From positions 992,001 to 1,056,000 of the forward strand of contig NZ_CP022604.1 of NCBI RefSeq assembly GCF_002278035.1: a stretch of 64,000 bases of DNA. The letters run 5' to 3'. The notes under the pieces were generated by a model. That model ran no database searches and was not told the DNA's origin. It saw only the letters and a program-made list of their open reading frames with translations. This DNA is from Ochrobactrum quorumnocens. GTDB lineage: Bacteria; Pseudomonadota; Alphaproteobacteria; Rhizobiales; Rhizobiaceae. The translations under genes were made by a program, and so were the position numbers. Position 1 is the first letter of the stretch, and each line of letters opens with the position of its first letter. Below, one piece after another: positions 1 through 64,000 of the stretch.

Positions 1-421
1 CGACGTACCATTTCCCATCGTCACTGAAAAACTCACCGACGCGCTCGTCGATAGCAAGCTGAATGACTTCTTCCTTGCTCTCGCAAGGGCCAATGGTGAA
101 CCATTCTTCATCGCGCCCACCCCACCATTGCCATTTCGTAGGCTCTTCCTCATGTTGAGGAAAAGTTACGTCCATGGACAGAGACGAGAAGGCGCGGACA
201 ACTGACAATACGTCCTCAAGCAAGATTGCCTTATAATTCTGTCCGCCAAGCGTCACAGTCTTGTTTGCGTGTTTGACAATCTCGTCCTCCAACGCCTGCG
301 CACGGGAGGGGGTGGGGCGAGCGTCCTGATCGCGCAGCACGTTGGCCGCAATTTCAACGGCATGCCAATCGCGGTGGCTGATTGCAGCATGCAGAGCTTG
401 AATTTCCTTACGATCGCTCAT
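1..421 (-). CDS. Hypothetical phage protein (partial, C-terminus off window)
   Basis: A minus-strand reading frame starts at ATG 419-421 and stays open to the window edge, giving at least 140 residues. It is acidic, with a Trp-rich stretch (WQWWGG near residue 100) and no membrane segment or signal peptide. The start overlaps the end of the 408-554 gene by 14 bp, as expected for coupled genes in a phage early operon. The family is not recognised. It is the last gene of the leftward early operon visible here. Confidence 0.6.
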   Translation of the reverse strand, partial: MSDRKEIQALHAAISHRDWHAVEIAANVLRDQDARPTPSRAQALEDEIVKHANKTVTLGGQNYKAILLEDVLSVVRAFSSLSMDVTFPQHEEEPTKWQWWGGRDEEWFTIGPCESKEEVIQLAIDERVGEFFSDDGKWYV

Positions 422-554
422 GTTTAACCTCCCGCAATATGCGCTTCACTTCGTCTGACGCTTCTTTGTCAGTCGGCTTTCTGCCCAAGCGCGCCTCAAG
501 CTTCCCGTAGATCGTATGGGGACCGGCGTTGTGCCATTCGACTGTGACTTTCAT
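408..554 (-). CDS. Small hypothetical phage protein, 48 aa
   Basis: Short frame from ATG 552-554 to TAA 408-410. The product is charged, Lys/Glu rich, with no hydrophobic segment. Its stop overlaps the start of the following minus-strand gene, and it lies 10 bp after the 62-aa gene, so it fits the tight packing of the leftward operon. The family is not recognised. Support is operon position and coupling only. Confidence 0.5.
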   Translation of the reverse strand: MKVTVEWHNAGPHTIYGKLEARLGRKPTDKEASDEVKRILREVKHERS

Positions 555-564
555 GGTCGCCACC

Positions 565-753
565 TCAGATCACTTGAAGTTCTTGCAGCATGCGCATCAC
601 GAACGGTTCGAGATCGGAGGTGGCCATATAAACGACCTTGTGCGTCGATCCTCCGCAGCCATCAGACACTTCAGCTGTGACGGTCTCGCTGCGTAACGCG
701 TATTCGATTGCATATCGGATTTCAGTTTCGGTAGGCTTTGCTTTGGTCGTCAT
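565..753 (-). CDS. Small hypothetical phage protein, 62 aa
   Basis: ATG 751-753 to TGA 565-567. The frame is open further upstream, but that part lies wholly opposite the end of the sliding-clamp gene in another frame, so the ATG just after the clamp gene was chosen. The product has a Cys-Gly-Gly stretch (DGCGGS) and no membrane segment. It sits 16 bp downstream of the clamp gene in the leftward operon. Function unknown. Confidence 0.55.
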   Translation of the reverse strand: MTTKAKPTETEIRYAIEYALRSETVTAEVSDGCGGSTHKVVYMATSDLEPFVMRMLQELQVI

Positions 754-769
754 GGTTTCCGCGCTCCTA

Positions 770-1897
770 TCAACGCATTGGCATGATGATGAACAGGGGA
801 GGGTCGCCCGCTTCGGGATCTTGCACGGGTGAAATAAGGCATGGGCTGTTCGACGCTTCGAGCGCGAACCGTACTTCCTCAGAACCAATCGCACTGAGGA
901 CGTTGGTGCAGTATTTGTAGCTAAGGCCGATACTGATATCTTCCGGGTGACTTTCGGAGAGCGAAACCGCGTCTTCCATATTGCCAGCCAACGGATTTTC
1001 AATTTCGAGCCGGACATCATCTGCGCCGAATGCGAATTTGATCGCGTCGGATTTCTCACCAACGACCAGACTGACGCGGCCTACCGCTTCGAGCATTGCT
1101 TCACGGTCTACGTGATAGAGCTTGTCGTTGCGGGTCGGGATGATGCGCTGATAATCCGGGTAGGTGCCCTCGACGAGTTTTGACGTGACCGTCACGCCAT
1201 CCTGAAACGCGAAGCGTATCTTTCGATCCGATAGGCTGATGACAGTATCGCCACCCGCTTTCGTGCAGTGTGAAAGAAGATTGAGAATGCCACGTGGAAT
1301 AATAACTCCCGGCATGCCGTCGCAGCCATCGGGAGCCTGGATTTTCAAATAGGCGAACTGATGTCCATCCGTCGCGACAAAGTTCAGCTTACCTTCATTC
1401 CCGTGCATAAATATGCCGTTGAGATAGTATCGCGACTCTTCGGTTGAAACCGCGAACCCAACATTTGAAAGTGCTCGCGATAAGTCATTTGCGGGCAAGT
1501 TAAACGCGTGCGGAAAGTTGTTGCCCGGTATCTCCGGGAAGTCAGAAGCTGGTAGAACCGGAACTTGAAGCTTCGAGCGACCGGCTCTGATGTTAATAAC
1601 AGCGTCATCGCCTTCAAACTCAATCTCGCAGCCGTCCGGTAGTTTGCTGACTGCGCTGTGCAGCAGGCCGGAAGAAACCGTAAATGCCGGAAAGTCCGAA
1701 ATGCCACCCTGCACGGCACGCGCCTTAACTTCCACGTCAAGGTTTGTGCCTGACACTGTCAGATGGCCGTTTTCGCACTGAATCAGTACATTGCCCAGAA
1801 TTGGGACTGTTGGCTTCTTTTCCACGGCGCGGTTAGCCACAGCAAGAGCCGGAAGGAGGGCGCGTCGCTCTATCGCGAAGTGTATGATTGCTGGCAT
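770..1897 (-). CDS. dnaN: Phage-encoded DNA polymerase III beta subunit (sliding clamp)
   Basis: The 375-aa product has the length and layout of bacterial DnaN: an N-terminal domain with the clamp signature KKPTVPILGNVLIQ near residues 27-40, a middle domain with a conserved ATDGHQFAYLK stretch near residue 175, and the typical C-terminus ending MPMR. The clamp is a homodimeric ring tethering replicative, Y-family and repair polymerases to DNA. It lies inside the prophage in the leftward early operon, so it is a paralogue of the host gene expected elsewhere. A clamp in a lambda-like phage of this size is unusual; it could serve phage replication or the Y-polymerase at 35.5-36.8 kb. Start overlaps the preceding gene by 65 bp. 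Confidence 0.9.
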   Translation of the reverse strand: MPAIIHFAIERRALLPALAVANRAVEKKPTVPILGNVLIQCENGHLTVSGTNLDVEVKARAVQGGISDFPAFTVSSGLLHSAVSKLPDGCEIEFEGDDAVINIRAGRSKLQVPVLPASDFPEIPGNNFPHAFNLPANDLSRALSNVGFAVSTEESRYYLNGIFMHGNEGKLNFVATDGHQFAYLKIQAPDGCDGMPGVIIPRGILNLLSHCTKAGGDTVISLSDRKIRFAFQDGVTVTSKLVEGTYPDYQRIIPTRNDKLYHVDREAMLEAVGRVSLVVGEKSDAIKFAFGADDVRLEIENPLAGNMEDAVSLSESHPEDISIGLSYKYCTNVLSAIGSEEVRFALEASNSPCLISPVQDPEAGDPPLFIIMPMR

Positions 1898-2171
1898 GAG
1901 ACTCCCTCTCGCGGGCTAGTTGAAATGCTTGGATTAATCGCTCTGCCGCTATGCGCGGGATCGCCTCGCGCCTTTCCGGCGCGGCAGTATGTGTAATCAG
2001 GTCTGCTGTCGCCCGTAGAAGCCCATCAATGAGTGCGTCTAAGGTTTCGGCTGGGGGAAATCCGATTGTCCGTACTTCTCGCCATTGCTCGTGAAATGTG
2101 TCGAGCACTGCTTGTCGGGCGTCATCCGCAATCAATTGCAGAGTTGCTGGATTTGGCCCGCCTGCGGACAA
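1833..2171 (-). CDS. Hypothetical phage protein, 112 aa (TTG start)
   Basis: The frame has no internal Met; the first possible start after the in-frame stop at 2181-2183 is TTG 2169-2171, 9 bp after the stop of the 53-aa membrane gene, which suggests coupling. The product is mostly helical and Ala/Arg rich, with a basic C-terminus ending CCG. Its last 65 bp overlap the start of the clamp gene, so either the overlap is real or the 3' part is fortuitous. Family not recognised. Confidence 0.55.
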   Translation of the reverse strand: MSAGGPNPATLQLIADDARQAVLDTFHEQWREVRTIGFPPAETLDALIDGLLRATADLITHTAAPERREAIPRIAAERLIQAFQLARERESHASNHTLRDRATRPPSGSCCG

Positions 2172-2180
2172 TTGGTGCGA

Positions 2181-2342
2181 TCAGCCGAAAATGCTTACAG
2201 CCAAGATCGCCGCACATACGCTGCCTGCAATCAGCGTGGCAATCGCGACCATATGATCGAGCTGGCGTGCATGTGCTTTGTAAGCGGTAGGAAGATGAAA
2301 TCCGCCATCAACCTCAGTTTGGAAACGGATTTCGTTATACAT
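2181..2342 (-). CDS. Small membrane protein, 53 aa
   Basis: ATG 2340-2342 overlaps the TAA of the upstream gene (2335-2337), a normal coupling arrangement. The last 23 residues form one hydrophobic segment (MVAIATLIAGSVCAAILAVS) after a polar N-terminal half, so it is probably a C-terminally anchored inner-membrane protein. A longer in-frame extension exists to 2516, but it runs opposite the better-supported 76-aa gene and was not used. Function unknown. Confidence 0.55.
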   Translation of the reverse strand: MYNEIRFQTEVDGGFHLPTAYKAHARQLDHMVAIATLIAGSVCAAILAVSIFG

Positions 2343-2565
2343 GGCTGGCAACCTGACGAACCGATAGGCGGCGTGCAAGCGCAGCTGCGCGAGCACCGAA
2401 ACGGTCGACCACATCACCGGAAAAGCCGTGGTGCGCAAGTGTTTCAGGGGAAACGTTGTCGCCAGAAAATGCCAGCACGCGCATCGTGTCTGCCATTTTG
2501 ACAATGACATTGTCACGGCAAGTTGGAGCAGGCTTTGAAATTGCTTTTGGCTGAACTTTAATCAT
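2335..2565 (-). CDS. Hypothetical first gene of the leftward early operon, 76 aa
   Basis: ATG 2563-2565 has GGAG about 7 nt upstream; ATG 2575-2577 in the same frame lacks this spacing. The product is soluble and mixed in charge, with a short Arg-rich helix near the C-terminus (RAAALARRLSVRQ). It is the first gene after the repressor-controlled leftward promoter at 2655-2683, the position lambda uses for early regulators, but there is no clear resemblance to any known antiterminator or anti-repressor. Confidence 0.55.
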   Translation of the reverse strand: MIKVQPKAISKPAPTCRDNVIVKMADTMRVLAFSGDNVSPETLAHHGFSGDVVDRFGARAAALARRLSVRQVASHV

Positions 2566-2654
2566 GGCGATCTCCATTGCTACTGTTCTGTCAGGAGCGA
2601 CCGCGTTGCTACAAAGTACTCATTCAGCGCGGTCGCCTTGACGGGGCAAGGAAA

Positions 2655-2683
2655 TAGATATCGGTAAAATAACCGATAGACAA
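2655..2683 (-). promoter_or_regulatory. Leftward early promoter with operator in its spacer
   Basis: On the minus strand TTGTCT (2678-2683) and TATCTA (2655-2660) are separated by exactly 17 nt, and that spacer is most of the palindromic operator at 2660-2677. Bound repressor would therefore block RNA polymerase directly. It lies about 90 bp upstream of the first leftward gene. Confidence 0.6.
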
Positions 2684-2706
2684 GAGGAGTAGGTAAAAAA
2701 ACCGAA
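2660..2706. promoter_or_regulatory. Left operator pair (OL-like)
   Basis: Two copies of an 18-bp near-palindrome: 2660-2677 (ATCGGTAAAATAACCGAT) and a weaker one at 2689-2706 with core GGTAAAAAAACC. Centres are 29 bp apart. The first is identical to the right-hand operator at 3519-3536, which identifies both as sites for the same repressor. Confidence 0.8.
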
Positions 2707-2780
2707 ATAAAGATTTGCGACGCGTATGCGTCTAAGTGGCATAGCGTTGTTTAAGAACGGAAATTTCGGTCAAAAAAATA

Positions 2781-2797
2781 GCCTCATCAAGTGAGGC
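2781..2797. terminator. Bidirectional terminator after the repressor gene
   Basis: Stem GCCTCA (2781-2786) pairs with TGAGGC (2792-2797). T-rich runs follow it on both strands (plus: five T; minus: TATTTTTTT). It lies 20 bp beyond the stop of the repressor gene and would also shield the leftward promoter. Confidence 0.75.
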
Positions 2798-2816
2798 TTT
2801 TTCAGTTTCTACCAGT

Positions 2817-3449
2817 TTACATGTCTATGACTGATCTTTTGACTCTGCCAATAACCGTGATCGCGCCCTCTAAAATCGGCGGGTCTATTTCTTGGTAGGA
2901 TGCGGGCTGAAACTGAGGGGTTTCGTTTGGCCGGTAGCGTTTATAGGTGGCTTTGCCTGTTTCATCGCAGATAACGTAACAGCCGTTTGCCACAAGGCGC
3001 TTATCTTGTGTGTTAATGAATATGATCGAGTCAGGCGGGCTGATTTTGTTCATTGATGGCCCATCGACACGTAAGGCGATCCACTCGCCAATCGGCAGAT
3101 TGACGGCAGGTATTGTAGGGTGATCGTCAAGATAGCCAACAGGATCTTGGTGCGTGAGTTCGCCAGCACTGATCCATGATATCAGAGGAACGTCCGTAAT
3201 TGATGCTGGTTCGGCAGAGCCTTCTTCGTTGCCGATACCTTCCATTAGCCACGTGACATTGGTGCCTAATACCGGCGCAAGTTTCTCAAGTGTCTTAATA
3301 GACGCGCCTCTATCTTTCCCGGCTTCTACCGCCCTGCGCATGTTTCGAATTGCAGAATCGCTTAGGCCTGCAATTGTTGCAGCCCGCGATTCTTTGAGGC
3401 CGACAGCGTCGAGCCTTTTTTGGATACGGTTTAGAACATCTGCTAACAT
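2817..3449 (-). CDS. CI/LexA-type phage repressor (HTH + S24 peptidase)
   Basis: The 210-aa product has an N-terminal helix-turn-helix (about residues 5-60, with AATIAGLSDSAIRNMRRA) and a C-terminal S24 domain with the nucleophile in DGPSMN and a Lys in ATYKRY; an Ala-Gly pair in ISAGEL is a candidate self-cleavage site. It should keep the prophage silent until RecA-stimulated cleavage. The frame could begin at 3563, but that extension would translate through three operators, so ATG 3447-3449 was chosen. One operator ends immediately before this start, which points to autoregulation. Confidence 0.9.
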   Translation of the reverse strand: MLADVLNRIQKRLDAVGLKESRAATIAGLSDSAIRNMRRAVEAGKDRGASIKTLEKLAPVLGTNVTWLMEGIGNEEGSAEPASITDVPLISWISAGELTHQDPVGYLDDHPTIPAVNLPIGEWIALRVDGPSMNKISPPDSIIFINTQDKRLVANGCYVICDETGKATYKRYRPNETPQFQPASYQEIDPPILEGAITVIGRVKRSVIDM

Positions 3450-3536
3450 AGTGGTAATATTACCGAAATTAGCATGTTGAGGGTATCGATAAGAAAACCG
3501 AAGTGGCCTGTTGACAATATCGGTAAAATAACCGAT
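3450..3536. promoter_or_regulatory. Right operator region, three repressor sites (OR-like)
   Basis: Three related 18-mers: 3450-3467 (core GGTAATATTACC, a perfect palindrome), 3485-3502 (ATCGATAAGAAAACCGAA) and 3519-3536 (ATCGGTAAAATAACCGAT). Centres are 34-35 bp apart. They fill the gap between the divergent repressor and Cro-like genes. TTGACA at 3511-3516 on the plus strand overlaps the rightmost site, but no good -10 was found at standard spacing. Confidence 0.8.
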
Positions 3537-3545
3537 TTCTTGATC

Positions 3546-3875
3546 ATGTTGGAAATCGAGCACCTTTTGATCCTTATAGATGGCTACAAGAGTTCGACTG
3601 GCTTGCAGGACAAAACTGTCAGTAGTCGTGTTTTTGGAGACAGTAAGAAAATCTCATCGCTACGAAGTGGCGGCGATCTCACTGTTTCGCGGCTTAACGC
3701 TGCACTTCGATGGTTTTCGTCAAATTGGCCCGACGGATTGAATTGGCCTAACGGAATTTTCCGCCCAACTAGTGTTTCGCCTGCTGACCTCCCCAGTGGC
3801 GAAGCTGGGGCGCGCTGTAACAATGTTGGGCAGCGCGCCCCGACCGCAAATTCCGATTTGGTGGTAGCGCCATGA
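3546..3875 (+). CDS. Cro-like HTH regulator
   Basis: ATG 3546-3548 begins a 109-aa protein with an N-terminal helical part followed by SNWPDGLNWPNGIFRP, a pattern seen in small alphaproteobacterial phage proteins placed opposite the repressor. The frame is open upstream to 3474 but that part is operator DNA. Divergence from the repressor and position first in the rightward early operon support a Cro-type role, which is inferred. No clear ribosome-binding site is visible; a leaderless or near-leaderless message is possible. Confidence 0.6.
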   Translation: MLEIEHLLILIDGYKSSTGLQDKTVSSRVFGDSKKISSLRSGGDLTVSRLNAALRWFSSNWPDGLNWPNGIFRPTSVSPADLPSGEAGARCNNVGQRAPTANSDLVVAP

Positions 3876-4021
3876 AACCATCATTCGCATCCTTTCATAA
3901 GCGTTGGACCTGTGGTCCGCCTCGTTTCGAGTAGATGGTCAAGCTTTAACGGCGCGACCTGAGAGTTTCACCGAATCCTTTGACGACTTTTTTTCCTTGA
4001 AATTTTCAGGGGGGGTGTTTC

Positions 4022-4486
4022 GTGCGCACTATTTCCGAGCAAGAACAGCGTTCGCTTAAGTCTGCCACCGATGGCGCTTATGCTTTGGCAGGCGGCATTA
4101 GCTGCATTCTGCCATTTACCCGCGTCGGCACTTCGACGCTTTCCAAGTACGCATCATTCAATGATGAGCATCACGACAGTTTCATGCCGCTTGATGTTGC
4201 TATCGAGGTTGATCGCAAAGCGAAATCCCCGACGATCATTAAGCAAGCTGCGGAACTGCTTGGTTATGAACTGGTTGCTGCCAATGCTGTGATTGACGGT
4301 GATCACGCGCCGCTGACGGCAATGGATGCGCACCGCGTCATGTCTGAAACGATGGACGTTTCGCAGGCTGTTCTTGCAGCTCTGGCAGATGGTCGTATCG
4401 ATGCTGGTGAACGCAAGACCATCGCCAAGGAAGCGCGCGAGGCAATGCGGGCGCTCGAAGACCTGCTGCGCAAGGTGGGGGCTTAA
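4022..4486 (+). CDS. CII/CP76-like phage regulator
   Basis: The 154-aa product resembles the phage CII (CP76) family: an N-terminal region with LAGGISCILPFTRVGTSTLS, in which the last part is a probable recognition helix, then FMPLDVAIEVDRKA, and a helical C-terminus. These proteins bind DNA near early promoters and influence the lysis-lysogeny decision. The start is GTG 4022, preceded by a seven-G run that can serve as ribosome-binding site. It overlaps no neighbour and is followed after 2 bp by the next gene. Confidence 0.7.
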   Translation: MRTISEQEQRSLKSATDGAYALAGGISCILPFTRVGTSTLSKYASFNDEHHDSFMPLDVAIEVDRKAKSPTIIKQAAELLGYELVAANAVIDGDHAPLTAMDAHRVMSETMDVSQAVLAALADGRIDAGERKTIAKEAREAMRALEDLLRKVGA

Positions 4487-4488
4487 CG

Positions 4489-4755
4489 ATGGTTTCCGTC
4501 TCAAGCCTTGTTGATCAATGGATCGCTGACAATGGCGCTCCTCGCCGGTTCGAGCCGGAAGTAAGCGGGAGCTTTGAATACTTCAATTGCTATCTGCATC
4601 GCTTTGGTATCCGCCTGCGCATGCAGGGCTGGCGCTGTCATTACTCGCAGAACGGCGGTCAATGGCGTCCCATTCCTCGCCGCCGGGTGCGGAAACTGGT
4701 GGACGAGTTGCGCAAGCTTGAAGGGTTGGAACCCCTCCGGGCGGTGCGGCAATGA
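4489..4755 (+). CDS. Hypothetical phage protein, 88 aa
   Basis: ATG 4489 lies directly after the stop of the CII-like gene. The product is small and basic, rich in Arg and Trp (PRRRVRKLVDELRK near the C-terminus), and might bind nucleic acid. It overlaps the following gene through ATGA. Family not recognised. Confidence 0.6.
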   Translation: MVSVSSLVDQWIADNGAPRRFEPEVSGSFEYFNCYLHRFGIRLRMQGWRCHYSQNGGQWRPIPRRRVRKLVDELRKLEGLEPLRAVRQ

Positions 4756-4868
4756 TCAAGGGCCTGCTTAAGCACGATTTTCTTATCCCCGTCATCGTCG
4801 CTGTCCTGATCAATCTGATGGCGGCTTCTCCATTTTTTATAGCCATTTATCTGGCGGAAGGGCGCTGA
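4752..4868 (+). CDS. Small membrane protein, 38 aa
   Basis: ATG 4752-4754 overlaps the upstream TGA. Nearly the whole product is one hydrophobic span (FLIPVIVAVLINLMAASPFF). The arrangement ATGA at its start and a 1-bp gap to the next gene supports translation. Its function is unknown; small single-span proteins are common in phage early operons. Confidence 0.5.
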   Translation: MIKGLLKHDFLIPVIVAVLINLMAASPFFIAIYLAEGR

Positions 4869-4869
4869 C

Positions 4870-6168
4870 ATGGATGCACCTGTCCATATCAAGATTGCCG
4901 ATATCGATGTTCGCGACCGCTTGCGCGAGGTCGATGCATCCAAGGTTGAAGCACTCAAGCAATCCTTTGCCGAACTGGGTATGCGCACGCCGATCACGGT
5001 TCGGGTTGGTGAGGACGGTTTGCCGTTTGTACTATCTGCGGGTGCCCACCGTCTGGAAGCTGCCCGGGAGTTGGGCTGGCTGGAGGTTCCGGGCTTTATT
5101 CGTGATGAAAGCAAGCTTGATTCCGAGTTGTGGGAGATTGATGAAAATCTCGCCCGTTCTGAATTGTCGCCAGCTGACAGGGCTGTATTCACATTCCGTC
5201 GCAAGGAACTGTATCTGCTCAAGTATCCTGAAACCGCACATGGCGGCGATAGGAAATCAAGTGGCCAAGTTGGCCAGTTGATCGACCGGCAGGAGCGAAA
5301 GAGTTTTGTCGCCGCGACTGCCGAACTATCGGGGAAATCGGAACGTGCAATCCGGCGCGATGCTGATCGCGGTGAGAAGATTTGTGAAGCTGCGCTACGT
5401 CTGTTGCGCGGAACCCGTTTTGATAACGGAACGACGCTCGATAAGCTCAAAAAGCTCCCCAGTGACGTTGCCCAGATCGCCCTCATTGAGGGGTTGAAAG
5501 CTGAGGATAAGCGGGTTGCAGCTGAGAGCAAGCAAGCTCGTGCGCATACACAAAAGGTCAAACACGCAGTGCGCATGACAATCGCAGCTGAGATCGCAAA
5601 GCGGGGCAGAGAAACTGCGCCCGGCATTATCCAGAAGCTCTATCCGATCATCTATGCCGATCCGCCGTGGAAGTTTGAAACTCATTCGGAAATTACCGGG
5701 GGCGAGAAGGGCGCGGAAAACCATTATCCGACGATGGAATTTGACGCGATCTGTCGGCTGTTCAAAGAAATAGGCGATCCAGCCACCCCAGACGCAATGC
5801 TTTATCTCTGGGTGACAACGCCTATGAAAGGCCGCGCCATCAATGAACTGCTCCCAGCTTGGGGCTTTGAATACGTCTCAGAGCAAATCTGGAACAAGGT
5901 CAATATCGGCACCGGCTATCAGGTTCGTGATCAGCATGAAAGCTTGTTAATAGCCAAGCGCGGCAAAGGATTTTCGCCTGAGTTGGGCGATGCTGCACCC
6001 AGTCTCTATACCCAAAAGAAAAGGCGTCATTCCGAGAAGCCTGCTTGGTTCGCTGAGCAGCTCGAACGGATTTACCCGGACTTGCCAAAGTTGGAGATGT
6101 TCTGTCGCGATCCGCGTCCGGGTTGGGATGCCTGGGGCTATGAAGCTGCGGGGAGGGCTGTGGAATGA
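4870..6168 (+). CDS. ParB-like domain fused to MT-A70 adenine methyltransferase
   Basis: A 432-aa two-domain protein. Residues about 5-110 match the ParB/Srx nuclease-like fold (PITVRV, then LSAGAHRLEAARELGW near residue 57). Residues about 250-425 are an MT-A70 N6-adenine methyltransferase with the catalytic DPPW near residue 263, LWVTTP, and a QHESLLIAKRG stretch. It should methylate adenine in DNA; the ParB part may guide it or supply NTP-dependent binding. Overlaps the next gene by 4 bp (ATGA). Function as a self-protection methylase or as a replication regulator cannot be told from sequence. Confidence 0.85.
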   Translation: MDAPVHIKIADIDVRDRLREVDASKVEALKQSFAELGMRTPITVRVGEDGLPFVLSAGAHRLEAARELGWLEVPGFIRDESKLDSELWEIDENLARSELSPADRAVFTFRRKELYLLKYPETAHGGDRKSSGQVGQLIDRQERKSFVAATAELSGKSERAIRRDADRGEKICEAALRLLRGTRFDNGTTLDKLKKLPSDVAQIALIEGLKAEDKRVAAESKQARAHTQKVKHAVRMTIAAEIAKRGRETAPGIIQKLYPIIYADPPWKFETHSEITGGEKGAENHYPTMEFDAICRLFKEIGDPATPDAMLYLWVTTPMKGRAINELLPAWGFEYVSEQIWNKVNIGTGYQVRDQHESLLIAKRGKGFSPELGDAAPSLYTQKKRRHSEKPAWFAEQLERIYPDLPKLEMFCRDPRPGWDAWGYEAAGRAVE

Positions 6169-6803
6169 AGCCCCTTCGTGTTTTCGTCGCGTGTGAGTTT
6201 TCGGGAACGGTAAGAAATGCCTTTCTCGCTCGCGGTCATGACGCATGGTCATGTGATCTTCTGCCAGCAGAAGACCAAACCAACCGGCACATCGTGGGCG
6301 ATGCTCGTGATTACCTTAATGACGGATGGGATTTGCTGATTGTCGCTCATCCGCCATGCACGAGACTATGCAATTCTGGGGTGCGATGGCTGACAAAGCC
6401 GCCGCGCGGAAAGACTGTCAGCCAAATTTGGCAAGAGCTTGATGAAGCCGCCGAACTGTTCTCGACCTTCTGGGATGCGCCAATTCATCGTATTTGCGTG
6501 GAAAACCCTGTCATGCACAAGCATGCCAAGTCGCGCATACGAAATTATGCGCCACCTGCGCAAAGCGTGCAGCCGTGGCAGTTTGGCCATGGTGAGGTCA
6601 AAAGAACCTGCTTCTGGCTGAATAATCTGCCGCCGTTACAGGCAACCAATATTGTTGATGGCAGGACGGCGCGCGTCCACAGAATGCCGCCCGGTCCTGA
6701 CAGATGGCGCGAGCGAAGCCGTTTCTTCACCGGCATTGCTGACGCCATGGCTGATCAATGGGGTGGCTTGCCTGCCGCTGAATTTGTGGAGGCAGCACAA
6801 TGA
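6165..6803 (+). CDS. C5-cytosine methyltransferase-like protein
   Basis: The 212-aa product begins RVFVACEFSGTVRNAF, a SAM-binding motif I, followed by HPPCTRLCNSGVRWL, equivalent to the Pro-Cys catalytic motif IV, and ICVENP, equivalent to the ENV motif VI. It is shorter than typical C5 methylases and seems to lack a full target-recognition domain; phages of Rhizobiales often carry such short forms. It may modify phage DNA against host restriction. Coupled at both ends by ATGA overlaps. Confidence 0.75.
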   Translation: MKPLRVFVACEFSGTVRNAFLARGHDAWSCDLLPAEDQTNRHIVGDARDYLNDGWDLLIVAHPPCTRLCNSGVRWLTKPPRGKTVSQIWQELDEAAELFSTFWDAPIHRICVENPVMHKHAKSRIRNYAPPAQSVQPWQFGHGEVKRTCFWLNNLPPLQATNIVDGRTARVHRMPPGPDRWRERSRFFTGIADAMADQWGGLPAAEFVEAAQ

Positions 6804-7081
6804 CAGACACTATGCTGCCTATCCTCCGCGCCATGCATGACGCCGGGACCGACGCTGAACGCGCTGCAATCCTGCTGACGTGTCCGATTTCAATCATGCT
6901 GAAGTATCGTCAGGTGCTGGAAAGCGCCTGCGCTCGACACGATTTCGATGCTGGTAGCGAGTATCTCGTTTGCTTTTATGCTGCCATGCATCAGACGCGT
7001 TTTCGTGGAAACGTTCGCGGCGCTGCATTGAAGCATGCCGAAGGGCGACTGCTGCTGTTATCCGAGCAGGTGCCGTTATGA
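6800..7081 (+). CDS. Hypothetical phage protein, 93 aa
   Basis: ATGA-coupled at both ends. The product is helical with several Cys and His residues but no clear metal-binding spacing, no membrane segment and no recognised family. It lies between the methylase-like gene and the replication genes of the rightward early operon. Confidence 0.6.
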   Translation: MTDTMLPILRAMHDAGTDAERAAILLTCPISIMLKYRQVLESACARHDFDAGSEYLVCFYAAMHQTRFRGNVRGAALKHAEGRLLLLSEQVPL

Positions 7082-7593
7082 GCGCTGATGCTTCTGATCT
7101 GCGCCGCATACGCGCGAAACTGGCGGCGCTGGAAGGCGCTGACTGGCAGCTGTGCTGCGAGAGTGATGTTTCGTTCGTTGAGGCAAAGACGCGACATGGC
7201 GAGCTTAATAAGGTCGCTACGTTCCATCCCGGCGCTACATTTGACGAGATTGATTTCATCGTAAGTGCGCCGCGCATGGTGACAACCATGCTCGAATTGG
7301 TTGATCGGGCAATTGTTGCGATGCGACAGCGTGGGCCAAAGCAAGGCGGACAGCGCCAGTTGCAGAACTATGCAGCTGAGGCTGCAATGAAGTGCGACGA
7401 CGACGCGTTCAAGGCTTTTCTTGAGCAACGGCACGGCCTTGAGTGGCCTTTAACAAAGGAACGGGCAGCGGAAAAACTGCGCACGATCCTGAAAATACAA
7501 TCCAGAAAAGAACTGAACGAAAACAGCGCTGCGGCTGATCGCTGGCGGGATCTGCGCGCTGCTTTCGAAGCATGGCTAAGGGTGGGACAATGA
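7078..7593 (+). CDS. Hypothetical phage early protein, 171 aa
   Basis: ATG 7078-7080 overlaps the TGA of the previous gene; the frame is open further upstream but that part is the shadow of the 93-aa gene. The product has an N-terminal Arg/Leu-rich helix and a C-terminal half with charged helices (RAAEKLRTILKI, WRDLRAAFEAWL). It stops where the initiator gene begins. Position next to the initiator suggests a replication accessory role; no family was recognised. Confidence 0.6.
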   Translation: MSADASDLRRIRAKLAALEGADWQLCCESDVSFVEAKTRHGELNKVATFHPGATFDEIDFIVSAPRMVTTMLELVDRAIVAMRQRGPKQGGQRQLQNYAAEAAMKCDDDAFKAFLEQRHGLEWPLTKERAAEKLRTILKIQSRKELNENSAAADRWRDLRAAFEAWLRVGQ

Positions 7594-8762
7594 GTATTGC
7601 CGTCATGTCGCGGATATTCAAAAAACAGTTAGGCTCATCAAGCCGGAAGATGCTTGCGGTTCGCTTGGCTGATTTTGCAGATGATGACGGTCGGGGCATT
7701 TGGCCTTCTGTCGCCACCTTGGCGCGTGAAACGGACCTGTCAGAGCGGACCGTGCAGCGCCTTTTGCGCGATTTTGTGGATGAGGGTCTGTTGCTAGTGG
7801 TTTCCGCTGCTACAGGTCGCCCAGGCGAACCGACGCGCTACGACTTCAACATGAAGTCATTGACCTCTTTGCGCGATGCAAAAGATGCCGCTGACGGGTG
7901 TCATGGTGTCACCGGTGACACGGTGTCACCCGTGACAACGGCGGCTGAGACGGGTGACATTGACGACGCCGACGGGTGTCATGGTGTCACCCGAACCGTC
8001 ATAGAACCATCAGATAAACCATCATCTGAGAGAGAGCGCGAGGGCGATCAGGAAAGCAGGGAAAACAGGAAGGCCATTGAGCGTGCATTCAAAAAGGCTT
8101 TCCACGTTTGGCCGACTGCGGTCACGGACAGCGAGCCTGACGCGTTCCGGGTCTGGAATACGCTCTCGCCGGAAGATCGCTTAGCGGCTTCGGATGGTGC
8201 GGCTCGTTACGTCGAGGCCGCAAAGGCCATTGGACGTAAGGTTGTATGCTCCTATGCGGTCTATCTTCGAGAAAAGCGTTGGGAAAAGCTGCCAGCGAAA
8301 GCGCCGGTCGAACAATCGGGTTCGGTGCCAGCGCCGCAACTCGGCAAGATTTGGGGCGCACGCGTCTATGAGCTTTTGCTGAATGGTCCCACGCAGGCTG
8401 TCTCACTGAATGCATTCGAGCGGGACCTCGCAGATAGCGGACGCTTTACGGCGGAGGCCCTTCTTCGCGAAAAGAAGGCACGGCAAGGTTTCCCGGCTGT
8501 GAATGAATTGTTCGAACGTGCTGCGAACCGACGCGGTGCGCTTCTTCCTGTTCGCTTGCAGGCAATCAAGGATCTTCTCGTCCAGGTTCGCATCGGTAGC
8601 GATGAATGGAAGGCTTGGGAGGCTTTTCACCTTGAGCGCGGTTGGCCTTGGTTGCCCGATCTGGGCAGCGCTGAATGGGTGTATTTCCCAGCCGGTGGGC
8701 CACAAGGATTGAACGGTTTCGAAATAGCTTTGAAGGGATTGGGTGAAAATGATGACAATTGA
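7590..8762 (+). CDS. Phage replication initiator-like HTH protein
   Basis: The 390-aa product starts at ATG 7590, overlapping the upstream stop. Residues about 20-75 form a winged helix of the type in phage and plasmid replication proteins (WPSVATLARETDLSERTVQRLL). A low-complexity linker follows, coded by the repeat cluster at 7893-7991, in which the peptide DGCHGVT occurs twice. The C-terminal half is helical. DNA-binding head plus repeats inside the gene recalls lambda O and its internal origin. No helicase or loader motif was seen, so the phage probably recruits host DnaB. Confidence 0.75.
   Translation: MSIAVMSRIFKKQLGSSSRKMLAVRLADFADDDGRGIWPSVATLARETDLSERTVQRLLRDFVDEGLLLVVSAATGRPGEPTRYDFNMKSLTSLRDAKDAADGCHGVTGDTVSPVTTAAETGDIDDADGCHGVTRTVIEPSDKPSSEREREGDQESRENRKAIERAFKKAFHVWPTAVTDSEPDAFRVWNTLSPEDRLAASDGAARYVEAAKAIGRKVVCSYAVYLREKRWEKLPAKAPVEQSGSVPAPQLGKIWGARVYELLLNGPTQAVSLNAFERDLADSGRFTAEALLREKKARQGFPAVNELFERAANRRGALLPVRLQAIKDLLVQVRIGSDEWKAWEAFHLERGWPWLPDLGSAEWVYFPAGGPQGLNGFEIALKGLGENDDN
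7893..7991. repeat. Iteron-like repeats, candidate phage origin
   Basis: An identical 21-bp unit occurs at 7893-7913 and 7971-7991. Between them lie GTGTCACCGGTGACAC (7906-7921, a perfect palindrome) and GGTGTCACCCGTGACA (7922-7937). All share GGTGTCA or its complement. They lie within the probable initiator gene, as in lambda-type origins. Confidence 0.65.
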
Positions 8763-9405
8763 TCCACGTCAGATCGATAGAGCGATAGCATCCACTCCCA
8801 CTGACGAACAGTGCAGGGCGATAGACAAGGTGATTGCAGAGCGCCGTCGTATCGCTCGTTTGAGGTCGGAAACAGCGAATCGCGCAGGAGATGATTCTCC
8901 ATGGTTCGTCCTAAGCGTGTTGACTGGCCGTGAACTATCGGTGCGTGATCAGCTGATAGACGCAAATATAGAAGTGATTGTCCCCATGAAAATGGGGCCA
9001 AAGCTTCGTCGTTTTCATAAAGAAATACCAGCCAAACCGCAGCCAGTAATGGTCGGGTATATCTTAGTTAGATGCCAACTGAACAATGCATCTTTGGCGG
9101 GATTGTTAACGTTTGATCATGTCGTATCGGTGCTTGGTGGTAGCGAGAGGCCTTATTTGGTCGATGCCGATAAAGTAAATAAATTCAATGAGAAGGCCGG
9201 GAAAGGTGAGTTTGATCATGAGGTGCCGCAATCAGCGTTTACCGGCGTTAAGAGGGTCGCTATTCGTGAAGGTGTGTTCGCGGGTAAAGAAGCAAAATTC
9301 ATATCGGGACCGGCAAAAGGCAAAGGTGTGGCTGTTGTAGAGCTCGAGATTTTCGGCCAATCTAGATCAATGATTATGCCTCTTGCATTCCTCGCTCCCT
9401 TATGA
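8749..9405 (+). CDS. NusG-like phage protein (NGN + KOW)
   Basis: The 218-aa product has an extra N-terminal helical region, then an NGN-like domain (about residues 50-140: PWFVLSVLTGREL, then VMVGYILVRC) and a C-terminal KOW segment (IREGVFAGKEAKFISGPAKG). NusG paralogues such as RfaH, LoaP and UpxY act as operon-specific antiterminators. It is the last large gene before the late operon and a hairpin lies between (9580-9598), so it is a good candidate for the late antiterminator. ATG 8749 was preferred over GTG 8743 in the same frame; overlap with the upstream gene is 14 bp. Confidence 0.8.
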   Translation: MMTIDPRQIDRAIASTPTDEQCRAIDKVIAERRRIARLRSETANRAGDDSPWFVLSVLTGRELSVRDQLIDANIEVIVPMKMGPKLRRFHKEIPAKPQPVMVGYILVRCQLNNASLAGLLTFDHVVSVLGGSERPYLVDADKVNKFNEKAGKGEFDHEVPQSAFTGVKRVAIREGVFAGKEAKFISGPAKGKGVAVVELEIFGQSRSMIMPLAFLAPL

Positions 9406-9551
9406 GCGTAATCCCTCCACGGGATGATCCGGTAGAGAATAGTGAGCCTCAATACACGGTAGCACGTGGGCACAAGTTGCTGAGGTGGTCGCGCTCGGAC
9501 CCCGCCTTGACTGTCTCAATCACGAGACATCGATTCAGGGCCAGAGCGTAA
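9402..9551 (+). CDS. Small hypothetical protein, 49 aa
   Basis: ATG 9402-9404 overlaps the TGA of the NusG-like gene and the frame runs to TAA 9549-9551. The product is basic at its C-terminus (ITRHRFRARA). Coupling to the upstream gene is the only support; it could also be leader sequence before the late-gene hairpin. Confidence 0.35.
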   Translation: MSVIPPRDDPVENSEPQYTVARGHKLLRWSRSDPALTVSITRHRFRARA

Positions 9552-9579
9552 GCTATGTCTGAAATTCACCAATCACACT

Positions 9580-9601
9580 GAGCGCCCATGTGGCGCTCTT
9601 T
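9580..9601 (+). terminator. Hairpin between early and late operons
   Basis: GAGCGCC (9580-9586) pairs with GGCGCTC (9592-9598) around a 5-nt loop, followed by only TTT. The weak U-tract makes it a leaky or conditional terminator, located just before the late genes and after the NusG-like gene. Confidence 0.5.
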
Positions 9602-9623
9602 CCATATGTATATGAGGGTTGCA

Positions 9624-10406
9624 ATGAACCTCGATGTGTCGACCGGACTGAACGGGTCGTCCGCAGCTGCCTATCTTAACTTCGATACAAAGAACTTCGA
9701 TGCTCTCTTGAACTCTGTTGAGCGCGAAGTCATGCCGAAGGCAGCTGTTGCTGCACTCAACCGTACCGCTGCCGTAGGTCGGCTTGAAGTCCAGAAGGAA
9801 ATGGAACTCAAGCTCGATGCGGTGACGCCATATGCGAAACGAGGTGTCATCTACGAACAGGCCAATAAGGATCGGCTATCCGCGACGGTTATGATTTCTG
9901 GACGATCATGGGGATTGAAGAACTCAACGCCACCTGCGAACTTCCTGACCCCGCAATTCTTTGGTGGTCAGCGCAATCTCAAATCCTTCGAACGGCAATT
10001 ACAATCAGCCAGTCACCTGAAGTCCGGTGAGTATGCAGTGCCTGCGCGGGACACGCCGCTCGATCAATACGGAAATGTTAGGGTAGCCCTCATAGTCCGC
10101 ATCCTTGCTGACCTTCAGGTCACGCCGCGAACCGAGGGGTACAACCGCAAGCGTAGCGATGCATCCACGAAACGGAACCGCAACTATCGGTTCGCTCGTT
10201 TCTTTGTGCCAGAACGAAATTCACACCTCCACCCTGGAGTTTGGCAACGCGACCCTCGCGATAATGGCATCAAGGCGGTGTTTTTGTTTGTCCGCATGCG
10301 TCCATACACCAAGCGTGTCGACTTCTTTGGTGTCGTTAAGAACGTTGCTGAAAAGCGCTTCGGACAGTTCATGGCCGAGGAGATCGGCAAGCGAATGAAA
10401 CGGTGA
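9624..10406 (+). CDS. Minor tail protein Z-like phage protein
   Basis: The 260-aa product contains MPKAAVAALNRTAAVGRLEVQ followed by basic segments, a pattern like lambda gpZ and other small virion proteins, and ends with Lys/Arg-rich helices. ATG 9624 is preceded by GAGGG at good spacing; upstream in-frame ATGs at 9606 and 9612 have none. Its place before the terminase genes is unusual for a Z protein, so the assignment is tentative; it may instead be a head or DNA-packaging accessory protein. Confidence 0.5.
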   Translation: MNLDVSTGLNGSSAAAYLNFDTKNFDALLNSVEREVMPKAAVAALNRTAAVGRLEVQKEMELKLDAVTPYAKRGVIYEQANKDRLSATVMISGRSWGLKNSTPPANFLTPQFFGGQRNLKSFERQLQSASHLKSGEYAVPARDTPLDQYGNVRVALIVRILADLQVTPRTEGYNRKRSDASTKRNRNYRFARFFVPERNSHLHPGVWQRDPRDNGIKAVFLFVRMRPYTKRVDFFGVVKNVAEKRFGQFMAEEIGKRMKR

Positions 10407-10518
10407 TCGGCCCATGACCGGAAAGCCCTCAAAAACGTTTCGGGTCCTTCCAAGCCCGGTCTGACTGCGGGTATTTCGCACGGCTGCATCGGGTCAGTCT
10501 GAGCCGGAAAACGAAGCC

Positions 10519-10545
10519 TAAACTCAAGGCTAAACTCCTAAACTC
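10519..10545. repeat. TAAACTC repeats upstream of terminase, possible packaging site
   Basis: TAAACTC occurs at 10519-10525, 10531-10537 and 10539-10545 in the 206-bp gap before the small terminase gene. The rest of the gap (10407-10612) holds no convincing gene. In lambda the cos region with small-terminase binding sites lies in the same place relative to the terminase genes. Confidence 0.4.
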
Positions 10546-10612
10546 AAACACTAAAGTTGGAACATTGAGCGCGGGATTAAGCGCCGCCGATGCTTTATCC
10601 CGAGGTTGAGAG

Positions 10613-11272
10613 ATGACAGCAACGCAATCGTTGCCCACGATGACGAAGGGTGAGTTTGCCCGATTGATCAATGTCACGCCGGGCCGTGTGTCTCAGTACA
10701 TTGCTTCAGGCCAGATCGGGCCGGATGCCTTGGATGGAACAGGGCGCAGCGCACGCATCATTGTTGATAAGGCTCGCCGCCATCTTAATGGTCGGTTGGA
10801 CGTTGCGCAGCGGCTCGGCCTCAACGGCATCGCAACTCGCGCTGCGCCTTTAGAAGAATCGAAACAGGAACTTGATCTTTCAAGCGCGCCAGCGGTCACG
10901 CTTCCTCGCACTGATGTCGTTGCCGACCAGATTGCACTTGAAAAACTCGAACAGGCCAAAATGCAGACCGCGCGGGCACGCCGCGAGGAAGCACTTGCGA
11001 AGGGCCGGTACATTTTCGCAGACGATGCGAAGGCTGAGATCACCCGTGCTGTTGCTATGGCTTATCGAGTGATGGAGGGCGGGCTTGCGGATATGGCGAC
11101 ATATCTTGCCGGTCAATTTGAAGTGCCACAGCGCGATATTCTGCATCACCTGCAGAAGTCATTTCGCGACGTGCGTGCTCGTGCCGCTCAGAGCTTTCGC
11201 GACGCTGTCGACAATGAACCGGCCCATATCACCGATGACCTGATGGATGCCGACAGCGAGGACGATCAATGA
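10613..11272 (+). CDS. Terminase small subunit (Nu1-like)
   Basis: The 219-aa product has an N-terminal winged-helix DNA-binding region (KGEFARLINVTPGRVSQYIA, residues about 12-31) and a long coiled-coil-like middle with Lys/Arg/Glu, as in lambda Nu1. Small terminases recognise the packaging site and recruit the large subunit. It overlaps the large subunit gene through ATGA. The upstream gap with TAAACTC repeats is the logical binding site. Confidence 0.85.
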   Translation: MTATQSLPTMTKGEFARLINVTPGRVSQYIASGQIGPDALDGTGRSARIIVDKARRHLNGRLDVAQRLGLNGIATRAAPLEESKQELDLSSAPAVTLPRTDVVADQIALEKLEQAKMQTARARREEALAKGRYIFADDAKAEITRAVAMAYRVMEGGLADMATYLAGQFEVPQRDILHHLQKSFRDVRARAAQSFRDAVDNEPAHITDDLMDADSEDDQ

Positions 11273-13302
11273 CGCTCCTGTGCAACCCGCGCCGCCTCAC
11301 GTATCAGGTGTTGATGCAGGAGACGCAACCGCCGCCACCAGTCGATTATCTGAAATGGGCGAAAGGCAATATCGTCTTTTCTGATCGCATCACACAGTTT
11401 CCGGGGCCCTACAACGAGGCGCTGTTTCCGTTCTTCTCAGAAATTCTGCGAGCATTGTCGCCAGAAGATGCTTGCCGCATGGTGACCATTGCCAAGTCGG
11501 CACAGGTCGGCGGCACGGTACTGGCCAACATCTTCACGCTGGGAACCATGGATATGGACCCGTGCGATTTTCTGTATGTTCACCCGACCGAGGAAAATGC
11601 TTCGCGTTGGTCAAAGCAGAAGTTGATGCCGCTCTTGCGGGAAACCACGGCTCTCGCATCGCTCTTTCCCGAAAAGAGCCGCGATGGCAGCAATTCGATC
11701 CATTATAAGGAGCGCGCCGACGGGCGCGGCGCAATTCAGGCAGCGGGTGCCAACTCGCCATCTGGCCTTTCGATGATTTCACCGCGTAAGCAGGTGCAGG
11801 ACGATCTGTCGAAATGGCAGAACAACGAAGCAGGCGACCCGGAAAGTCAGGCAGAAAGCCGGTCGAAGGCGTTTATCTCGGCGAAAATCCTTAAAATTTC
11901 GACGCCGCTGATTGCTCCGGGCTGCAGGATTTCAACCAACTTTGAGCAAGGAACACAGGAACGTTACCATGTTCCATGTCCCCATTGCCGACATTTGCAT
12001 GCGCTCGAATGGGAGAACATGCGGGATCATATCGATGCTGAGCATCCAGAGAAAGCAGGCTTCTTCTGTCCTAAATGCGGTGGGGAAATTCGGGAGCATC
12101 ATCGCGCATGGATGGTTGATCCGGCCAATGGTGCAAACTGGGTTGCCAAATATCCAGAACGTGCGCGCTATCATCGTTCGTTTCACATCTGGGTGGCGTA
12201 TTCGCCGCTGGAAAGCTGGGAAGCGCTGGCGCGGGCATATCTGAACGTCCAGCGCGGCGGCCCCGATGACAAAGGTAAAAAGTCAGGTGCCGAACAGGTC
12301 TTCTTCAATGACTGGCTGGGCCAGCCGTTTGAGACAGATGGTGAAGCGATTGGCTGGGAGCTACTGCGTGACCGCGCGGAACTGGGCAGTGTCATTCGCG
12401 GCGTGATCCCGCCTCGTGCGCTTGTCCTGACAATTGGCATCGACGTTCAGGGTGACCGCGTTGAATGGCAGCTTCTGGGACACGGTAAGAACCGATATCG
12501 CGTGGTGATTGATCGGGGGATCTTTGACGACACGGCTGGGCGGACTTTGCCTGGCTACGTCTCTCACTCTGGCCATATCTCAGAGCCGCAGGTGCAGTAT
12601 GCTTTGTCAAAGCTTATCCAGAGAGAATGGCCCGATTCATGGGGCAACAGGCGCAAGGCCGATCTGACTGCCATCGACGGCAACGCCTATACCGAGGACG
12701 TGTGGGAATGGGCGCGCAAGCATCCGATCACCGATGTCATTATGGTTCGCGGTGACAACCGTGAAGCCGCCCCGATGTTGGGGCAGGTCAAGAAGGAAAA
12801 AGACAAACGCGGCAAGCCACTCAAATATCAGCGCCGCTTCTTTAACTTCAACGCTTCGGTGATGAAAGCTGCTCTCTACCGCTCTTACAAAAAAGAAGAC
12901 CCTGAGCAGACTGGCTATATCGAATTTGCGAAAGGCTTGGGAGATGACTTTTTCCAGCAAGCAACTTCGGAACGACGGGTTCAGCGCAAAAACCGTGCAG
13001 GCCATCCCTATTATGAATGGGAATTGCCATCAGGCATTCGCAACGAAGCGCTGGACATGATCAATCAGGCGCAGGCCGCCGCCCTTCGTCTCGGCATCAA
13101 TTACTGGACGGAGGAGGAATGGGACGCACTGGCAGAACGGCTCGCCAGCGAGCCACCGCCAGCCCAGCTCGATCTTGAAGAAATGATGTTTCAGACGTCG
13201 CAACCATCGCAGTCTTCATCAAGACATGAACCACAAGATAAAAATCCGCTCGTTGCAGCGGCCATTGCCAGAGCGCGTGCGAGAGCATCGCGCCGAGGCT
13301 AA
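11269..13302 (+). CDS. Terminase large subunit, GpA family
   Basis: The 677-aa product matches the lambda gpA family: a Walker A-like segment in VTIAKSAQVGGTVL near residue 73, YVHPTEENASRW, a four-Cys zinc-binding pair (CPHC near 238 and CPKC near 266) and a C-terminal nuclease region with IGIDVQGDRVEW near residue 391. The enzyme cuts concatemeric DNA at cos and pumps it into the prohead. GpA-type terminases normally make cohesive ends, so cos packaging is expected. Confidence 0.95.
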   Translation: MTLLCNPRRLTYQVLMQETQPPPPVDYLKWAKGNIVFSDRITQFPGPYNEALFPFFSEILRALSPEDACRMVTIAKSAQVGGTVLANIFTLGTMDMDPCDFLYVHPTEENASRWSKQKLMPLLRETTALASLFPEKSRDGSNSIHYKERADGRGAIQAAGANSPSGLSMISPRKQVQDDLSKWQNNEAGDPESQAESRSKAFISAKILKISTPLIAPGCRISTNFEQGTQERYHVPCPHCRHLHALEWENMRDHIDAEHPEKAGFFCPKCGGEIREHHRAWMVDPANGANWVAKYPERARYHRSFHIWVAYSPLESWEALARAYLNVQRGGPDDKGKKSGAEQVFFNDWLGQPFETDGEAIGWELLRDRAELGSVIRGVIPPRALVLTIGIDVQGDRVEWQLLGHGKNRYRVVIDRGIFDDTAGRTLPGYVSHSGHISEPQVQYALSKLIQREWPDSWGNRRKADLTAIDGNAYTEDVWEWARKHPITDVIMVRGDNREAAPMLGQVKKEKDKRGKPLKYQRRFFNFNASVMKAALYRSYKKEDPEQTGYIEFAKGLGDDFFQQATSERRVQRKNRAGHPYYEWELPSGIRNEALDMINQAQAAALRLGINYWTEEEWDALAERLASEPPPAQLDLEEMMFQTSQPSQSSSRHEPQDKNPLVAAAIARARARASRRG

Positions 13303-13314
13303 CAGGAGTCTCGA

Positions 13315-13536
13315 ATGGCCAATCGTGAGATCATCCAAAAGCGTCTCACCGAGGCACAGGACGCTTTGCATCGCCTTCTGACTGGCGCTGCTACGGTGCA
13401 GTTAAGTTATCAGGGTGAAAGCGTGACTTACACCACAGCCGATGAAGGCAAGCTCCGCAACTATATTCGGGAACTGGAATCGCAGCTTGGTCTTGCGCCA
13501 TCCCGTTCTCGTGCACGTCGCGTGGTGTTCGGATGA
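13315..13536 (+). CDS. Head-tail joining protein, gpW family
   Basis: The 73-aa product has the small gpW layout: an N-terminal helix, a central YQGESVTYTTADEGKLRNYI segment and a basic C-terminus. gpW is added to the filled head so the tail can attach. Position between terminase and portal is the lambda order (A-W-B). Overlaps the portal gene by ATGA. Confidence 0.85.
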   Translation: MANREIIQKRLTEAQDALHRLLTGAATVQLSYQGESVTYTTADEGKLRNYIRELESQLGLAPSRSRARRVVFG

Positions 13537-15164
13537 GCAATACAGTCATTCTCGACGGTTCAGGCAATCCGTTGCCTGAACCCGTGCGTGCAGCAGCTCG
13601 CCGGCGATATGCAATGAGCGCGGCCTATAGTGCAGCCAGCAACGATCATTCCTCTATGGCCGCATGGCGGCCCGGAACCTACTCGGGACAGTCCGCGCTC
13701 GGTTTGAACCGTGATGTTGTTGTAGATCGGATCAATGATGCTGTGCGGAACAGCGGCTGGGCATCAGCAGGTGTCACGCGTCTCGTGGATAACGTCATAG
13801 GCTCAGGCTGGCGCTTGTCATCGAAGCCTAATGCAAGAACGCTCAATCTCACAGAAGATGAGGCGGATGAGATTGGTGATCAGATTGAAGCGCTTTGGTC
13901 TGATGTGGCCACTGATCCCCGAAACTGGTTTGATGCTGAACGTACCAAGTCGGTCGCTGGCATCCTCGGACTTGCTGCCCGTCATCGTTTTACCGATGGA
14001 GAAGCATTTGCTGTCCTGCCTTATCGCATGGGTGGGAACGGTTACGGTACTTGTGTTCAAGTAATTGATCCTGCCCGATTATCAAATCCGATGGGGCAGA
14101 TGGATTCGGAAACGTTGCGTGATGGTGTAGAACTCGACGAATATGGTGCGCCTGTTGCCTACCATATCCGCAAGGCACATCCGGGTGACGTCTTCGGGCG
14201 CATGCAGCAAATGTTTATCTGGGAGCGCATTGAGCGAGAGGATGAATATGGCCGTCCGATAGCCGTTCATTCATATGAAGCGACCCGCGCTGGCATGACA
14301 CGAGGCGCGTCGAGATGGGCACCTATCCTGCAGCAGTTGAAGCAGGTGTCGGACTATAATGATTACGAACTGCAGGCGGCGTCGCTAAATGCCGTGATGG
14401 CTGCTTTCATCAAAACACCATTCGATATGGACCAGCTCGCAGATTCTCTGGGCGCTGGCGATATCGGAAAATCAATCAATGCATTAACTGCGGCACAAGC
14501 TGCAGCTTATGGGGCTGATCCTATCCGCCTCAAAGGCGCTCAGATCAATTTTCTAAACCCAGGCGAAGACGTCGTCTTTACCAAGTCTGAGCACCCGAAT
14601 GCTGCATTCGAAGTGTTTGTGAATGCAGCCCTTCGTAACATCGCATCCTGCGTCGGGCTGACATACGAACAGCTCACCATGGATTGGTCGAAGGTCAATT
14701 ATTCGAGTGCGCGTGCAGCATTGCTTGAAATTTGGCGCGGTCTTTCTGCGGAAAAATCCAGCTTCGCTCATTCCTTTATGCAGCCCATTTATTGGGCTTG
14801 GCTTGAGGAGGTGTTTGATCAGCGCCGCATCATACTGCCCCCGCACGCGGTTTCATTTCAGGCCAACCCTGCGGGCTGGGTGCGGGCTGCATGGATTGGC
14901 AGCGGGCGCGGTTGGGTCGATCCTGAGAAGGAAGCGAAAGCCGCTGCCATTCGTCTTGCAACGGGTCTTACCACGCAAGAATCGGAATCGGCGGAACAAG
15001 GACGCGACTGGAAGGAAGATATGATGCAGCGTGCGCGCGAACAGAGATTTGCTCGCAAGCTGGGCGTTGTGTCCGGCGAAACTGCAAGTGCCGGCGTCGT
15101 GTCGCGGTTTGCATCCGATCCAAACGAACAGGGCGATGAAGAAAAGGAAGAGGCAAGCAAATGA
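13533..15164 (+). CDS. Portal protein, lambda gpB family
   Basis: The 543-aa product matches lambda-type portals: AAWRPGTYSGQSALGLNRD near residue 45, repeated Arg/Asp-rich helices, and the conserved NIASCVGLTYEQLTMDWS near residue 370. Twelve copies form the ring at one head vertex through which DNA is packed. It overlaps the protease gene by 4 bp. Confidence 0.95.
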   Translation: MSNTVILDGSGNPLPEPVRAAARRRYAMSAAYSAASNDHSSMAAWRPGTYSGQSALGLNRDVVVDRINDAVRNSGWASAGVTRLVDNVIGSGWRLSSKPNARTLNLTEDEADEIGDQIEALWSDVATDPRNWFDAERTKSVAGILGLAARHRFTDGEAFAVLPYRMGGNGYGTCVQVIDPARLSNPMGQMDSETLRDGVELDEYGAPVAYHIRKAHPGDVFGRMQQMFIWERIEREDEYGRPIAVHSYEATRAGMTRGASRWAPILQQLKQVSDYNDYELQAASLNAVMAAFIKTPFDMDQLADSLGAGDIGKSINALTAAQAAAYGADPIRLKGAQINFLNPGEDVVFTKSEHPNAAFEVFVNAALRNIASCVGLTYEQLTMDWSKVNYSSARAALLEIWRGLSAEKSSFAHSFMQPIYWAWLEEVFDQRRIILPPHAVSFQANPAGWVRAAWIGSGRGWVDPEKEAKAAAIRLATGLTTQESESAEQGRDWKEDMMQRAREQRFARKLGVVSGETASAGVVSRFASDPNEQGDEEKEEASK

Positions 15165-16054
15165 TGCCATATGCCATGCCCGAAGTTGCAGCTCGTCTCT
15201 TCAACACGCCGTTGATGCTGCATGAGGGGAAAGCCAATATCATCGCTCGCGCCTTTGGGCCGCGCGTGCTCGGAAACGAGGTCAATGTTCGTGCATCACC
15301 TGAGATGGGAGTTCTCACGGAAGACATGCGCGAGCTTCGTGACGGATGGACCGGCGAGAAAATCTATAACGGCCCTAAAATGGTGGGGCAGGTTGCGGTC
15401 ATCGAAGCGGAAGGTTCTCTGGTCAATAAGGGCGCTTGGGTCGGTAAGTCATCAGGTGTCACCTCCTACGAGGGATTGAACATCCAGATTGCTGATTGCC
15501 ATGAGCGCGACGACATCAAAGCGGCAGTCATTGAAGTTGATAGTTTTGGCGGCGAAGTTGACGGCTGCTTTAACTGTGCCGAGGACCTTTTTCAGCTCTC
15601 TCAGAAAAAGCCGACAATTGCAGTTCTGACAGATCATGCCTGTTCGGCAGCGTATTTGATTGCATCAGCCTGCCGCCAGATTGTTATTCCGGCGACCGGT
15701 TATGCAGGCTCCATTGGTGTCATCTCAATGCATGTGGATGCGTCCGAATGGGCGAAGAAACAGGGGCTTGGCGTGACAATCCTTCGTGCTGGCGAGCGCA
15801 AAGCTCGTCCTGGCATGTTCGAAGCCATGTCCGACGACGAATACAACACCGCAATTGAGGATCTCGAATCCATGCGCGTATTGTTTGCTGAAACTGTCGC
15901 GCGCTATCGCGGTGGTCGCATATCACTTGATGCCGCTCTCGCAACTGAGGCGGATACGTTTCGAGGCCAGAAGGCAGTTGATCTCGGACTGGTCGATGCG
16001 GTTGCACGACCAAAGGATGCATTCAACGAGTTTCTGGCAGCGATAGGCGCATAA
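15161..16054 (+). CDS. S49-family prohead protease (gpC-like)
   Basis: The 297-aa product is an S49/SppA-type serine protease. DSFGGEVDGC marks the oxyanion region, the catalytic Ser is in DHACSAAYLIAS, and the general-base Lys is in RAGERKARPG. In lambda gpC cleaves scaffold and head proteins during maturation. The product lacks the scaffold domain; scaffold is coded separately just downstream. Confidence 0.9.
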   Translation: MMPYAMPEVAARLFNTPLMLHEGKANIIARAFGPRVLGNEVNVRASPEMGVLTEDMRELRDGWTGEKIYNGPKMVGQVAVIEAEGSLVNKGAWVGKSSGVTSYEGLNIQIADCHERDDIKAAVIEVDSFGGEVDGCFNCAEDLFQLSQKKPTIAVLTDHACSAAYLIASACRQIVIPATGYAGSIGVISMHVDASEWAKKQGLGVTILRAGERKARPGMFEAMSDDEYNTAIEDLESMRVLFAETVARYRGGRISLDAALATEADTFRGQKAVDLGLVDAVARPKDAFNEFLAAIGA

Positions 16055-16107
16055 GCGCCCAGCCTGACCAACCCTAAAATCAGACAAACTTATAAGGAAT
16101 AGAGCCG

Positions 16108-16623
16108 ATGTCGCTTGCACGCGCTATCCGGGCCGCCGTTGGCGGTCGTTCCATGAAATACCGCCTTGAGGATGAAAAGCCCGAGGAACTGGAAGACGAT
16201 GAACGTCCTGAAGACGCAGAGGACGACGAAAACGCAGACCCCGCAGCAGACGATGAAGACGAGCCAAAGCCGGAAGCGGATGAGGACGAGCCTGTTGCTG
16301 ACGATGAAAAAGAAGGCGGCGAATATGCCCGAGGTCGCCGTGCGGAACGCAAGCGCATGTCGTCGATTCTCGGGTGCTCACATGCTGACGGCAATCCTAC
16401 GCTTGCTGCTCATCTAGCCTTTAAAACCGGCATGAGTGCCAAGAGCGCCATTTCTGCGCTTCGTGCCTCTGGCTCTGCAGCATCTACGCAACCTTCACTT
16501 GCTTCCCGCATGAATGGTCGTGTCCCGGCCTTGGGTAATGGTGGTGTCACCACTCAGCCCAAAACGGCTGATGCGAAACTCGTCGCATTTGCCAAAAGCC
16601 GCGCCGCCGCTCGCAAGGCCTGA
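16108..16623 (+). CDS. Acidic head scaffold-like protein
   Basis: The 171-aa product has a very acidic Asp/Glu stretch (about residues 20-72), then a basic ARGRRAERKR segment and an Ala-rich helical C-terminus. This composition and the place between the protease and decoration genes fit a separate Nu3-like scaffold. Lambda makes Nu3 from within gene C; here it has its own gene after 53 bp. Assignment rests on position and composition. Confidence 0.65.
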   Translation: MSLARAIRAAVGGRSMKYRLEDEKPEELEDDERPEDAEDDENADPAADDEDEPKPEADEDEPVADDEKEGGEYARGRRAERKRMSSILGCSHADGNPTLAAHLAFKTGMSAKSAISALRASGSAASTQPSLASRMNGRVPALGNGGVTTQPKTADAKLVAFAKSRAAARKA

Positions 16624-16670
16624 ATCTCATAGGTTCGTAATTCCGTAAATCTCATAAGGGAGAGCTGCTC

Positions 16671-17021
16671 ATGCAGACCCAAGATTATACGCCCGGCGAC
16701 CTGCTTGTCGGCGATTACCCCGTTGCTGTCCGCACCGTCACAATTGGTGCTGGCCAAGTCCTGAAACGCGGCGCAGTGCTGGGCGGCGTTGCCGGCACCT
16801 TCAAGCTGTCCGCTGCTGCGGAAACAGACGGCTCGGAAGTGCCGTCGGCTGTCCTTGCTGTTGACGTCGATACCACGGCTGGACCCGTGCAAAAGCGCGT
16901 TTACACCTCTGCCGGTTTCGATAGTTCCAAGCTCATTCTTGGTGAAGGTCATACCGTTGACACGGTGGAAGCGGCATTCCGTGAAGCTTCAGCACCGCTC
17001 TACATCCACAAGCTCGCCTGA
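16671..17021 (+). CDS. Head decoration protein D
   Basis: The 116-aa product matches the lambda gpD family in length and pattern: DYTPGDLLVGDYPV, KRGAVLGGV and a central all-beta body. It binds as trimers on the expanded capsid and stabilises it against internal DNA pressure. It lies directly before the major capsid gene, as in lambda. Confidence 0.85.
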   Translation: MQTQDYTPGDLLVGDYPVAVRTVTIGAGQVLKRGAVLGGVAGTFKLSAAAETDGSEVPSAVLAVDVDTTAGPVQKRVYTSAGFDSSKLILGEGHTVDTVEAAFREASAPLYIHKLA

Positions 17022-17074
17022 GCCTTCATCACTCATCATCTGCGTTTAGACGCCCAATCTAAGGATTTTCCGGA

Positions 17075-18112
17075 ATGGAAAACTATCTTTTCAGCACGGT
17101 TGCGCTGGCTGCGGTCATTGAATCGCGCGACCGCCCTACAGCGTGGATCCGCGATACATTCTTCCCGAATGGCTTTCAGTCGGATTCAGAAGAAATCGCA
17201 TTCGACAAGCTTAAACGTCGCCGCAATGTGGCACCGTTTGTGTCTCCACTGGTGCCGGGTCGCGAGCGTGCAATCCGTGGTCGACAGACGACCACTTTCA
17301 CGCCCGCTTACGTGAAGCCGAAAAATACTATTCGACCAGGTGAGGGTTTCCGCCGTCGCCCCGGCGAGCGCATCGGCGGTGAATTGTCACCGGAAGATCG
17401 TTACCTGCAAACTGTTACCGACACACTCTTTGATCAGGATGACGAAATCACCCGACGCGAAGAGATCATGGCAGCCGAAGCCCTGAAATCGGGAAAGATC
17501 ACCGTCAGCGGGGAAGACTATGAAACGCAGGTTGTCGACTACGCTCGCAAGGCGGAACTGACAGTGGCGCTTACAGGTGCCAATCGTTGGGGTGAGAACG
17601 GCGTGAAGGTCCGAACTTCCATCCGTGATTGGGGTACTCGTGTTGCAAAGGCGTCAGGTGGTGCTGCAACTGAAATCATTCTGGGTGCAGAAGCTGCAGA
17701 ACTGCTTCAGACCGATGAGGAAATGCGGCAGCTCCTTGATAACCGCCGGCAGGCAGATGGCGTCATGCAGCTTGGCCCGATTGCTGCGGGCAGTGAGGAT
17801 ATGGTTGCAGTCTACCTCGGCTCTGTTGGTCAGTTTAATTACTGGCAATACACGCAGCTATTTCAGGATGATGCCGGCAACGATATCGAAGTGTGGCCTA
17901 GCTATGGTGTGGGCGTGGTCTCTCCATCGCAGTTACAGGGCTTTATGGCGCACGGTGCTATCCAGGACACAGGCGCAAGGCTGGCACCACTCGCCCGTTT
18001 CGCGAAGATGTGGGAACAGCAGGACCCATCCGCCACGATGTTGATGACGCAGAGCGCCCCGCTCCCGGTTCCCGGCGATGCGAACGCATCATTGTTCGCT
18101 CTTGTGCGCTGA
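17075..18112 (+). CDS. Major capsid protein E
   Basis: The 345-aa product matches lambda gpE: FFPNGFQSDSEEIAFDKLKR near residue 29, RRPGERIGGELSPEDRY near residue 92 and a C-terminus with YGVGVVSPSQL. It forms the HK97-fold shell. A ribosome-binding site (AAGGATTTTCCGG) precedes ATG 17075. No internal truncation. Confidence 0.93.
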   Translation: MENYLFSTVALAAVIESRDRPTAWIRDTFFPNGFQSDSEEIAFDKLKRRRNVAPFVSPLVPGRERAIRGRQTTTFTPAYVKPKNTIRPGEGFRRRPGERIGGELSPEDRYLQTVTDTLFDQDDEITRREEIMAAEALKSGKITVSGEDYETQVVDYARKAELTVALTGANRWGENGVKVRTSIRDWGTRVAKASGGAATEIILGAEAAELLQTDEEMRQLLDNRRQADGVMQLGPIAAGSEDMVAVYLGSVGQFNYWQYTQLFQDDAGNDIEVWPSYGVGVVSPSQLQGFMAHGAIQDTGARLAPLARFAKMWEQQDPSATMLMTQSAPLPVPGDANASLFALVR

Positions 18113-18142
18113 TCGCGTCTGTTGAAACGGAGGATCATTGAA

Positions 18143-18502
18143 ATGGCTAAAAAAACTGTCACGCAGGCCTATGCAGCCACACTCATCGTCGGGGGCAAGG
18201 ACATACCTCCCGGCACGCCTGTCTCTTTGCCCGAAGATGAAGCCAAACGAATTGGTGACATTTTTGGCGTCATCCCGGCTGTGAATGAGGCGGTGAAGCC
18301 GTCTCGCAATGCCACTGTCATCGCAAAAGCATCCGAGACGGATGCTCTCGCGAAGTCGCTTGAAACGGCGCAACAGGCATTCGATGCAGCAAAAGCGGCA
18401 TTGGAAGGCGAAGACGCAGGCGATGATGAGCTGAAAGCTTTTGAGGCGGCAGAGAAAGCGCTCAATGCTGCTGAACAGGCGCTTCAGGACGCACAGGGCT
18501 AA
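18143..18502 (+). CDS. FI-like head completion protein (tentative)
   Basis: ATG 18143 follows GGAGG by 9 nt; an upstream in-frame ATG at 18122 lacks a site. The 119-aa product has a beta-type N-terminal part (ATLIVGGKDIPPGTPV) and a C-terminal Ala/Glu/Lys helix with repeated AFDAAKAAL-like phrases. In lambda the gene after E is FI, a DNA-packaging helper with similar Ala-rich helices. The match is by position and composition. Confidence 0.55.
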   Translation: MAKKTVTQAYAATLIVGGKDIPPGTPVSLPEDEAKRIGDIFGVIPAVNEAVKPSRNATVIAKASETDALAKSLETAQQAFDAAKAALEGEDAGDDELKAFEAAEKALNAAEQALQDAQG

Positions 18503-18843
18503 TGTCGCGGCCCGGTGTCTTTGCACAAATGGGAGGCGCTTTTGTCGCCTCCCTCGGCAATGTTGAAATAGAACTCACCATTGCAGGCGTCGTTCAAGCA
18601 CCACTTCGGGGGATTTTTCGAAGCGTTCGCGATACCGATCTGATTAATCTCGAAGGCATCGCCGCCGAAGGCATCCGTTATACGCTCGCAATTCAAGGAA
18701 ATCTGATCGATGCCGTTCGGCAGGGCGATATGGTCAAAATCCTTGAGAGTGATGACAGCAAGAACGTCGGGGATGTGTTTGAGATTGCGGGGCATGTTGA
18801 TGATGGCCGCGCGATGAAACGTCTTCTTTTACAGGATCACTGA
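18502..18843 (+). CDS. Head-tail connector, FII-like
   Basis: The 113-aa product is mostly beta, with GDMVKILESDDSKNVGDVFEIAG near the C-terminus, similar to head-tail joining proteins of the FII/adaptor type. It starts by TAATG overlap with the previous gene. Position between capsid and tail terminator genes fits lambda FII. Confidence 0.65.
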   Translation: MSRPGVFAQMGGAFVASLGNVEIELTIAGVVQAPLRGIFRSVRDTDLINLEGIAAEGIRYTLAIQGNLIDAVRQGDMVKILESDDSKNVGDVFEIAGHVDDGRAMKRLLLQDH

Positions 18844-18845
18844 TT

Positions 18846-19307
18846 ATGCATCTTCGTTATCAGATCCTCGAAAAACTCAAGGCTGATCTACAGCCTTTCA
18901 TCGTCACCAAAAACGGCAGGGTATCCCTGATGCGTGCACGCGCCATCGAGCAGGAGGATATGCCATTCTTCACTATCATTCATACGGGCGAAACATCCAC
19001 ACCCGATGGCGTCATTCTGGATGAGGTCACCAATCAGGAGCTGGCGCGCATCAATCGCCGGTTACTGGTCAATGTCATTATTCAATTCAAAGGCCGTTCA
19101 GACCCACAGCGTGAGTTCGATGAACTGGCAGAGTTGGTGGAGCAAGCGATACCGCCATCACATCTGGGTGGTCTGGTCATCGATATTATACCCACCGCTT
19201 CGGAAATGTTCATTGACCCGCAAACAGCCCAGAGTCTTGGCTCGGGCCGTGTCGTATTCGAAGTGAGCTATCGCACCTTCGCTGGCATTCCTGACCGGGC
19301 TGCCTGA
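18846..19307 (+). CDS. Tail terminator, gpU-like
   Basis: The 153-aa product has the alpha/beta pattern of tail terminators: an N-terminal helix (RYQILEKLKADL), a middle strand pair and FEVSYRTFAG at the end. Such proteins cap the tail tube and bind the head connector. It lies directly before the tail tube gene. Assignment is by order and general pattern. Confidence 0.6.
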   Translation: MHLRYQILEKLKADLQPFIVTKNGRVSLMRARAIEQEDMPFFTIIHTGETSTPDGVILDEVTNQELARINRRLLVNVIIQFKGRSDPQREFDELAELVEQAIPPSHLGGLVIDIIPTASEMFIDPQTAQSLGSGRVVFEVSYRTFAGIPDRAA

Positions 19308-19338
19308 CCCTCGTTTTCAATCTACAGGAGAATTTGCC

Positions 19339-19758
19339 ATGGCTCAGTACATGGGGCGTGAACTTGTCATCAAAAGATACATGGACGCCGATCAGGAATT
19401 CGTTTCGGTCTGCGTTTCCGAAGCCCGCTCTATCGAAATCAACAACGAAGAAATCGATATTACCAAGCCCGACTGCGTGAACCCCGGTAGTAAGCTTGTT
19501 CGTTCGCTGATGTATGGCATGCAGAGCATTGGTTTGCAGCTGGATGGTGCCTATGTCGGCAATGCGGCGCAGAAAGCGATGACCGGCGATGCCGTCAATC
19601 AGATCGTCACATCCTATCAAGTCGTGGTTCCTGGTGTCGGCACGTTCGAGGCAGACTTCCTTGTGTCAATGACACTGTCTGGTGACAAGACTGGCGAATT
19701 GCAGGCGCAGGGACGAATGTCTGCGACCGGCAATATCGGCTTCACGGCGGCAGCATAA
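19339..19758 (+). CDS. Major tail tube protein
   Basis: The 139-aa product has the beta-rich pattern of siphophage tube proteins (ARSIEINNEEIDIT, then TFEADFLVSMTLSGDKTGE). Hexamers stack into the tail tube. The ribosome-binding site is AGGAG 8 nt before ATG 19339. It overlaps the tail chaperone gene by TAATG. Confidence 0.75.
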   Translation: MAQYMGRELVIKRYMDADQEFVSVCVSEARSIEINNEEIDITKPDCVNPGSKLVRSLMYGMQSIGLQLDGAYVGNAAQKAMTGDAVNQIVTSYQVVVPGVGTFEADFLVSMTLSGDKTGELQAQGRMSATGNIGFTAAA

Positions 19759-20174
19759 TGGATCCGATATTCAACCCCGCACGAGGCGAAGCCTCATGCC
19801 AGATCGGCAAAACGAAAATCGTGATGGTTGTTGAGTTTGCTCGCCTGGCGCAATTGTGCCAGCTGGCAGACTGCGACGACATGCAGACGCTTTATAAACG
19901 TCTGATCGGGTTTCACCCCAGAACTGTCATGGCTGCCATTCGAACACTGACAGTGCATTCAGATGGTGAGGATGAAGCCCGTAAGTTGGCACATGAGGCG
20001 ATGCGTCAGCTTAGTGGTGCAGACGAACCGGAATGGCGCGACGCCATCACAAAAGCCCTCACGGGTCATATCGCGCAAGGCCATAAAATCCGAGATGAAG
20101 TTGATGCTATCGCTGATCTGGATCGTGCATTTGATAAGCTCGACCCGGGAAACGTCCTAAGCCCTTCAGTGTAA
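19758..20174 (+). CDS. Tail assembly chaperone (gpG / GTA gp10-like)
   Basis: The 138-aa product begins NPARGEASCQIGKTKIVMV, typical of GTA gp10-like tail chaperones, and ends 17 bp before the next ATG. Such proteins coat the tape measure during assembly. Near its 3' end is GGGAAAC in the correct frame for -1 slippage (20147-20153); a shifted ribosome would read into the following ORF and give a protein of about 208 residues, as lambda makes gpG-T. Confidence 0.8.
   Translation: MDPIFNPARGEASCQIGKTKIVMVVEFARLAQLCQLADCDDMQTLYKRLIGFHPRTVMAAIRTLTVHSDGEDEARKLAHEAMRQLSGADEPEWRDAITKALTGHIAQGHKIRDEVDAIADLDRAFDKLDPGNVLSPSV
20147..20153 (+). promoter_or_regulatory. Candidate -1 ribosomal frameshift site GGGAAAC
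   Basis: Zero-frame codons are CCG GGA AAC, so the heptamer reads G GGA AAC, the X-XXY-YYZ form. The lambda G/T site is GGGAAAG. The -1 frame is open from 20138 to the stop at 20381-20383, so the shift yields an uninterrupted fusion. Confidence 0.75.
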
Positions 20175-20191
20175 GTGAGCGCATTTCTCAT

Positions 20192-20383
20192 ATGCAGCGA
20201 ATTGCGACTGGCCAGTTAGGCTGGTCGCCTCGCACTTTCTGGCGCTCGACATGGCCTGAAGTTCAGGCAGCCATTGAAGGGCGGACAGGTCGAAAACTGA
20301 ACGATGTCATCACGCCAGAACGAGCGCGTGAAATCGCCCGACACCATCCTCCCACCAAATCCATCAGGAGCAAACCACAATGA
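20192..20383 (+). CDS. Second tail chaperone ORF (T-like extension)
   Basis: The 63-residue frame from ATG 20192 contains LGWSPRTFWRSTWPEVQAAI, characteristic of the small ORF after GTA gp10-type chaperones. It is in the -1 frame relative to the 138-aa ORF and is open upstream past the slippery site, so it is more likely made as the C-terminal part of a frameshift fusion than alone; no strong ribosome-binding site precedes the ATG. Overlaps the tape measure gene by ATGA. Confidence 0.75.
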   Translation: MQRIATGQLGWSPRTFWRSTWPEVQAAIEGRTGRKLNDVITPERAREIARHHPPTKSIRSKPQ

Positions 20384-22242
20384 GCACTCGCGCCGATATC
20401 ATGGCCTTCATTGGCGCGAATGCTCGTGGCTTTCATGATGCGATGCGACGTGTTCGGGGCGATGCCAAGGATACCGCCCAAGACACCAAACGTGAGTTTG
20501 CTAATCTGTCAGCTGGCATGGATCGCTCCATGGGCCTGCTCAAGGCTTCGCTTGCGGGTCTTGGTGTTGGAATTAGCCTGGCAGGGGCGCAACAGGTCAT
20601 CAGTGATATTGCTTCAATTGATCGCGAAGCCCGGCGCGCCGGTATTTCGATCAAAGCTTTTCAGGAGATGAAATACGTTGCCGAAAAGAACCGCATTGAT
20701 GTCGATGCGATGATTGACGGCATGAAAGAGTTGAGCCTTCGTGCCGATGAATTTGCTGTCACGGGCAAAGGCTCTGCTTCGGAAGCATTCCAGCGACTTG
20801 GATTTGACGCCAAGGATGTGGCACAGCGTTTAAAAGAACCGTCCGAGCTATTCGCCGAAATTATCAAGCGTGTTCAGCACCTTAATAAAGCGGCCCAGAT
20901 TCGCGTGATGGATGAATTATTCGGCGGCAGCGCAGGTGAGCGCTTCGTGGAACTTATTGCACAAGGTGAAGATGGCATCCGCCAGACGATCAATGAAGCC
21001 CATCAGTTGGGTATTGTCATTGAGGACGAGTTGGTAAAGCAGGCTGCGGAGCTGGATGCTGCCTTCAACACCGTGGTGACAACTGTCGGCGTGAGCCTCA
21101 AGCAAGCTGTTGTCAGTGTCGCCAGTCAAGTTCGCTACGTGCTTGATCTGTTCAATGATGTCGACAAACGCAGCCTTTCGACGCTGGAAAAGCAGCGTGG
21201 AGAAAAAGTACGCGCGCTCGAAATGAAAAATACGGGCGACTATCGTGGCGCGTTTTTACCTCCAAAAGAGCAGCTCGAAAAAGATCTTGCCGAAATTGAG
21301 AAACAGATCAAGGATTTCCAAGATCGGAATAAGCCGCGCGATAAACCCGATGACGGTTTTACGCTTCCACCCATGGTTATCGATACAGGTTCGAAAGGCA
21401 GCAGCCGAAAGACAGCCATTTCTGAAACCGAGCGGCAGAAAAAGGCGGCAGACGAGTTAATCAAGTCGCTGGAACATGAGCTGTCTATTGTCGGGCTGAC
21501 AGCCGAACAGCAGAACATTTCTAATCAGATACGTAAGCTCGGTGCAGGCGCAACGCAGGAGCAAAAAGACCGCATCACTGAATTGATCACTGTCATTGAT
21601 GCACAAAAGGCGGCTCAGGAACGAGCGAACAAATCGCAGCAGGATTTTATAACGGGTCTTGACCAGATTGGATCAGACGCCGTCGACGCACTTGGCAATG
21701 TGGTTACAGGTACAGAAGAAGCCGCCGACGCATTTAAAAAACTCGCCATCGAGATTGTGAAATCTGCCCTGACTGGCAAGGGTGCTTATGCCGATTTCTT
21801 TAGCAGTCTGTTTGGCGGATCGAAAGGACCTGGCCTCGGAGGTATCGTCGCAGGTCTATTCGGCTTTGGCGGGCAGAAGTCCATTGCGATGAATGGCGGT
21901 ATAGGTCTCTACGCGAAGGGCGGCATCAGCGATAAGCCGGCAATCTTTGGTGAAGGCCCAATGGCGGAGGCCGCGGTTCCATTGCCCGATGGTAGGAGTA
22001 TCCCTGTTGATCTGAGATTGGCTGACTTACCCGCATCGCCGCAAATTGCAGAAACGTCTGGCGGTAGAGTGTCGGTTGATGTCGGTGTCAGCGTCGATAA
22101 CAACGGCAATCTGCAAGCTTATGTAAAGAATGTTTCTCGTCTGGAAAGCGTGGGCGCAGTGAAGTCCTATGATAAAGCGGGAGCGGCACGCTTTGCCCGT
22201 GATAGCAAACAGGCAGGACGCAGGGGGATGCTCAAGAGATGA
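20380..22242 (+). CDS. Tail tape measure protein
   Basis: The 620-aa product has an N-terminal helical region with SLAGAQQVISDIASIDREAR, long coiled-coil parts (about residues 280-430), and a Gly-rich C-terminus (LYAKGGISDKPAIFGEG) common in lambda-family tape measures. Its length sets tail length; 620 residues predict a fairly short tail of about 90-95 nm at 0.15 nm per residue. Overlaps the next gene by 4 bp. Confidence 0.9.
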   Translation: MSTRADIMAFIGANARGFHDAMRRVRGDAKDTAQDTKREFANLSAGMDRSMGLLKASLAGLGVGISLAGAQQVISDIASIDREARRAGISIKAFQEMKYVAEKNRIDVDAMIDGMKELSLRADEFAVTGKGSASEAFQRLGFDAKDVAQRLKEPSELFAEIIKRVQHLNKAAQIRVMDELFGGSAGERFVELIAQGEDGIRQTINEAHQLGIVIEDELVKQAAELDAAFNTVVTTVGVSLKQAVVSVASQVRYVLDLFNDVDKRSLSTLEKQRGEKVRALEMKNTGDYRGAFLPPKEQLEKDLAEIEKQIKDFQDRNKPRDKPDDGFTLPPMVIDTGSKGSSRKTAISETERQKKAADELIKSLEHELSIVGLTAEQQNISNQIRKLGAGATQEQKDRITELITVIDAQKAAQERANKSQQDFITGLDQIGSDAVDALGNVVTGTEEAADAFKKLAIEIVKSALTGKGAYADFFSSLFGGSKGPGLGGIVAGLFGFGGQKSIAMNGGIGLYAKGGISDKPAIFGEGPMAEAAVPLPDGRSIPVDLRLADLPASPQIAETSGGRVSVDVGVSVDNNGNLQAYVKNVSRLESVGAVKSYDKAGAARFARDSKQAGRRGMLKR

Positions 22243-22856
22243 TCGATCTTATAGCAAATGTCGACTTCATCGCCTCTTATCCGCAATTAATCGTTCCTGT
22301 CAGTCAGTCCAAATTCGGCGGCAAAACCATCTCCAATATTGAATACGCCGATCCGTACCGTGTCGTTGACATGAAAACCGTTTCAATGCGGGCTGATCAG
22401 GCAGTGCAGCTTCAGGCGTTTATTGCGGCAGCGCGTGGAGGTATGGAAACGATTGTCTATCGTCCTCAGCATATTTGCATTCCCAGAGCTTATTGGGGAG
22501 ATCCTAACAATCCGCATATCATCGGCACCGCCTCGCGTGGTGCCGTGACGAATGGCTATACGGTTCAGATAACAGGAGTTGTTCCGGGGTTGACGCTCAT
22601 GGATGGTGATATGTTTTCACTCATGAGCGGTGATTATCGGCAGTTCCTGCAAGTCGTTTATGGCGGGGGAGCTACGGCCATGAGCACGACCATAACGGTC
22701 AAGGTTGATCAGCCCATTTCGTCTTACGTTGGGATCGGGGCGACGGTCCGGTTCAAGCAACCCGAAATGAATACAAGACTAATCAAAGACAGTTTCCAAA
22801 TGTCGGACGGCCCATTTCCAATGGCGTCTTTTCAGCTTATCGAGGTGCCGAAATAG
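22239..22856 (+). CDS. Tail tip protein, 205 aa
   Basis: A beta-rich 205-aa protein (for example YTVQITGVVPGLTLMDGDMF) placed directly after the tape measure gene, where distal tail proteins are coded. The family was not recognised with certainty; a GTA gp12-like role is possible. It ends exactly at the convergent end of the lipoprotein gene. Confidence 0.6.
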   Translation: MIDLIANVDFIASYPQLIVPVSQSKFGGKTISNIEYADPYRVVDMKTVSMRADQAVQLQAFIAAARGGMETIVYRPQHICIPRAYWGDPNNPHIIGTASRGAVTNGYTVQITGVVPGLTLMDGDMFSLMSGDYRQFLQVVYGGGATAMSTTITVKVDQPISSYVGIGATVRFKQPEMNTRLIKDSFQMSDGPFPMASFQLIEVPK

Positions 22857-23213
22857 TTAATTTGTCTTTTTGCTGACCAATACGATTGGGACGTGAACAG
22901 GTCCCTCTATTCGCGTTTTCAAAGGCGAGCATTTTCTGATCAGCAGCATCGCTAAAACCCCAAGGCTGGCATCGGTTGACTTACTGCGATAGGAAACTAC
23001 AGCACGTTTGATAACGCCACCTTTAGCAAGATCTATGCTGACGATAACTAGTCGCTCCTCCGGACGAGCTCTCGCTTTAGACAGCGTCGATATACACTGA
23101 GTAAGTTGAAGGCGTAGATCTAAGATCTCTTCGTTTGTGTATTTCGGCATGGTTACGCAACCAGCCAAACTAAGTGCGATAAGTGGAACTAAGATCTTTA
23201 AAGCGCCCCGCAT
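22857..23213 (-). CDS. Lipoprotein moron with TonB/TolA-C-like domain
   Basis: The only minus-strand gene in the tail operon. The 118-aa product starts with a lipoprotein signal (lipobox LAGC, Cys at residue 19). Its C-terminal part (VIVSIDLAKGGVIKRAVVSYR, then LLIRKCSPL) resembles the C-terminal domain of TonB/TolA proteins. GAAGG lies 9 nt before the ATG. Such inserted single genes are often expressed in lysogens; interference with TolA- or TonB-dependent uptake of other phages is a reasonable guess, not shown. Confidence 0.65.
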   Translation of the reverse strand: MRGALKILVPLIALSLAGCVTMPKYTNEEILDLRLQLTQCISTLSKARARPEERLVIVSIDLAKGGVIKRAVVSYRSKSTDASLGVLAMLLIRKCSPLKTRIEGPVHVPIVLVSKKTN

Positions 23214-23256
23214 TTGAAAACCTTCATATCAGACTCAAGTTAAGATCGGTTATCAC

Positions 23257-23826
23257 ATGGCTTTCCCAACTCGTCTACAGCAATTGCTGGAAGAGGGGCG
23301 CATTGTCGTGCGCTCTCTCGGTGATTTTCATTTCGGAACCGGCTTCTGGTATGTCTGGAACGGCTCATCTGAACTTGTCTGGAACGGAAACACATACATT
23401 CCCAACCAGCTTATCGCGATTGAAGAGCCCCCTATGCAAATGGGTTCAGAAGCGCTTCCGATCACCATCACGATGCCGACAGCAGCAGACTATGGCATCA
23501 CGCCGGACAAGTTGGCCGAGATTGAGAGCGTCGACTACAAGGGGCGCTCGATCATCCTTTATGATGCATATATCGATCCGGACACACGCGAGCTGCTGCA
23601 TGTGGAGCCGATGTATCGCGGATATATCGACACCATTGATCATGTGATTGATGGTGGCGAAATGATGCTAAAGGCGAACATCGAAACGACGGCGCTCGAA
23701 AATCACCGCGACGGCTATCGCACTGCCTCGCACGAAGATCAGCAGCTCATTTCACAGGGCGACAAGTTCTTTGAATATGCCTCCACCGTGAAGCTCGAAA
23801 ACTTCTACATCACGCCATACCAGTAA
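23257..23826 (+). CDS. Tail tip protein, 189 aa
   Basis: The product has paired aromatic strands (GFWYVWNGSSELVWNGNTYIP) and a C-terminus with DQQLISQGDKFFEYAS, a pattern seen in tail-tip proteins of the DUF2163 / GTA gp13 kind. Position between the tape measure and the NlpC-like gene supports this. Assignment tentative. Confidence 0.6.
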   Translation: MAFPTRLQQLLEEGRIVVRSLGDFHFGTGFWYVWNGSSELVWNGNTYIPNQLIAIEEPPMQMGSEALPITITMPTAADYGITPDKLAEIESVDYKGRSIILYDAYIDPDTRELLHVEPMYRGYIDTIDHVIDGGEMMLKANIETTALENHRDGYRTASHEDQQLISQGDKFFEYASTVKLENFYITPYQ

Positions 23827-23835
23827 GGGGCAATC

Positions 23836-24228
23836 ATGCGCCATCCAGAATGGGAAAAACGTCTCGTGGCTGTCACGGAGGCGCACTTAGTCACGCCTCT
23901 CGTTTGGGGCAAGTCGGATTGCCTTCTCACTGCATGTGACGTTGTTTCGGCTGTTCTCGGTACCGATCCAGCCGTTGATATTCGTGGCAGATACAAGACC
24001 AGAATCGGCGCTTACCGGCTGATCAGAAAATATGGATTTGCCAATCTGGGTGAGGTTCTTGCCGATAGGTTTGAAGAGATTGGCCCCGCCATGGCAATGC
24101 GCGGTGATCTTGGTCTTTACCAAAGTACGGTTGGTTACTTCTGTGAATATGGTTTCGCTGTGAAGGGTGAGGACGGCTTACGCTTTCTCCCTCGCATAAT
24201 GACCGAGCGAGCTTTCAAGGTTTCCTGA
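23836..24228 (+). CDS. DUF6950/NlpC-like tail protein
   Basis: The 130-aa product has WGKSDCLLTACDVV near residue 25, in which Asp-Cys matches the active-site start of NlpC/P60-like peptidases, but a clear His partner was not seen. GTA gp14 at this position is an NlpC-type cell-wall hydrolase. It may cut peptidoglycan during DNA entry or be an inactive relative. Overlaps the gpJ gene by TGATG. Confidence 0.6.
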   Translation: MRHPEWEKRLVAVTEAHLVTPLVWGKSDCLLTACDVVSAVLGTDPAVDIRGRYKTRIGAYRLIRKYGFANLGEVLADRFEEIGPAMAMRGDLGLYQSTVGYFCEYGFAVKGEDGLRFLPRIMTERAFKVS

Positions 24229-26867
24229 TGAAATATCTTCTGGCTATTTTCTTTGCGCTGCTGGCATCGCCTGCGGCGGCGGAACCTGTTTCCCTGATCG
24301 TCGGTGCTATCGGTGCAGCCGGTTCATGGCTGTTCGGCGGGACGATGCTGGCCAACCTGGTGTTGGGTGGCTTGGCCGTTGCGGCGCAGTACGCCTATGC
24401 AAAGCTCTATAGTGAAGCGCCAAAATCATCTGCATCAGCGACAGAAACCAAGTACGGCGAGAATCTGACACGTGAAGTCGGTCTGGGTATCTTCGGCACC
24501 AATGGACATCATGTCTATCGAAACGCTTTCGACAAAGGCAATCATATTGTCCAGGACGTGTTCAAGCTTTCGGACTTCCGATGCACTGAACTTCTTCGCG
24601 TGCAGATGGATGGCGAGTGGAAATCGCTCTCTCCTGACCAACAGGGCGACGAGGGCCGCATCTATGGTCAGCGCGTTCTTGGTGTAAAAGACAGCGGTCA
24701 GTTATTTGTCCGCTTCTATCACGGTGCTTTTGATCAGACTTCGGATAGTGCACTTGTTGCATACGCCAATCCGGTTGGCCGCTGGACGACAGCGCATCGC
24801 GGTGCGGGTCTTTGCTATGTGATCGTTACGACCATCACCGATGTTGATAATATCACCGCTGTTCCGGGCCTTCGTTTCGAAGTTCGTGGCGCTCCTCTCT
24901 ATGATCCACGCAAAGACAGCTCGGTCGGCGGCTTTGGCTCTCACCGCTGGAATGATCAAAGCACTTGGGAATTTTCAGATAATCCGCCCGTCATAATGTT
25001 CAACCTTGAGCGTGGGATTTACATAGGCACTGAAAAGATTGTCGGGCGTGGTATTGCTGCAAGCCTTCTCCCACTTTCCGAATGGTTCACCGCGATGAAT
25101 ATCTGCGATGAAGTCATGTCGGATGGCAGCCGACGATATAGGGCTGCCCTCATTGCGTCGTCTGGCGATGGTGTTACGCATGACTCGAATATGACGCCTT
25201 TGCGTGAGGCATGCGCCGGTTCATGGGTTGAAAGCGTACGTGGCCAGTATCCGATTGTCGGTGCCAATCAGGCAGTTGTTGCAACGATTACCGACCAAGA
25301 TATCGCATGGGAAAAGCCCTTTCAGCTTTCCTTGCATCGCACTCAATCAGAATTGGTCAACACAATGGCTGCGACATATGTCAGCCCGGATCTGTTCTAT
25401 GAAACGTCACCTCTCGCCACGAGAATTGACGCTGTTGCCTTAGCTCAGGATCGTGAGCGTTTGGCGTCAAAGGTGGATTATACCGCCGTCACTGATCCTC
25501 GCGTGGGTGACCGGCTGGCAGACATTGCAATCCGTGCCTCCCGCTATCAGGCGAACGGCAGCTTTGTCGTGCGTCCGAAGTTCCTCGGCCTTCAAGTCGG
25601 GCAATGGGTTGAATGGCAGTCAGTCCGGTATAAACGCACGATCAGATTTCAGGTTCATACAAAATCTCTTGGCGCGATGGGCAGCGACGGTGTTCGTGAT
25701 GTTTCGATCAGCTGGAAAGAAGTTGGCGACGGTATTTTTGACCCGACCGCATACGAGACAAACCCACCTGTTCCAATTCCGAATGGCCAGCCGATTTATC
25801 AAACGCAACTTGCCAACTTCAACGCCATTCCAAACAGAGTCATTGGTGATGACGGTCAGGAATACCCCGGCATTCGTCTGTTCTGGGATGAGATCGCAGA
25901 CACCACAGTTGAAGGCGTGGAAATCCAATATTGGCCTGAGAATGATCCGTCCCAGATATTCACGGATTATGTGCCGCGTGATGTGACTGTCTTTCAGATC
26001 GTGAACGGACTTACGAGGCTCTCTGAATGGAATGTCCGGTATCGTTTCAGAGTGGCGGCAGGAACGCGACCTGTGACTTGGTCTGCGCCAGTGCTGGTAC
26101 TGACGCAAGAAACGTCCACAGACAACAGCCCGGTCGATTATGGTCGCCTCGATGATGACGTGACCGGCCTTCTTAACTGGATGACGGATGATCGACGTGA
26201 ACTTGTTCGGCAGGCTCAAGAGAATGCTACCTCATCCGCCGATGGTCTTCTCAGTGCTTATTCAAATATCGAGCGTCTCAGTCGGCGGCTAACCAGCACA
26301 TACGGGACAGCAAAGGCATCATGGCAGGAAGACATTCTGACCGCCACTGGCCCGAACAGCGCCATTGGTCAGCAGCTGATACAAATCAATGTCAGTCTGG
26401 GAAACAAAGCCGATGCAAGCACCGTGTCATTGTTGCAGAGCCGTGTTGATGGCGTCGAAGGCGATATGACAGCCATTTCCAATGCACTGACTGAAGTCAA
26501 TGCATCGGTTGATGGTTCCGTCTCAAATGCGGCCTGGCGCATGACAGCGACACAGGGAGCAGGAGGCCAGTCTGTAAAGATTTCAGCGTTTGGGCGTGTT
26601 GGGTCTGGCGATAGCTGGAAACAGGCGGGTTGGTTTGTCAATGTCACGCCTACTTCAAGCCAGTTCGTTGTCATCTCCAATCAGTTTGCCATTGCAGATC
26701 CGAACGACGATGGCAGCTTCACTTATCCATTCGTCGTTGAGGATGGTCGAGTTGTGGTTGAGAATATCGTTGTCGGAACCGTGAAGTTTAAACGGCTCCA
26801 GTCCGACAATGAAAAGCTCGATATGCGCGGCGATGTGGGAAATGCTTATCTAAGGATTATTGTCTGA
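24228..26867 (+). CDS. Central tail fibre / host specificity protein (gpJ-like)
   Basis: The 879-aa product begins with a hydrophobic region (MKYLLAIFFALLASPAAAEP and a second span to residue 65), followed by tail-tip domains, a fibronectin-like middle (about residues 530-630) and a C-terminal coiled coil plus a DUF1983-like end with QFVVISNQFAIADP. In lambda gpJ this end contacts the receptor. The signal-like N-terminus is common in this family and does not imply export. Confidence 0.85.
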   Translation: MKYLLAIFFALLASPAAAEPVSLIVGAIGAAGSWLFGGTMLANLVLGGLAVAAQYAYAKLYSEAPKSSASATETKYGENLTREVGLGIFGTNGHHVYRNAFDKGNHIVQDVFKLSDFRCTELLRVQMDGEWKSLSPDQQGDEGRIYGQRVLGVKDSGQLFVRFYHGAFDQTSDSALVAYANPVGRWTTAHRGAGLCYVIVTTITDVDNITAVPGLRFEVRGAPLYDPRKDSSVGGFGSHRWNDQSTWEFSDNPPVIMFNLERGIYIGTEKIVGRGIAASLLPLSEWFTAMNICDEVMSDGSRRYRAALIASSGDGVTHDSNMTPLREACAGSWVESVRGQYPIVGANQAVVATITDQDIAWEKPFQLSLHRTQSELVNTMAATYVSPDLFYETSPLATRIDAVALAQDRERLASKVDYTAVTDPRVGDRLADIAIRASRYQANGSFVVRPKFLGLQVGQWVEWQSVRYKRTIRFQVHTKSLGAMGSDGVRDVSISWKEVGDGIFDPTAYETNPPVPIPNGQPIYQTQLANFNAIPNRVIGDDGQEYPGIRLFWDEIADTTVEGVEIQYWPENDPSQIFTDYVPRDVTVFQIVNGLTRLSEWNVRYRFRVAAGTRPVTWSAPVLVLTQETSTDNSPVDYGRLDDDVTGLLNWMTDDRRELVRQAQENATSSADGLLSAYSNIERLSRRLTSTYGTAKASWQEDILTATGPNSAIGQQLIQINVSLGNKADASTVSLLQSRVDGVEGDMTAISNALTEVNASVDGSVSNAAWRMTATQGAGGQSVKISAFGRVGSGDSWKQAGWFVNVTPTSSQFVVISNQFAIADPNDDGSFTYPFVVEDGRVVVENIVVGTVKFKRLQSDNEKLDMRGDVGNAYLRIIV

Positions 26868-28417
26868 TGGTTAGCTGGATCGTTGCAAACAAGCCGGGCG
26901 TAGGCGCGGTGATGAAGGTCAATAAGTATGACAGCGACTGGCCGTTGGATGTGCCGAACGATGCGCATAATCGCTTCTATTTCAATTCGGAGGCGAGCAA
27001 TCTTTCCTATGTGTTTGGAAACTTTCAGACACCACAGCCCCTGAACAAATCGAACTATCCCGGGGGATATCTCCCGGGGGGCATGTATGGCCTGCAAACT
27101 GGTTCGCTTGGCGATCAGTGGGTTATGAAAAGTACCTACACGACATCTAATGAGACTGGCACTCGTTATGATATCTATGGGCTGATTGGTCGAATGCCTG
27201 ACCTCGCAGGCACCATCCCATTTGCAGAGGTGAAGTTCATTTCTGCGGATGGAACATCTCGCATTCTCTGGAACAATAAACCGGGAAGTTCGAGCGCCTA
27301 TTATTTCAGCGTCACTAACTATGGCGTGACTTGCTACTCGACGGAGACTGGCACAACTGGCCTCGGCTATCGACGTATTCCTTCAGACTTCGGCTATACC
27401 GGGTGGTGCATAAGGCCATCGGACACGTCCGCGAGTTTTGACACCTACCTCGGCGGCGACAAAGAATACGTGAATACGATGATCTGGGATTTGCCATGTA
27501 ACAACGTGCCAATTCCTAAGCCTGTCGGAACGCCTATCGCAGGGCAGATAGCATTTGAAGCGTCCAACAACCGCATCAAGATGGCAAGGCCGGGGTTTTC
27601 AATTGATACAGCGACAGGTCGTCAGCTGATCATGGATAGTGACAGGACTCCGATCAAGTGTGTGATGATGGGCGAAACGCCTGCCATCGCGCCGGGAACA
27701 TCATACTTTGTCGAAAAGCCTACTTCGATTGACTTCGACCTGTCCCCTTCAATGGTCTGCGATACGATTTGCAGCCTGAATGGTTGGGGATTTGCCATTC
27801 CTCCAGTCAACCTGAATACTGGCTTTGATGAACAGCAAACTTGGGCGTATTACCGCGTCGAACATGGCGGCATAAGGTTCTCGGTCGTCGGTACGCATTC
27901 GGTTGCTATTCGGTTCATGCTCTACGCTACCGGCGTCCAAGGCCGAACATCAGGCGGAAGCGCTGTAATCCGAAAGGTTGAAGGTCAATATCTTCAGATT
28001 AAAAGTCCGGGTTCCAGTGATGTCGCGCCGGGGTACAACGATATCCTTCTGGACACTCGTTTCGCAGCTGTGACGGTTTTGGCAGAAGGGTATATCCCAG
28101 CCTCAAGTTTCAGCGCAACCAATCAGGTTCACTGGCGTTACGGAAATATCGCGGCCCGTATTGATTTCGACAGCCAAGGCTTATTCGTGTTTCCCAAGGT
28201 TATTGTCGATTTTGGAGACATGTTCCGACAAGGCAATCACACCATGTACTTGTCACCGGGCGGTGGCGTTGAAGTGCTGAGGCACTCCATGGCGACTGTC
28301 GTCAACAGCGATCATTGCATTGTCCATATCTCGCCTGGCAACAGTGCTGGGTCCGTGACTGGTTTCCCAGACCCTGTCGGCGTCCGCTACTACATCCTCG
28401 GAGCTACCACGCTCTAA
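26867..28417 (+). CDS. Tail structural protein, 516 aa
   Basis: A 516-aa, beta-rich, Gly/Ser/Tyr-rich protein with no coiled coil and no recognised family. It starts by TGATG overlap with the gpJ gene and precedes the tail fibre gene, so it is probably a side fibre or tail-tip accessory. Several Cys residues are scattered without a metal-binding pattern. Confidence 0.6.
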   Translation: MVSWIVANKPGVGAVMKVNKYDSDWPLDVPNDAHNRFYFNSEASNLSYVFGNFQTPQPLNKSNYPGGYLPGGMYGLQTGSLGDQWVMKSTYTTSNETGTRYDIYGLIGRMPDLAGTIPFAEVKFISADGTSRILWNNKPGSSSAYYFSVTNYGVTCYSTETGTTGLGYRRIPSDFGYTGWCIRPSDTSASFDTYLGGDKEYVNTMIWDLPCNNVPIPKPVGTPIAGQIAFEASNNRIKMARPGFSIDTATGRQLIMDSDRTPIKCVMMGETPAIAPGTSYFVEKPTSIDFDLSPSMVCDTICSLNGWGFAIPPVNLNTGFDEQQTWAYYRVEHGGIRFSVVGTHSVAIRFMLYATGVQGRTSGGSAVIRKVEGQYLQIKSPGSSDVAPGYNDILLDTRFAAVTVLAEGYIPASSFSATNQVHWRYGNIAARIDFDSQGLFVFPKVIVDFGDMFRQGNHTMYLSPGGGVEVLRHSMATVVNSDHCIVHISPGNSAGSVTGFPDPVGVRYYILGATTL

Positions 28418-28439
28418 CAATCCGAAATCGGAGAATACT

Positions 28440-29507
28440 ATGGCTGTTTTGTCAGATTACACCTCTGGCACGATAACGCTTGCCAATGGCTCAACGGCTG
28501 TGACCGGAACCGGCACGCTGTTCGATGTGGCGAAGTTTCGTGAAGGTGACACGCTTCAAATTCAGAACCTGACGGCCGTCATTGCCAGCGTGAACAGTAA
28601 TACATCGCTGACCCTGACTGAGCCGTGGACTGGCACTTCGCTGGCCGATGCGCCTTATCGCGCGCGATATTTGCCAGACGGTGCTCGCGTGACTGCGCAG
28701 GCTATGACGCTGATCGAATTGCTCGGCAATGGTGTTCTATCCAATCTTGCTGAGCTCGGTGTCGAAGAGGGCAAAGTGCCTGTCGGTAATGCGGCTGGTG
28801 AGTATGAGTTGAAGGATCAGTCGACCTTCGGCGTCCAAGACCCGAACGGCAGTCTTGGAAAGTTGGCTGCTTTGGTGTTGGCTGCGAACAAATTTCTAAG
28901 CACCGACACCGATGAAAACGTTGTCCAGTCTGACATTACTGCGGCTGCAATCGCACTGCTCAATCTCGGCGGCGCAGCGGCAGCGGACCGGCTGCCTTAT
29001 CTTAATGGTGCCAGTGGTGCGGCGCTTACACCGATAACGCCCGTCGCTCGCAACCTCTTGGATGACACAACAACTGCGGGACAAAGAGCAACGCTTGGAC
29101 TTGCTAGGCCTGCTTTCAAAGCAACTGTACTAAACGATGTTTCTCTATCAAATGGCGTAAATATTGTTTCGTTTCAAAATGTAAACGTAAATGTAGGGAA
29201 CGGATGGAACGGAACAGTATTTACCGCTCCAGAAGATGGATTATATTACTTCGGTTGTGATTTTACCATAACTGGAGGTGTTGAGAATAATGGAAACACA
29301 ATTCTATCATTGTTCGTAAGGAATAATTGGTGGCAAGAAACTGTCAGAGCTAGAAGAACAGATTACTTTCATGGAATTGAACTCAACACCATCACACGAC
29401 TTGCAGCCGGGGAAACATTTCAACCAAGATTAACTCTTGAGGGTTGGGCAGGTACAGTTAAAGCGGCTGGCGGTAGAGGCTCTTGTTATGGTGCTTTAAT
29501 AGGATAG
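28440..29507 (+). CDS. Tail fibre with C1q/TNF-like tip
   Basis: The 355-aa product has an N-terminal phage-fibre part (SGTITLANGSTAVTGTGT) rich in Ala/Leu/Thr, then from about residue 225 a compact jelly-roll-like domain with FTAPEDGLYYFGCDF and NNGNTILSLFV, the pattern of C1q-like domains. The DNA for this tip (about 29110-29507) is clearly richer in A and T than the rest of the gene, suggesting recent exchange of the receptor-binding part. Confidence 0.75.
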   Translation: MAVLSDYTSGTITLANGSTAVTGTGTLFDVAKFREGDTLQIQNLTAVIASVNSNTSLTLTEPWTGTSLADAPYRARYLPDGARVTAQAMTLIELLGNGVLSNLAELGVEEGKVPVGNAAGEYELKDQSTFGVQDPNGSLGKLAALVLAANKFLSTDTDENVVQSDITAAAIALLNLGGAAAADRLPYLNGASGAALTPITPVARNLLDDTTTAGQRATLGLARPAFKATVLNDVSLSNGVNIVSFQNVNVNVGNGWNGTVFTAPEDGLYYFGCDFTITGGVENNGNTILSLFVRNNWWQETVRARRTDYFHGIELNTITRLAAGETFQPRLTLEGWAGTVKAAGGRGSCYGALIG

Positions 29508-29511
29508 TACA

Positions 29512-29973
29512 ATGCAATATAAATTCATCAAATTCGGCCCTGAGGGCTATCCGCTTTTCTATTACTGCGAGATCACCTATCCGCCTGTTGTGAACGATGA
29601 AGGCGAAGCGATTGCTGAAAATCCAGGTATTCCATCTGACGCGCACGCTGTGACCGATCAGCAATGGCAGGATGCGCAGTCGATGAAGCTTTGGTTGTCG
29701 CCAGACGGAAAGATCACTGTCCCGCCAGAACCGGAACCCATCGAGATGCCAGATCCCGTAGTCATTTTGCCTGCGGTCACTCTGTGGGAACGTACTTCTA
29801 AGAAAGAGGCTGCTGACATTGAAGCGGCTATGGAAACTCAGGACGCGCGTTCTCGCAATATCTTCCGAACGGCGACGACTTTCCGATCAGATCACGAGCT
29901 TTGGCCGCTTCTGGAAAGTATGGCGACACAGCTATTCGGTGAAGTGCGGGCCGCTGAGTTGCTGGCTGCTTAG
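29512..29973 (+). CDS. Tail fibre accessory protein, 153 aa
   Basis: Follows the fibre gene after 4 bp. The product is acidic in the middle (PPEPEPIEMPDP) and helical at the C-terminus (WPLLESMATQLFGEVRAAELL). This position is typical for fibre-assembly chaperones. No family recognised. Confidence 0.55.
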   Translation: MQYKFIKFGPEGYPLFYYCEITYPPVVNDEGEAIAENPGIPSDAHAVTDQQWQDAQSMKLWLSPDGKITVPPEPEPIEMPDPVVILPAVTLWERTSKKEAADIEAAMETQDARSRNIFRTATTFRSDHELWPLLESMATQLFGEVRAAELLAA

Positions 29974-29981
29974 GTCTTTGT

Positions 29982-30104
29982 TCAGAAGCGAACGCGACGG
30001 TTTTGGGCGAGCAACGCCAAGAACACTACGGCCAGAATGGGCACTGCCCCGCCGATAACTACCTGCCCGATATCTGACGCAATGAACTCTCTTACTTGGC
30101 TCAT
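29982..30104 (-). CDS. Small membrane protein, 40 aa
   Basis: ATG 30102-30104 is preceded on the minus strand by AAGGGAG at good spacing. The product has a single hydrophobic span (VVIGGAVPILAVVFLALLA) and a basic tail (QNRRVRF). It is the last gene downstream of the stem-loop array on the minus strand and so may be expressed from the prophage. Function unknown; a small toxin or superinfection factor is possible. Confidence 0.6.
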   Translation of the reverse strand: MSQVREFIASDIGQVVIGGAVPILAVVFLALLAQNRRVRF

Positions 30105-30120
30105 CACTACTCCCTTACTG

Positions 30121-30194
30121 AAGAAACCCCGACTGACCTCTCAGAAAGCCGGGGCTACGCAAGCCTCCAGTCGCGTTAGATTGTTGGCTTACGC
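30121..30194 (-). ncRNA. Module A: putative small leftward RNA
   Basis: Variable stem 30158-30165/30186-30193 (one mismatch), then terminator 30127-30154 and a TTTCTT run. The promoter is unclear; TAAAGC lies upstream. Confidence 0.35.
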
Positions 30195-30221
30195 CTGACA
30201 GCTTTACACTTGTGGCGAGGC

Positions 30222-30295
30222 AAAGAAAACCCCGGCAGGCGGGCAGCCATGACCGGGGTGGCGCTCAATTGCATTGATCAGAAACCGTTGAACGC
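30222..30295 (-). ncRNA. Module B: putative small leftward RNA
   Basis: Stem GCGTTCAA/TTGAGCGC style pairing at 30261-30268/30288-30295 with one mismatch, terminator 30230-30258, TTTTCTTT. An extended -10-like TGCTAACTA lies a few nt upstream. Confidence 0.4.
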
Positions 30296-30321
30296 AGCCT
30301 TAGTTAGCAAGGGTCACGCAG

Positions 30322-30427
30322 AAAGAAAAGCCCCAAGGACACTTGCGATCTCTGGGGCCGATCCCGGCAGGCGGGCAGCCATGACCGGGGTGGTATCACG
30401 TGGACGCCTTGATTGTTCACGCGATAC
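30322..30427 (-). ncRNA. Module D: putative small leftward RNA
   Basis: Stem 30394-30402/30418-30426 (one mismatch, 15-nt loop), followed by a hairpin without U-tract (30363-30390) and one with it (30330-30358). Extended -10-like TGATACAGT (30434-30442) lies about 7 nt before the stem. Nearly the same block recurs at 31337-31385. Confidence 0.45.
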
Positions 30428-30451
30428 GGGAAAACTGTATCACCAAAAACA

Positions 30452-30525
30452 AATAAGAAAACCCCGCCACGTCTCCCAACGTCACGGGGCTGCGCATCAA
30501 CGGGCATGCGATTGTCTCAGCGCGC
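30452..30525 (-). ncRNA. Module E: putative small leftward RNA
   Basis: A weak GCGC/GCGC stem (30492-30495/30522-30525), then terminator 30462-30489 and TTTTCTTATTTG. Extended -10-like TGCTATTTA lies just upstream. The weakest of the paired modules. Confidence 0.35.
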
Positions 30526-30550
30526 TGTGTAAATAGCAAAATTAGGGCAA

Positions 30551-30627
30551 AAGAAAACCCCGGTGAAAGGGACCAAGCCGGGGCCATTCACTGGTGCAAC
30601 CGAGCGGGGTGCTCATAGCAGTGAATG
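30551..30627 (-). ncRNA. Module F: putative small leftward RNA
   Basis: Perfect 9-bp stem CATTCACTG/CAGTGAATG (30585-30593/30619-30627), terminator 30558-30583 with TTTTCTTTT. On the minus strand TTGATC (30655-30660) and TATCTC (30633-30638) are 16 nt apart and end 5 nt before the stem. Confidence 0.5.
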
Positions 30628-30677
30628 ACTAGGAGATATCGCGGCATAGCGGTTGATCAATACCTGGTCAGAAAAAA

Positions 30678-30714
30678 GCCCCGACCTTGAGGTGTATCGC
30701 TCAATAGCCGGGGC
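30678..30714 (-). terminator. Isolated terminator of the array
   Basis: GCCCCG/CGGGGC (30678-30683/30709-30714) with an inner TTGAG/CTCAA stem (30687-30691/30700-30704); minus-strand TTTTTTC follows. It lies 88 bp downstream of the end of the 75-aa minus-strand gene and probably terminates it. Confidence 0.65.
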
Positions 30715-30801
30715 AAATTTTACATTCATGCCATTTTATATTCTCACAATCTCAGGAAAACACAATGTCACTCGCCATCAGAGCCACGCAGCCTGACGAA
30801 G

Positions 30802-31029
30802 CTATTGATCCCGTTCTACAGCGAAACTCGGAGCGTCATCGCCTTTCCCATGTTGAAGAAATTCGATTAGTTCGGCCATCAACGCTTCAGCCACGGGGTT
30901 GATCATTGCCAGCTCGATCATTCCTGTATCTGTCTTTAGTGTCAGAATGCCGAGTAGCGGATCCTCATTGAGGACTGTAGTTCCAGCGCCCAGAATTTTA
31001 TTGAACCCGGGACGTGATGGTTTAGCCAT
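30802..31029 (-). CDS. Hypothetical phage protein, 75 aa
   Basis: ATG 31027-31029 to TAG 30802-30804; an in-frame upstream extension to 31083 exists but adds no recognisable part. The product has a beta-rich core (GILTLKTDTGMIELAMINPV) and an acidic helical end. It is the only protein gene inside the stem-loop array, with a terminator downstream at 30678-30714. Function unknown. Confidence 0.6.
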   Translation of the reverse strand: MAKPSRPGFNKILGAGTTVLNEDPLLGILTLKTDTGMIELAMINPVAEALMAELIEFLQHGKGDDAPSFAVERDQ

Positions 31030-31152
31030 TGTGTGAGCCTCAATTGCGAAGGTTTTGCAGCCAGAGTAGCCGCTCATTACCAAGCTGGATCAATTATAAA
31101 CATAAGTGAACTGCCGACTATACCGGCTGCGGCAATCTCGTTCGAATTTAGA

Positions 31153-31235
31153 CAATAAAAACCCCGGCGATGAGAGCCATCTGGTTCGCCGGGGCTATTC
31201 ACTGTCGTGATTGAGTGGAGGTTTGTAACAGTGAA
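31153..31235 (-). ncRNA. Module H: putative small leftward RNA
   Basis: Perfect 8-bp stem TTCACTGT/ACAGTGAA (31198-31205/31228-31235), then the strongest terminator of the set (9-bp stem CCCCGGCGA, 31162-31170/31186-31194) and TTTTTATTG. TTCACT (31265-31270) and TAGCTT (31243-31248) are 16 nt apart, 7 nt before the stem. Stem sequence matches that of module F. Confidence 0.5.
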
Positions 31236-31300
31236 CACCGTTAAGCTAGGGCGCAGATCTGTGAAGTGAACTAGTCGCAGGAGCAAAATTATAGTTCATA

Positions 31301-31370
31301 AGAAACCCCGGCTGACCTCCCAGAAAGCCGGGGCGGCATCACGTGGACGCCCTGATTGTTCACGAGATGC
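31301..31370 (-). ncRNA. Module D': putative small leftward RNA
   Basis: Stem CATCACGTG/CACGAGATG (31337-31345/31361-31369), terminator 31306-31333 with 8-bp stem and TTTCTT. Extended -10-like TGATACAGT at 31377-31385 lies 7 nt upstream. It is the second copy of module D with a paired T-A to C-G change at the stem base. Confidence 0.5.
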
Positions 31371-31397
31371 GGGAAAACTGTATCACCAAAAACAAAC

Positions 31398-31480
31398 AAG
31401 AAAAACCCCGGCTCGGAGGTCCATGCCGGGGTCTGCGCACCGATTGGGTAAGCGGGGGGGGGCTTGGGATCCGGTGCGCA
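31398..31480 (-). ncRNA. Module J: putative small leftward RNA with C9 loop
   Basis: Perfect 9-bp stem TGCGCACCG/CGGTGCGCA (31434-31442/31472-31480); the loop has nine C on the minus strand (31454-31462). Terminator 31406-31431, TTTTTCTTG. TTCACT (31509-31514) and TACATT (31486-31491) are 17 nt apart, 5 nt before the stem. Confidence 0.5.
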
Positions 31481-31559
31481 TTAACAATGTAAGGCACCAG
31501 TCAGGGTGAGTGAACCCGCTCTGTCATAACGATATCTTAAAAGAGGAAACAAACAAAAA

Positions 31560-31579
31560 CCCCGGAGATGGGACCGGGG
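31560..31579. terminator. Bidirectional terminator at the array's right end
   Basis: CCCCGG (31560-31565) pairs with CCGGGG (31574-31579), with five A before and TTT after, so it works on either strand. It lies just downstream of the 37-aa minus-strand gene. Confidence 0.75.
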
Positions 31580-31597
31580 TTTGATTTAAAACTAGTG

Positions 31598-31711
31598 TTA
31601 CAGTTTACGTCGGTTGTTCATGTAGTACCTGATCTCTTTCCAGCCGATCAAGGCTACCACATATGACAGCGTAGCAAGAATAGCCGCTTCAAATAGCAAA
31701 ACCCAAATCAT
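31598..31711 (-). CDS. Small membrane protein, 37 aa
   Basis: ATG 31709-31711 to TAA 31598-31600. One hydrophobic span (WVLLFEAAILATLSYVVALI) followed by a basic, aromatic tail (KEIRYYMNNRRKL). It follows the DUF982 gene by 9 bp and precedes a terminator, so both are probably one leftward unit. Function unknown. Confidence 0.55.
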   Translation of the reverse strand: MIWVLLFEAAILATLSYVVALIGWKEIRYYMNNRRKL

Positions 31712-31720
31712 GATGCGCTT

Positions 31721-32023
31721 TCAAGCCTGAACTAGGCCGCCTCCTGATTTTTTGCCCTTCATCCAAGGGATCGCAACTTCTGGTTTTTCGAGAATTCCGT
31801 TCTTCTTGGCGAAACCTCGAATGGCGCTCTCTGCCGCTTTCACTGGTTTGATGCCATCGTGGCTGTCGCAGCACGCTTTCCAAGCGGTTTCGTAAATGTG
31901 GCCACGGTCATATTCGGGCCACTCGTAGAGAAAATCTAGCGCATCTCCGATGCTGGCAATCTCACGCACAAGGTATGGCCCGTCCTTCACGAATACAGGA
32001 CGGTCAAACAAACGATCGTTCAT
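31721..32023 (-). CDS. DUF982 family protein
   Basis: The 100-aa product matches the rhizobial DUF982 family: RPVFVKDGPYLVREIASI near the N-terminus, DALDFLYEWPEYDRG, then AWKACCDS and a helical C-terminus. Members are small soluble proteins of unknown function found in many copies in Rhizobiales. ATG 32021-32023 has GGAGG 7 nt upstream, which decides the start against the longer frame to 32113. It diverges from the lysis operon. Confidence 0.8.
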   Translation of the reverse strand: MNDRLFDRPVFVKDGPYLVREIASIGDALDFLYEWPEYDRGHIYETAWKACCDSHDGIKPVKAAESAIRGFAKKNGILEKPEVAIPWMKGKKSGGGLVQA

Positions 32024-32127
32024 CGAAGCCTCCATTTGATCGAACGCGTTACGTCGGAATGACGGCTTCGATTTAGTCAGTAATCGCGCCCTTTCAAGAG
32101 GGCAATTTATCAAAATATGAGGGAAAA

Positions 32128-32853
32128 ATGAATACGCACCTTGGCGATACCCGCCTCTTGATTGAGGCGGGTCGAAAGCGTGGACTATTGCGCAATCAGA
32201 TGGCGTATGTGTTGGCCACTGCGTACCACGAGACTGCGCACACGATGAAGCCGATCAATGAGATGGGCGGTGAGAAGTATCTCCGGTCCAAGAAATACTG
32301 GCCGTATATCGGGCGCGGATACGTCCAGATCACTTGGAAGGCCAACTATGAAAAGGCTGGCAGAGTTCTGGGTATTGACTTCGTGTTGAAGCCTGAACTT
32401 CTCCTGCAGCCCAAATACGCGGCACCGATCATTATCGCGGGGATGGTCGAAGGCTGGTTCACCGGCAAGAAGCTGTCGGATTACATCACCCTGCAGAAGT
32501 CTGATTTCAAGAACGCTCGCCGGATCGTCAATGGCACGGACAAGGCCGAATTGATCGCTGGATATGCCAAGGATTACGATAAGGCCTTGCTTGCAGAAGG
32601 TTATGGCGTTGGCCAGGTGGTGACTGCACCGGCTGCTGATGTGGTGCCAACTCCGGTTGAGGAAAAACCAATATCGAAATCTTCGCGCTTCTGGACGTGG
32701 ATCGGCAGCGGTGGCGCAGGTGCTGCAATCCCGTTTGTCGATTGGCGGGTACAGATGGCGCTTGTCGTGTTCGTTCTTGCGCTCGCGGCTTATGCAATCT
32801 TCACCATGCCACAGGCCAAGGCCAAGCTTGAGAAGCTGGTGGACGCGCTATGA
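32128..32853 (+). CDS. Endolysin, GH19-type with C-terminal membrane segment
   Basis: The 241-aa product has a GH19 chitinase/lysozyme-like domain (about residues 1-150): the catalytic Glu in ATAYHETAHTMKP and the signature YIGRGYVQITWKANYEKAG. A Pro/Val-rich linker follows (about 160-178) and then a C-terminal hydrophobic span (MALVVFVLALAAYAIFTM, about 211-228). It should cut peptidoglycan; the anchor suggests it is held in the membrane until triggered. ATG preceded by GAGGG. Overlaps the spanin gene by ATGA. Confidence 0.85.
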   Translation: MNTHLGDTRLLIEAGRKRGLLRNQMAYVLATAYHETAHTMKPINEMGGEKYLRSKKYWPYIGRGYVQITWKANYEKAGRVLGIDFVLKPELLLQPKYAAPIIIAGMVEGWFTGKKLSDYITLQKSDFKNARRIVNGTDKAELIAGYAKDYDKALLAEGYGVGQVVTAPAADVVPTPVEEKPISKSSRFWTWIGSGGAGAAIPFVDWRVQMALVVFVLALAAYAIFTMPQAKAKLEKLVDAL

Positions 32854-33137
32854 GCGTCATTTGGGCCTTAATCCCGAACTGGCTGAAATATTCGATAGCT
32901 GCCCTTGTGGCAGCGTCTTTGCTTCTGGCGAGTGGGTATCTCGCCGGTAAGCGCCAAGGCCATCAGGACGCCATCACATACCAGCTCAAGCAAACCGTGA
33001 AAGCAGAAAGAGAGAGGGGCAAGGACGATGAGAAACTACGTGGCCTGTCGGATTATGATTTGTGCGTTGTTGCCCTTCGTCGTCGTGGCTTGCCAATCGA
33101 CCAGTGCGACGAGCTGCGCGGGGTTCAGACAGAATAA
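32850..33137 (+). CDS. Inner-membrane spanin (Rz-like)
   Basis: The 95-aa product has an N-terminal membrane anchor (YSIAALVAASLLLASGYLAG, about residues 14-33) followed by a charged helical periplasmic part (TVKAERERGKDDEKLRG). With the nested lipoprotein it would bridge the periplasm and fuse the membranes in the last lysis step. Order endolysin-Rz-Rz1 is the standard one. Confidence 0.8.
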   Translation: MSVIWALIPNWLKYSIAALVAASLLLASGYLAGKRQGHQDAITYQLKQTVKAERERGKDDEKLRGLSDYDLCVVALRRRGLPIDQCDELRGVQTE

Positions 33138-33240
33138 CATCTCACCCGCAGGCCTTGTCGCTCTGATCAAAACGGATCGGGCAGGGGCTGAACGGGTTGA
33201 GGGCAACGATGAAAATGGGAAGCGATGGGGTTGCTGGTAA
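33028..33240 (+). CDS. Outer-membrane spanin lipoprotein (Rz1-like), nested in Rz
   Basis: A 70-aa product in another frame that begins inside the Rz-like gene and extends 103 bp beyond it. It has a lipoprotein signal peptide with lipobox VVAC (Cys at residue 22) and a small Ser/Thr-rich mature part. Nested Rz1 genes are characteristic of lambda-like lysis cassettes. Its TAA overlaps the next start (TAATG). Confidence 0.75.
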   Translation: MRNYVACRIMICALLPFVVVACQSTSATSCAGFRQNNISPAGLVALIKTDRAGAERVEGNDENGKRWGCW

Positions 33241-33596
33241 TGACAACTGAAGCGGGACAGGACCGAGCCATTGGCCGTGTAGAAGGCAAGCTCGACCAGA
33301 TCATCAAGGATATGGATCGGGCGCGGGATGATCGGAAACAGCAATACGAGAAGCAAGAAAAGACCGATCGAACCTTGGACGAGGTCATGCGCAAGCTTCG
33401 TAGCGTGGACAACCGCCTTGAGAAGGTTGAGGAGCCGGTAGCAGATTTCAACCGCTGGCGAGAGCGAGGTGTCGGCGCAATCATGCTCGTTTCGTTCGTC
33501 GCCGGCGCAATCATGCTCGTTTCGTTCGTCGCGGCATCACTTGGCGGTTTGCTGGTGACGTTCGGTAAAAAGATTTGGGCTGCTATCGTCGGCTGA
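33240..33596 (+). CDS. DUF1515-like protein, possible holin
   Basis: ATG 33240-33242 overlaps the Rz1 stop; the frame is open slightly upstream to 33225. The 118-aa product has an N-terminal coiled coil (GRVEGKLDQIIKDMDRARDD, then DEVMRKLRSVDNRLEKVEE), as in the rhizobial phage family DUF1515, and a C-terminal hydrophobic part in which GAIMLVSFVA occurs twice in a row. No other holin is visible in the cassette, so this membrane protein is a candidate. Confidence 0.65.
   Translation: MTTEAGQDRAIGRVEGKLDQIIKDMDRARDDRKQQYEKQEKTDRTLDEVMRKLRSVDNRLEKVEEPVADFNRWRERGVGAIMLVSFVAGAIMLVSFVAASLGGLLVTFGKKIWAAIVG
33474..33533 (+). repeat. 30-bp tandem duplication in DUF1515-like gene
   Basis: Two copies of a 30-bp unit (33474-33503, 33504-33533) differ only at the last base. 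It keeps the frame and doubles a 10-residue hydrophobic block. Such duplications arise by slippage or unequal exchange. Confidence 0.9.
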
Positions 33597-33697
33597 TCAT
33601 TCGTTCGGGGCGGTTCCCGGCTCACCTATGTTTTCATTTTCTCTTTATTTCACACAGCGCTGCCCTAGATTAGGTCGTCTTAAGCTGGATAGAGGAC

Positions 33698-33934
33698 GTG
33701 CTTAAAGACATATATCGAATAGTCATTGTAGATAGTTTGGTTTCCGAACCATTTAGCGCTCAGTCATTGGCGCCATACTTGCCGCTAATTGATGAAAAGA
33801 GAATTGCGACTTTTCTCAGGTTAAACGCGTCCGAAAATTCGCATAACCGGCATGCATTCTTCATTCGATATTATCGGGGATGGTATCGTTTTAATTATTT
33901 GAGGTTGGAGGATATTGCAGCTTCAGGCAAATAA
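33698..33934 (+). CDS. Hypothetical protein, 78 aa
   Basis: Frame from GTG 33698 to TAA 33932-33934 with no internal Met; AGAGGA upstream is closer to the GTG than usual. The product is mixed-charge with aromatic residues near the end (FFIRYYRGWYRFNYL) and could fold as a small winged helix. Base composition is richer in A/T than the lysis genes. Directly followed by hairpins. Function unknown. Confidence 0.4.
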   Translation: MLKDIYRIVIVDSLVSEPFSAQSLAPYLPLIDEKRIATFLRLNASENSHNRHAFFIRYYRGWYRFNYLRLEDIAASGK

Positions 33935-33935
33935 A

Positions 33936-34001
33936 GGCCCCACGTATCCCAATGTCGCGGGGCCACGCAAGTGGTCGTACCCCAGCTTCCTCCAAGCTGG
34001 G
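33936..34001. terminator. Array-type hairpin and plus-strand terminator
   Basis: GGCCCC/GGGGCC (33936-33941/33959-33964) resembles the array terminators and is followed by a CCAC-GCAA-GTGG hairpin. A second stem CCCAGCTT/AAGCTGGG (33981-33988/33994-34001) ends in AATTTATT. Together they separate the lysis operon from the leftward genes beyond. Confidence 0.65.
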
Positions 34002-34045
34002 AATTTATTATACTATCAAGAAACTGATATTCTTAAAGACGATTT

Positions 34046-34327
34046 TCACTCTTCCGGCTCAGTCCCAGCGTAACCGTTCGCCATTCCAGCTGCTACGACC
34101 CTAATAGCATTGGCCGTTTCCATTTCATGCCAGCCTGCCGCCTTGGCCTCGGCAATCAGGTCTGGAATGCCGGGTGTCGATTTTCCAGCAAGTGCAGCAG
34201 CTGCGTCAGCTTCAGACGTACCTGATAAAGTTGCTTGCTCGATAAGATCAGTAATGCCTTGTGCTACAGCCTCTTGGCAATCCACATCTCGGTCTGGATA
34301 GAAGCCTGATTGTTTTGGTCCTAGCAT
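34046..34327 (-). CDS. Hypothetical phage protein, 93 aa
   Basis: ATG has the strong site CAGGAGG 6-7 nt upstream on the minus strand. The product is Ala-rich and acidic, helical (EADAAAALAGKSTPGIPDLI), with no membrane segment. It lies just after the SRAP gene on the same strand and may be the last gene of that operon. Family not recognised. Confidence 0.6.
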   Translation of the reverse strand: MLGPKQSGFYPDRDVDCQEAVAQGITDLIEQATLSGTSEADAAAALAGKSTPGIPDLIAEAKAAGWHEMETANAIRVVAAGMANGYAGTEPEE

Positions 34328-34373
34328 GTAATCCTCCTGCTCAAGGAAGAACGCGCCAAACGTCTAAAGGCTC

Positions 34374-35048
34374 CTAAAAGAGCGAAGTCTGCTCTTCATT
34401 ATCGTTGCTTGGCGTCAGGTCGATTAGGTCAGCATCTGGCAAAGGCTTCTGCATTTCCTTGGCTTCATCCCACGGAGCGCGCAGCCACACGTCTATTTCT
34501 TCGGTGGTGCGTAGAATGACCGGCATTGCTTTTGGGTGAACCGGCTTGACCACGGCGTTAGGCTCGGTTGTCAGGAATGCGAAGATATCGACCTCGACCG
34601 GGCCCTCTTTCTTCTTCCGCACACCTTTCCATGTCGTCCAGATACCGGTGAATGCAAAGAGTGGCTTTTCCTCGTTGAGAGCGAACCAGTGCAGCGGCTT
34701 GCGCTTTGTCTTCGGATCTGGCTCTTGTCCGTATTCAGAGAATGAAGTGGCTGGAACGATGCAGCGGCTTTCGACGCCTTGCCAGCGCCGCCAATGGGAT
34801 GACTTTAGATTTCTGACGTTCGTGACGCCTTTATCGATTTCCGTTTTCAGAAACTCACGGGGCGTCGGCATGCCCCAGCGCAACATCGTAAGCTCTGGGT
34901 CGTCAGCTTCGACGTTCCGAAGTACTGGCGCCGGATAATCTGGATACACATCAAGCTGCGGATCAACACGGTTCGTCACGTCACCGAACTTCGGGAACAG
35001 ACGGCGCATGGCCTCATGATTGGTCGTGATGTTATATAGATTGCACAT
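34374..35048 (-). CDS. SRAP family protein (YedK/HMCES-like)
   Basis: The 224-aa product starts Met-Cys, the Cys2 that forms a covalent link with abasic sites after Met removal. Other SRAP motifs are present: NVRNLKSSHWRRW, CIVPATSFSEYG with the active Glu, and HPKAMPVILR with the active His. These proteins protect single-stranded DNA at abasic sites. It lies in the same leftward cluster as the Y-family polymerase below a LexA box, so joint induction by DNA damage is likely. Confidence 0.9.
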   Translation of the reverse strand: MCNLYNITTNHEAMRRLFPKFGDVTNRVDPQLDVYPDYPAPVLRNVEADDPELTMLRWGMPTPREFLKTEIDKGVTNVRNLKSSHWRRWQGVESRCIVPATSFSEYGQEPDPKTKRKPLHWFALNEEKPLFAFTGIWTTWKGVRKKKEGPVEVDIFAFLTTEPNAVVKPVHPKAMPVILRTTEEIDVWLRAPWDEAKEMQKPLPDADLIDLTPSNDNEEQTSLF

Positions 35049-35083
35049 GCGCTCCTCCTGCTTGAGGAAGAATAGCGCGCATT

Positions 35084-35266
35084 TTACCGGCGTCCAGCCA
35101 GTGCCTCTTCGCCTTCTTGTTTATGGGCGCGGCAAAACCAGAGCTGCCCATACTTGGTTTTATATCCAAAGGATCCCCATGCCTTGCAGCCTTCAGCATC
35201 ACACCAATGCTCAAAAAGCTTTCCGGGCTTGGACACGCGACCGTTATCACCACCATAACCGCTCAT
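35084..35266 (-). CDS. Small Cys/His protein, 60 aa
   Basis: The product has CDAEGC and a later FCRAH, a possible single zinc site, and an aromatic middle. It overlaps the next upstream gene by 4 bp (ATGA) and lies 36 bp before the SRAP gene. Similar small ORFs accompany Y-polymerases in Rhizobiales phages and plasmids as far as I recall; function unknown. Confidence 0.6.
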   Translation of the reverse strand: MSGYGGDNGRVSKPGKLFEHWCDAEGCKAWGSFGYKTKYGQLWFCRAHKQEGEEALAGRR

Positions 35267-35517
35267 GCTAAACCACCCACAAAGCCGCTCATTTCTTTAA
35301 GGCGCACCATGGATAGGCGCATCGGTCCATTGCAGCCCCGGCGTTTGCATACGGCCTTTTTCTCGATCTCATCTAGATAAAGTTGCGAGCGGTCTTTTTC
35401 TTGGCAGAGCATTGTTCGATCCGTATAGGCGAGGCGGTTACATTTGCGGCATATCAATTCGAGCTTCTGATCGTCTGCCAGATCGCCAACCTTGACTGTT
35501 GTTTTCCAGTTTCCCAT
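35263..35517 (-). CDS. Zinc-ribbon protein, 84 aa
   Basis: The product has two Cys pairs, CRKC near residue 23 and C-KRRGC near residue 57, consistent with a zinc ribbon. It overlaps the end of the polymerase gene by 1 bp and the following gene by 4 bp, so the three are one operon. It could help the polymerase bind DNA or partners; this is inference. Confidence 0.65.
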   Translation of the reverse strand: MGNWKTTVKVGDLADDQKLELICRKCNRLAYTDRTMLCQEKDRSQLYLDEIEKKAVCKRRGCNGPMRLSMVRLKEMSGFVGGLA

Positions 35518-36791
35518 TACCAGAAATCCTCGGCGCTAGGGATCCGCGTGTAGCTGATCTTGCCACCGACATGACCGCCTGCCGGTGGTTTCCATTCACC
35601 CATGCTGACAATCGTGCCGGAATATTTCGAGTTGAGTTTATCAACTGCCCCGTTGGCGCGTTCCCATTTCTGGCGCAGCTCGTCGTCATTATCGAGCAAA
35701 TCAATCTGCCGCTCGTCGGCTGGTGACAGGTCGTAAAGTGTGACGCCAACCCGAAAGATCTCGACGCCTTTCGGAAAGTCTTTTCTGACGTTCTGCCAGA
35801 GTGCATGCAGGCCGGATAAAATGGCTTGATCATCATTGACGACAGAAAGGTGATGCTTGCCAAACCATGAGCCGTCACGGATCGACAGCCAGAGCCATAA
35901 GCCCCCGGCGTAATAGTTCTCTCTGCGCAGGCGACGGGCAGCTTTCGTGAGCAATAGGCGCGATATCTCATATGCGCCGTCAATCTTGCGAGCTTCGGGC
36001 GGTAGCACTCGACCGTGGCCGAACATGCCGCGCTGCTGCTCTGGCGCTTGGATGTCATATCCGTGCAGCGCATACCAAAGCCGCTCGCCATTCACGCTGT
36101 TCCAGATTTTGCGCATGTGTTTCGGTTGAAGCGCATAGAGCTGCTCGGTGCTGTAAACCCGATTTCGATAAAGCCGCTTTGCCATGCTCGACCCGATGCC
36201 GGGAATATCCTCCAGCTCGACCTTAAGCAATGGCGCGGGCATCGAGGCGGGCCGCCATATCGCAAGGCCGTTGCCATAGCTTCCGTGTCGCTTGCTTTCT
36301 TCTTTGCCAGCCTTGCAGGCGATCTTCGCCAGCTGGCGGTTGGCGGCAAAGCCGATTGAACTGGTGATGTATGGGCCGATGTTGTCAGCAATCGCAGCTT
36401 TTATCCTTGCTGCGAGCAATTCAGGATCTCGCTTTCCGCTGTCATCGAGAACGCATGTCAGTTCATCGATGCTCTTTGCGGTGTCGATGGCGATCACCGT
36501 TTCGATCTCGCAGAGCAGGGCGTTATGTGCTCGGCGGTAAAGGTCTGGCTTTTGCGGAACAAGTACAAGATCCGGACACACCCGCAATGCGTCCTTGATC
36601 GGCATCACGTTCTTGACGCCTTGCGCCTTAGCTTCTTTCGAGCATGCAATGACTGCTGTGCGGTTTGTGCCTTCAAATGGAACCACACCTATCGGCCTGC
36701 CGCGCAGGCGCTTGTCGCACTGCTGTTCGACTGATGCGAAAAAGCCGTCGAAATCGAGGTATAGCCGTTCAATCGCCTCCGGCAGACGCAT
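35517..36791 (-). CDS. Y-family DNA polymerase (DinB/UmuC-like)
   Basis: The 424-aa product has the Y-family palm motifs YLDFDGFFASVEQQ near the N-terminus and KSIDELTC near residue 118, a helix-hairpin-helix (DIPGIGSSMAKRL), a little-finger region, and QIDLL near residues 362-366, close to the beta-clamp binding motif. It should copy past damaged bases. ATG 36789-36791 has GGAG 8 nt upstream; a longer frame to 36845 has no support. Preceded by a LexA box. It could use the host clamp or the phage DnaN at 770-1897. Confidence 0.9.
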   Translation of the reverse strand: MRLPEAIERLYLDFDGFFASVEQQCDKRLRGRPIGVVPFEGTNRTAVIACSKEAKAQGVKNVMPIKDALRVCPDLVLVPQKPDLYRRAHNALLCEIETVIAIDTAKSIDELTCVLDDSGKRDPELLAARIKAAIADNIGPYITSSIGFAANRQLAKIACKAGKEESKRHGSYGNGLAIWRPASMPAPLLKVELEDIPGIGSSMAKRLYRNRVYSTEQLYALQPKHMRKIWNSVNGERLWYALHGYDIQAPEQQRGMFGHGRVLPPEARKIDGAYEISRLLLTKAARRLRRENYYAGGLWLWLSIRDGSWFGKHHLSVVNDDQAILSGLHALWQNVRKDFPKGVEIFRVGVTLYDLSPADERQIDLLDNDDELRQKWERANGAVDKLNSKYSGTIVSMGEWKPPAGGHVGGKISYTRIPSAEDFW

Positions 36792-36873
36792 TACAAACTC
36801 CAGAAAACAGGGCGAACGAAACCTGCCTCGCGCACAGGGGTGCACAGGAACATATTCCGCTCAATGTGGATAT

Positions 36874-36888
36874 GTTCCTAAAATGTTC
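36874..36888. promoter_or_regulatory. LexA box (GTTC-N7-GTTC)
   Basis: GTTC at 36874-36877 and 36885-36888 with exactly 7 nt between is the alphaproteobacterial LexA site. It lies 83 bp upstream of the Y-polymerase start and should make this operon part of the host SOS response. Confidence 0.8.
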
Positions 36889-37082
36889 TCATTTGGAATA
36901 AGAGTCAATCCGCCTTTTTGCGGTTGTGGAAATCCGCCCTTAACGGGGTGGCTATCGGTGGCAAAACACCGAAAAGCGGCGGTCTTCGATTGGCGTCTAG
37001 CCCGCCCGGCATGACGGTAGGTCAAATGCCACACCCCGACCCTTGCGGGCGCGGGCATACTGGCCTCTACAGGTTAATAAAA

Positions 37083-37919
37083 ATGCAAGAAGGTTTTTCT
37101 TTTACGAGCGTTCGTCCAGTGTCTCCGGCTGCGAGCTACATTGGCGGAAAGAAGCAACTCGCGCAGCGCGTGACATCTGTCATCGAGCAAATCCCGCACG
37201 CTGTCTATGCAGAACCATTCGTTGGTATGGGTGGCGTGTTCTTCCGCCGTCAGCTGATCGCCAAATGTGAGGTTATCAACGATGTGTCTGGCGACGTGAT
37301 TACGCTCTTTCGGATCTTGCAGCGACATTATCCGCAATTTATGGAAACGCTAAAATTCCAGATCACATCTCGTAAGGAATTTGAGAGGCTCAAAGCTTGC
37401 GATGCCTCAACGCTTACGGATCTGGAACGCGCTGCACGGTTTCTTTACCTCCAGCGTCTGGCATTTGGCGGCAAGGTCAACGGACGCAACTATGGCGTAG
37501 ATACGGGCGGATCTGCTCGCTTCAACGTCAACCGCCTTGGCGTATTGTTGGAAGAGATCCACGAACGTCTCGCAGGCGTCCAGATCGAAAATCTGTCTTG
37601 GGCAGAATTCATTGATCGGTATGACACTCCGGGAACGCTGTTCTACATGGATCCGCCATATTTCGGTTGTGAAAATGATTACGGCAAGAACGTCTTCAGC
37701 CGTGACGATTTCGAGAGGATCGCCAAGCGGATGCAGGATATAAAGGGACGCTTCCTGATTTCCCTTAACGATACACCTGAAGTGCGATCAATCTTCTCGG
37801 CGTTCAAGATCTGCGATGTGTCGCTGACCTATACCGTTGGTGGCGGGCAGGCGAAACCAGTCGGTGAAGTTCTCATCATGGACCGAAAGCTGCCTGCTGT
37901 AGCGAATATGCCCGAATAA
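37083..37919 (+). CDS. D12-class adenine methyltransferase (Dam-like)
   Basis: The 278-aa product has SAM motif I in AEPFVGMGGVFF near residue 42, a D12-type middle part and catalytic DPPYF near residue 192. It methylates N6 of adenine in a short, undetermined target. ATG 37083 is used; the open frame upstream to 36918 has no family similarity. It diverges from the SOS operon. A remnant similar to its C-terminal GGGQAKPVGE occurs 2.9 kb away at 40838-40870. Confidence 0.88.
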   Translation: MQEGFSFTSVRPVSPAASYIGGKKQLAQRVTSVIEQIPHAVYAEPFVGMGGVFFRRQLIAKCEVINDVSGDVITLFRILQRHYPQFMETLKFQITSRKEFERLKACDASTLTDLERAARFLYLQRLAFGGKVNGRNYGVDTGGSARFNVNRLGVLLEEIHERLAGVQIENLSWAEFIDRYDTPGTLFYMDPPYFGCENDYGKNVFSRDDFERIAKRMQDIKGRFLISLNDTPEVRSIFSAFKICDVSLTYTVGGGQAKPVGEVLIMDRKLPAVANMPE

Positions 37920-38020
37920 CGGGCAAAGCCTATAATCTGACCTTTTGGAGGCATGGGCTTGCCAGAAAAGAAAACCGCGTTAAGATTATGAGCGTTGATC
38001 TCCGGATATCAATTATGAAG

Positions 38021-38058
38021 GCCCATCCAGCACCGTCATCTCGCTGGGTGGGCTTTTT
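38021..38058 (+). terminator. Terminator after the Dam-like gene
   Basis: GCCCATCCAGC (38021-38031) pairs with GCTGGGTGGGC (38043-38053), followed by TTTTT. Confidence 0.85.
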
Positions 38059-38063
38059 ATGTT

Positions 38064-38093
38064 GCCCCGGCGCTCTTCCCAAAACACCGGGGC
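38064..38093. repeat. Array-type CCCCGG hairpin
   Basis: GCCCCGG/CCGGGGC (38064-38070/38087-38093) matches the hairpins of the 30-31.6 kb array. No U-tract follows on the minus strand. Confidence 0.6.
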
Positions 38094-38156
38094 GGCACGG
38101 TCGTTCGTGAGTGCGTCTCCGTAGCGCAAACTTTAGCCTTGAGAAGGCCGGATAAC

Positions 38157-38231
38157 ATGTGAATAGTCATTGGTGGCATATTGGCCGCGGCTATCACGTA
38201 CATTGTGAGTGGCGGGCTAAAGGCGCTTTAA
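38157..38231 (+). pseudogene. Possible broken small membrane gene (TGA as codon 2)
   Basis: ATG 38157-38159 is followed at once by TGA, then in the same frame 22 codons for a clean membrane segment (IVIGGILAAAITYIVSGGLK) and TAA 38229-38231. A single change, for example TGG to TGA, would explain it. Alternatively the true start is elsewhere or the frame is fortuitous. The rest of the 473-bp gap 37920-38392 holds terminators and no convincing gene. Confidence 0.35.
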
Positions 38232-38337
38232 GCGTATCGGTCAGATATTTCGCTTACCCAGCATTAACCTTGATCGCATTTACTACGTTGGCTGGCTGAT
38301 CCAATCCGCACAGCTTCTAAGCCAGCGTCCTCCCTAA

Positions 38338-38376
38338 AACCCGCTCAGTTCAATGCTGGGCGGGTTTATTTTTCGT
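38338..38376 (+). terminator. Bidirectional terminator before the accessory cassette
   Basis: AACCCGC-TCAG pairs with CTG-GCGGGTT (38338-38348/38356-38366), followed by TATTTTT; it can end both the rightward transcript and the leftward Dam-like gene at 38393. Confidence 0.75.
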
Positions 38377-38392
38377 CAGAACTAAGGCTAGG

Positions 38393-39280
38393 TCAAAATC
38401 CAGAGGCTTTTTTAACTGCTCGATATTCAGCTTTATTAGAAAATACGCTATTGGGGCGGGACATACCTGGTCCGAATATCATCACTTCGGCGCCTTTACT
38501 GTAATTGCGCGCGCTATAGCCAATACTAAAGTCTTCCTGCTCGCAATCCTTATAAATATTCTTTATCTCAGACACGTTATCGTAGGATACAAACCATTTG
38601 TGATCCTTTATTGCTTTCACTCGTTCCGCTAAAGCAACGTGATCATCGTGAGAAAAGTGGTTTTGATATAAATAAGCGCCCTTAACGTAGTAAGGCGGGT
38701 CAATGTAAATCAGGCACCTCTGATACACATTACTGAGATGGTCCGTGAGGAAAACGGAAGCATCGAGATTAGTAACGTTAATACGCGACCTATAAAATCC
38801 AATTCGTTTAATACGTGAAACAAGTTCCTCTTTATTGAATCTGCAATCTAACTTCCACTCGCCCGCTTGTAGTACGCCACCAATCATTCCCCCATTCAGG
38901 ATACCTGATCGGTTGGTACGATTTAAGAAAAAGGTGGAGAAACCAATTTCTACGATGCTACGATTGGTGTGGTCTTTCTTAATATCACGCTGGATGCGCC
39001 AATTGTCGACAGACACTTCTGTTTCAAGAATTTTTGATATCAATTCGTCCGTGTGATCAACTGCGGCTTTCCAGAACGAATAAACCGCGAAATCCAAGTC
39101 ATTGATATGTATCTGTTTCACTCTCTCCGAGAAAAGGAGTGACAGGGCTACAGCGCCTCCACCTGCGAACGGTTCAGCGTAGTGTCCGCCTTCGAGGCCA
39201 TTCATCTGCAGAAGGGCCTCGATATAGGGAGCAAGTTTTCCCTTGCCTCCGGGATATCTCAATGGAGAATAGTTTGCCAT
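38393..39280 (-). CDS. Second D12-class adenine methyltransferase (Dam-like)
   Basis: The 295-aa product starts YSPLRYPGGKGKLAPYIE, typical of D12 enzymes, with motif I in AEPFAGGGAVALSLLF near residue 37 and catalytic DPPYY near residue 193. It differs strongly from the Dam-like protein at 37083. Downstream partner of the ParB-domain gene, 51 bp apart. Codon use is richer in A/T than the phage core. Possibly a modification part of a defence or maintenance cassette; no nuclease is visible beside it other than the ParB-like fold. Confidence 0.85.
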   Translation of the reverse strand: MANYSPLRYPGGKGKLAPYIEALLQMNGLEGGHYAEPFAGGGAVALSLLFSERVKQIHINDLDFAVYSFWKAAVDHTDELISKILETEVSVDNWRIQRDIKKDHTNRSIVEIGFSTFFLNRTNRSGILNGGMIGGVLQAGEWKLDCRFNKEELVSRIKRIGFYRSRINVTNLDASVFLTDHLSNVYQRCLIYIDPPYYVKGAYLYQNHFSHDDHVALAERVKAIKDHKWFVSYDNVSEIKNIYKDCEQEDFSIGYSARNYSKGAEVMIFGPGMSRPNSVFSNKAEYRAVKKASGF

Positions 39281-39331
39281 TTTTACCTCGCTGGAATGAG
39301 GCGTAACATGTGTTGTCGCGCTCGGCCAGCG

Positions 39332-40765
39332 TTATTTTCCATTGACTTTAAGGCAAGCAAAGAGTGCTTGAAAATAGGGGTGCAGGCGATCCCAAACTGT
39401 GATCAATTCGCTTGGAGCTGGCAAAGCCTTGTGGTCGTGAATCGCTTTATTTAACTGATCGAGAGAATGTGCGTGGCTTTTCGTTCCATTAGCAATATCA
39501 CGGGCATAGGCAAGGGTTGCATCCTTTTTGTTAGGATCCAAGACGTGGAGAGCTGCTCCAACCTTTTCTTTAAGCTTGATGCCTTGATCCAGCCAGCCTC
39601 CAGGATTCCTGCAGGTAACGCTCATATCTTCTAGAAAAACCATAGTGGCCTTTTCCGTGAAGATGCGTATCATTGCCGATCCAATGTGGGGATTGCTTTC
39701 GACTTTCAACTTGCGAAGCTCGTTATAGAGCTTGTTGAGGGCATTATTCTTAATACTTAAACCTTTGTCCGCTAAGGTCTTTCTGTCTCGAACTGGGTTT
39801 GCTCGTGGAGTGTTCGTTCCTGTTGAGCTTTTACTATTCGCGGATGCCGCTCCGGCGACAGACGCTCCCCCCGTGGGCGCTCCTCCAGTTCCTCCCGAAC
39901 CGCTTCCGCCCGACGTTGAACCTGTAATCGTATTGGTTGTCGATAAACTGGATGCCTTGGGCGATTGCTTTTTCACGCTGAGGTGAGCATACCTATTAAC
40001 GAAATCGGTTTGGGCATTTGCGTCATCGACTGCGCTAACAATGAATCTCTTATCAGCCATATCGGTGATCATTGTTTTGAGTAGCGATATGGCGGCAACT
40101 CGATTTCCGTTCTCGGCTTTAACAGAGTTGCTTTTCTGATCAAACGTTATTCCCAAAACCGGTCCAAACTGTGCTGTTGCTAATACGCGTTCGACCGTTG
40201 TAGTTTTCGATGCAATCCCTTCGAGAAGTACATTATCATCGTGTCCTTCTTTGGCGATTTCAGAAAGCGCAATCATCCATCGGGGAGGTCGCCCTTCTGT
40301 CGCGTCAGCTCTAGCTGTTGCGATGGCGCCCCACTCGATAGTCCCTTTGCCACCCATGGCATTGTAATGTTTACGCTTTATCCACTTGTAAGCCTCTTGC
40401 CTATCAAGAATTACGCAGTCAACTTTCTGGATATTCAAGGCGAGGAATGAAGGACTTAAATCGCGAAACGTTGCGTGAGTTGCGAGATTTATCGCAAGCG
40501 ACGGATTAATGAGAGTTTTCAAGGCGGTTAGGCGACGGTTGCCTTCGAGTACAATGTATTGGTTGGGATTATTAGTATCTTCTGTCACGATAAGACGAAC
40601 CGAAGGATCTAATCCTTTGAGATCAACTATGTCTTCTGCTAGCGCGGCAACTTTGTGATTTTTCTCATCGGATAGAAGCACAGTAATAGCCTCTCGTTCC
40701 GTCTTTACTTTCTTGTGTCGAAAATTTTCTACATCAAGGGAAATCGCTGAAATATCGATATCCAT
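39332..40765 (-). CDS. ParB-like domain protein, 477 aa
   Basis: The N-terminal third has a ParB/Srx-like fold: ISLDVENFRHKK, then QYIVLEGNRRLTALKTL near residue 72. Residues about 285-330 are a Gly/Ser/Ala/Thr-rich linker, and the last 150 residues are helical without a recognised domain. Family members can be CTP-binding switches or nucleases. Operon with the adenine methylase echoes the ParB/MT-A70 fusion at 4870-6168. Likely accessory cargo near the integrase. Confidence 0.7.
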   Translation of the reverse strand: MDIDISAISLDVENFRHKKVKTEREAITVLLSDEKNHKVAALAEDIVDLKGLDPSVRLIVTEDTNNPNQYIVLEGNRRLTALKTLINPSLAINLATHATFRDLSPSFLALNIQKVDCVILDRQEAYKWIKRKHYNAMGGKGTIEWGAIATARADATEGRPPRWMIALSEIAKEGHDDNVLLEGIASKTTTVERVLATAQFGPVLGITFDQKSNSVKAENGNRVAAISLLKTMITDMADKRFIVSAVDDANAQTDFVNRYAHLSVKKQSPKASSLSTTNTITGSTSGGSGSGGTGGAPTGGASVAGAASANSKSSTGTNTPRANPVRDRKTLADKGLSIKNNALNKLYNELRKLKVESNPHIGSAMIRIFTEKATMVFLEDMSVTCRNPGGWLDQGIKLKEKVGAALHVLDPNKKDATLAYARDIANGTKSHAHSLDQLNKAIHDHKALPAPSELITVWDRLHPYFQALFACLKVNGK

Positions 40766-40837
40766 TTGCCCCTCCGAAGACTCACCCAGTTAAGCATTTG
40801 AACGAGTTATATCAATTTGCAGTTGATAATCTAGATG

Positions 40838-40870
40838 GCGGCGGGCAGGTCAAGCCTGTCGGTGAGTTTT
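40838..40870 (+). pseudogene. Relic of a Dam-like gene 3' end
   Basis: In one plus-strand frame this reads GGGQVKPVGEF then a stop, against GGGQAKPVGEV in the Dam-like protein ending at 37919. About 27 of 33 bases agree. It lies between the accessory cassette and the integrase and codes for nothing complete. Confidence 0.6.
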
Positions 40871-40881
40871 AAGCCAATGCT

Positions 40882-42114
40882 TTAGCTCATCTGACACTCA
40901 ATTTCCTCTGAAATGGTGTCAGCGGCTGCCACAAGAACGGTATCGAGACGGTGAGTGTACCGGCTTGTTGTGCCGCTTCCTGCGTGTCCGATTATGGCTC
41001 CGATGGTGTTATCGGAATAATTTAGATCGGCAGCGATAGACGCATAACTGTGGCGAAGTGTATGAGCGGTGACGCCTATCAACCCGGCCATAGTCATGAT
41101 TTTTTCAATCAAATCATCCAGTGAGCCGATATGATCAGATGGATTTCTTATGCCGGGTAGTACCCATCCGGTTGTTATGTCAGACCTGATTTCTTTCAAT
41201 ACTTCAACTGCAGCCTTTCCGATCGGTCTGACAGAAGCGCCTGTTTTACTGTCGCCAAGTCGAAAGCATTGTTCATCAAGACTGACTTCTTCCCATCGGA
41301 GCTTGACGATTTCGCCCAGGCGACAGCCTGTGAGCAAGAGTAGCTTAGTGCCGATTATGCCCTGCCATGCGACGGCGTCAGCGTTGCTCAGTGCCTTGCC
41401 GATGGCTTTAAACTCGCTGGCGACCAGTCGCCTTTCTCGGCGTTTGTCGGCTGGTCTTTTAACCCCTTGCGCCGGATTAAATTCAATAATGCCTTCTGAC
41501 ACGGCATAAGAGAGGATGCCGCCTAGTAGACCTACTGTGCGAGCGGCAGTTCCTGCGCCACCTGAAACCACAATTTTCCCTCTCGCTTTATCAGACTTTC
41601 CTTCGAAAGCTGTCTTGCCAACTGTTACATCTCTGATGAATTTGGATATGTCAGATCTCTTCAGGTCAATGACAAGAGATTTACCGAGAAGCGGTTTGAT
41701 GTGGCGCTCGATCCGGCCTGTATCCGTATCTAGAGTCGATGACTTTTTGGGTTTACCGGACCGACCAAGAATTAAGCCCTTCTTGGCAGCCTTCAGATAA
41801 TTGTCGCATAGATCTGTCACCGTCAGCGAGCTGCGCCGTGTTTGTCTCTCAAGCAGTGGATCTTCTTTTTGCAAAACAATCCCGCCAAGTGTTTCGATGG
41901 CAAGTTTGCGGGCTTGCTCGGTCGTGATACTCCCGTGCCGACCAATTGTCATACGGCGCCGCTTGCCTTCAGGCGTGCGATAATCGACGAAATATGTCTT
42001 TGATCCAGCCGGATTGACGAATAAACCGAAGCCTTTAAGATCGCTATCCCAGACCGTATATTGCTTCTCACGCGGATCTGCGCGATCCACAATCGTTTTT
42101 GTAAGCTTCGCCAT
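40882..42114 (-). CDS. int: Tyrosine recombinase integrase
   Basis: The 410-aa product has an N-terminal arm-binding domain of the DUF4102 type (DSDLKGFGLFVNPAGSKTYF), a SAM-like core-binding domain (about residues 100-215) and a catalytic domain with LTGCRLGEIVKL, HTLRHSYAS and the Tyr in GSGTTSRYTH. It integrates the phage into a tRNA-Arg gene whose 3' fragment lies 172 bp from the integrase start. No separate excisionase gene was recognised. Confidence 0.95.
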   Translation of the reverse strand: MAKLTKTIVDRADPREKQYTVWDSDLKGFGLFVNPAGSKTYFVDYRTPEGKRRRMTIGRHGSITTEQARKLAIETLGGIVLQKEDPLLERQTRRSSLTVTDLCDNYLKAAKKGLILGRSGKPKKSSTLDTDTGRIERHIKPLLGKSLVIDLKRSDISKFIRDVTVGKTAFEGKSDKARGKIVVSGGAGTAARTVGLLGGILSYAVSEGIIEFNPAQGVKRPADKRRERRLVASEFKAIGKALSNADAVAWQGIIGTKLLLLTGCRLGEIVKLRWEEVSLDEQCFRLGDSKTGASVRPIGKAAVEVLKEIRSDITTGWVLPGIRNPSDHIGSLDDLIEKIMTMAGLIGVTAHTLRHSYASIAADLNYSDNTIGAIIGHAGSGTTSRYTHRLDTVLVAAADTISEEIECQMS

Positions 42115-42286
42115 TTCACCCCTGCCTTAGCGATTCTACTCACTGAATACTCACCATGAAAATGGAAAAACGTGAAGGTGCCCGGAAACAGGTTACGGCA
42201 TGTTACGGTTGCAAGTCATTGAAAACGATGGAAGAAAGAGTGATAAAGAAATTTTGCGAAGCTAAGAGAAATCGTTTCCGTATGCT

Positions 42287-42331
42287 CTCCGAAGGCAGAG
42301 GTCACAGGTTCGAATCCTGTCGGGTGCGCCA
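42287..42331 (+). other. Attachment site: 3' fragment of tRNA-Arg(CCG)
   Basis: The last 45 bases of a tRNA-Arg: anticodon loop CTCCGAA (anticodon 42289-42291), T-arm ACAGGTTCGAATCCTGT, acceptor strand and CCA. The 5' half is absent; the preceding bases do not pair as an anticodon stem. The intact gene must lie at the other end of the prophage, left of the window, in + orientation. Confidence 0.85.
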
Positions 42332-42557
42332 TGAAATCAATGACTTATAATTGCTTCTGCCACTGCTCACAGGTTCAGGTAAACCTAAAATTTTGAGGTA
42401 GAAGCCGCGCTATTCGTGAAGAATCACGACAATTCCAGCTATTTATAGGTGCTATTTAAGTGTCCTACGTTGTTTATCGTTAATGACGAGGGCAGCCGCC
42501 TTGTCTCGTTCCAAGACTCACGATCTATTACGCAGAAATTATACAGGACAAGGTGAT

Positions 42558-42944
42558 ATGGCTCAAAAAAATGCAGTTAAAGCTCCAGCTATGATGGCTG
42601 TTGCAGGAGTAATATTCTTAATTGGTGGCTTTTATCTCCAGTTTAGCGCGTCAGGGGTTTCTTCGGCTGATCAGATGCGTTGTGAGCAGAATGTCAAAAA
42701 TCTCTACAAAGACAGTGCCGAGGCGCAACAAACACTCACGCCAACATGCAATGAGCCAGGCGTTGTTGCCATGATGGATGCAAAGGCAAACGGATCAGGC
42801 GCATTCGACGCAGCGGCAGCAATAGCTTCGGCTAATCAGTCTGAAATCGGTTCAGGCGCTTTGGGTTATGGGCTCATGGGCGTGGGCATCGCACTTTTGA
42901 TTTCAGGACTTTTTGGCCTGTCTCGCGCTAGAAAGCTTGGCTAA
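42558..42944 (+). CDS. Small two-span membrane protein, 128 aa
   Basis: First chromosomal gene after the prophage. ATG 42558 follows AAGGTG; an in-frame ATG at 42483 has no site. Two hydrophobic spans frame a polar loop: MMAVAGVIFLIGGFYLQF near residue 12 and YGLMGVGIALLISGLFGL near the end. Function unknown. The gap 42332-42557 holds no gene. Confidence 0.65.
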   Translation: MAQKNAVKAPAMMAVAGVIFLIGGFYLQFSASGVSSADQMRCEQNVKNLYKDSAEAQQTLTPTCNEPGVVAMMDAKANGSGAFDAAAAIASANQSEIGSGALGYGLMGVGIALLISGLFGLSRARKLG

Positions 42945-43084
42945 AATCTATCAATAAATGCCAGCTGCACTTGAAGTCGGCATTTGACCGCTGACTGTCA
43001 GGCGAGGCGGGTATGCGCAAAACGGGTTCCTGCCTTGGTTTGAATGTGCTTAAAGAAGGCACGAAGTTTATACAGGAGCTAAAT

Positions 43085-43528
43085 GTGCATTCTTTCGGCA
43101 AGGTAGCCATAGCCAGTGCGATTGCTATTCTGATGGTTTCTCCTGCACTTGCGGATGCAAAGACGGATTCACTTCAACTCAGGAAATCCGTAGTTGAAGG
43201 GTTGTTTACCTATATCGAACTGGGTGAGAATTCTGACGGGCGTTCGAAGGCGCTCGGCATTGCGATGGAAGAGAAGGTGCAGGTACCTGTTGCCAAAGCA
43301 CAGTATGAATGGCAGGAAATTGCGAAGAATAGCTCCGATGCTGGCGCATATGAGGCGTATAAGATGTGCGATACAGCAGCCAGTTCGCTTCAGAATATTG
43401 TGAAGATCATTGCGGGTTACATCAAAAGCGACAGCACTCAAGAGCCGGAATATGATTCCGCTCTGACCAAACTGGGTGCTGATCTTACCGAGTGCGAAAA
43501 GGCGCTCGATGTGCAGCTGACCTTCTAA
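43085..43528 (+). CDS. Exported protein of unknown function, 147 aa
   Basis: GTG 43085 follows GGAG at good spacing; ATG 43013 in frame has weaker support. The N-terminus is a signal peptide (VAIASAIAILMVSPALA, cleavage before DAK). The mature part is helical, with two Cys residues that could form a disulphide. Function unknown. Confidence 0.65.
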   Translation: MHSFGKVAIASAIAILMVSPALADAKTDSLQLRKSVVEGLFTYIELGENSDGRSKALGIAMEEKVQVPVAKAQYEWQEIAKNSSDAGAYEAYKMCDTAASSLQNIVKIIAGYIKSDSTQEPEYDSALTKLGADLTECEKALDVQLTF

Positions 43529-43588
43529 TCATTGATACAAGATATATTGGTAGCGGCGCTCGAATTGCGAACGCCGCCATTTAAAAAA

Positions 43589-43834
43589 TTATTTCAGGTC
43601 AGCGAGAATATCGTCATAGACCTTGCAGGCGCTTTCAGGATCTGTTGTGAGCTGCGACTGCGCACCGGAAAGCTTCTGTGCTACTTCGGACGCTTTCTGT
43701 GGATCCTTGGCAGCGAGTTCCTGCATCTTCGTGGCAAACTCTGTTGCCTTTGCACTTACTTCTTCAGCTGTGCAAGCGAGCGAAGGTGAAGCAGCGGCCA
43801 TTACAACAGTGATGGCAAGAAGGTATGCTTTCAT
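43589..43834 (-). CDS. Small exported protein, 81 aa
   Basis: ATG 43832-43834 follows GAGGAA. A signal peptide (MKAYLLAITVVMAAASPSLA) precedes CTAEEVSAKATEFATKMQEL and a helical mature part with two Cys residues. Similar small helical secreted proteins occur in Brucella and relatives. The longer frame to 44011 has no similarity. Confidence 0.7.
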   Translation of the reverse strand: MKAYLLAITVVMAAASPSLACTAEEVSAKATEFATKMQELAAKDPQKASEVAQKLSGAQSQLTTDPESACKVYDDILADLK

Positions 43835-44139
43835 TGTTCGTTCCTCGTGACTAGTCAAAGTTATATTAGACAATCCCGTATAATGGCCTGAATATAAAAG
43901 TGAAATAAGCTGAAAATCACATAGTATGTGCGAGATTAACAATAAACCTGCGATCATCCATCGGGATGCGCTATGAGGGCTGTGCGAATATTCGGATACC
44001 TCAATATCCACCAGAATGAGAGTAAATCTAAATAGATCAAAATAATTGTCGATACTCGACTATTCAGCTTTGTTTCGTTTTTAATATCTGACTTTTGCGC
44101 TTATTGAGCATCTATTAATTAAGCGTATGAGGAGATGAT
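43835..44139. other. Intergenic, no gene seen
   Basis: 305 bp, A/T-rich, between divergent genes. It should hold promoters for both, but no hexamer pair stands out. Confidence 0.5.
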
Positions 44140-45027
44140 ATGCGTCATATTCCAACAGCTATTGCCGGTTTTATTGGCTTAGCCATTTTGAGTGTCATTC
44201 TAGGGTCCTGGTATACTGTCGATGAAGGTGAACGAGGCGTTATTCTCCGTTATGGAGCAGTTGCTGGCGTTGCCCAGCCGGGACTTGGCTTCAAGATTCC
44301 CGTGATTGACTCCGTAGTCCGGGTTTCTGTGCAGTCCAAGGCCGCAATTTATAATGGTATGGAAGCTTATAGCCGGGATCAGCAGCCTGCCACGATGAAC
44401 CTTTCGGTAAATTACCGTATTCCGCCAGATCGTGTGGAAGAAGTCTATGCCACCTATGGCGGCGAAGATGGGCTCTTGTCTCGTCTGGTGGAGCGTCGCG
44501 TATTTGAAGAAAGTAAAACGGTTTTTGGTCGCTTTGCTGCCATGACGGCTATCCAGGAACGTGGTCGGCTTAATCAGGAAATCGCAGATGCGATCCAGAA
44601 GAGTGTGAGCGGCCCAGTCATTATCGACAGCGTACAGATCGAAAACATCGATTTTTCTGATGCATATGAAGCAAGCATTGAGCAGCGTATGCTGGCCGAA
44701 GTGGAAGTTCAGCGCCTTCGCCAGAATGCTGAGCGTGAAAAAGTACAGGCAGAAATCACCGTTACGCAGGCCAATGCGCAGGCAGATGCACGGCGTGCCG
44801 ATGCTCAAGCACAGGCTGATTCCGTACGTTTGCAAGCACAGGCCGATGCAGAAGCAATTCGCTTGAAGGGTGACGCAGAGGCGCAGGCTATCAAAGCACG
44901 CGGTGATGCATTGCGGGACAATCCAGGTCTGGTGTCTCTAACGCAAGCTGAGCGGTGGAATGGCCAGCTACCGACGACCATGCTGCCGAACGGTTCAATC
45001 CCTATGCTGAATATCACGCAAGAATAA
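44140..45027 (+). CDS. SPFH/prohibitin-family membrane protein
   Basis: The 295-aa product has one N-terminal membrane span (residues 4-23), an SPFH domain (YTVDEGERGVILRYGAV, then PGLGFKIPVIDSV) and a C-terminal coiled coil rich in Ala/Gln/Glu (QAEITVTQANAQADARRADA, about 195-255). Such proteins form membrane rings that control proteases or lipid domains. The whole protein lacks an HflK partner nearby. Function beyond the family is not known. Confidence 0.85.
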   Translation: MRHIPTAIAGFIGLAILSVILGSWYTVDEGERGVILRYGAVAGVAQPGLGFKIPVIDSVVRVSVQSKAAIYNGMEAYSRDQQPATMNLSVNYRIPPDRVEEVYATYGGEDGLLSRLVERRVFEESKTVFGRFAAMTAIQERGRLNQEIADAIQKSVSGPVIIDSVQIENIDFSDAYEASIEQRMLAEVEVQRLRQNAEREKVQAEITVTQANAQADARRADAQAQADSVRLQAQADAEAIRLKGDAEAQAIKARGDALRDNPGLVSLTQAERWNGQLPTTMLPNGSIPMLNITQE

Positions 45028-45192
45028 TTCGACATTTGATACGTTGGCGGGTCGAAAGGCCCGCCATTTTTGCGAACATAAGCCAACGGGAACGCGCGAA
45101 TCGGAAGCTTCACGTTCACATTATCTAATTAATCTATATGGCTAATAATAAACGAAACTTTGTTTCCAAACATTCTTCTCTTGAGAGAAGAA

Positions 45193-45269
45193 TGGCGCGA
45201 GTGACGGGGCTCGAACCCGCGACCTCCGGCGTGACAGGCCGGCACTCTAACCAACTGAGCTACACCCGC
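45193..45269 (-). tRNA. tRNA-Asp (GTC)
   Basis: 77 nt with CCA encoded. Acceptor GCGGGTG pairs with CACTCGC (one G-U), D-loop AGCTCAGTTGGTTAGAGT, anticodon loop CTGTCAC giving GTC, T-loop TTCGAGC. All arms fold normally. Confidence 0.95.
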
Positions 45270-45503
45270 GCATTGTTCTGATGTTTTTCAATCAGGAACG
45301 CTGCTCATGTATTCGGGAAGTGGAGCAGCGTCAATCGTTTCTACGCTTAAGACCATAAAAAAGTTCGGATAATTCTAATTTAGGTCTGCATTTGTGGAAA
45401 ACACCTGAAATCCGCTCCCTCAGGTCATGGGTAAATGATCATCTGGTACTGAATTTAAGTAAAAGCGGCACCCCAAAGTGTGTGCCGCAAATGAGATTCG
45501 CTG

Positions 45504-45743
45504 TTACTTGACGGATTCGCCGGTCTTAGGATCGATTTTGATTTCGACCTTCGCGCCATTCTTCATGAAATATTCGATTTCATAATAGCCGCGATCATTC
45601 CAATCGACTTCATCGATGTATTGCACATCGGCGGTCTGTTCGATCTTGGCAATGATTTCAGAGAGCTTTGCACCCTCTGGAGCCGCGGCGAAAGCGCCGG
45701 CAGAAGTTGCTGTGAGAAGAATGGCTGCGAGCATGGTGCGCAT
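45504..45743 (-). CDS. PepSY-domain exported protein, 79 aa
   Basis: ATG 45741-45743 is followed by a signal peptide (MRTMLAAILLTATSAGAFA). The mature part, ISEIIAKIEQ-like helix, YYEIEYFMKNGAKVEIKIDP and TGE, has the PepSY pattern. Such domains may inhibit proteases or sense the periplasm. The in-frame extension to 45863 is not supported. Confidence 0.75.
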   Translation of the reverse strand: MRTMLAAILLTATSAGAFAAAPEGAKLSEIIAKIEQTADVQYIDEVDWNDRGYYEIEYFMKNGAKVEIKIDPKTGESVK

Positions 45744-45822
45744 GAAGAACTCCCTTCGATTGATATAGTTTCTAGGTAAGGCCTGAAACGCACATATCAA
45801 GGTGGTGCTTCGCCAAAGACTC

Positions 45823-45909
45823 TTATTGCCACGAGCCAAAGTGTGTCTGCAGAAAGCAGCCAAACACGAGGAAGGCCAATATGGCCAGGGCGATCAAGAG
45901 TATTTTCAT
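45823..45909 (-). CDS. Small membrane protein, 28 aa
   Basis: ATG 45907-45909 to TAA 45823-45825. One hydrophobic span (MKILLIALAILAFLVFGCFL) and a short polar tail. GGAT lies upstream. Too short for homology by eye. Confidence 0.4.
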   Translation of the reverse strand: MKILLIALAILAFLVFGCFLQTHFGSWQ

Positions 45910-45930
45910 TTTTTGATCATCCGCATTGTT

Positions 45931-45963
45931 CAGATCACATACAAGAAAACTGTATGTGATCTG
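45931..45963. other. Perfect 13-bp inverted repeat
   Basis: CAGATCACATACA (45931-45943) and its exact complement (45951-45963) flank a 7-nt loop. There is no U-tract on either side. It lies between the 28-aa gene and the DoxX gene and might be an RNA-processing hairpin or a protein site. Confidence 0.7.
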
Positions 45964-46001
45964 AACCTGTCAGATTGATCGGTTTCAGGAAATGATTTCG
46001 A

Positions 46002-46388
46002 TCAACGGTTACGATTATCGACCGAAAATGCGCCAGCACCGGTCGCCACCAGTGTCAGGAATACGAAGCAGAAAAGAATGGCTGCATCGCCGCCATTGGC
46101 GACAGGGAAGAAGCTCTTTGGGAAGTGTGCCATGAAATATGCAAAGGCCATATGGCCTGAAAGAATAAAGGCGACGGGACGTGTGAACCAGCCCAGGAAA
46201 ATCAACGCGCCGCCAACAATTTCCAGAAGCGCCGATGCAAGCTGAATAGCAGACAAGCTGTCAGGGCCCGCGATTGGGAAGCTGAACGCTTTCTGTGTCC
46301 CGTGCTCAAAATAGAGCAGCGCTGTCACGATACGTAGGATGCCAATAGCATAGGGTTGATATTTATTGAGCGAGCTTGGTTCTGCCAT
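46002..46388 (-). CDS. DoxX-family membrane protein
   Basis: ATG 46386-46388 has GGAG upstream; four codons earlier another ATG lacks spacing. The 128-aa product has four membrane spans and the DoxX pattern: ILRIVTALLYFEHGTQKAF, SALLEIVGGALIFLGW, HMAFAYFMAHFPKSFFPVANGG. Members are linked to thiol/redox stress or quinone chemistry. Single gene with its own spacing. Confidence 0.85.
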   Translation of the reverse strand: MAEPSSLNKYQPYAIGILRIVTALLYFEHGTQKAFSFPIAGPDSLSAIQLASALLEIVGGALIFLGWFTRPVAFILSGHMAFAYFMAHFPKSFFPVANGGDAAILFCFVFLTLVATGAGAFSVDNRNR

Positions 46389-46487
46389 CAGTTTCTCCAA
46401 ATATGAGTTTTAAATTCAACAAACTCATGAAGCCAGAAATGTGGGAAAATGCAAGCAGTCGCTAATTTTTAATCCGCGCAAACCTAT

Positions 46488-46787
46488 CTAGCGACAGCGA
46501 GATTGACCGAGTTTCACCTCAAACTGGCGAGGTCCAACCGTTCCATTTTTCATCGGTTTGGGGACAATATTCGCTCTGAGAGAACAAGGTCCGGCAATGA
46601 TCTGATATTGATCTTCCTTCTGATAGATCACTTTGCTTATCGGATACTGCGGAAGCGCGGCTGCGGCGGCCTCAATGACAGCGGTTAGCTCTTTTGCACG
46701 TTGATAGTTCGGAGCAAGTGCTGCTTGTGAACTGGTGGTGATGAGAAGCAGGGAGAGAGTGCCGAGAGCTAATTTCAGTCGCGCCAT
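46488..46787 (-). CDS. Exported protein of unknown function, 99 aa
   Basis: Signal peptide MARLKLALGTLSLLLITTSSQA. The mature part has a helix (AKELTAVIEAAAAAL) and ends in a region with two Cys, CSLR and SRCR, that could form a disulphide. No family recognised. It lies next to the disrupted tRNA-Gly. Confidence 0.65.
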   Translation of the reverse strand: MARLKLALGTLSLLLITTSSQAALAPNYQRAKELTAVIEAAAAALPQYPISKVIYQKEDQYQIIAGPCSLRANIVPKPMKNGTVGPRQFEVKLGQSRCR

Positions 46788-46865
46788 GGTGTTCTCCGTC
46801 TATAACAGCATAAAAATAAATGGAGCGGGTAGCGGGAATCGAACCCGCGCATTCAGCTTGGGAAG

Positions 46866-47324
46866 CTAGGCCGTGTGGACGGATTTGATTAAGATGAAAG
46901 CAGAAGCGATTGCGACGATGGATCGGAAGTTTCTTGCTGTTTTCTCGCAGCGTAATGCGACACGTTTGAACCGTTTGAGCTTCCCCATCATTTGTTCGAT
47001 ACGTGCGCGACCTCGATAAAGCGCCGTGGCAAAATGCTTCGGAATATTACGCCTGTTTGATCTGTAAGGGATCACAGGGATAGCGCCAGCCTTTCGCGCA
47101 ATCTCTCGATTAACGTCGCTATCATAGCCTTTGTCAGCAATGATAGCGCGGTGCCTGACTTGAGGGCCCGTGTCCATGAGGCTTTCAAACTGTTTGCTAT
47201 CGGAGGCTTCGCCTCCGGTCAGTTCAAAGCCAAGGGGCTGACCATTTCGGTCGGTTTTCAGATGGATTTTGGTTCCGAACCCTCCACGAGACCGGCCGAG
47301 CGCTTGACCTTCCTGCCCCCTTTA
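46866..47324 (-). CDS. IS transposase, second ORF (C-terminal half, by frameshift)
   Basis: This frame opens after a TAA at 47322-47324 and has no good start before 47177. It holds LGRSRGGFGTKIHLKTD, the second Asp in AIIADKGYDSD and the Glu in RGRARIEQMMGKLKR, completing DDE. It must be made by -1 frameshift from the first ORF. Its stop TAG (46866-46868) is formed by the duplicated TA and the flanking base, outside the element itself. Confidence 0.8.
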
Positions 47325-47743
47325 GCGCCTGCTGCAGATACATGGGCGCGAATGACGGTGCTGTCGAACATAGCGATAAGATGAGCGCTTTCATCAAGCC
47401 CAGCCAAAATGGAAAAATAGTCCTCGAAAACACCTGCTTTACCTAAACGGTCAAAACGCTTCCATACGCTGTTCCAGTTACCAAACCGCTCAGGCAAAGC
47501 CCGCCATGAGATGTTGTGAAGGGTGAAATAATGCAACGCCTCAAGGAATAGGCGGTCATTTTTAGCTTTCGCGCCAACGGCTGGCAGACAAGTCCGAAAA
47601 ACCTCAAGTGCCAGTTCATAGTCATTTTCTGTCATCTTGGTGCACATTACTGACCTCCAAATCACGTCAGCAATATGTGAATCACGTCGAGAGAAAGTCT
47701 GGAACCGGAAAACTTATACCTGAGTCAATTCGTCCACACGGCG
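46869..47743 (-). mobile_element. IS5-family (IS427-group) insertion sequence, 875 bp
   Basis: Ends carry inverted repeats GCCGTGTGGACG, extending imperfectly to about 20 bp. The flanks show TA on both sides (46867-46868, 47744-47745) at a CTAG site, i.e. YTAR with TA duplication, as reported for Brucella IS711. It carries a transposase in two frames. Intact ends and both catalytic halves suggest recent arrival. Confidence 0.88.
47258..47647 (-). CDS. IS transposase, first ORF (N-terminal half)
   Basis: ATG 47645-47647 follows GGAGG. The 129-aa product has the N-terminal IS5-type region (HNISWRALPERFGNWNSVWKRF) and the first catalytic Asp in LIAMFDSTVIRAH. It ends out of frame with the second ORF. 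A GGGGG run on the minus strand (47316-47320), next to AAA, lies where the -1 frame opens, so a frameshift fusion is likely. Confidence 0.8.
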   Translation of the reverse strand: MCTKMTENDYELALEVFRTCLPAVGAKAKNDRLFLEALHYFTLHNISWRALPERFGNWNSVWKRFDRLGKAGVFEDYFSILAGLDESAHLIAMFDSTVIRAHVSAAGAKGGRKVKRSAGLVEGSEPKSI

Positions 47744-47965
47744 TAGCAGGCTACCATTACATCATACCCGCCCAGTATAACCTATCCTAGCAAGACGCAG
47801 GTCAGCACGCCAGTGCTGTTGGAATACTAGCGCCGCAATCTTATCTTTATCGGTTCCAATCATTAATAGGCGTAAGAAGATTTCATCGCGGTTCCCATTG
47901 ATATCCGTAAATCCGTCGCCATTTGCGGTACTCAATATTTAAACCGAAATTTCCAACAGGTACCT

Positions 47966-48853
47966 ATGGCCACATCTTCCAAGCGCCGAGCATTGCTGAT
48001 CGTCAATCCAAAAGCCCGCAACGGCAAAGGGTTCAATGCCGACATGCGCGGGATACTCGAGCGCGGCGGCATTTCTCTCATTGAGAAGACTGCGAAGGGG
48101 GCTGAAACCATTTCTGATGTCATCCGTTCCAATAGCGAAGTCGATTTGGTGATTGTCGGTGGCGGCGACGGTACATTGAACGCAGCCGCACCTGGCCTCG
48201 TCGAAACGAAGGTGCCGCTTGCCATATTGCCGCTTGGCACGGCGAACGACTTTGCTCGCACAATCGGCATTCCCGCCGACCCCACAGAAGCCACGCGGCA
48301 GCTGCTCACTTATGAACAGCATCCCATCGATCTTGGTGAAGTGAATGGCCACCTCTATTTCAATGTGGCGAGCATCGGCTTTAGTGCTGAACTCGCGCAG
48401 AAACTGAGTGCTGAGGCCAAGAAAAAGTGGGGTAAACTCGGCTACGCCATTGCGGCTGGCCGTATTCTGATGCGTTCAGAGTTGTTCACTGCCTATCTCG
48501 AACATGATGGCATTACAGAGCAGATAAAGACGCTGCAAGTTTCGGTCGGAAATGGCAAGTTTTACGGCGGCGGCATGGCCGTCGAAAAAGATGCAGCCAT
48601 AGACGACGGCAAGCTCGACTTTTATAGCCTCGAAGTTGACCATTGGTGGAAATTGTTGCGTCTGTTACCCAGTTTGCGTCAGGGAACACAGTCAAAGTGG
48701 GACGACGTTCGTGCATTTCCCACGACTGAAGTTATCATTCGCACCAAGAAGCCAAGGCCAGTAAACACAGACGGTGAACTTTCAACCTGGACCCCAGCTC
48801 ACTTTCGCTTGCATCGTGAAGCGGTCAACGCTTACAGGCCATTCTCATTCTGA
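47966..48853 (+). CDS. YegS/DGK-family lipid kinase
   Basis: The 295-aa product has the diacylglycerol-kinase catalytic signature VIVGGGDGTLNAAA near residue 64 and LPLGTANDFART near residue 91, and the C-terminal beta part of this family (GNGKFYGGGMAV, NTDGE). It should phosphorylate a lipid, diacylglycerol or phosphatidylglycerol; which one cannot be told. Cytoplasmic, membrane-associated. Confidence 0.88.
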   Translation: MATSSKRRALLIVNPKARNGKGFNADMRGILERGGISLIEKTAKGAETISDVIRSNSEVDLVIVGGGDGTLNAAAPGLVETKVPLAILPLGTANDFARTIGIPADPTEATRQLLTYEQHPIDLGEVNGHLYFNVASIGFSAELAQKLSAEAKKKWGKLGYAIAAGRILMRSELFTAYLEHDGITEQIKTLQVSVGNGKFYGGGMAVEKDAAIDDGKLDFYSLEVDHWWKLLRLLPSLRQGTQSKWDDVRAFPTTEVIIRTKKPRPVNTDGELSTWTPAHFRLHREAVNAYRPFSF

Positions 48854-48861
48854 TAAAAAAT

Positions 48862-48885
48862 GGCCCGCTCTTTAAAGAACGGGCC
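48862..48885. terminator. Terminator after the lipid kinase
   Basis: GGCCCG (48862-48867) pairs with CGGGCC (48880-48885). Six A precede it, so the U-tract is best on the minus strand, ending the 25-aa gene; it may also end the kinase transcript. Confidence 0.65.
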
Positions 48886-48965
48886 CAATTCATGACGTTA
48901 GGTGACTGGCTCGGAGGTCATAAGAGCCATAGATGAAACGGGCGAGGAGCCCAATCGTTCCATCA

Positions 48966-49043
48966 TCAGAAGAAAAAGTACCAGATAAACAGAACAGCGA
49001 TGAATGGTACGCCGAGAAGCCAAAGGATTAGTGCACGGAACAT
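48966..49043 (-). CDS. Small membrane protein, 25 aa
   Basis: ATG 49041-49043 follows GGAG on the minus strand. The product is a single hydrophobic span (ALILWLLGVPFIAVLFIWYF). Very similar short proteins are common in Rhizobiales as I recall. It ends before the terminator at 48862-48885. Confidence 0.6.
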   Translation of the reverse strand: MFRALILWLLGVPFIAVLFIWYFFF

Positions 49044-49249
49044 ATTGTCTCTCCTTCATGTTGTAATTTCAACGATCTGGCAGGAAATTGGTTCCCATAA
49101 TGATTATGTTCACAACTGCTTCGGTTCGACTCATTTCAGGGGATTTGCAAAAACTTTAATGATCCGTCAATAATTCAGTGACATCACTAATTTCTAAAAG
49201 ATACGATCGGCCTTACGGTCATAGTTAGTGTATTGCGGGCGTGTGGCGT

Positions 49250-50482
49250 ATGAGTTCAAACGGGTGGCGAAACCGTGCTAAGAATGCAGATCTATCGATG
49301 ATGCGTCAAAAGCGCGGATCGACTGCTGTGTTGACATTCATGGCGCTGGCTGTGGTTTTGGCGGGTTGCGCAAGCGCCCCGCAGCCGAAATCGTCGAAGA
49401 AAAAGCACCCCAAAGAATATTTTGCCGAATCCAAATATGGCGTGAAAGCCAGCCCACGTGTCACCAACCTTCAAGGCAAGCCATTGCCACGTGGTGGTGG
49501 CCGCGATCAGGTCGGTAAACCTTATCAGGTCAAGGGCCGCTGGTATTATCCAAAAGAAAACAAGAATTACGCCTCAACGGGTCGTGCTTCCTGGTATGGC
49601 AGTGCTTTCCACGGTCGGTTGACCGCCAATGGCGAAATCTATGACATGACGCATCTGACGGCAGCGCATCCAACGATGCCGCTGCCAAGTTATGCGCGTG
49701 TCACCAACACTTACAACGGCAGTTCAATTATCGTTCGAGTGAATGATCGTGGACCATTCGAGCGTGATCGCGTGATTGATCTATCGCAGAAGGCTGCTGA
49801 GTTGCTGGATTATCAGCATCACGGCACGGCCGATGTGAAGGTTGAATATGTAGGGCGTGCGCCTCTTGATGGACAGGACGATGCGTATCTGATGGCATCC
49901 TATCGTCCAGGAAATGGGGATCCGATTGGACAGCCGGCGACCGGCGTCATGATGGCCATGAATGCGCCAACGCCGACACCAGCCGGAATTGCGGCGATGC
50001 CGGTTCCACCGTCTTCTCCATTTGAGGTCAATCCGGCTTATGGCGATGGCGAGACACCGTTGCTCCCTGCAAATGTTCCGGTTCCTTCACAGCGACCAGC
50101 TGGTAGTTTCGGCGTTGCGACTGCGGCTCGTATTGGCGGACTTGGTTATGCTTCCGACCGTATGGCAGCCTCTGCCTTCGCCGAAGAGCGCACCTATGGC
50201 AGTATCTTGACCGCAAGTGCGGTTTCGGACGCCTGGAAGCGTAGAAATGCAGAAGAACAGCGTGAATATGTCGAGATCGGTGTTTTTAACTCGCTGGACG
50301 ATCTGACGAAGCTGGAAAAATCTCTGCCGCGCACTGCACGTGTGACACGCACCAAGATACCTACGGAGCAGGGCGACGTTTATGAGCTGACGGCATTTGC
50401 CGAAAAGGGCAATAACGACGATTTGCTTCGTGCGGCGTGGAAAGTCGGAGCAACAGACGCCTTTGTTGTTCGTGCCGACTGA
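49250..50482 (+). CDS. rlpA: RlpA-type septal lytic transglycosylase with SPOR domain
   Basis: The 410-aa product has a membrane/lipoprotein signal (VLAGCAS, Cys near residue 40), a double-psi beta barrel with GRASWYGSAFHGRLTANGE and VRVNDRGPF (catalytic Asp), a Pro-rich linker and a C-terminal SPOR domain (EIGVFNSLDDLTKLEKSL). It acts on denuded glycan strands at the division site. Start uncertain: GTG 49241, ATG 49250 and ATG 49298 are possible; all keep the signal. Confidence 0.85.
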   Translation: MSSNGWRNRAKNADLSMMRQKRGSTAVLTFMALAVVLAGCASAPQPKSSKKKHPKEYFAESKYGVKASPRVTNLQGKPLPRGGGRDQVGKPYQVKGRWYYPKENKNYASTGRASWYGSAFHGRLTANGEIYDMTHLTAAHPTMPLPSYARVTNTYNGSSIIVRVNDRGPFERDRVIDLSQKAAELLDYQHHGTADVKVEYVGRAPLDGQDDAYLMASYRPGNGDPIGQPATGVMMAMNAPTPTPAGIAAMPVPPSSPFEVNPAYGDGETPLLPANVPVPSQRPAGSFGVATAARIGGLGYASDRMAASAFAEERTYGSILTASAVSDAWKRRNAEEQREYVEIGVFNSLDDLTKLEKSLPRTARVTRTKIPTEQGDVYELTAFAEKGNNDDLLRAAWKVGATDAFVVRAD

Positions 50483-50520
50483 TTTTGGCCGGAAAGGCTG
50501 CATAGGCTCGTCGGAAGTTT

Positions 50521-50570
50521 AAAGCATTTCCAGCAAAAGTGTGGAGCGGTTTTGCGTAAGATAATGCTTT
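50521..50570. repeat. Intergenic palindromic repeat, copy 1
   Basis: AAAGCATT...AATGCTTT ends (50521-50528/50563-50570) with AAAGTGTGGAGCGGTTTTG inside. A related copy is at 62580-62624. Dispersed palindromic repeats of this kind are known in Brucella relatives. Confidence 0.65.
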
Positions 50571-50640
50571 AAAACAGATAGATAGAGCAGTTTCCACGAT
50601 TCAATATTAACTGGAATCGCTCTAAGCGGACGGGTGAATC

Positions 50641-51825
50641 ATGGGGCGTTCTTCAAATAGCGTAAGGCTTGCGGCAGCATTTTCCGTTGCGGCTTCAATG
50701 ACCGTGCCGGGATATGCGCAGACTGTGCAAGCTGCATTCGCTACGAAGGCTCCCCAAGTCCTGCTACTGGACGATAAGAGCGGCACCGTCCTTTTGTCCA
50801 AAAATCCGGACATGAAAGTGCCACCCGCGTCGCTTGCCAAGTTGATGACGGCTGAAGTTGTCTTTGAAGCACTTGAAAAAGGCCAGACGACGCTCGAAAC
50901 CAGCTACCCTGTCACTGAGTATGCGTGGCGCACCGGCGGTGCACCTTCTGGCACGTCAACGATGTTTGCTAAGATCAAGTCGACGCCAACGGTTGCTGAT
51001 CTGCTGCAAGGCATGATTGTGCAGGCTGCAAATGACGGTGCCATCATTCTCGCTGAAGGGCTGTCTGGCAGCGAAGCTGCTTTCGCGCAAAAGATGAATG
51101 AGCGTGCGAAAGATTTGGGCCTCATCGGCTCGAATTTCGTGAACGCGACCGGACTGCCCGCCGAAGGACAAACGGTAACGCTGTCCGATCTCATAAAACT
51201 CGCGCGCCATATTCATAGCGCTCATCCCGAACGTTACGTCTATTATGCCCAGCCGGCATTCACTTGGAACAACATCATGCAGCGCAATCGCAACCCGCTT
51301 TTGCGGCTTGATATTGGCGCAGACGGCATGGGAACGGGCTACACTGTAGCATCCGGTTATGCTTTGGTCGCCTCTGCAGAACAGAACGGACGCAGGCTGT
51401 TTCTTGCAATGAGTGGTTTGACCAGCATCAAAGAACGCGAGGAAGAAGCAAAGAAACTTATCCAATGGGGGATGACTTCATTCGATACTATAAGTATTTA
51501 TTCGGCTAACGAAGAGATCGGCACTGCGCAGGTTTTCGGCGGCTCCGCCTCCAGCGTTTCTCTGAAAGTCAAAGACGATGTTGAACTGCTGCTTCCAAAG
51601 GAAGGGCGCGACAAGCTCAAAGCACGTATTTTCTACGAGGGGCCGTTAAACGCTCCCATCGAGACAGACACGCAAGTTGGAACTTTGCGGTTCGAACTCA
51701 ATGGGAATGTAGTACAGCAAATGCCGCTCTATACGGCTCAATCGGTTTCAGTTGGCACTCTCTCACAGCGAGCAATGGGCGCAGCGCTGGAGCTTTCCAC
51801 GGGTTGGCTAAGGAAATATCTCTAA
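50641..51825 (+). CDS. D-alanyl-D-alanine carboxypeptidase (DacF-like), altered motifs
   Basis: The 394-aa product has a signal peptide, the nucleophile motif SLAK in PPASLAKLMTAE near residue 62, an S-x-N position reading AAN (VQAANDG), and GMGTG where the KTG triad is expected. It ends with the C-terminal beta domain of low-mass PBPs. The family trims the pentapeptide side chains. Loss of the KTG lysine and the SxN serine may alter or remove activity, unless this is a normal variant of the subfamily. Confidence 0.85.
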   Translation: MGRSSNSVRLAAAFSVAASMTVPGYAQTVQAAFATKAPQVLLLDDKSGTVLLSKNPDMKVPPASLAKLMTAEVVFEALEKGQTTLETSYPVTEYAWRTGGAPSGTSTMFAKIKSTPTVADLLQGMIVQAANDGAIILAEGLSGSEAAFAQKMNERAKDLGLIGSNFVNATGLPAEGQTVTLSDLIKLARHIHSAHPERYVYYAQPAFTWNNIMQRNRNPLLRLDIGADGMGTGYTVASGYALVASAEQNGRRLFLAMSGLTSIKEREEEAKKLIQWGMTSFDTISIYSANEEIGTAQVFGGSASSVSLKVKDDVELLLPKEGRDKLKARIFYEGPLNAPIETDTQVGTLRFELNGNVVQQMPLYTAQSVSVGTLSQRAMGAALELSTGWLRKYL

Positions 51826-51906
51826 ACCCTCCTCGACCTCACGCGCAAACGCCGATAAACAATAGAGAGCTTGTTTTAAGCTGGACTCAATTTTGCGGAA
51901 GCCAGT

Positions 51907-52551
51907 GTGACCGGATTGTTTATTACATTCGAGGGTGGGGAAGGTGCGGGTAAATCAACCCAGATTGCCTTGCTGGCGGAGCATCTGCGTAGCCTTGGTT
52001 TTGATCCGCTGATCACGCGTGAACCCGGTGGTTCTGCGGGTGCTGAAGCAGTTCGTCACGTGATTCTGAGTGGTAATGCCGAAAGCTACGGTCCTGCAAT
52101 GGAAGCGCTGCTTTTCGCTGCTGCTCGAGCTGATCATGTCGATCAGCTGATCCGTCCGGCATTATCTGAAGGTCGCGTTGTGCTTTGTGACCGTTTCATC
52201 GATTCGAGCCGTGCCTATCAGGGCGTGACAGGAAATCTCAATGCCACTTATATGGCTGCTATCGAACGTATTGCTATCGATGGTGCAATGCCAGACCTTA
52301 CGATCATTCTTGATATTCCTGCAGAAAAAGGTCTTTCTCGCGCAGTGAAGCGTCGAGGGACTGACATTGCCGATCGTTTCGAGAAAGAAGCCATTGCCGT
52401 GCACGAAGCCCGGCGTCAGGCGTTTCTAGAAATTGCGAATGCCGAACCCGATCGCTGTAAGGTGGTCAACGCCGACCGTTCACAGGATGAGATATCAGCC
52501 GATATCGTAGCCATTGCAGACGAAATTTTGAAGAAAAAGGGACTTCTGTGA
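51907..52551 (+). CDS. tmk: Thymidylate kinase
   Basis: The 214-aa product starts with GTG 51907 and has the P-loop [10 protein letters not shown], the [12 protein letters not shown] motif, the LID region [12 protein letters not shown] and full length. It phosphorylates dTMP to dTDP. Overlaps holB by ATG/TGA coupling (GTG/TGA at 52548), the usual alphaproteobacterial pair. Confidence 0.95.
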
Positions 52552-53624
52552 TCGAAGAGCTTGATGTCCCAAAAGCCCATGATTCCATTGAAGGCGTAGC
52601 TGAACCATCTGCCAGTGATTATCTCACCGGTCATGGCGAAATAGTAGCTTTCCTGGCACAGGCCTATCGTGAAGGTCGTATGCATCATGCGCTGCTTTTT
52701 GAGGGCGCTCAGGGTGTTGGCAAGGCGACACTGGCCTTTCATCTCGCAGGCCACATGCTTGCGTTTGGAGATCAGACCTTTGCACCTGAAACGATCGGAA
52801 TGCCTGATTTCAGCAAACCACTCTGGCGACAGATCGCAGGTGGTATGCATCCGGCCGTGTTGCATATTAATCGGCCCTTCGATCAGAAAACCGGCAAGTT
52901 CAGGACTGGTATTCCTGTAGAGGAAATTCGTCGCGTCACTCATTTTCTGACCCGCACGGCATCGGACGGCGCATGGCGAATTGTCATTGTCGATCCTGCC
53001 GATGATATGAACCGTAATGCTGCGAATGCGCTTCTCAAAACTCTGGAGGAGCCACCGGCACGCGCGATGTTCATTCTGATATCGCATTCGTCGGGACGGC
53101 TTCTGCCAACCATCCGTTCACGCTGCCAGAGCATCCAGTTTAAGCCTCTCGGAGATGATGCGCTTACAGATGCATTGGAGCACGTTGGACCTAGCGTCGG
53201 GCTTGATGCCGACGGCATCACACAATCGCTTCTGACTCGCTCTGAAGGCAGCGTGCGCAAGGCGCTGCTTCTCGTGGCCCATGGAGGCCTTGAAATATCG
53301 AATACCGTTGATGCCATATTGCAGGGGCAGGCGTTTGATCTTCCAAAAGCTCAAACGCTTTCAGGTGTTCTGAATGGGCGTGAGGCAGAAGTTCAATATG
53401 AACTGTTCCGCGATTATCTTATGAGCCGGATCGCGGATGAGGCTAGACGCTATGCAGATTCGGGTCAGTTGCGTGAAGCCGATCAGTGGTCGCGTTTCTG
53501 GAGCGAACTTGTTCGTGAAATTTCGAATGCCGAGACCTATAATCTCGACCGGAAGCAGGCAGTTATGATCCTTTTGGAAAAAACGCATCGCGCTTTTCGA
53601 TCTGGCACACCTCCGCTTACGTGA
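52548..53624 (+). CDS. holB: DNA polymerase III delta-prime subunit
   Basis: The 358-aa product has a P-loop-like [12 protein letters not shown] near residue 46, the sensor region [21 protein letters not shown] and SRCQSIQF. As part of the clamp loader it opens the DnaN ring. Coupled to tmk by 4-bp overlap. Full length for Rhizobiales. Confidence 0.93.
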
Positions 53625-53696
53625 CATGGTGCTTCACTTGCGTTATGTCACCGCTAACGTTTTTTAAACATCACACTTGAAGAAGCCGGATTTCTG

Positions 53697-55244
53697 ATGA
53701 GCCGCGAAAAATTCTATATCACCACCGCAATCGCTTACCCAAATGGCAAGCCGCATATCGGTCATGCTTATGAATTGATTGCGACTGATGCCATGGCGCG
53801 TTTCCAGCGTCTGGATGGCAAGGATGTTCACTTCCTGACCGGCTCGGACGAACACGGCATTAAGATGCTGCAGAGTGCGCGTAAGGAAGGCATTACGCCA
53901 CGCGAACTCGCAGATCGCAACACAGCTGCTTTCCAGCGCATGGGCGAGTTTCTGAACAGCTCGCACGACGATTATATTCGCACCTCCGAAGAGCGCCATT
54001 ACAAGGCCAGTCAGGCAATCTGGCAGGCAATGGCCGCCAATGGCGATATCTATAAAGGCGGCTATGCGGGCTGGTATTCGGTTCGTGACGAAGCCTATTA
54101 TGGCGAAGAGGAAACGGAAGTCCGTGCGGATAATGTTCGCTACGGTCCTCAGGGCACCCCTGTTGAGTGGGTTGAAGAAGAAAGCTACTTCTTCCGTCTG
54201 TCCAATTATCAGGACAAGCTTCTTGAACTTTACGAAAAGAATCCCGGCTTCATCATGCCTGCGGAACGTCGCAACGAGATCGTGAGCTTCGTAAAGTCTG
54301 GTCTGAAAGACCTTTCGATTTCGCGCACGACATTCGACTGGGGTATTCCGGTTCCGGGTGATGAAAAGCACGTCATGTATGTCTGGGTTGACGCCCTGAC
54401 GAATTACATCACGGCAGTTGGATATCCTGATACAACCGATGAAAAGTGGGGCTACTGGCCTGCCGATGCTCATATCATCGGTAAGGACATTTCGCGGTTC
54501 CATGCAGTCTACTGGCCAGCATTCCTGATGTCGGCGGGAGTTCCGCTGCCAAAGCGCGTGTTTGCGCATGGCTTCCTGTTCAACCGCGGTGAAAAGATGT
54601 CGAAGTCGCTTGGCAACGTCATCGATCCGTTTGAACTGGTAGAGCGTTATGGTCTTGATCAGCTGCGCTACTTCCTGATGCGTGAAGTACCATTTGGTCA
54701 GGATGGCAGCTACAGCCATGATGCGATCGTCAACCGCACCAATGCCGATCTTGCCAACGATCTGGGCAATCTTGCACAGCGCTCGCTGTCGATGATTGCC
54801 AAGAACTGCGAAGGCAAGGTTCCGGTTCCTGGTGAGTTTTCGGATGCTGACACGGCTATTCTGGATCAGGCCGATGCGGCACTGGAAACTGCGCGTAAGG
54901 CAGTCGGTGATCAGGCGCTGCATATTGCTCTTGGTGCAATTTTTGCCGTGGTTGCGGAAGCAAACCGTTACTTTGCGGGACAGGAGCCGTGGGCACTGCG
55001 CAAGACTGATCCTGCGCGTATGGGTACGGTGCTTTATGTAACCGCGGAAGTGATCCGCCGCGTCGGCATCATGGTGCAGCCGTTCATTCCGCAGTCGGCT
55101 GAAAAGCTCCTCGATACTCTGGCAATCCCGGCAGATAAGCGTCAGTTCTCTGACGTAACTGCAAGCCCGCTTGTCGGTCGAGCCGAACTACCAGCACCGC
55201 AGCCGGTCTTCCCGCGCTTTGTGGAAGCGGAAGAGCAGAACTGA
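53697..55244 (+). CDS. metG: Methionyl-tRNA synthetase
   Basis: The 515-aa product has the HIGH motif in [10 protein letters not shown] near residue 16, KMSKS in [10 protein letters not shown] near residue 300, and the anticodon-binding helical domain. It lacks the C-terminal tRNA-binding extension, as usual for this short class. It charges tRNA-Met. Confidence 0.95.
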
Positions 55245-55251
55245 GCTGAAT

Positions 55252-56040
55252 ATGCTGGTTGATAGTCACTGCCATCTCGACTTTGCGGATTTCGAGCCAG
55301 AGCGCGATGCTGTTGTGGCGCGCGCGCTCGATGCTGGCATCAAGCGCATGGTCACAATTTGCACGCGTGTACGCAAGTTCGATACGATCCTGACACTCGC
55401 TGAGAATTACGAGTCCGTCTATTGTTCTGTTGGAACACACCCGAACAATGCGCATGAGGAACTCGATGTCACGGCCGATGATCTGGTGCGTCTGGCTGAG
55501 CATCCGAAAGTCGTCGCCATAGGCGAGGCGGGTTTGGACTATCATTATGATTATGCGCCGCCGGAAGCCCAGCGTCAGGGCTTCCTCACGCATATCGAAG
55601 CTGCACGTCGCACACAGTTGCCGCTCGTGATTCACGCGCGCAGCGCGGATCAGGATATGGCCGACATTCTGGAATCTGAGACGGCGAAGGGCGCGTTTCC
55701 CTTTATCCTGCACTGTTTCTCGTCCGGTCGGGCATTGGCTGAGAAGGGCATTGAGCTTGGCGGTTATGTGTCATTCTCCGGCATTCTGACCTTCAAGAAC
55801 TCAGCCGATATTCGCGAAGTTGCAAGCATTGTTCCGCGTGATCGTCTGCTGGTCGAGACAGATGCGCCATATCTCGCACCGATGCCGTATCGCGGTAAAC
55901 GCAATGAGCCGTCATTTGTGCAGCACACGGCAGCCGTTTTAGCTGACACAATTGGTGTGAGCAGCGATGAGATAGCCGACATCACAAGTGAAAACGTCTT
56001 CCGGCTTTTCTCCAAAATGCCAAAGCCTGCTGGAGAATAA
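55252..56040 (+). CDS. TatD-family deoxyribonuclease
   Basis: The 262-aa product starts MLVDSHCHLDF, with metal ligands His-x-His, then EAGLDYHYD, IHARSADQD and ETDAPYLAP, all TatD active-site motifs. ATG 55252 is 7 bp after metG; the frame extends upstream only as a shadow of metG. Metal-dependent DNase or related hydrolase. Confidence 0.9.
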   Translation: MLVDSHCHLDFADFEPERDAVVARALDAGIKRMVTICTRVRKFDTILTLAENYESVYCSVGTHPNNAHEELDVTADDLVRLAEHPKVVAIGEAGLDYHYDYAPPEAQRQGFLTHIEAARRTQLPLVIHARSADQDMADILESETAKGAFPFILHCFSSGRALAEKGIELGGYVSFSGILTFKNSADIREVASIVPRDRLLVETDAPYLAPMPYRGKRNEPSFVQHTAAVLADTIGVSSDEIADITSENVFRLFSKMPKPAGE

Positions 56041-56045
56041 TCATC

Positions 56046-56864
56046 GTGGCAGCTTCCCGCAATTGTTTGCGTTTCACAATTCTGGGGTGCGGATCGTCCC
56101 CCGGTGTGCCACGTATCAATGGTGATTGGGGCAATTGTGATCCTGAAAATCCGAAAAACCGGCGTCGCCGCGCCGCACTCCTTGTGGAGCGGTTCGACGG
56201 TGAAGGAAACAGCACCGTCGTCGTGATCGACACAGGACCGGATTTTCGAGCGCAGATGATCGATGCGGATGTGCCGTCGCTGGATGCAGCTGTTTACACA
56301 CATCCACATGCCGATCATATTCATGGGATCGATGATCTTCGTACCTACGTGGTCGAAAACAGGCGCCTGATGGATGTGTACGCCAACCGGCTGACGCGCA
56401 ATCGGCTGTTTGATGCCTTTGGCTATTGTTTCGAGACGCCAGCAGGGTCGAGTTATCCGCCGATCCTCTCCATGCATGACATCGTCGCTGAAACGGCTTT
56501 TACGATTACAGGAGCAGGCGGATCGATCCGGTTTGAACCATTCACGCAGGTTCACGGTGATATTGAATCGCTCGGCTTCCGCATCGGCAATGTCGCTTAC
56601 TGCACAGATGTCAGCGCATTTCCAGATGAAAGCCTGAAATATATCCGCCATGCAGATATTCTAATTATCGGCGCACTGCAGTATCGTCCTCACCCAAGCC
56701 ACTTTTCACTTGAGCAAGCGCTCGAATGGATTGAGTTTTTTGGACCTAAGCGCGCGATACTGACTCACATGCACATACCGCTCGATTACGAGGCAGTCAT
56801 GCGGGAAACACCCGATAACGTTGAGCCTGGTTATGATGGGTTGCGCTTTGAAGTTTCCATCTGA
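56046..56864 (+). CDS. MBL-fold metallohydrolase (PhnP-like)
   Basis: The 272-aa product starts with GTG 56046, 5 bp after tatD. It has the metallo-beta-lactamase motif THPHADHIHG near residue 85, DTGPDFR, and later His ligands (TQVHG, THMH). PhnP-like enzymes are phosphodiesterases. Substrate unknown here; the gene order with metG and tatD is conserved in Brucella relatives. Confidence 0.88.
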   Translation: MAASRNCLRFTILGCGSSPGVPRINGDWGNCDPENPKNRRRRAALLVERFDGEGNSTVVVIDTGPDFRAQMIDADVPSLDAAVYTHPHADHIHGIDDLRTYVVENRRLMDVYANRLTRNRLFDAFGYCFETPAGSSYPPILSMHDIVAETAFTITGAGGSIRFEPFTQVHGDIESLGFRIGNVAYCTDVSAFPDESLKYIRHADILIIGALQYRPHPSHFSLEQALEWIEFFGPKRAILTHMHIPLDYEAVMRETPDNVEPGYDGLRFEVSI

Positions 56865-56868
56865 AAAA

Positions 56869-56898
56869 GCCCGCTGCGGGTATTTGCAGCGGGCTTTT
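56869..56898. terminator. Bidirectional terminator
   Basis: GCCCGCTGC (56869-56877) pairs with GCAGCGGGC (56886-56894); A run before and TTTT after. It ends the metG cluster and the convergent glucan exporter gene. Confidence 0.9.
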
Positions 56899-56920
56899 CT
56901 CTTTGGGCTGTAGTCGTTGA

Positions 56921-58717
56921 TCAGGCAGCTGACCCCTTGACCGGGAATGGCATGACATTACTACTTTCGTCTTTAGCCTTTTCAGACTTGTCTTCAAGTT
57001 GCAGTCCACCAGCGCGGAGCAGGTCGGAGAAGCGGCCACCGCGTGCAGCCAGTTCGTCGAAGCTACCGCGTTCAACCAGATGTCCCTTATCCATGAACAG
57101 GACAATATCAGCAGAGCGAACAGTCGACAGACGGTGCGCAATGATGAAGGTCGTGCGATTGTGGCTCAGATCATCAACAGCCTGTTTGACCTTTTCTTCT
57201 GTCTCAACGTCAAGCGCACTTGTCGCCTCGTCGAGCACCAGGATAGGAGAATCCTTGAGGATAGCGCGAGCAATAGCGAGACGCTGACGTTCACCACCTG
57301 AAAGCTGCGAACCACGTTCACCAACGACCGTGTCATAACCGTTGCCCTTTGCAAGAATGAAGTCGTGCGCGGCAGCAGCTTTTGCAGCAGCATGAACCAT
57401 TTCGTTAGACGCATTCTCGTTACCGACACGAATGTTATCTTCGACCGAACGGTTGAACAAACCTGCATCCTGGAACACGGTTGCAATTGCATGACGCAAC
57501 GAGCGGCGGCTGACGGTGCGTGTATCGGTGCCGTCGATCATAATGCGACCTGCAGCAGGGTCGAACACACGCTGGAGAATATTGATCAGTGTTGTCTTGC
57601 CAGCACCCGTCGGGCCAACGATAGCCACTGTCTGTCCAGGCTTGACTTCGAACGACACGTCGTAGACGCCCTGACCCGAATTCGGAAATTCGAAGGTTAC
57701 ATTATCAAAAACAATGCCACCCTTCACATCTTCAAGATCGGTTGCATCCTGCGGTTCCTGACGGTCAGCGGTCGCGTCTTCCATTTCGAAGAACTCTTCC
57801 AGCTTTGCGCGGGCTGTTACAGTCTGGTTGATGAACGCGCTGATCTGGTCAAGACGACCGATCATAAGTTGAGCGAAACCGATAAAGGCAATAACATCAC
57901 CAACGCGCATCTGGCCCTTGGTCACGAAATACGCACCAAGCATCAGCACGATAACCATCGAGAGCGTCGAAGCCATTCGGTTCAGACCGCTGGCAAGCGC
58001 CCACCAGTTGAGAACCGGAAACTGGACGTTTTCCAGATTCTTTGCATATTGGCGCAGCGACTGTGTTTCAGAAGCGATGCGGTTATAGCTCTGCACGACC
58101 GAAACGTTGCTGATGGTATCGCTGACATGCTCGAACAGCTTGTGGTGGTGTTTTTCAACGGCCGTCTGGCCATCCTTTGTCTTGCGCATGACGAGCTGGC
58201 CAATCATCACATAGATGACACCAAGCACGATTAGCACCATGGACATGCGCATATCCATGCTCATTGCGACTGGAATAAGCGCGACCAGAGCCACAACTGT
58301 GGTCAGGTGCTGACGCATGAATTCAAGCCAGAGCGTGAAAAGGGAGTCGGTCGCGCGGATCAACGTGTGCAGTGCGTTTGATGTACCGCGCTTCTGGTGC
58401 CACGAAAGCGGCATGGTAATGATGCGCTCATAAGAGTCGATCATCACGCCGAGACGACGGCGATGGGCGAGGCGGTCTGCACCGCGCGCAACAAACACCG
58501 CTGCGACAATGTTAAACGCACCAAGTGCGGCCCACATGGCGAGCTGCGTAAAGATATCACCTTTATCTGAGATAGCCTGAATAACGCGTCCAAAAAGGAT
58601 CGGTTCGGCCAACATGACAAGAGCAACCAGTACGCTTGCAATACACATGGTTATCGTTGCAGCCTTCTCAGCCGCAAGATATTCCATGGCACGCCAGTAG
58701 ATTTTGAGCAATGACAC
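56921..58717 (-). CDS. ndvA: Cyclic beta-1,2-glucan ABC exporter (NdvA/ChvA/Cgt-like)
   Basis: The 598-aa product is a full half-transporter: six membrane spans (about residues 20-310) and an ATPase with Walker A GPTGAGKTT, signature LSGGERQRLAIAR and Walker B VLDEATSALD. Length and sequence match the NdvA/ChvA/Cgt group, which moves cyclic beta-1,2-glucan to the periplasm, needed for host interaction in Rhizobium, Agrobacterium and Brucella. Single gene. Confidence 0.9.
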   Translation of the reverse strand: MSLLKIYWRAMEYLAAEKAATITMCIASVLVALVMLAEPILFGRVIQAISDKGDIFTQLAMWAALGAFNIVAAVFVARGADRLAHRRRLGVMIDSYERIITMPLSWHQKRGTSNALHTLIRATDSLFTLWLEFMRQHLTTVVALVALIPVAMSMDMRMSMVLIVLGVIYVMIGQLVMRKTKDGQTAVEKHHHKLFEHVSDTISNVSVVQSYNRIASETQSLRQYAKNLENVQFPVLNWWALASGLNRMASTLSMVIVLMLGAYFVTKGQMRVGDVIAFIGFAQLMIGRLDQISAFINQTVTARAKLEEFFEMEDATADRQEPQDATDLEDVKGGIVFDNVTFEFPNSGQGVYDVSFEVKPGQTVAIVGPTGAGKTTLINILQRVFDPAAGRIMIDGTDTRTVSRRSLRHAIATVFQDAGLFNRSVEDNIRVGNENASNEMVHAAAKAAAAHDFILAKGNGYDTVVGERGSQLSGGERQRLAIARAILKDSPILVLDEATSALDVETEEKVKQAVDDLSHNRTTFIIAHRLSTVRSADIVLFMDKGHLVERGSFDELAARGGRFSDLLRAGGLQLEDKSEKAKDESSNVMPFPVKGSAA

Positions 58718-59076
58718 CTTCGCACTCCCGCTCGTTCTATTTCACAGGACTAAATGGTGCAGTCCCGTTGTTCTATCAATATGCAATGAAGGCAAGAAGT
58801 GGCGAATACGTGTTAAGATTGACCATAAATTAAAAATGCATGTAACCGAGCGTGAAGATTCATAGCCGCATTCCTATTCTTTGCAGAGCATTCCTGCTTT
58901 AGCAAAACAGCGGCAGATTGTTGTTTTCCCCAATTTAGCCTAGCAATCCGCCCTTGGCGCGTCTATTGACTGATTTAAAGCGCATCTCGAAAGACGGAAA
59001 CAGGCTCTCGGATATAAGGCGCATAAAAAGTCAGGCACGCTGGTTCGTGCCCAAAAAAGTATTGATCGGGTTTTTC
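58718..59076. other. Intergenic, no gene seen
   Basis: 359 bp between the divergent exporter and pseudouridine synthase genes. An open frame runs into it from the right, but it shows no S4- or synthase-like residues. Promoters for both genes are expected here; none is clear. Confidence 0.5.
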
Positions 59077-60057
59077 ATGGCAGGCGTTGAACAGAAAAGT
59101 GTGGCTGCAGACGAGACGGGTATGCGTCTTGATCGCTGGTTCAAGGTCCATTTTCCCGGACTTGGGTTCGGACATCTGCAAAAATTGCTGCGTTCCGGTC
59201 AGGTCCGCGTCGACGGCGGTCGTGCCAAGTCAGACACACGTTTGCAGGCAGGCCAGATGGTGCGCATTCCGCCGCTGGAGGTCGATGAAAAGGCCGCTGG
59301 ACCAATGACAGCAAAAACCATCCGCAGCCAGCAGGATGGTGATGTTCTCAAACAGATGCTGATCTATGAAGATCCGAAGGTATTTGTTTTTAACAAGCCT
59401 GCGGGTCTGGCAGTGCAGGGCGGTTCTGGCCTTGTTCGCCATGTTGACGGCATGCTCGAAGCATGGCGCAACAAGCGGGGTGAAAAGCCACGTCTGGTGC
59501 ATCGTATTGACCGGGACACATCTGGCGTTCTGGTGGTTGCCCGCACACGCGGAGCAGCACAGGCGCTGACTGCATCGTTCAGGGAGCGCGACACCAAAAA
59601 GACCTATTGGGCTTTGGTGAAAGGCGTTCCGCGCAAGCGTGAAGACAAGATTTCGACATGGCTTGTGAAAGAGCAGACACCTGATGGCGATAAGATGCGC
59701 GTTTGCCAGCATGGTGAACCGGATTCCGATCACGCCGTTTCTTATTACCGGATCATCGAAAAGATTGGTAACAATCTGACCTGGCTGGAGATGGAACCTT
59801 ATACAGGCCGCACCCACCAGCTTCGTGTCCACGCAGCACACATCGGCCATCCGATCATCGGCGATCCGAAATATTTTGAAGCAGATCAGAACTGGGAATT
59901 TCCGGGCGGCATTCAAAAAAAGCTGCATCTGCATGCGCGCCGCATTCGTATTCCCAATCCTGCAGGCGGCATCATTGATGTCACGGCACCTCTGCCGCCA
60001 CATATGGTGCAGTCGTGGAATTTGCTTGGCTTCGATGAGGCAAATGCGGAAGAATAA
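59077..60057 (+). CDS. RluC/RluD-type rRNA pseudouridine synthase
   Basis: The 326-aa product from ATG 59077 has an N-terminal S4 RNA-binding domain (RLDRWFKVHFPGLGFGHLQK) and the catalytic Asp in LVHRIDRDTSGVLV near residue 151, with RTHQLRVHAAHIGHPIIGD. It converts uridines in 23S rRNA. The frame is open to 58954 but that part has no family match. RluC is more likely than RluD by pattern. Confidence 0.85.
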   Translation: MAGVEQKSVAADETGMRLDRWFKVHFPGLGFGHLQKLLRSGQVRVDGGRAKSDTRLQAGQMVRIPPLEVDEKAAGPMTAKTIRSQQDGDVLKQMLIYEDPKVFVFNKPAGLAVQGGSGLVRHVDGMLEAWRNKRGEKPRLVHRIDRDTSGVLVVARTRGAAQALTASFRERDTKKTYWALVKGVPRKREDKISTWLVKEQTPDGDKMRVCQHGEPDSDHAVSYYRIIEKIGNNLTWLEMEPYTGRTHQLRVHAAHIGHPIIGDPKYFEADQNWEFPGGIQKKLHLHARRIRIPNPAGGIIDVTAPLPPHMVQSWNLLGFDEANAEE

Positions 60058-60059
60058 GA

Positions 60060-60983
60060 ATGTCGGGTGCTGAGGGAGGAACGGCTCAGGGCCGGGTGTC
60101 GTTTGATGGACTGGCTATCGCGCTTGTCATGTTCATCATGTTCACATGGGGGCTTAATCAGGTTGCCATCAAGATCGGCAATCGCGGTTTCAACCCCATG
60201 CTCATGGCCGCAGGTCGTGCAGCATTGGGTGGCCTTTGTGTTTTTCTCTGGTGCTACTGGAAACGTATTCCTCTTTTTGGACGAGATGGCACTTTAAAGC
60301 CCGGCATTCTGGCCGGCCTTCTCTTTGGTGTTGAATTTGTCCTGATCTTTCTCGCCATGGAACTCACCAGCGTCGGGCGTGTCACTCTGATGATGAACGT
60401 GATGCCATTCTGGGTGGCAATCGGTAGTCATTTTCTTTTGGGTGAGCGCATGTCCATGCGCGCCTTCATTGGTATGTGTGTGGCATTCCTCGGTGTCTTT
60501 GTTGTCTTTTCGGACCATATCAGTCGGCCTGGCCCCAATGCGGTCTATGGTGATTTGCTTGCGCTGATATCAGGAATGCTGTGGGGAATGACGACGCTCG
60601 TCATTAAGCGGACGAAACTTGCAAGTGCTGCGCCCGAAAAGACGCTTCTTTATCAGCTGGCAGTGGCAGCTCTGGTTCCATTACCATTCATGTCGCTGAG
60701 TGGTCCATTGATCCGTGATCCGGATATGCTCTCGGTTCTGTCATTTCTGTTTCAATCGGTGTTTGTAGTAGCTGTGACCTATCCATTGTGGTTCTGGATG
60801 GTACGACGCTATCCGGCTTCCAAACTGTCTAATTTTGCGTTTCTCACGCCCGCTTTCGGTGTGCTGTTGAGTGGAATATTGCTCAACGAACATCTTGGCT
60901 GGAAAATCTTCGCTGCACTCGCCCTGATCGGGCTGGGCCTGCTTATTATCAATCGACCAGCAAAAGCCGGAGTTGCTCGATGA
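60060..60983 (+). CDS. EamA/DMT-family transporter
   Basis: A 307-aa protein with ten membrane spans in two EamA halves (TWGLNQVAIKIG near residue 29; LLALISGMLWGMTTLVIKR near residue 165). Substrate unknown; the family includes metabolite exporters. It follows the synthase gene after 2 bp and overlaps the HAD gene by 4 bp. Confidence 0.85.
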   Translation: MSGAEGGTAQGRVSFDGLAIALVMFIMFTWGLNQVAIKIGNRGFNPMLMAAGRAALGGLCVFLWCYWKRIPLFGRDGTLKPGILAGLLFGVEFVLIFLAMELTSVGRVTLMMNVMPFWVAIGSHFLLGERMSMRAFIGMCVAFLGVFVVFSDHISRPGPNAVYGDLLALISGMLWGMTTLVIKRTKLASAAPEKTLLYQLAVAALVPLPFMSLSGPLIRDPDMLSVLSFLFQSVFVVAVTYPLWFWMVRRYPASKLSNFAFLTPAFGVLLSGILLNEHLGWKIFAALALIGLGLLIINRPAKAGVAR

Positions 60984-61651
60984 AACTCGTTCTCTTTGAT
61001 TGTGACGGTACGCTTGTCGATAGCGGTGATACGATTCACCATTGCATGGCTGCAAGCTTTATTGATGCAGGATTGCAGCCGCCGGAAATTGCTCAGACCC
61101 ATTCAATCATTGGTCTTTCGCTTCCATTGGCTATTGCGCAATTGCTTGGTCGTGAAGTCGATGAGCAGGTCAACTGGCTTACACAGCGCTATAAGGAAAA
61201 CTTTGTTCGGCTGCGTCAGGCACCAGATTTCGCAGAGCCACTTTATGATGGTATCTTGCCATTGCTGACAGAGCTTGGCAGTCGCGATGATCTTCTGTTG
61301 GGTATTGTGACAGGTAAGTCGCAACGCGGCGTACGCTCGGTCTTTGAGCGTCACGGAATTGGACACCATTTTATGGTCATTCGTACTGCTGATGATTGTC
61401 CTTCCAAACCACATCCAGCCATGGTGCTTGAATCTTGCGCTGAAATGGGGATAGAACCGGACCAAACGATCGTAATTGGCGATGCAATCTACGATATGCA
61501 AATGGCTCGTTCAGCAGGCGCACGTGCTGCCGGTGTTTCCTGGGGCTATCATGGCCCAACCTCACTTGTGGAAGCAGGCGCTCATCACGTCCTGAATAAG
61601 CCTGAAGAACTCCATGCTATCCTGCATGAAATGGATGCCTTAGTTTCGTAA
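60980..61651 (+). CDS. HAD-superfamily phosphatase (Gph-like)
   Basis: The 223-aa product has HAD motif I FDCDGTLVDS, motif II in VTGKSQRG, a Lys in SKPHPAM and motif IV GDAIYDMQMA, with a helical cap. It is of the phosphoglycolate-phosphatase type. Coupled by ATGA to the transporter gene. Confidence 0.87.
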   Translation: MKLVLFDCDGTLVDSGDTIHHCMAASFIDAGLQPPEIAQTHSIIGLSLPLAIAQLLGREVDEQVNWLTQRYKENFVRLRQAPDFAEPLYDGILPLLTELGSRDDLLLGIVTGKSQRGVRSVFERHGIGHHFMVIRTADDCPSKPHPAMVLESCAEMGIEPDQTIVIGDAIYDMQMARSAGARAAGVSWGYHGPTSLVEAGAHHVLNKPEELHAILHEMDALVS

Positions 61652-61686
61652 TTGATTGCGACACGATAGCTGTAAGAACTGGATAT

Positions 61687-62475
61687 ATGATAATGCGCGA
61701 CACTCTGAGCGACCCACAAGCCGAAATGCCGATTTCCCAGAAAGACCCGGTGGCCCGCTCGCAGGAGCTGATGCGGACGCCTTTGCCGAAACGTTTTTAC
61801 GAAAAGGCTGAGGTTGCGGAAGTCGAAGGCGGTTTTACTGTGCATCTGGATGGCCGCCCGGTCAAAACTCCGGCACGTGCTGTTCTGCTCTTGCCCACAG
61901 CATCCGCTGCTGAAATCGTCGCTGAAGAGTTCCGTTCGCAGGAAAAGGTTATTGACCCTTCCAAAATGCCAGCCACACGTCTGGTAAACACAGCCGTCGA
62001 TGGTATCGCGCAGGATCCGCAGGCAGTGTTTGAAGATATCTTGCGCTTTGCCGGTACGGACATGATTTGTTATCGTGCCGCGACCCCGAAAGAACTGGTT
62101 GCCCGGCAGACTGAACAATGGGACCCATTGATTGACTGGGCTGAAAGTCTGGGGGCACGCTTCGCACTGGCCGAAGGTGTGATGCATGTCGAGCAATCAC
62201 GCGAAGCAATTACTGCCTATGGCGTTCATCTGTCGGAATTCAAAAATCCAATTGCACTTGCGTCGCTCCATACCATGACGACACTAACTGGCTCGGCACT
62301 TATCGCGCTGGCAATTGCCAAGGGCGAGATATCCGTCGAAGACGGTTGGACACGCGCGCATCTTGATGAAGACTGGACCATTGAGCATTGGGGCGAAGAT
62401 GCCGAAGCGCAGGCCCGCCGCAAGACACGCAAGGGCGAAATGATGGTTGCCGCTCAGGTGCTGCAGGCGCTCTAG
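61687..62475 (+). CDS. ATP12-family F1-ATPase assembly chaperone
   Basis: The 262-aa product matches ATP12: KRFYEKAEVAEVEGGFTVHL, LDGRPVKTPAR, then FAGTDMICYRA and QWDPLIDWAE. In mitochondria and alphaproteobacteria it binds the F1 alpha subunit during assembly. ATG 61687 or 61693 can start it. It ends before a strong terminator. Confidence 0.9.
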   Translation: MIMRDTLSDPQAEMPISQKDPVARSQELMRTPLPKRFYEKAEVAEVEGGFTVHLDGRPVKTPARAVLLLPTASAAEIVAEEFRSQEKVIDPSKMPATRLVNTAVDGIAQDPQAVFEDILRFAGTDMICYRAATPKELVARQTEQWDPLIDWAESLGARFALAEGVMHVEQSREAITAYGVHLSEFKNPIALASLHTMTTLTGSALIALAIAKGEISVEDGWTRAHLDEDWTIEHWGEDAEAQARRKTRKGEMMVAAQVLQAL

Positions 62476-62516
62476 TTTTTATTCAACTAATGAACATAAT
62501 AGATTGATATTAATAG

Positions 62517-62540
62517 AAAACCCGGCTTGCGCCGGGTTTT
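62517..62540. terminator. Bidirectional terminator
   Basis: AAAACCCGGC (62517-62526) pairs with GCCGGGTTTT (62531-62540) around TTGC. Confidence 0.9.
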
Positions 62541-62579
62541 CTTTCGCGTGCTTCAGCACGTCGTTCCCCTCGGTAATCC

Positions 62580-62624
62580 AAGCGTATCCTGAAAAGTGTG
62601 AAACTATTTTGGATAAGATGCGCT
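62580..62624. repeat. Intergenic palindromic repeat, copy 2
   Basis: AAGCG-ATC ends pair with GAT-CGCTT; the inside AAAGTGTGAAACTATTTTGG matches copy 1 at 50521-50570 in most positions, including AAGATNNNGCTTTAAA. Confidence 0.65.
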
Positions 62625-62669
62625 TTAAACAAGTAACCAGAGCGGGTGGTTGCCCACCCGCACAATAGG

Positions 62670-64000
62670 TTAAACCGAGTAGTACATGTCGAACTCGACT
62701 GGATGCGGCGTTGTTTCGTAACGCAGCACTTCAGCCATCTTGATTTCGATGAAGCTATCGATCTGGTCGTCTTCGAAAACGCCACCAGCTTTGAGGAACT
62801 CGCGATCCTTGTCGAGCGACTGCAGAGCTTCACGAAGCGAACCGCAGACGGTTGGGATCTTCTTGAGTTCCTTTGCAGGCAGATCGTAAAGGTCCTTGTC
62901 CATAGCCTGACCTGGGTGGATCTTGTTCTTGATACCGTCAAGACCAGCCATCAGCAGAGCTGCGAAGCAGAGGTATGGGTTCGCTGCTGGATCCGGGAAG
63001 CGAACTTCAAGGCGCTTCGACTTCGGAGACGAGCCGAATGGAATACGGCAGGAAGCCGAACGGTTACGCGCCGAATAGGCCAGCAGAACCGGAGCTTCAT
63101 AACCTGGGACCAGACGCTTGTAGGAGTTGGTCGATGGGTTGGTGAATGCGTTCACAGCCTTGGCGTGCTTGATAACGCCACCGATAAAGAACAGGCAGTT
63201 TTCCGACAGACCGGCATATTCGTTGCCAGCAAAGGTTGGCTTGCCTTCTTTCCAGATAGAGAAGTGAACGTGCATGCCTGAACCGTTGTCGCCGAAAACT
63301 GGCTTCGGCATGAAGGTTGCAGTCTTGCCGTAAGCGTTGGCAACCTGATGCACAACATACTTGTAGATCTGCATCTTGTCGGCGTTGCGAACAAGCGTAT
63401 CGAACTTGACGCCGAGTTCGTGCTGGGCCGAAGCCACTTCGTGGTGATGCTTTTCAACGGTCACGCCCATTTCCGTCAAAACGGTGAGCATTTCCGAACG
63501 CATGTCCTGTGCGCTGTCGATTGGCGGAACAGGGAAATAGCCACCCTTGACGCGTGGACGATGACCGAGGTTACCGGTTTCGTAATCGGTGTCGTCATTC
63601 GATGGCAGTTCGGTCGAGTCGAGCTTGAAGCCTGTGTTGAATGGATCAACCTTGTACTTCACGTCATCAAAGACAAAGAATTCAGCTTCTGGACCGACGT
63701 AAACGGTGTCGCCGATGCCGAGCGACTTCATGTAGGCTTCAGCCTTCTTTGCAGTCGTGCGTGGGTCGCGGCCATAAGCTTCACCCGAAATAGGATCAAG
63801 AATGTCGCAGAGAATAACCAGCGTGGACTGAGCGAAGAACGGGTCAATATGAGCCGTTTCCGGATCTGGCATGAGAACCATGTCGGATTCATTAATGGCC
63901 TTCCAGCCAGCAATCGAAGAGCCGTCGAACATGACGCCATCAACGAACATTTCTTCGTCTACGAGGCCGATATCCATCGTGACGTGATGCAGCTTGCCCT
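62670..64000 (-). CDS. glnA: Glutamine synthetase type I (N-terminus off window)
   Basis: At least 443 residues of a [58 protein letters not shown] and a C-terminal [27 protein letters not shown] marks an active-site loop. It makes glutamine from glutamate and ammonia. The adenylylation Tyr region near the C-terminus ([10 protein letters not shown]) is present. The first ~25 residues lie beyond 64000. Confidence 0.97.

What the first reader, a model, noticed from the sequence alone, without database searches (positions are those of the whole stretch)
30121..31580. Array of promoter - variable stem-loop - terminator modules between tail and lysis genes
About 1.5 kb of prophage has almost no protein coding but contains eleven CCCC-rich hairpins, most CCCCGG/CCGGGG and most followed by U-tracts only on the minus strand. 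Eight have a second stem with different sequence on their 5' side. In five modules (D, D', F, H, J) a -10-like hexamer or extended -10 ends 5-7 nt before that stem; F, H and J also have a -35-like hexamer at 16-17 nt spacing. This is what a set of short leftward RNAs of about 70-100 nt would look like. What they do is unknown: lysogen-expressed regulators, decoys or superinfection factors are possible. Related hairpins occur at 33936-33964 and 38064-38093.
Basis: partly seen in the sequence, partly recalled or inferred. Interest (0 to 1): 0.85.

Follow-up and report, generated by a model that had tools for sequence, protein, structure and literature searches.

The report
Prophage arrays of shuffled small RNAs
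A stretch of this prophage looks like a row of separate little RNA genes, each made of two swappable hairpins, and the same hairpins turn up re-sorted in other viruses of the same bacterial genus, which points to an undescribed and fast-changing set of regulatory RNAs.

Summary
In detail: the minus strand of 30119-31581 has ten CCCC..GGGG terminators, where dinucleotide shuffles give 0.05 on average and 2 at most. Eight modules have a 5' hairpin too. Comparison turns this into an undescribed RNA family. Model R2 matches, at E<=0.001, 9 of 22 genomes of the genus that did not feed it, against 4 of 296 others of the order, searched with stricter filters. Stems covary. Loop words recur and hairpins are re-paired: one 5' type occurs with 13 3' types. 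Over 116 modules a -35/-10 promoter sits at a fixed distance before the 5' stem; in tandem copies the U-tract of one terminator overlaps the -35 of the next. Interior modules are gained and lost. Best reading: independently transcribed RNAs of about 75 nt that pair with mRNAs through their loops, as sX13 and ar14 do. No target was found. Rfam does not cover the array.

The parts
30119..30200 (-). module 1: 5' hairpin of type B (conserved loop ACGCGACTGG, covarying stem) plus terminator hairpin CCCCGG-CUUUCUGAGAGGUCAG-UCGGGG
   Evidence: fold z -3.3; covariation of type B, 13 sequences; R1 match weak, E 2.9
30222..30297 (-). module 2: 5' hairpin plus terminator hairpin with loop UCAUGGCUGCCCGCCUG (recurrent 3' type)
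   Evidence: R1 match E 0.0014; fold z -3.35; 3' type in 10 modules
30322..30428 (-). module 3: three hairpins; 5' hairpin GUAUCGCG..CGUGAUAC, then a CCCGG copy of the UCAUGGCUGCCCGCCUG hairpin without U-tract, then terminator GCCCCAGAGAUCGCAAGUGUCCUUGGGGC
   Evidence: fold z -3.86; the combination of the last two hairpins recurs as f07/t08 in 4 modules; no R1 match at E<=5
30454..30525 (-). module 4: 5' hairpin CGCUGAGACAAUCGCAUGCCCGUUGAUGCG plus terminator with loop GACGUUGGGAGACGUG, the largest 3' type (18 modules, 7 different 5' types)
   Evidence: R1 match weak, E 1.8; z -1.7
30550..30628 (-). module 5: 5' hairpin AUUCACUG..CAGUGAAU plus terminator
   Evidence: R1 match E 3e-6; z -3.65
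30670..30716 (-). module 6: terminator hairpin without a 5' hairpin; a promoter string seen before other modules, TGTGAGAATAT, lies just upstream (30738-30748)
   Evidence: z -4.59; TGTGAGANNAT has one match in the window, chance mean 0.41; no R1 match
30805..31032 (-). 76-codon ORF inside the array (MAKPSRPGFNK...), no PHROG or Pfam match
   Evidence: homologues in L034, L036, L041, L042; no family
31154..31238 (-). module 7: 5' hairpin GUUCACUG..CAGUGAAU plus terminator CCCCGGCG..CGCCGGGG
   Evidence: R1 match E 6e-7; z -5.75
31298..31372 (-). module 8: 5' hairpin related to that of module 3 plus terminator with loop UUUCUGGGAGGUCA
   Evidence: z -2.5; 81-nt repeat with module 3, 91%; R1 match weak, E 0.32
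31398..31481 (-). module 9: 5' hairpin of type A (GCGCACCG..AAGCCCCC..CGGUGCGC) plus terminator with loop CAUGGACCUCCGAG
   Evidence: z -6.64; covariation of type A; R1 match E 1.9e-12, but the sequence is in the model's training set
31552..31581 (-). terminator at the upstream end of the array, 3' of a small hydrophobic ORF; also followed by Ts on the plus strand
   Evidence: z -2.89; R1 match weak, E 0.17
31601..31711 (-). 37-codon hydrophobic ORF (MIWVLLFEAAILATLSYVVALIGWKEIRYYMNNRRKL) upstream of the array, same strand
   Evidence: 100% identical in L034 and L040; no Pfam family
31724..32041 (-). DUF982 gene upstream of the array, same strand
   Evidence: PF06169, E 2.4e-11
29985..30104 (-). 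40-codon hydrophobic ORF downstream of the array, same strand
   Evidence: about 80% identical in L034 and L040; no Pfam family
33936..33990 (-). solitary hairpin with a GACGUUGGGAGACGUG-like terminator; its 5' part resembles that of other solitary modules (GGAGGAAG.GGG) by eye
   Evidence: 3' cluster t00; z -2.14; not reported by R1 at E<=5
28440..29504 (+). tail-fibre-like gene flanking the array, opposite strand
   Evidence: PHROG tail protein, E 1.7e-26 (the best PHROG, E 9.5e-51, has no known function)
32128..32850 (+). endolysin gene flanking the array, opposite strand
   Evidence: PHROG endolysin, E 8.7e-32

Best explanation
The array is a row of separate small-RNA genes on the strand opposite to the late genes of the prophage. 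Shown by sequence and comparison: modules have a -35/-10 promoter ending a few bases before a 5' hairpin, and a terminator hairpin follows at once, so the predicted product is a two-hairpin RNA of about 75 nt. In tandem modules the U-tract of one terminator covers the -35 region of the next promoter, which makes the units nose-to-tail cassettes. Stems covary while certain loop words are kept, and hairpins are re-paired between arrays. Inferred: the RNAs are made in the lysogen; the single-stranded loops are the working parts and pair with mRNAs, the C-rich loops mainly with G-rich ribosome-binding sites, so as to block translation; and phages exchange modules to change the set of regulated genes, whether of the host or of rival phages.
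For: Ten minus-strand terminators against a shuffle maximum of 2. A good 5' stem (score >=18) precedes 48 of 154 GGGG-type terminators in the loci, against 5% in shuffles, and 32 of 377 other terminators, against 6% in shuffles. Covariation on MAFFT alignments: type B, 13 cells with changes on both sides against 4.1+-2.1, 0/500 shuffles; type A, 7 pairs with changes on both sides against 1.8+-1.0, 0/500; both collapse when the 3' partner is slid by 1-3 columns. The promoter profile over 116 non-redundant modules has A at -9 in 74% and T at -32/-31 in 72/70%; 243 non-family terminators in the same loci are flat. A GGGG arm with Ts lies within 70 nt upstream of 52 of 116 modules and ends 32-34 nt before the stem in 28 of these 52 (exactly 33 in 18); of 125 control terminators only 4 have one within 60 nt. 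One 5' type occurs with 13 3' types and one 3' type with 7 5' types. Loop words are C-rich (33.5%), AGCCCC occurs in 10 of 126 words against 1.3 in shuffles, weak anti-SD excess 25 of 126 against 17.5, p about 0.03. Modules are on the strand opposite to tail or endolysin homologues in 14 of 14 loci where such a homologue was found.
Against: No transcript was seen. Loop words have no excess of antisense matches to 518 translation starts: 10-mers 21 against 18.6 in shuffles, and 7- and 8-mers somewhat above the mean but within the shuffle range. Nor is there a clear excess in the fetched phage-rich DNA: one search gives 77 of 171 loops against 58-74, with self-hits among the 77; the excess of 14-mers was, on inspection, mostly unmasked module copies. 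The anti-SD excess is slight and many loops are not C-rich. In type B the whole loop is no more conserved than the stem (68% each), only its core is (82%).
Confidence: 0.6

Rival explanations
1. The RNAs are made, but their loops act on protein or RNA partners (decoys or sponges for an RNA-binding protein, ribosome or other sRNA) and not on mRNAs.
For: No antisense targets were found. Some loops carry SD-like words: 9 of 126 against 5.7 in shuffles, p 0.13. The authors of a prophage sRNA paper (svsR, PMC12803456, section 10 read) drew the same inference after finding no complementary match.
Against: The loops are too diverse (126 distinct words at my threshold) for one protein partner. Loop-loop complementarity among modules is not above shuffles.
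Confidence: 0.2
2. The array is a transcriptional barrier: leftward promoters and terminators opposite to the late operon keep tail and lysis genes silent in the lysogen, and the RNAs are by-products.
For: Modules lie opposite to tail or endolysin homologues in 14 of 14 loci. In the window nine of ten terminators have Ts on the leftward side only.
Against: Loop words are conserved and re-paired across phages, and two-hairpin modules also sit alone outside arrays, some in places not obviously phage (those neighbours were not searched against families). A barrier needs neither.
Confidence: 0.12
3. Selfish or passive repeats: palindromic insertions or recombination debris that accumulate in a permissive gap.
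For: Modules are multicopy, dispersed and turn over.
Against: Copies of one type share loops and covarying stems, not a uniform sequence with ends. Promoter and terminator are kept in register, which drifting debris would not keep.
Confidence: 0.06

Closest known systems
ar14 / NfeR1 sRNA family (Rfam RF02344; review PMC7143759, passages read)
   Same: Alphaproteobacterial trans-acting sRNAs with stems of hypervariable sequence and a conserved unpaired motif in the loops, several copies per genome, sigma-70 promoter with conserved residues.
   Different: ar14 has three hairpins carrying one and the same anti-SD motif. The modules here have two hairpins with many different loop words, in tandem arrays in prophages. 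The ar14 model finds six copies over its cut-off in this genome, none of them in the array.
sX13 of Xanthomonas (PMC3771888, abstract and passages read)
   Same: Strongly structured, Hfq-independent RNA acting through C-rich loops on G-rich motifs near translation starts: the working model proposed for the C-rich loops here.
   Different: Single RNA with three stem-loops and an unstructured 5' end, not an array of different modules.
CcsR1-4 of Rhodobacter (PMC7866481, passages read; the name cuckoo RNAs, the two-hairpin form and the CUCCUCCC loop motif are recalled, from no call)
   Same: Tandem small RNAs of an alphaproteobacterium.
   Different: CcsR1-4 come from one co-transcript cut by RNase E, whereas these modules have promoter and terminator each. 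0 of 116 modules has CTCCTCCC in a parsed loop (1 of 116 has it elsewhere).
Prophage sRNAs such as svsR/co293 (PMC12803456, abstract and section 10 read)
   Same: Short sRNA made by a prophage; svsR limits infection by other phages, a precedent for a lysogen benefit.
   Different: A single RNA from the 3' end of the cI gene, not an array of interchangeable units.
C4 / P4 CI / sar antisense immunity RNAs (recalled; Rfam scan)
   Same: About 70-80 nt structured phage RNAs acting by loop pairing.
   Different: No Rfam match; no complementary target found in the DNA searched.
CRISPR arrays whose repeats carry promoters (recalled)
   Same: Array of units with variable parts, each with its own promoter element.
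   Different: No constant direct repeat separating spacers among the repeat families shown; two structured hairpins per unit.

Membership tests
ar14 (RF02344) | covariance-model match over the gathering score | tested here: not met
   cmscan of the window found only a tRNA at gathering. In the whole genome the ar14 model gives nine matches at E<=1: six over the cut-off, none in the window; three below it, one of them in the window near 56.9 kb; none in the array
ar14 (RF02344) | three hairpins with the same anti-SD motif in every loop | tested here: not met
   two hairpins in general, loops differ within and between modules
ar14 (RF02344) | conserved loops on covarying stems | tested here: inconclusive
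   stems covary in types A and B; in type B the loop core is 82% identical and the stem 68%, but the whole loop is also 68%; type D keeps its loop string on different stems
cuckoo RNAs / CcsR | CUCCUCCC in the loops (recalled) | tested here: not met
   0 of 116 modules has it in a parsed loop
cuckoo RNAs / CcsR | processed from one co-transcript | not testable with these tools
   needs transcripts; the modules here have promoter-like elements of their own
C4 and other Rfam phage RNAs | match to the Rfam covariance model | tested here: not met
   no sRNA family at gathering in the window, in 9 further array loci or in 16 others (five tRNAs and one S-element); the only array match at E<=1 is anti-hemB, 17.7 bits against a cut-off of 49.5
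C-rich-loop regulators (works like sX13) | C-rich loops | tested here: met
   AGCCCC in 10 of 126 words against 1.3 in shuffles; not all words are C-rich
C-rich-loop regulators (works like sX13) | repression of mRNAs with G-rich or SD motifs | tested here: inconclusive
   no excess over shuffled words at 518 translation starts; seeds of 4-6 nt could not be detected this way
CRISPR array | constant direct repeat with unique spacers of even length | tested here: not met
   no such repeat among the 20 of 31 direct-repeat families shown
independent sRNA gene | promoter and intrinsic terminator at the ends | tested here: met
   by sequence only:
independent sRNA gene | detected transcript | not testable with these tools
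   no RNA data held

The most novel reading that the evidence does not exclude
Temperate phages of this genus carry a combinatorial, exchangeable library of two-loop antisense RNAs, assembled as cassettes in which each terminator supplies the -35 of the next gene. The loops are a repertoire aimed at rival phages or host mRNAs, so that an array works as a heritable, recombining RNA-based immunity or control cassette, without Cas-like proteins.
Probability: 0.2. Interest if true: 0.93.

Novelty: new variant of a known kind. Interest (0 to 1): 0.75.

Why it matters
If the RNAs are expressed, this is a hypervariable, modular family of small RNAs largely confined to one genus in the samples searched, without an Rfam 15 match at gathering in the loci scanned, and easily mistaken for a run of terminators. 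The paper on the Brucella phage BiPBO1 reports 19 predicted terminators and, in the section I read, no small RNAs (PMC4729917, passages, section 23); whether those terminators are such modules I could not check, as the record is not held. The family offers a natural system in which loops (the likely target words) and scaffold (stems, promoter, terminator) can be exchanged by hairpin shuffling, which makes the evolution of sRNA targeting, and its possible use in competition between phages, directly testable.

Tried and rejected
Known RNA families: Rfam at gathering over the window, 9 array loci and 16 other loci, and at E<=1 over 30000-31700. Nothing relevant. ar14 tested in the whole genome: six true copies elsewhere.

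Antisense targets: 12-mers in the loci then held, 7- to 10-mers at 518 predicted translation starts, 12- to 14-mers in 0.9 Mb with modules masked. No convincing excess. One search searched both strands, so its 'sense' control equals its 'antisense' count and says nothing; its 14-mer excess (16 of 179 words against 2-6 in four shuffles) was, on inspection of the printed places, mostly module copies that the mask missed. Single striking matches, such as 15 nt of one loop type at window 37013-37027, are within what many words against about 1 Mb can give by chance (my estimate).

Loop-loop pairing between modules: not above shuffles, although two neighbouring modules at 31306 and 31406 share a 7-nt complement (by eye).

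The sequence is not in the phage or plasmid collections by blastn (records near the window's genome may be left out there). Two named Ochrobactrum phages, POA1180 and POI1126 (accessions from passages of PMC5492332), hold no module beyond one weak match, E 0.066, so the arrays are not in every phage of these hosts. Of the 18 viral stretches with the 16-base string, at least seven (L056, L058, L061, L062, L066, L068, L070) look like chance matches in unrelated phages (L068 was not searched with R1).

Circularity: R2 was built from matches in 13 of the 35 genus genomes, so only the other 22 are independent. Searches used Infernal's stricter filters, which lose weak matches. The A4 pair counts lean towards the model's own structure and are not used as evidence.

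Literature: five topic searches, three on look-alike sRNAs, one on NfeR1 and one with six loop sequences as text (0 papers). None of the listed titles and abstract openings describes these arrays; three lists were cut (15 of 62: 20 of 111: 15 of 20). Only open-licence PMC papers are held.

Dropped rows: the promoter profile uses 116 modules from the 150 A4 rows and 43 of the 59 places, after removal of near-identical upstream regions, matches under 60 nt and those without 70 nt upstream; 4 of the 116 fall in neither class. The 'preceded' class was selected for a GGGG 28-42 nt upstream; the unselected count is. A4 keeps 150 of 183 matches. The 130 modules include a few hairpins that are probably not of the family (for example cluster f14/t11).
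Full report
What is there. On the minus strand of 30119-31581 lie ten hairpins of the form CCCC..GGGG, each followed by a T-tract. Dinucleotide shuffles of the same stretch give 0.05 on average and 2 at most, and none of 82 other stretches of equal size in the window has more than 1. Eight modules carry a second hairpin on the 5' side; these folds have z-scores from -1.7 to -6.6. The stretch is flanked by a tail-fibre-like gene and an endolysin gene on the other strand. Inside it lies a 76-codon ORF with relatives in four other loci, so it is not wholly non-coding.

A recurring family. BLAST found pieces of the array at 15 further places in the window's genome, in 13 of the 34 other genus genomes of the sample and in 1 of 25 genomes of other genera, there as a bare hairpin (L022). 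IMG/VR contigs hold arrays built from the same hairpins. The two-hairpin plan was collected from these loci and modelled. Model R1, made from 16 modules of one 5' type, gives 183 matches at E<=5 in 51 loci, including many modules with other loops; in the window array itself it gives three matches below 1e-5, one at 0.0014, four at 0.17-2.9, and none for the modules at 30322 and 30670. Model R2, made from the best 150 of those matches, finds the family in 31 of 35 genus genomes at E<=0.01. Thirteen of the 35 supplied training sequences; of the other 22, 18 have a match at 0.01 and 9 at 0.001. In 297 genomes of the order sample, with stricter filters, it matches the own genome and 4 of 296 others at 0.001, each with one match between 7e-5 and 8e-4. 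R1 at 1e-4 in 121 genomes of the family matches 3, all of the window's genus (1 of 109 genera). Named carriers of one 3' hairpin are Brucella pseudogrignonensis and B. thiophenivorans, former Ochrobactrum species (recalled). How many weak single matches in the genus survey are chance is not known.

Evidence for RNA structure. On MAFFT alignments made without reference to structure, the 5' stem of type B pairs in 94% of cells, with 13 double changes against 4.1+-2.1 in shuffles, 0/500. The two stems of type A pair in 96%, with 7 doubly changed pairs against 1.8+-1.0, 0/500. Sliding the partner by one to three columns lowers pairing to 51% or less in both. I wrote the structures from inspection of these sequences, which favours them to some degree, and related sequences inflate shuffle tests. 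In type B the loop core is 82% identical and the stem 68%, although the loop as a whole is also 68%; in type D, five sequences, the string GGGTCTTTAAAACCCTGTGG stays nearly fixed on quite different stems. A good 5' stem precedes 48 of 154 GGGG-type terminators (5% in shuffles) and 32 of 377 others (6% in shuffles).

Hairpins are interchangeable. Of 130 hairpin modules clustered, the largest 5' type (19 modules) is joined to 13 different 3' types and the largest 3' type (18 modules) to 7 different 5' types. Loop words such as AGCCCCCGCT and UCAUGGCUGCCCGCCUG occur in 5' as well as 3' hairpins. Within one genome, the window prophage and a sister prophage are 98.9% identical over 30795-32289, but the stretch 30198-30794 with its five modules is replaced by 121 bp. 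In another genome of the genus (L040) the two ends of the array are kept and the interior differs.

Promoters. Aligned at the 5' stem, 116 non-redundant modules show A at -9 (74%), T at -5 (55%) and T at -32/-31 (72/70%), a -10 and a -35 about 16 nt apart; 243 other terminators treated in the same way show nothing. The mean best -10 score is 3.43 against 2.32 in shuffles, maximum 2.72. A GGGG arm followed by Ts lies within 70 nt upstream of 52 of the 116 and ends 32-34 nt before the stem in 28 of these 52, so that the U-tract covers the -35 region; of 125 control terminators 4 have such an arm within 60 nt. The 74 modules without a GGGG at that distance still show TT there (66/58%). Modules kept for this (60 nt or more) are 62-92 nt long, median 77; the three-hairpin module is 107 nt.

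How it probably works. The modules look like independent sRNA genes. They share one strand within a locus in 15 of 16 loci and lie opposite to tail or endolysin homologues in 14 of 14 loci that have both (window, L033, L034, L036, L038, L042, L043, L048, L049, L051, L072, L074, L075, L076; four of these besides the window come from the window's own genome or its sister contigs). This fits expression in the lysogen, when late genes are silent; that step is inference. Kept and re-paired loops on variable stems suggest that the loops are the working parts. sX13 and ar14 are precedents for rigid RNAs that act through C-rich or anti-SD loops near translation starts. Loop words here are C-rich, AGCCCC is over-represented and anti-SD words slightly so. 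Against this, no target was found by three searches and many loops are not C-rich. A role against other phages has a precedent in svsR but no evidence here.

Known or new. The ar14 model finds its own six copies in the genome and none in the array. Rfam has no match at gathering in the array loci scanned. 0 of 116 modules carries the cuckoo motif in a loop. The paper searches named under Tried and rejected show no description. I therefore call it a new RNA family and a new variant of tandem regulatory sRNAs. The bolder reading, an exchangeable library of antisense RNAs, is not excluded.

Noticed in passing
window 31601-31711, 31724-32041 and 29985-30104, minus strand: A DUF982 gene and two tiny hydrophobic ORFs flank the array on the same strand. 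DUF982-gene homologues occur in five other fetched loci (L034, L040, L033, L043, L051).
   Followed up: partly
L033 (G000:C1, 19.7 kb contig): A small separate contig holds three modules and an endolysin-like fragment; it may be a phage plasmid or an assembly piece.
   Followed up: no
window 38064-38093: Hairpin of related sequence without a U-tract on the minus strand; possibly a decayed or different element.
   Followed up: partly
L098 and L099 (G026): A genome of only 3.3 Mb also has single modules, with loops CTCACCCCCCGGGTG and CCTACCCCCCCGGGTG, so the family is not limited to the large genomes.
   Followed up: partly
L103:4805-4992: Two tandem modules beside two genes that look like Ku homologues (recalled from their N-termini, no family search): a setting that does not look like phage.
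   Followed up: no
L034:9112-9182 and other members of cluster f03: The 5' loop holds GGAGGAA followed by ATG and a seven-codon frame that ends in the terminator stem; the ATG is missing in the window copy at 33936.
   Followed up: partly
window 37013-37027, plus strand: 15-nt perfect complement of a loop type found in other arrays (GACCTACCGTC), near the start of a D12-class DNA methylase ORF; may be chance.
   Followed up: partly
L101:2620-2687: Rfam S-element (RF00490) match at 74 bits near a solitary module.
   Followed up: no
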